Origin: an uncultured Bacteroidota bacterium
GTDB lineage: Bacteria > Bacteroidota > Bacteroidia > Flavobacteriales > Flavobacteriaceae
Assembly: GCA_903837025.1 (NCBI GenBank)
Contig: CAILTC010000009.1
Location: forward strand, 1-12,089
Direction of reading: 5' to 3'
Length of the DNA: 12,089 bases
The notes beneath the pieces are model-generated. The model saw only the letters and a list, made by a program, of their open reading frames with translations, had not been told where the DNA came from and searched no databases. The translations under genes and the position numbers were made by a program. Below are positions 1 through 12,089 of this stretch, one piece after another. The stretch's first letter is position 1, and each line of letters begins with the position of its first letter.

Positions 1-600
1 AATTGCTTTTAATGGACAATATCCTTTATTTAGCGTAACATTTGTTTTCTTTTTAAACACATTAGCTATAACTTCCCGAAACCCTATTTTAGCATCTTGA
101 GTACAATAACGATAAAACGGAACATAGTAATTACTTTTATTTTCTCCAACATAATTCAGTAAGTAATCCTTTGTCACCGAATTATCCCTTATAAATGGAC
201 TCATTTCATAAGGTAAAATATTGGAGTGTCCACCAATATCATAAATATAATCTACTTGGATGAATATAGAATCCGAACTAATATTATACTCTCTCAACAG
301 CTTCAATACCGAATAAATATCTCCCATTTTTGAAGCTTGAAAACCTAAATTTACACAACTTTTTTTAGTTTTATCTTCGATTATAGAGGGAACAATTCCG
401 TTTTCAACTCTTGATGAACCTAAGAAAATATAATTAACTTTTGTGTTTTTAAGATTTCTTAAATACTGAAATTTAGTCCTAGGTCTTGAATTTTCATAGA
501 CCGAAGTATAAGCAAAATCAAATACTAATGCAACAATTAGTATGGTAAATAAAACCCCAATTATTCTGCTATTAAATTTTTTCATTCTTTTTTCAAGCAT
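1..600 (-). CDS. Membrane-anchored SGNH-hydrolase-like protein, C-terminus cut by window edge
   Basis: The reading frame starts at the ATG at 598-600 and stays open for 200 codons to the window edge, so the protein is partial. A second in-frame ATG at codon 6 is an alternative start. Residues about 13-34 form one hydrophobic helix (IIGVLFTILIVALVF), which suggests an N-terminal signal anchor with the rest outside the cytoplasm. After it comes YIFLGSSRVENGI (from about residue 57), a hydrophobic strand followed by GSSR. This resembles the block I nucleophile region of SGNH/GDSL-type proteins that sit near O-acetylation systems of surface glycans, and NLGFQASKMGD follows like the next block. 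The Asp/His part of the triad would lie beyond the window, so activity cannot be judged. It starts 20 bases after the GT-B-like gene and is probably in its operon. A role in acyl decoration of the glycan is inference from context; the family call is moderate. Confidence 0.6.
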   Translation of the reverse strand, partial: MLEKRMKKFNSRIIGVLFTILIVALVFDFAYTSVYENSRPRTKFQYLRNLKNTKVNYIFLGSSRVENGIVPSIIEDKTKKSCVNLGFQASKMGDIYSVLKLLREYNISSDSIFIQVDYIYDIGGHSNILPYEMSPFIRDNSVTKDYLLNYVGENKSNYYVPFYRYCTQDAKIGFREVIANVFKKKTNVTLNKGYCPLKAI

Positions 601-620
601 CAAAAAACGCTTATTTTCAA

Positions 621-2024
621 TTAATTATTCTTGCTAAGGATTAAATGAATATCATCCCAAATTAACTTTGAAGCTTCAGTAGGCTTTTTCCCAACAATTG
701 TTTGAAACCATTGTTGCCCTTCTTCAACACTAGAAACTCCTCCATCGATGATCGTTTTTATTGTCGCTGTCAGATTGTTTTTATCTAAAGACCACAATGC
801 AGCATTTTTAGATGGCATGGAACGAAAATGAATGTATTTATAATTTTGACCTATATCTCTTATTCCTTTTTTTAGTTGGGGTTGCTCATAATCAAAAAAC
901 AAACACGATTTATTGTGCGCTACAAAATCAAACACCATCGAAGAAGCGATATTAGCAACAAACTCGGTATGTTCGCACACATTGGCTTGCATAATAAAAT
1001 CTTCTTTGGTTGGCATAATCTCATTCCAATTCGTACCAATTGGTCTCCAAATAGGATTTACAACTGCAATTATAGCCGCATATTTTTCAAGAATTTCGTT
1101 GTATCTATCGGTAAAATCAACGGGGCATTTTCGATACAATACACCTAAATTATACCCTTGATTATTCAATTCTATTACTGATTTTGCCAGATCCTCGACA
1201 TAATACTGATCTAATGGAGAGGTTACAATATCGTCTCCAGAATAACAGATATAGCGCTTTTGTGTATCTAAATTATTTTCTTCAAAAAAAGCTGTTCTAC
1301 TTTTTAAAATACTTTTATCAAAATGACTTTCAAACTGGGGTGTTCCCGTTACAAACGCATTTTCTGGTTTAACATAAGGACAATATAGAAGCAACTCCCT
1401 TTTCATGTGGTCACTCCATACAAAATAATAATCGGTTTCGACAAGGGTGGTTGCTTTAGGTAAATTATCCCAGGAGAAAATAAAAGTAGCGGTTGGAATA
1501 CCTAGATCTTGTGCTGCCAAAAGTGGCGCAATAGCTTGTGAAGGTCTTTGATTGGTACAAAAAATAAAATCGGGTTGATGTGCTTTTAATTGTGCTTTGC
1601 AATACTCATATTTAGAATTCTTCCTTTCGAGTTTTTTTATCTGATTTCTAACGAATAATAATCCTTTTTCATTAGAACCGAAAAACACCAATAAATCTAC
1701 GAAAATACTTTTGAAAGCATTATTGAAACCCTTATAGGAATGCGGAAAATTATACGTATTATAAACCGTTTCCTTAAACTTTTTATCAAAAATATTGAGT
1801 TCAATTCTTTTTCTAGCCCTTGTAAATACCGAAGTTAATTTATGAAGTTTGTGATTTTCTATTTTAACTTCCTCAAAATTCAATTCTTCTTTTAAGGAAA
1901 AAACGGTGTTATTCCAATATACAATTTCATACCCTTTTTGTTCTCCTATTTCCTTAAACTGGGTAAATGCAAAATTGCGTAAACCTACTCCGTCAGGCAA
2001 AAAAATAAAAACTTTTTTCTTCAT
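621..2024 (-). CDS. GT-B-like glycosyl/polyol-phosphate transferase, candidate nonulosonic acid transferase
   Basis: This 467-residue protein has no signal peptide or clear membrane helix and is probably cytoplasmic or peripherally bound. It begins with a Rossmann-like strand (KKKVFIFLPDG). Mid-protein it has DFIFCTNQRP (152-161), an SWDN motif (184-187) and VTGTPQFESH (225-234). Towards the C-terminus ASSMVFDFVAHNK (360-372) followed by CLFFDYE resembles the acceptor/donor-loop region of TagF-like and surface-polysaccharide GT-B proteins. The SWDN and TGxPxF pattern recalls surface carbohydrate biosynthesis proteins of the GT-B superfamily. I cannot assign a donor sugar. It follows the NeuB-type synthase by 35 bases, with a small hairpin in the gap, so linkage to nonulosonic acid use is plausible but inferred. 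Start is the ATG at 2022-2024, directly before the predicted first beta strand. A GT-B-type transferase is likely; the exact function is unknown. Confidence 0.6.
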   Translation of the reverse strand: MKKKVFIFLPDGVGLRNFAFTQFKEIGEQKGYEIVYWNNTVFSLKEELNFEEVKIENHKLHKLTSVFTRARKRIELNIFDKKFKETVYNTYNFPHSYKGFNNAFKSIFVDLLVFFGSNEKGLLFVRNQIKKLERKNSKYEYCKAQLKAHQPDFIFCTNQRPSQAIAPLLAAQDLGIPTATFIFSWDNLPKATTLVETDYYFVWSDHMKRELLLYCPYVKPENAFVTGTPQFESHFDKSILKSRTAFFEENNLDTQKRYICYSGDDIVTSPLDQYYVEDLAKSVIELNNQGYNLGVLYRKCPVDFTDRYNEILEKYAAIIAVVNPIWRPIGTNWNEIMPTKEDFIMQANVCEHTEFVANIASSMVFDFVAHNKSCLFFDYEQPQLKKGIRDIGQNYKYIHFRSMPSKNAALWSLDKNNLTATIKTIIDGGVSSVEEGQQWFQTIVGKKPTEASKLIWDDIHLILSKNN

Positions 2025-2037
2025 AATTTAATTTATC

Positions 2038-2054
2038 AAGCCCCTTTTGGGCTT
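2038..2054 (-). other. GC-rich stem-loop between synthase and GT-B gene
   Basis: A perfect 6-bp inverted repeat (AAGCCC / GGGCTT, 5-base loop) lies in the 35-base gap, starting about five bases after the synthase stop codon. On the transcribed strand it is followed by GATAAATTAAATT, not by a run of T, so it is not a standard intrinsic terminator. It could be a weak attenuator or an RNA-processing/stability element that sets the ratio of the flanking genes. The structure is visible; the function is inference. Confidence 0.35.
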
Positions 2055-2059
2055 AATTA

Positions 2060-2935
2060 TTATATCTTTTTATTCTTCAACTTATCTCTTTGAACTTGCT
2101 CAATAGGCAAAATATCAGTTATTTTATGCGTCAATGCACTATGAACTGCATTCAAATCACGTGTTAATTTGCGTAATCCCATAGGTTCTAGTGATGCAGC
2201 ATGATCCGTACCTTTCCAAGTTCTGTCTTTTGTATAATGTCTTTCAACAATATTTGCTCCTAGGGTATAAGCTGCAATATCTACCGCAATCCCCAAATGG
2301 TGTCCAGAAAAACCAATGTGTTTTACTTTATCACCATATTTCTGTTTTAATAAATTAATATCCAAAAGACAAACATCTTCAAAAGGAACTGGATAACCTG
2401 AGGTACAATTGTAAAGCACTAAATCTTTGTTACGTCCTTTTCCGATAAAATAATTCACCAAGGTTTCTGTTTCATTTTTGGTTGTCATTCCGGTCGAAAT
2501 ATGTATTTCACCCTTATAATTATCACACAACCAGCCCAGCATTTCATAATTATTATTGCATGCCGATGGGATTTTTATAAAGTCAGGATTCAATGACGAA
2601 ATCTCTTTGGCCGATGTCGTGTCCCAAACCGATGTAGCGTAGATAATACCCAATTCTTCGCAATATTTTTTCAATTCAGCATGTTGATCTACATCAAATT
2701 CTAAATATTCCCTGTGGGAACCATACGTGTCACCATAGGAGTTGACAGGATTAGGATGGGGTGTATTGTATTGTTCTTCTGTCAATAACTCTTTGTTATT
2801 TCTTTTTTGGAATTTAACGGCATCGACCTCACAAAAAATGGCGGCAATTTTTATTAATTCTTTGGCAATTTCCATATCTCCTTTGTGATTACAGCCAATT
2901 TCGGCAATAACAAAAGGTTTTTTATACTCGTTCAT
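2060..2935 (-). CDS. NeuB-family nonulosonic acid (possibly 9-phosphate) synthase lacking the SAF domain
   Basis: NeuB-family enzymes condense phosphoenolpyruvate with a hexose (or hexose 6-phosphate) to make a nine-carbon sugar acid in the cytoplasm. Family motifs run in order: AEIGCNHKGD (11-20), VKFQ (40-43), HREYLE (74-79), IKIPSA (120-125), STGM (147-150), CTSGYPVPFEDV (177-188), GFSGHHLGI (208-216) and ERHYTKDR (231-238). H212 and H233 match the two metal-binding histidines of meningococcal NeuB, with the same 21-residue spacing. At 291 residues the protein stops after the TIM barrel and lacks the roughly 60-residue antifreeze-like (SAF) domain of standard NeuB (about 340 residues). SGHHLG and IKIPSA differ from the usual SDHTLG and IKI(G/A)SG. 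It overlaps the end of the cytidylyltransferase gene by 14 bases, suggesting translational coupling. The family is firm. The product (KDN, Neu5Ac or a relative) is not proven. Confidence 0.88.
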   Translation of the reverse strand: MNEYKKPFVIAEIGCNHKGDMEIAKELIKIAAIFCEVDAVKFQKRNNKELLTEEQYNTPHPNPVNSYGDTYGSHREYLEFDVDQHAELKKYCEELGIIYATSVWDTTSAKEISSLNPDFIKIPSACNNNYEMLGWLCDNYKGEIHISTGMTTKNETETLVNYFIGKGRNKDLVLYNCTSGYPVPFEDVCLLDINLLKQKYGDKVKHIGFSGHHLGIAVDIAAYTLGANIVERHYTKDRTWKGTDHAASLEPMGLRKLTRDLNAVHSALTHKITDILPIEQVQRDKLKNKKI

Positions 2936-4088
2936 ATCTTTTATTGTACTTCATTATAACTTCACAAACTTCTCTAATTGCACCGTTTCCAGAATTGTTT
3001 TTCAAAACAATATCAGCATGGGCTTTTATAATATTCATAGCATTTGCTGGAGAAAAAGACCATCCACAACTGCAAATATTACTTAAATCATTAACATCGT
3101 CGCCTACATAAGCCACGAACTCAAAACTACTGTTTTTAATTTCAAGAAATTGTTTCAAAAAAGAATATTTATCTTTTACTCCTAAAAAAACATTTTCAAT
3201 CTTGAGTTTTTTCATTCGTTGTGCCACTACTTTAGAATTTTCAGAAGTCAAAACGACAACCTCAACATTATTTTCTCTCAAAATTTCTAAGCCCATTCCG
3301 TCGCGCATATCGAATTTTTTGGCCATTTCCCCATCTTCATTGTAATACACACTTCCATCGGTAAAAACACCATCAACATCTAAAACCAAATACTGAATTC
3401 TCTGGCTTACTTTCATCGTTTTTTGTCTTTCAATCAAAAGGTTTTCGATTATATTCCAATCCGATAGGCTATCAATTTCCATGAGGGTTTCTTCGGGCAT
3501 TTCGATTAATCCAATGCTACCGCTCACTCTGTTGTTTGATTGTAAAAATGCTTCTTTTGTGGTACAATATACAGCTCCGTTTTCGACTAACAAACCATCA
3601 AAATCTTGTCGTCTGGGTCTGTTGAAAACATCATAGTTGTGGGGCGTACCATCTGTATTCCAAGTAAAGCGATGCGTTTTGACCACACTTAAAGCCGAAT
3701 CAAAAGAGTCTTTTGTGATTTTTTCTAAACTAGCATTTATATTCGCTGCCAAGGTTAATGGCGAGGTAGCTTGAAGCAAGCACAAAATAGTATAATCCTG
3801 ATCGATTTTTTTAGAAAATTCAATCATCACACTTTCGGTCGATGCGGTATCATTTGCGTTTTCTTCCGCCCGAAGCAAAGCTTTCACTTTGGTTGTCCAA
3901 TGGTATTCTCGCTCTACATACTCTATAATTTCTGTATCATCCGTAAATACATAAACCAAATCTAAATCCGAAAAAATGGCTTCGGTCAGCACCCATGTAA
4001 ACAAAGGGCGACCTACCATCTTCTTTTTATTCTTTCCAAGAATTCCTTTAGACCCTTTACGAAGCGGAATAATAGCTGCTTTTTTCAT
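2922..4088 (-). CDS. CMP-nonulosonate cytidylyltransferase fused to KdsC-like HAD phosphatase
   Basis: This is a bifunctional 388-residue protein. Residues 1 to about 222 are a NeuA-type cytidylyltransferase, which activates a sialic-acid-like sugar with CTP: IIPLRKGSKG (6-15) for nucleotide binding, LLQATSPL (104-111), RPRRQDF (157-163), ENGAVY (169-174) and EIDSLSDW (204-211). Residues about 229-388 are a type C0 HAD phosphatase: LDVDG with nucleophile D237 and D239, LTSE (280-283), KDK (305-307) and GDDVND (329-334). A Met at 225 lies at the junction, as expected from fusion of two once-separate genes. Vertebrate CMP-sialate synthetase has a similar cytidylyltransferase plus HAD-like layout. 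Here the HAD catalytic aspartates are intact, so it should be an active phosphatase, removing a 9-phosphate before CMP activation (inference). I chose the ATG at 4086-4088; the frame extends to a TTG at 4113-4115, but the NeuA fold starts at the ATG. The 3' end overlaps the synthase gene by 14 bases. Confidence 0.87.
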   Translation of the reverse strand: MKKAAIIPLRKGSKGILGKNKKKMVGRPLFTWVLTEAIFSDLDLVYVFTDDTEIIEYVEREYHWTTKVKALLRAEENANDTASTESVMIEFSKKIDQDYTILCLLQATSPLTLAANINASLEKITKDSFDSALSVVKTHRFTWNTDGTPHNYDVFNRPRRQDFDGLLVENGAVYCTTKEAFLQSNNRVSGSIGLIEMPEETLMEIDSLSDWNIIENLLIERQKTMKVSQRIQYLVLDVDGVFTDGSVYYNEDGEMAKKFDMRDGMGLEILRENNVEVVVLTSENSKVVAQRMKKLKIENVFLGVKDKYSFLKQFLEIKNSSFEFVAYVGDDVNDLSNICSCGWSFSPANAMNIIKAHADIVLKNNSGNGAIREVCEVIMKYNKRYERV

Positions 4089-4112
4089 TTTTATATTTTT
4101 TCGCTTTTGTTT

Positions 4113-4120
4113 CAAAAATA
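4113..4120 (-). promoter_or_regulatory. Possible internal promoter -7 element (TATTTTTG)
   Basis: On the transcribed strand TATTTTTG matches the Bacteroidota -7 consensus TAnnTTTG exactly. It ends 24 bases before the ATG of the cytidylyltransferase gene, inside a 65-base gap, one of the longer ones in the window. No TTG/TTTG sits at the expected spacing of about 19-21 bases upstream; the nearest TTG is 29 bases away. It may give the nonulosonate module some independent transcription, or may be chance in AT-rich DNA. Confidence 0.25.
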
Positions 4121-4153
4121 GTTTTATTAGTTGAATTTAGGGTTAATTACAAC

Positions 4154-5035
4154 TTAATATTTTATCCCTTTTAGCATCTTTATTTTTTGTAAAGTACTAT
4201 TCTGAACTGGTTTTCTAAATTTCAGCACATAAAACAACTCTTTACCAGCACTAAAAGTAGATTTCCAAAACAACACAAAATACTTCAAGTCATATAATGC
4301 ATATTTTTTAAAATTATGAAATAACAATTTTGCTATTTTCAGAATGGGATTTGGATAATACACTACATAAAAAAAAAGGCTATTTTTGAGTTGTTTTCCA
4401 AATCGAAAATAATTTCTACCCTGACCCAAACGTTTTATTTTATCTACTCGATGATTCACAATGATCGAATTATCATAGCCTATTTCATAACCTAAATCTA
4501 AAACTTCGATAGCTAAACAAGACTCTTCGCCATAAATATCTATCCATACTGGGAAGCCATTGGTCATGTCATAAATTTCTTTGCGTATCGCAAAACCACA
4601 TCCCACAAAATCATTTGTTTTGTATTTGGCAATGTCAGGCTCTGCCCTTTTTAAAGCCTCTTCATCCGATTCGAAAACGCCTCTAATTTCTTGAAAGGCT
4701 ATAATACCAATTCTTTCATTTTCTAAAAAAACGGATTGGGTTTTAGCAATAAAATTAGTGCTCAAAGGATGTGCATCATCGTCTAATCCTATAAAGATTT
4801 TACCTGATGCTTTTTGATACAACTTGTTCCTTGCTGGAGAAGCACTAATACTTATTAGCGAATTTTCCCATTGCACCCATGGGTATTTTATAAGCAAAGC
4901 TTCTGTTTTTTTGCAACCATCAATAAAAACCAGTACTTCATGAATAGACAAATCAAGCAAACTAAATAGTTTGTTTAAGGTAATTTCCAGTTCATCTGGT
5001 CTGTTTTTGGTTACGATGAGTATTGATATTTCCAT
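4154..5035 (-). CDS. GT2 family glycosyltransferase
   Basis: A 293-residue GT-A fold, family 2 glycosyltransferase, probably cytoplasmic and membrane-associated, adding one sugar to the lipid-linked glycan. The N-terminal strand MEISILIVTKNRPDEL is typical. The metal/nucleotide-sugar motif is GLDDDAHP (83-90, DDD at 85-87). GEESCLAIEVLDLGYEIG (169-186) carries the expected catalytic-base acids, and NHR (194-196) is the usual distal His. The C-terminal part (about 215-275) is rich in aromatic and basic residues and may contact the membrane. It is followed by a 65-base gap and then the nonulosonate genes, and begins 9 bases after the GT4 gene stop. Start is the ATG at 5033-5035. The donor sugar cannot be inferred. 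Confidence 0.87.
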   Translation of the reverse strand: MEISILIVTKNRPDELEITLNKLFSLLDLSIHEVLVFIDGCKKTEALLIKYPWVQWENSLISISASPARNKLYQKASGKIFIGLDDDAHPLSTNFIAKTQSVFLENERIGIIAFQEIRGVFESDEEALKRAEPDIAKYKTNDFVGCGFAIRKEIYDMTNGFPVWIDIYGEESCLAIEVLDLGYEIGYDNSIIVNHRVDKIKRLGQGRNYFRFGKQLKNSLFFYVVYYPNPILKIAKLLFHNFKKYALYDLKYFVLFWKSTFSAGKELFYVLKFRKPVQNSTLQKIKMLKGIKY

Positions 5036-5044
5036 TCTTGTAGC

Positions 5045-6190
5045 TTATGGCAAAATGTCTTTGTATAATTGCACAATTTCTTGTTTTAATCTTTTTCTAT
5101 TGTAGTTATCATTCACAAAATCAACATTGTATTTCTGGGCATTTTCCCTCAATTCAATATTTTCTAATGCTTTTTCAATCCAATTTGCAATTTCTTTACT
5201 ATCTAAAGGATTTTCAATTAAAAAACCATTCACTCCATGTGTTATAACTTCTCCTGATACTTTGCCTGGATTAGACTGTATCGGGAATGCCCCCATTCCC
5301 ATAGCTTCTAATAAAACATTGGGCATACCATCTGAAATACTGTTGGCAATATGAATCAAACTTTTCCCCATCAATTGCAACAAATCGGCATTAGAAATAA
5401 ACTGCCCTCTTATAAATATTTTCACTTTTAAAGATTCAAAAAAACGGGAATTTTCAACTCGTTCTTTTACTACAATATCAGTACTATAAATTATAATTTC
5501 TAGTTTTTGTACTAATTTTAAAGGCAATAATTCAATAGCTTCAATTATTTTTAAAGCTTTGCCCACTCCGTCTTCGTAACCTTTTATGATTAATACATTT
5601 CGCTCGTTAATCGCTTGAATATACTTTTCTTCAATTGCTAATCCTCCATTACCAATATACGCACCCAAAAAAGCATTCTTAAAACCCTTTTCTTTTACAA
5701 TTTCATAATCTCTTTTACAATCGGTAATTAAATAATCTACTCTTGACAAAAATTGTTTAAATTGTACTTCTTGAACCCCTAATTCTTTATAAAAATAAAT
5801 ATCACTCCCCCAAGAAGAATAAATAAATTTAATATTTGGATTCTGCACCATAACTTCCAAAATGGGAAAACCGGCTAATCGCATTTCAAAACAATGTACA
5901 CTATCAGGCTTAATTTCATTAATTAGTTTCTTAAAAACAGTAGCTGTTTTTCTTTCGTTGTAAAATTGAACCCCTTCATAAATTCGAGGCAATTTATTTT
6001 TAAGGAAATGTCTTAAAGGGAAATCATATCTTAATTTCCAACCTTTTATTTGATGTACCCAATCTATTCTTTCTACCTTGTTACCACCATCGGTAACATC
6101 AAACCAATATACATCATAGCCAGAATCTTTCAATTGGTTGACCCATTGAAAAAAATGATGATTCGGTATGGCTACCATAAGGATTTTCAT
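5045..6190 (-). CDS. GT4 family (GT-B fold) glycosyltransferase
   Basis: This 381-residue GT-B glycosyltransferase is of the GT4 type, a retaining enzyme using a nucleotide sugar in the cytoplasm. The N-terminal half starts with MKILMVAIPNHHFF and contains SSWGSD (125-130), common in this group. The C-terminal nucleotide-binding half has SDGMPNVLLEAMGMG (286-300). That is the E-x7-E signature with Asp (D287) at the first position and E295 at the second, a conservative substitution; ITHGVNGFLIENP follows. Its ATG directly abuts the stop of the upstream family 2 gene (TAAATG), so translation is probably coupled. Family assignment is strong; sugar and linkage are unknown. Confidence 0.9.
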   Translation of the reverse strand: MKILMVAIPNHHFFQWVNQLKDSGYDVYWFDVTDGGNKVERIDWVHQIKGWKLRYDFPLRHFLKNKLPRIYEGVQFYNERKTATVFKKLINEIKPDSVHCFEMRLAGFPILEVMVQNPNIKFIYSSWGSDIYFYKELGVQEVQFKQFLSRVDYLITDCKRDYEIVKEKGFKNAFLGAYIGNGGLAIEEKYIQAINERNVLIIKGYEDGVGKALKIIEAIELLPLKLVQKLEIIIYSTDIVVKERVENSRFFESLKVKIFIRGQFISNADLLQLMGKSLIHIANSISDGMPNVLLEAMGMGAFPIQSNPGKVSGEVITHGVNGFLIENPLDSKEIANWIEKALENIELRENAQKYNVDFVNDNYNRKRLKQEIVQLYKDILP

Positions 6191-7105
6191 TTATTTGAAA
6201 CTTTTATAAATGGAATATAAATATAATTTTGTCAACAAATACTTTTCTTTAGTAATTTTAAAAATAGAAACATATTGGATAAAAGCTTTTAAATAGCTCT
6301 TTTCTCTATTAAAACTTGTCATTAAATTACGGCTTTTATCCCAAATACTTTGAGCAATAATTTCTTTTTTGTGACTAAATGACTCATCCGAATATATATA
6401 TTTCAATATTTTTAAAAGCACCTGAATAAAAGAACTATTTCTACGCATATAGCCCGCTGAAACACCAATATTCATTCGATAAACTGCTGTAATATCATCT
6501 ATAAAATGGATCTTGCCTCCATCTTTGACAACCCATAAATAAGTTTGCCAATCACCAAAAGGAAAATGAACAAACCAAGAAGGGACATTCTCTATATTTT
6601 GAATGTTCTTAAATAATACGGTTACAGAATGAATAAAATTATTAAAAATCAAGTCATCAAAATCAGGATCTTTTTTTTCTAAATTATAAGTATTATCTAC
6701 AGTTTCTCCATCTATAAATAATTTTCTAACACCTGTATATACTATAGAATAGTCAGGGTTATTCTCTAAAAAATCAACTTGTTTTTGTAATTTACAATCA
6801 TCTATCCAGTAATCATCTCCGTCGCAAATAGCAATATATTTACCATCACATTCCTTGATGGTTCGCATATAATTAGCTATCAGACCTATATTTTTTTTTA
6901 AAGACGGCAATAGTTTTATTTTATCACCATACTCTACTGCATAACGTTCACAAATATTTCTAGTTTCATCTGTACTATAATCTTCCCCAATAACCAATTG
7001 ATATTTAAAATTGGTTTTCTGCATGAGAGCACCTTCAATTGTTTGAGTAATAAATTGCTCCTGATTGTAGGTTAATATGAAAATACTTACTGTAATGTCA
7101 TTCAT
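6191..7105 (-). CDS. GT2 family glycosyltransferase
   Basis: This 304-residue GT-A glycosyltransferase starts with TVSIFILTYNQEQFI (5-19), the usual first strand. The metal motif is CDGDDYW (94-100). VIGEDYSTDET (38-48) replaces the more common NDGSTDGT in the first half, as in the subgroup with FGDWQTYL (183-190) and a downstream YRM (209-211) near the acceptor site. The C-terminal 80 residues are basic and aromatic-rich. It sits between the acyltransferase gene (75-base gap upstream) and the GT4 gene (directly abutting downstream). Start is the ATG at 7103-7105. It is likely part of the glycan assembly series; specificity is unknown. Confidence 0.87.
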   Translation of the reverse strand: MNDITVSIFILTYNQEQFITQTIEGALMQKTNFKYQLVIGEDYSTDETRNICERYAVEYGDKIKLLPSLKKNIGLIANYMRTIKECDGKYIAICDGDDYWIDDCKLQKQVDFLENNPDYSIVYTGVRKLFIDGETVDNTYNLEKKDPDFDDLIFNNFIHSVTVLFKNIQNIENVPSWFVHFPFGDWQTYLWVVKDGGKIHFIDDITAVYRMNIGVSAGYMRRNSSFIQVLLKILKYIYSDESFSHKKEIIAQSIWDKSRNLMTSFNREKSYLKAFIQYVSIFKITKEKYLLTKLYLYSIYKSFK

Positions 7106-7180
7106 TATAAAAATTATATCTGTTGTTTCTTTGTTGCTTATTAATTAAAACATTTTATAAGTAACAATGAAAATGTCATA

Positions 7181-8218
7181 TCAACCGTTTTTAGCACTAA
7201 AAAAAACTTTATATTTCAATGCCTTCTTTTCTATCAAATGCCAAGACAAATAACCAAACCCTATCGAAAGGAATACTGAAGTAATAATCAAAGTATAGGT
7301 ATTCATCTTAAAAAAATAGACCAAAGTTTGCTGAATCGGGAAACTGTATATATAAATCCCATAAGACATATCACCAAATTTACCAAAAGTACTTAAAAAA
7401 GGCAAAGGCATAAATCCTATTAGCATAATTATAATAGGTAAAAAAACATGTTTAACAGAATCATAATAATTAAAATAAAGTGATACTACTAAAACCAAAA
7501 TTGCTATACCTAAAACCACACTCTTGTATTTCAATTTTTCAAACTCTATTGAAGACAGTAAACTACCGCCTATAAAAAAAGTACCTAAGTTGAGCAGATG
7601 CAAACCTTGTATTTCGAATAAAGTAGAGTTCGCAAGTCTGTTTAGATAAAAATTATAAAGGAAACAAAAAACTACAAAAGCAAAAGAAAGAAAAATGATA
7701 CCTATTTTTTTTTGTTTTCTAAAAAAGAAAAGCAATGATAATGCAACATACAAGCTAAACTCATAGCGAATAGTCCATAACGAACCATTTATGACATGAT
7801 ATGAATTCGTATCAAATATTCCTTTTATACTGGATTGAAAATGATACAAACTAAGATTATTAGGCACATAAGTATAGACTGCATTATTTTTAAAAAAAGG
7901 AATCTCACTTTTATATACGAAAGGTGCTAAAATAATGGAAACCAATAAAACGACAATTAAGGCTGGAAAAAGTCTTAAAAACCGTTTTTTAAAATAATCA
8001 AAAATGCTTTTGCTCCGGTGTAAACTTTGAAAAATAAAGTAACCACTAATAATAAAAAAACCACTTAATCCTATTTGGGCCAAAACGATTTGCCCATTTG
8101 TAATTTGATAAATCCATTGAGAACGCTCATTACTGCCCGATAATGGATAAGAATGCGATATAACGACTAAAAGAGCAAACAAAAACCTTAGAAAATCAAA
8201 ATTATTATTTTTATTCAT
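7181..8218 (-). CDS. Acyltransferase 3 family membrane protein (OafA-like)
   Basis: A 345-residue integral membrane protein of the acyltransferase-3 family, which transfers acyl groups (usually acetyl) to sugars in surface glycans. The N-terminus shows FDFLRFLFALLVVISHS, with R11 and H22 forming the family R-x10-H motif. GFFIISGYFIF and a basic loop FKKRFLRLFPAL follow. Many hydrophobic helices fill the rest, with WTIRYEFSLYVALSLLFF near the middle and SYGIYIYSFPIQQ near the end. Length fits a bare membrane domain with no fused SGNH domain, although a separate SGNH-like protein is encoded at the low-coordinate end. I chose the ATG at 8216-8218; the frame also opens at a TTG two codons earlier. 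The target sugar is unknown; O-acetylation of the locus glycan is the likely role. Confidence 0.9.
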   Translation of the reverse strand: MNKNNNFDFLRFLFALLVVISHSYPLSGSNERSQWIYQITNGQIVLAQIGLSGFFIISGYFIFQSLHRSKSIFDYFKKRFLRLFPALIVVLLVSIILAPFVYKSEIPFFKNNAVYTYVPNNLSLYHFQSSIKGIFDTNSYHVINGSLWTIRYEFSLYVALSLLFFFRKQKKIGIIFLSFAFVVFCFLYNFYLNRLANSTLFEIQGLHLLNLGTFFIGGSLLSSIEFEKLKYKSVVLGIAILVLVVSLYFNYYDSVKHVFLPIIIMLIGFMPLPFLSTFGKFGDMSYGIYIYSFPIQQTLVYFFKMNTYTLIITSVFLSIGFGYLSWHLIEKKALKYKVFFSAKNG

Positions 8219-8231
8219 TTTCAAAAGTTTA

Positions 8232-9011
8232 CTAAAATTTATTGGGTTTATCGAACATAAATTTGATTAGATAAAAAAATCTCAAAATAATATACCACAA
8301 ATCTACTATAGCCTTTTTAACCAAATGAAAAATACTTGCTAACAATCCTTTGACAGCGCTTTCTAAACTAATATCCTGATGCCACAATTGATAATTTCCG
8401 ATAACATCATTTTTAAATCTAAAAAACAATTGTTTAGGACTTCGCTTGATTTCGTAGCTAAATATAGATTCGACAAAATCGATATCATAACCTGCTTTCA
8501 ACACTCTTGCCGTCCATTCTTTGTCTTCAAAAGTAGCTACATCTTCTCTGAATTGATATTTTTCCCACACTATTTTATTAAAGGCTGAACCTGAAAAAAT
8601 CAACCCTGATTTATTAGGATCTATTGTTGCTGGAATTTTATTGATGTAGTTTTTATAATCATTAGAATTATGAAGACACCTCAATCCTGCTAAATTAGAA
8701 TTTTCATCAAACTTATTTTGAATTAACTTAAAAAAATCATGACTTACGGGATACGAATGGGCGCTAAAAATAACAACTATAGAATTTTTGGCTTCCTTTG
8801 CACACAAATTGGCACTACCACCAAAACTAAAATCTTTGATGGTTACAAAACGAGCTCCAAATTTTTCGGCAATTTCCTCGCTATTATCAATTGATAAATT
8901 ATCAATAACAATTATTTCATCAATGTCATCACAATATCTTTCCGTTAAGTTTTTCAACAAAAAAGAGAGTGCTTCTGCTTGATTTTTATTTCTAATAACA
9001 ACTGAAATCAT
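8232..9011 (-). CDS. GT2 family glycosyltransferase with SAH in place of DxD
   Basis: A 259-residue family 2 glycosyltransferase. The first strand is ISVVIRNKNQAEAL and the second motif IIVIDNLSIDNS (33-44). Where most relatives have DxD, this one has IFSAHSYP (81-88), with no Asp. The later ATFEDKEWTARVLKAGYDI (159-177) supplies the acidic base region, and the expected distal His is replaced around SYEIKR (185-190). Family 2 members with SAHxxP at this position exist, so it is probably a subfamily trait and not decay, but the metal dependence may differ. A hydrophobic C-terminal helix (about 228-255) suggests membrane contact. Start is the ATG at 9009-9011, five bases after the upstream stop. 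Specificity is unknown. Confidence 0.83.
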   Translation of the reverse strand: MISVVIRNKNQAEALSFLLKNLTERYCDDIDEIIVIDNLSIDNSEEIAEKFGARFVTIKDFSFGGSANLCAKEAKNSIVVIFSAHSYPVSHDFFKLIQNKFDENSNLAGLRCLHNSNDYKNYINKIPATIDPNKSGLIFSGSAFNKIVWEKYQFREDVATFEDKEWTARVLKAGYDIDFVESIFSYEIKRSPKQLFFRFKNDVIGNYQLWHQDISLESAVKGLLASIFHLVKKAIVDLWYIILRFFYLIKFMFDKPNKF

Positions 9012-9016
9012 GAAAT

Positions 9017-9868
9017 TTATTTTTTTTCCAATACCTTTTGTATAATTCGATAAGGCTTACAAATTGCCTTTGCAATTTTGTATTCTAGTGAATTTTTAAT
9101 TTTTTGTTCGCCCGTTCGATGCGTTTTTAGCCAGTAAAAAAGTACTGTCATACAATTATCGAAATCTTGAATATAAATTTCCTTGTGTTTTTTATAAATA
9201 TATTCCTTATTTAATTCCGCATGATTATTTAAAGTATCCACTAACATTGACTTTTTTGATTTTCTGTAATAAAATAGAAACTCCGGAACTATTTTATAAT
9301 GCCAAGCTTTCTTAGTTATTGCCAACCAAAATTCCCAATCTTCAAAACCCTTTTTCATACTTTCGTCATAGCCACCAACTTCTTCCCAACACTTTTTTCT
9401 ATATAAAGAAGTGGCAATTAATTGATTCACATAAAGCAAATCATGATTGGTAGTTCCATTTGGTTTCAATTCATAAATAATGTTTTTCAAATCTTTCTCG
9501 AAAAACTGACTATAGCAAGATACAATCGCTAATGAATTATCTTGCTGTAATTCCGGAACAAGTTGAATTAAATAATCTTTATCAATAGAGTCATCCGCAT
9601 CTAAGGGCAAAATATATTCTCCTTTACTAATTGCGATTCCTGCATTTCTCGCACTTGATAACCCTCCGTTTTCTTTATATAAATAGCTAAATCGATTGTC
9701 TTTTTTACACCATTGTTGGGCGACACTTTCTGTATTATCAGGACTTCCATCATTAACAATGATACATTCCCAATCCGAATATGTTTGATCTAAAACAGAT
9801 TGTAAAGAATCATTCAAAAAATGAGCTTGTTTGTAACACGGAACAATTATAGAAACGAGTGTATTCAT
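9017..9868 (-). CDS. GT2 family glycosyltransferase
   Basis: A textbook family 2 GT-A enzyme of 283 residues. VSIIVPCYKQAHFL (5-18) starts the fold. VNDGSPDNT (38-46), ENGGLSSARNAGI (66-78) and LDADD (89-93) form the nucleotide-sugar and metal site. GFEDWEFWL (174-182) carries the probable catalytic base, and YYRKSKKSM follows. The last 40 residues are basic, possibly for membrane association. The ATG (9866-9868) is separated by a single base from the upstream stop, so the two family 2 genes are probably translationally coupled. It probably adds one residue to the glycan; donor and acceptor cannot be read from sequence. Confidence 0.9.
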   Translation of the reverse strand: MNTLVSIIVPCYKQAHFLNDSLQSVLDQTYSDWECIIVNDGSPDNTESVAQQWCKKDNRFSYLYKENGGLSSARNAGIAISKGEYILPLDADDSIDKDYLIQLVPELQQDNSLAIVSCYSQFFEKDLKNIIYELKPNGTTNHDLLYVNQLIATSLYRKKCWEEVGGYDESMKKGFEDWEFWLAITKKAWHYKIVPEFLFYYRKSKKSMLVDTLNNHAELNKEYIYKKHKEIYIQDFDNCMTVLFYWLKTHRTGEQKIKNSLEYKIAKAICKPYRIIQKVLEKK

Positions 9869-9869
9869 T

Positions 9870-10652
9870 TTAAAATTTATTTAAAAACCCTAATTTTACT
9901 AATACTTTAATAATCCTAGACTTTCTAAAATTAGCAACAATATCTTTATAAATAATAACATCGCCAATATCTTGCAAATAAACAGGATATTCTTCTTGAA
10001 GTACTTGTTGTTTTTCGTTCTCTTTAAGAACTCTATTAGATGGATTAGAACTCATCCCACCAATATAAAAAGTAGACAATGTAGCATTTATTTTTTTATA
10101 GCTTAAATTATACCTGCAAATACTGTCTATAAAAAACTTCCAATCGGATAGTATCTTAAAATCTTCTTTGTAAAAATTTGTTTTTCCAAAAGTACTTTTA
10201 GCAATAAAAGTGGCTGGATGTGGTAAAGTATCTTCTACAAAATAGGAAAAGGACAATACCTCAGGGTATTCTTTAATAAAGATTTTATGTTCTTCAACCA
10301 CTTGCAAATTAAAATAAATAATATCCCTATCCTTTATTTCTTGCTGATTTTGTGCTAATACTTTATTATTATAAAAGTGATCACCGCTGTTCAAAAAAAG
10401 TAAATATTCCCCCGATGCTTTTGCAATTCCTTTATTCATGGCGTGATAAACCCCCGTATCAGGTTCACTTATCCAATACTCAAATAATTGCGTTTTACTT
10501 TCAATATAAGCCGCACTGCCATCAGTAGAACCACCATCAATGATGATATGCTCAAACTCTTGCCATGTTTGATTAGAAACGCTCTCAATAGTTTTTTTTA
10601 ATCCTTCAAGATTGTTATAATTAACCGTGATTATGGAAATTTTAGGTTTCAA
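9870..10652 (-). CDS. GT2 family glycosyltransferase, WcaE-like, TTG start
   Basis: A 260-residue family 2 glycosyltransferase of the type seen in colanic-acid and Bacteroidota clusters. The fold starts KISIITVNYNN (4-14), then IDGGSTDGS (38-46) and SEPDTGVYHAMNKGI (62-76). The metal motif position reads LNSGD (87-91), with Asn at the first Asp position, as in WcaE-like proteins. HPATFI (145-150) and LSDW (168-171) are typical of the group. The start must be the TTG at 10650-10652: the conserved N-terminal strand begins three residues later, no in-frame ATG precedes it after the upstream stop, and the next Met is residue 72. It lies 19 bases after the upstream gene stop and one base before the downstream ATG. 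Confidence 0.87.
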   Translation of the reverse strand: MKPKISIITVNYNNLEGLKKTIESVSNQTWQEFEHIIIDGGSTDGSAAYIESKTQLFEYWISEPDTGVYHAMNKGIAKASGEYLLFLNSGDHFYNNKVLAQNQQEIKDRDIIYFNLQVVEEHKIFIKEYPEVLSFSYFVEDTLPHPATFIAKSTFGKTNFYKEDFKILSDWKFFIDSICRYNLSYKKINATLSTFYIGGMSSNPSNRVLKENEKQQVLQEEYPVYLQDIGDVIIYKDIVANFRKSRIIKVLVKLGFLNKF

Positions 10653-10671
10653 ATTTCTATTTATTTTAATT

Positions 10672-11619
10672 CTATCGATACAAAAATGTAAAAAGTTCTT
10701 TTCTAAGCCTTATAATTGGAAAATATTTGACACTTAAATATGTAAACAAAAGTTTAGGATTACTAAAAAATATTGAAGCCCAATATAAGCTATCATTTAG
10801 CAAGCTGTTTTTTTGTTTGAATTTTAAAAGCCAAATCCATTTCAATAAAGTATCAATTTTAGTTAATGGAATTCCTTTTTTACTACTCCAAAAAATAAGC
10901 GATTCATACATTTTTATCACATAAATTCTATACAAATCTTCTCTATCAAAAACATTAGCGTCATGAACACCTCTTTTAGCTACTGGTTTTTCTAATATCC
11001 CTCCAACTAATTTGGTTTTCAATGCCATTTTCCAAAATAAATCAGAATCTTCCGAAACCATCAAATCCTCATTAAATAAGCCCGATACATCAAAAACTGT
11101 TTTTTTAACCGTTAAGCCGTCTATCTGAAAAAAACCATATTTACCTGAAATTAAGGCATCAAAAAGAAAATCGGATTCGATTCCTTTTGTCATTGTATTC
11201 AACTTAAACTGGCTTTGCTCGACTACAGTAATTGGTCTATAAAAATCAAATCCTACTGCATTATATATTCCATCACAATCCTTATTTTCTTGAAATACTT
11301 TGATATCATTTACAAATCTATTTTCCAAATAGTAATCATCAGCATCTAGAAAAGCAATATAATTCCCAGTAGCTTTTTGTATTCCAAGATTTCTACTGGC
11401 CGAACGCCCTTTATTCAATTTGTCTTTATGATGATAAACTTTAATCTTTGAGTTTTGTAATTGCAGTTCATCAAGAATCACTTGAGTTCCGTCAATACTT
11501 CCATCATTTACAACAATAATTTCAGTAACTTGTGGTTGCTGCAAGACCGAAAAAATTGCTTTTTTTATAAAGCGTTGACCGTTATATACTGGAATTATGA
11601 CGGATATTGAAAATTGCAT
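10672..11619 (-). CDS. GT2 family glycosyltransferase
   Basis: A 315-residue family 2 GT-A glycosyltransferase. SISVIIPVYNGQRFI (4-18), VNDGSIDGT (37-45), KGRSASRNLGI (70-80) and LDADDYYLENR (91-101) are all present, so the donor site looks intact. SEDSDLFWKMAL (189-200) matches the acidic catalytic segment. The C-terminal region (about 245-315) is rich in aromatic and basic residues and may associate with the membrane. Start is the ATG at 11617-11619, with no in-frame alternative nearby. A 75-base gap separates it from the FkbM-type gene upstream; I see no convincing promoter there. Specificity is unknown. Confidence 0.9.
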   Translation of the reverse strand: MQFSISVIIPVYNGQRFIKKAIFSVLQQPQVTEIIVVNDGSIDGTQVILDELQLQNSKIKVYHHKDKLNKGRSASRNLGIQKATGNYIAFLDADDYYLENRFVNDIKVFQENKDCDGIYNAVGFDFYRPITVVEQSQFKLNTMTKGIESDFLFDALISGKYGFFQIDGLTVKKTVFDVSGLFNEDLMVSEDSDLFWKMALKTKLVGGILEKPVAKRGVHDANVFDREDLYRIYVIKMYESLIFWSSKKGIPLTKIDTLLKWIWLLKFKQKNSLLNDSLYWASIFFSNPKLLFTYLSVKYFPIIRLRKELFTFLYR

Positions 11620-11694
11620 TACTATCGTTTTAAAATGTATATTTTTTATATCTTTCTATAAAATTCTTCTCCTTGAAAATATAAACAACTTATT

Positions 11695-12089
11695 CTAGTG
11701 TTTTTTGAAGGCGTATATCATTCCCGTAATAGAATCAAAACTTCTAGAAAAGAAGTCAAATCCTGAATTGATTAACATCTCCTCTATTATTTGTGAACCT
11801 TTATCATGCCATTCTAATAAAAGTACATCTATTTGATTAATCATTCCTGTCTCGTAGAGATTTTCCAAAATTTCATATTCGGCACCTTCACAATCCATTT
11901 TGATTATTATTTTTCTATTCTTTGTCGTATTTACTATTTTACTTATTTCCAATGTAGCCTCCTCAATTTGAACTTCTCTTTCTACTACATTATCATTATT
12001 AGAATAACTCGGACTTGACAACCCTCTAAATCCGGTATTTCCTTTACAATTTTTATCAAATAAAAACAGTTCCTTTCTGCTGTTTTTTC
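11695..12089 (-). CDS. FkbM family methyltransferase, N-terminus cut by window edge
   Basis: An open frame enters from the right edge with no stop and ends with TAG at 11695-11697, giving 130 visible residues of the C-terminal part. A TTG at 12019-12021 could be read as a start, but the frame continues upstream, so the true start is outside the window. IIIKMDCEGAEYEIL (visible residues 60-74) is the signature strand and loop of FkbM-type SAM-dependent methyltransferases, followed by IDVLLLEWHDKG and a final strand ending in AFKKH. FkbM-like proteins in glycan loci are thought to O-methylate sugars. The SAM-binding Rossmann motif is outside the window. Placement upstream of the glycosyltransferase series suggests a role in modifying the same glycan. 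Confidence 0.8.
   Translation of the reverse strand, partial: KNSRKELFLFDKNCKGNTGFRGLSSPSYSNNDNVVEREVQIEEATLEISKIVNTTKNRKIIIKMDCEGAEYEILENLYETGMINQIDVLLLEWHDKGSQIIEEMLINSGFDFFSRSFDSITGMIYAFKKH

Follow-up and report, generated by a model that had tools for sequence, protein, structure and literature searches.

Two adjoining genes from an uncultured flavobacterium appear to supply all the enzymes of a 9-phosphate route whose end product would be a deaminated nonulosonate activated with CMP, in all likelihood CMP-KDN. The stretch of DNA that was analysed, here called the window, is 12,089 nt long and is apparently an entire contig (C9:1-12089) of a fragmentary genome (3.14 Mb in 665 contigs, 89% complete). 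One gene encodes a NeuB-family synthase that lacks an SAF domain, and the other encodes a cytidylyltransferase fused to a HAD phosphatase. It is very likely that the route runs through a 9-phosphate intermediate, and probable that KDN is its product. The observations behind this reading are the gene order, the fusion, the intact catalytic residues, the signature residues and the conservation of the pair. The features of the window are as follows.

621..2024, minus strand: conserved 467-residue partner with a predicted GT-B fold (homologues, AlphaFold2, fold lists, motifs)
2060..2935, minus strand: NeuB-family synthase without SAF domain, 291 residues (PF03102), the proposed nonulosonate-9-phosphate (KDN-9-phosphate) synthase
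2714..2734, minus strand: GDTYGSH motif, synthase residues 68-74 (alignment; residue numbers counted by hand)
2922..2935, minus strand: 14 nt shared by the reading frames of the synthase and the fused gene (ORF coordinates)
2922..4088, minus strand: fused CMP-nonulosonate synthetase and HAD phosphatase, 388 residues (ORFs, Pfam, NCBIfam, PDB matches)
2925..3404, minus strand: type C0 HAD phosphatase domain, about residues 229-388 (residue alignment)
3438..4085, minus strand: cytidylyltransferase domain, about residues 2-217 (profile search of the PDB)
4154..11619, minus strand: surface-glycan cluster with one GT4, six GT2 and one acyltransferase (Pfam; context only)

A Conserved Gene Pair

The reading frames of the synthase (2060-2935) and the fused gene (2922-4088) overlap by 14 bases, as a preliminary description of this DNA had it. 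The fused gene starts with an ATG at 4088, and an in-frame TTG at 4115 is a possible alternative. A scan of named genomes gave 276 relatives of the synthase, of which the best 80 were retained; according to their titles, these come from Flavobacterium or other flavobacteria. The fused protein is encoded near the synthase in every one of the 80, so the pairing is not due to chance. The two genes lie on the same strand in 78 of these loci and are separated by no more than 60 nt, or overlap, in 53. Any overlap is found in 24 of the 80 and one of exactly 14 nt in 12. Identity to the window ranges from 79 to 91% for the synthase, 59 to 83% for the fused protein and 49 to 90% for the 467-residue protein. 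Among 100 Flavobacteriaceae genomes, taken one per genus and including the window's own, the synthase is present at an identity of at least 67% in 12, and the next matches reach 39% at most.

The Synthase

Pfam places the synthase in the NeuB / sialic acid synthase superfamily (PF03102, 227 bits, cut-off 22.1). This is its sole Pfam match and, at 291 residues, the protein has no SAF domain, a feature that, like the conserved 467-residue partner, goes beyond the preliminary description. The canonical NeuB and PseI equivalogs of NCBIfam are missed (203 of 400 bits for TIGR03569 and 137 of 340 for TIGR03586), with alignments that stop at positions 274 of 329 and 272 of 327, respectively.

The GDTYGSH motif fits the form G.[TS]YG.H, which occurs together with WKGTDH in all 80 close relatives; the form was initially written as G.TYG.H, present in 78 of the 80, and was loosened afterwards. 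It is also found in the synthases of three other loci (L002-L004), whose neighbouring HADs exceed the cut-off for KDN-9-phosphate phosphatase. Human NANS carries the motif as GKTYGEH along with WKGSDH. The motif is missing from the PseI at L108, the second NeuB at L111, NmNeuB, SpsE and 6ncs, and also from the synthases at L011, L015 and L016, which adjoin HADs with the E56/K67 signature described below. These last three represent a second type of SAF-less synthase (290-293 residues), found next to a standalone HAD, and may make up a third class of enzymes that form nonulosonate 9-phosphates.

Identity to the window synthase is 33-38% for L002-L004, 35-36% for L011, L015 and L016, 29% for L111 and PseI, and 39% for human NANS, which by this measure is the nearest characterised relative among the synthases compared. 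A tree of 21 synthases, including six of the 80 close relatives, separates PseI, L111 and NmNeuB from all others (94/90), although the program warns of long branches. Human NANS is placed beside the flavobacterial clade (90/86, unstarred), and 6ncs, which is named a sialic acid synthetase, groups with the rows other than PseI, L111 and NmNeuB.

Loss of the SAF domain was considered as proof of KDN synthesis and rejected. R314 of NmNeuB, numbered by counting along its sequence, is presumed to contact the N-acetyl group; L002-L004 have Ser at the equivalent position, whereas PseI (L108) and the L111 NeuB keep the Arg. Human NANS, compared by eye, likewise has no Arg at this position, yet the enzyme takes ManNAc-6-phosphate, and a missing SAF is therefore not diagnostic of KDN.

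The Fused Cytidylyltransferase-Phosphatase

Pfam finds CTP_transf_3 (56.7 bits) and HAD models in the fused protein, which retains the HAD catalytic residues D237, D239, T281, K307 and D330, bearing out the earlier description of a cytidylyltransferase joined to an intact phosphatase. It has the two-domain layout of CMAS, with an N-terminal synthetase and a C-terminal HAD-fold domain. For the CMP domain, a search of the PDB with a family profile puts PpNeuA (9t4z, 230.7 bits) on top, a chain suspected to be the CMP-Kdn enzyme of Prymnesium parvum. Further matches are mouse CMP-Neu5Ac synthetase (1qwj, 155.8 bits), 6ifd (99.0 bits) and NmNeuA (1eyr, 93.2 bits); KdsB chains score 38.2 bits at most in this profile search.

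The HAD domain is most easily described in the numbering of BT1713, which is taken to be the gene number of the KDN-9-phosphate phosphatase in the Bacteroides thetaiotaomicron set. The window protein and its counterparts in all 80 relatives keep the catalytic residues D10, D12, T54, K80 and D103 and also E56, R64 and K67, which correspond to E283, R291 and K294 of the window protein; L104 and the two loci that duplicate the window itself, L001 and L103, are not part of these counts. E56 and K67 are assumed to be the determinants of KDN-9-phosphate specificity in phosphatases of the BT1713 type. A search of the available literature found no paper backing this role; position 56 is the residue altered from Glu to Ala in PDB chain 4hgq.

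A survey of 32 pair-carrying genomes, the window's own and 31 of the 80, found exactly two HADs above the TIGR01670 cut-off in every one, one standalone with a frame of 176-220 residues and one fused with a frame of 384-406. Since each genome thus has its own standalone KdsC, the fused HAD is not required for Kdo. In 20 of the 32 standalone proteins, used as controls, position 56 is Gly in 20/20 and position 67 is Lys in 0/20; the standalone KdsC of the window's genome has Gly and Asn at these positions.

With 139 bits, the window HAD exceeds the cut-off of 107 for TIGR01670, a model of the KdsC type, but misses both the KDN-9-phosphate phosphatase model NF058599 (136 bits, cut-off 180) and the KdsC equivalog NF007019 (136 of 208 bits). 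The latter cut-off is strict, because the KdsC of the same genome, at 153.9 bits, also falls short of 208. Among related fused proteins, L005 (190 bits) and L007 (181) pass NF058599 and L008 (174) misses it. When the PDB was searched with the window HAD as a single sequence, several KdsC/YrbI chains (102-104 bits) scored above BT1713 (89.9). A profile of 21 fused proteins reverses the order (3e81, which is BT1713, 151.5 bits; 3mn1, 144.8; the KdsC 4um5, 141.6), although it contains three proteins of the L005, L007 and L008 kind, which may bias it toward BT1713.

Among loci L002-L021, 19 could be aligned at these positions (L021 gave no match), and 14 of them have E/K and five D/R. The signature may accordingly be wider than KDN and mark a broader group of nonulosonate phosphatases. 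Five loci (L006, L012, L014, L017 and L019) have HADs with E56/K67 and no synthase within the 3.4 kb examined.

The Source of the Sugar

No NeuC, PseB or LegB type of gene had been noted in the window, and a Pfam scan of 13 window proteins agrees. A legionaminic or pseudaminic acid pathway lying outside the window was also sought in the rest of this genome, fragmentary and 89% complete, and none was found: it has one NeuB and a single Epimerase_2 protein, and nothing above cut-off for NeuC/LegG, PseB or NanE that could feed the synthase. The Epimerase_2 protein, on contig C257 (L105), is a WecB (242 bits, cut-off 210). Next to it are a reductase that resembles WbcJ (247 of 500) and a protein that resembles PseB but stays short of the cut-off (322 of 408). 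These genes suggest a different amino-sugar pathway, probably one for a deoxy-amino sugar such as L-FucNAc.

No linked alternative precursor genes were found among the families searched. Across the 32 genomes, NeuC (TIGR03568) is above cut-off in none; 14 genomes have some match and 18 have no match at all. The model is strict, reaching its cut-off in just two of 14 control genomes, and the 18 genomes without any match are therefore given more weight. NanE is above cut-off in 0/32, with weak matches in 15, and AGE is above it in nine. ManA is above cut-off in 31 of the 32, the sole exception being the window's own fragmentary genome, in which it was not found. Seven genomes (G201, G202, G203, G209, G215, G220 and G223) have the pair and ManA, no match to TIGR03568, and no NanE, AGE or PseB above cut-off.

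A single NeuB match is present in 27 of the 32 genomes and a second one in five. PseB is above cut-off in four, all of them among these five, and there the second NeuB lies 4-7 kb from PseB. One genome, that of Nonlabens xiamenensis (G227, also the source of L094), has a complete-looking pseudaminic acid cluster (L108) in addition to the KDN-type pair and, since the two share one genome, may run two nonulosonate routes side by side.

Linkage of ManA to the pair was considered as support. In 13 of 31 genomes (a hand-derived count), 12 of them Flavobacterium, ManA and the synthase share a contig and are no more than about 72 kb apart, but shared ancestry can explain such proximity and the linkage carries little weight.

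The Third Gene and Its Surroundings

Downstream of the synthase is a gene for a 467-residue protein, a homologue of which is present in 76 of the 80 relatives. Of the four loci without one, L045 and L086 are near a contig end, and none was seen in L070 and L077. The protein belongs to an uncharacterised family that is tied to the nonulosonate pair and has an invariant SS..FD motif. It has no Pfam match at an E-value of 0.001, and among the 32 proteins of the family that were compared, Epimerase_2 is detected in one, at an E-value of 0.0013. The AlphaFold2 model has a pLDDT of 89, and NeuC and MnaA epimerases, which have the GT-B fold, rank first in its fold lists. However, the five Epimerase_2 motifs occur in 0/32 of the proteins, while two control epimerases matched 5/5 and 2/5. 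The best guess is a glycosyltransferase, possibly one for the nonulosonate; with the motifs against it and the fold list for it, an epimerase stays a rival.

The neighbours of the pair in the relatives were grouped, and 12 cluster representatives were matched to Pfam and/or NCBIfam. They include glycosyltransferases, an MBOAT acyltransferase, a pyruvyl-transferase-like protein and a weak DUF1574-like match, and no nonulosonate precursor enzymes are among these 12. The pyruvyl-transferase-like gene (L042:10881-11699) sits between the synthase and the 467-residue gene in 33 loci. It is not present in the window, and its product might decorate the same glycan.

Proposed Pathway and Alternatives

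From these observations we infer the substrate, the product, the acceptor and the transferase step. The SAF-less synthase would condense mannose 6-phosphate, the most economical choice of hexose 6-phosphate, with PEP to give KDN-9-phosphate. Both later steps would fall to the fused protein, in which the HAD domain would strip the phosphate to yield KDN and the cytidylyltransferase domain would convert this to CMP-KDN. A neighbouring transferase, at best guess the 467-residue protein, would pass KDN to a surface glycan. The 9-phosphate logic had already been proposed in the preliminary description, and it is reinforced by the E56/K67 HAD, the separate KdsC in 32/32 genomes, the phosphate-route motifs of the synthase and the absence of a linked free-sugar pathway. 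Several results count against the KDN reading: the shortfall of the window HAD on NF058599 and its lower single-sequence score with BT1713, the failure to find ManA in the window's genome, AGE above cut-off in nine genomes and some TIGR03568 match in 14, the E56/K67 HADs beside synthases that lack the motif or with no synthase nearby, and the epimerases at the head of the fold lists for the 467-residue protein.

The same chemistry could start from ManNAc-6-phosphate, giving CMP-Neu5Ac, or Neu5Ac together with KDN, as in animals. This is unlikely, as the CMP domain is nearer to PpNeuA, the suspected algal CMP-Kdn enzyme, than to mouse CMAS, neither NanE nor NeuC is above cut-off in any of the 32 genomes, and seven of these are without any of the ManNAc families searched. 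In its favour, AGE, a possible source of ManNAc, is above cut-off in nine of the 32, and human NANS, the nearest characterised relative compared, accepts both ManNAc-6-phosphate and Man-6-phosphate according to Table 2 of PMC6200933; likeness to it cannot, for that reason, select KDN. A free-sugar route of the Neu5Ac, Leg or Pse type would make the HAD domain just structural, like that of vertebrate CMAS, and the 467-residue protein might then be the sugar supplier, a divergent NeuC-like epimerase. Such a route is decidedly improbable given the catalytic residues intact in 80/80, the synthase motifs missing from the free-sugar enzymes compared, and the second NeuB that the Pse clusters of four such genomes have for themselves; the missing epimerase motifs of the 467-residue proteins point the same way, although one control epimerase matched just two of the five.

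Finally, the fused protein could serve Kdo, as a CMP-Kdo synthetase with a Kdo-8-phosphate phosphatase. The TIGR01670 score and the lead of KdsC chains over BT1713 in the single-sequence search would agree with this, but a separate KdsC in every genome, the different residues at positions 56 and 67 in all 20 examined, the shortfall on NF007019 and the wide gap between PpNeuA and the KdsB chains in the CMP domain search make it extremely unlikely.

Implications

If a 9-phosphate route to CMP-KDN is indeed what the pair encodes, flavobacteria would make KDN without a dedicated amino-sugar branch, with two genes linking central metabolism to a CMP-nonulosonate. KDN would be predicted on many freshwater and marine flavobacteria, and the pair would offer a compact enzyme set for producing CMP-KDN. 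The source annotations (N-acetylneuraminate synthase, N-acylneuraminate cytidylyltransferase and YrbI family Kdo-8-phosphate phosphatase) would then be misleading. The fused protein would also be a living candidate for the active form of the CMAS C-terminal domain, the role of which in vertebrates is still described as unclear in PMC8636478. A bolder reading, which we consider rather unlikely, is that the pair is the bacterial counterpart of animal NANS and CMAS, that the inactive CMAS domain derives from such a working phosphatase, and that many flavobacteria display KDN derived from Man-6-phosphate through a three-step, two-protein route.

Among the papers listed on KDN or nonulosonic acids in Flavobacterium or Bacteroidetes, none appears from its title and abstract opening to concern this module. 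The 2009 survey by Lewis et al., reportedly a phylogenomic survey of nonulosonic acids, may touch these genes, and the module is not claimed as unpublished. What it would add to the known route is a compact variant with an SAF-less synthase and a fused, apparently active phosphatase with a KDN-type signature, together with a conserved third gene and a spread in flavobacteria.

Comparison with Known Systems

Judged from its sequence, the module looks like a variant of the B. thetaiotaomicron route that has the domain order of vertebrate CMAS and an apparently live phosphatase. KDN synthesis is known in B. thetaiotaomicron (PMC12413058, PMC7845648), and PMC6200933 outlines the route and names the BT1714 synthase and a KDN-9-phosphate phosphatase. 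The 9-phosphate logic, a HAD with E56, R64 and K67, and a CMP synthetase in the set are shared with the window, whereas the Bacteroides phosphatase is a separate protein. The Bacteroides-type synthases L002-L004 share G.[TS]YG.H; unlike the window's, L002 and L003 are 344-345 residues long with a C-terminal SAF-like part, and are 33-35% identical to it. The SAF-less synthases of other Bacteroidota (L011, L015 and L016) also adjoin a KDN-type HAD, but there the HAD is unfused and the synthase lacks the motif.

Vertebrates have the same order of synthetase and HAD-fold domain in CMAS. Human NANS has 359 residues with an SAF part, unlike the window synthase. The C-terminal domain of mouse CMAS showed no phosphatase activity according to PMC8636478, whereas that of the window protein keeps all catalytic residues. 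In the alga Prymnesium parvum, according to PMC6200933, the synthetase converted Man-6-phosphate alone among seven sugars tried, and the CMP-Kdn synthetase made no CMP-Neu5Ac. The alga shares with the proposed route the path from Man-6-phosphate to CMP-Kdn, and the best PDB match of the window's CMP domain carries the name PpNeuA, but the algal enzymes are separate proteins of a eukaryote, for which the same source reports no clear phosphatase homologue.
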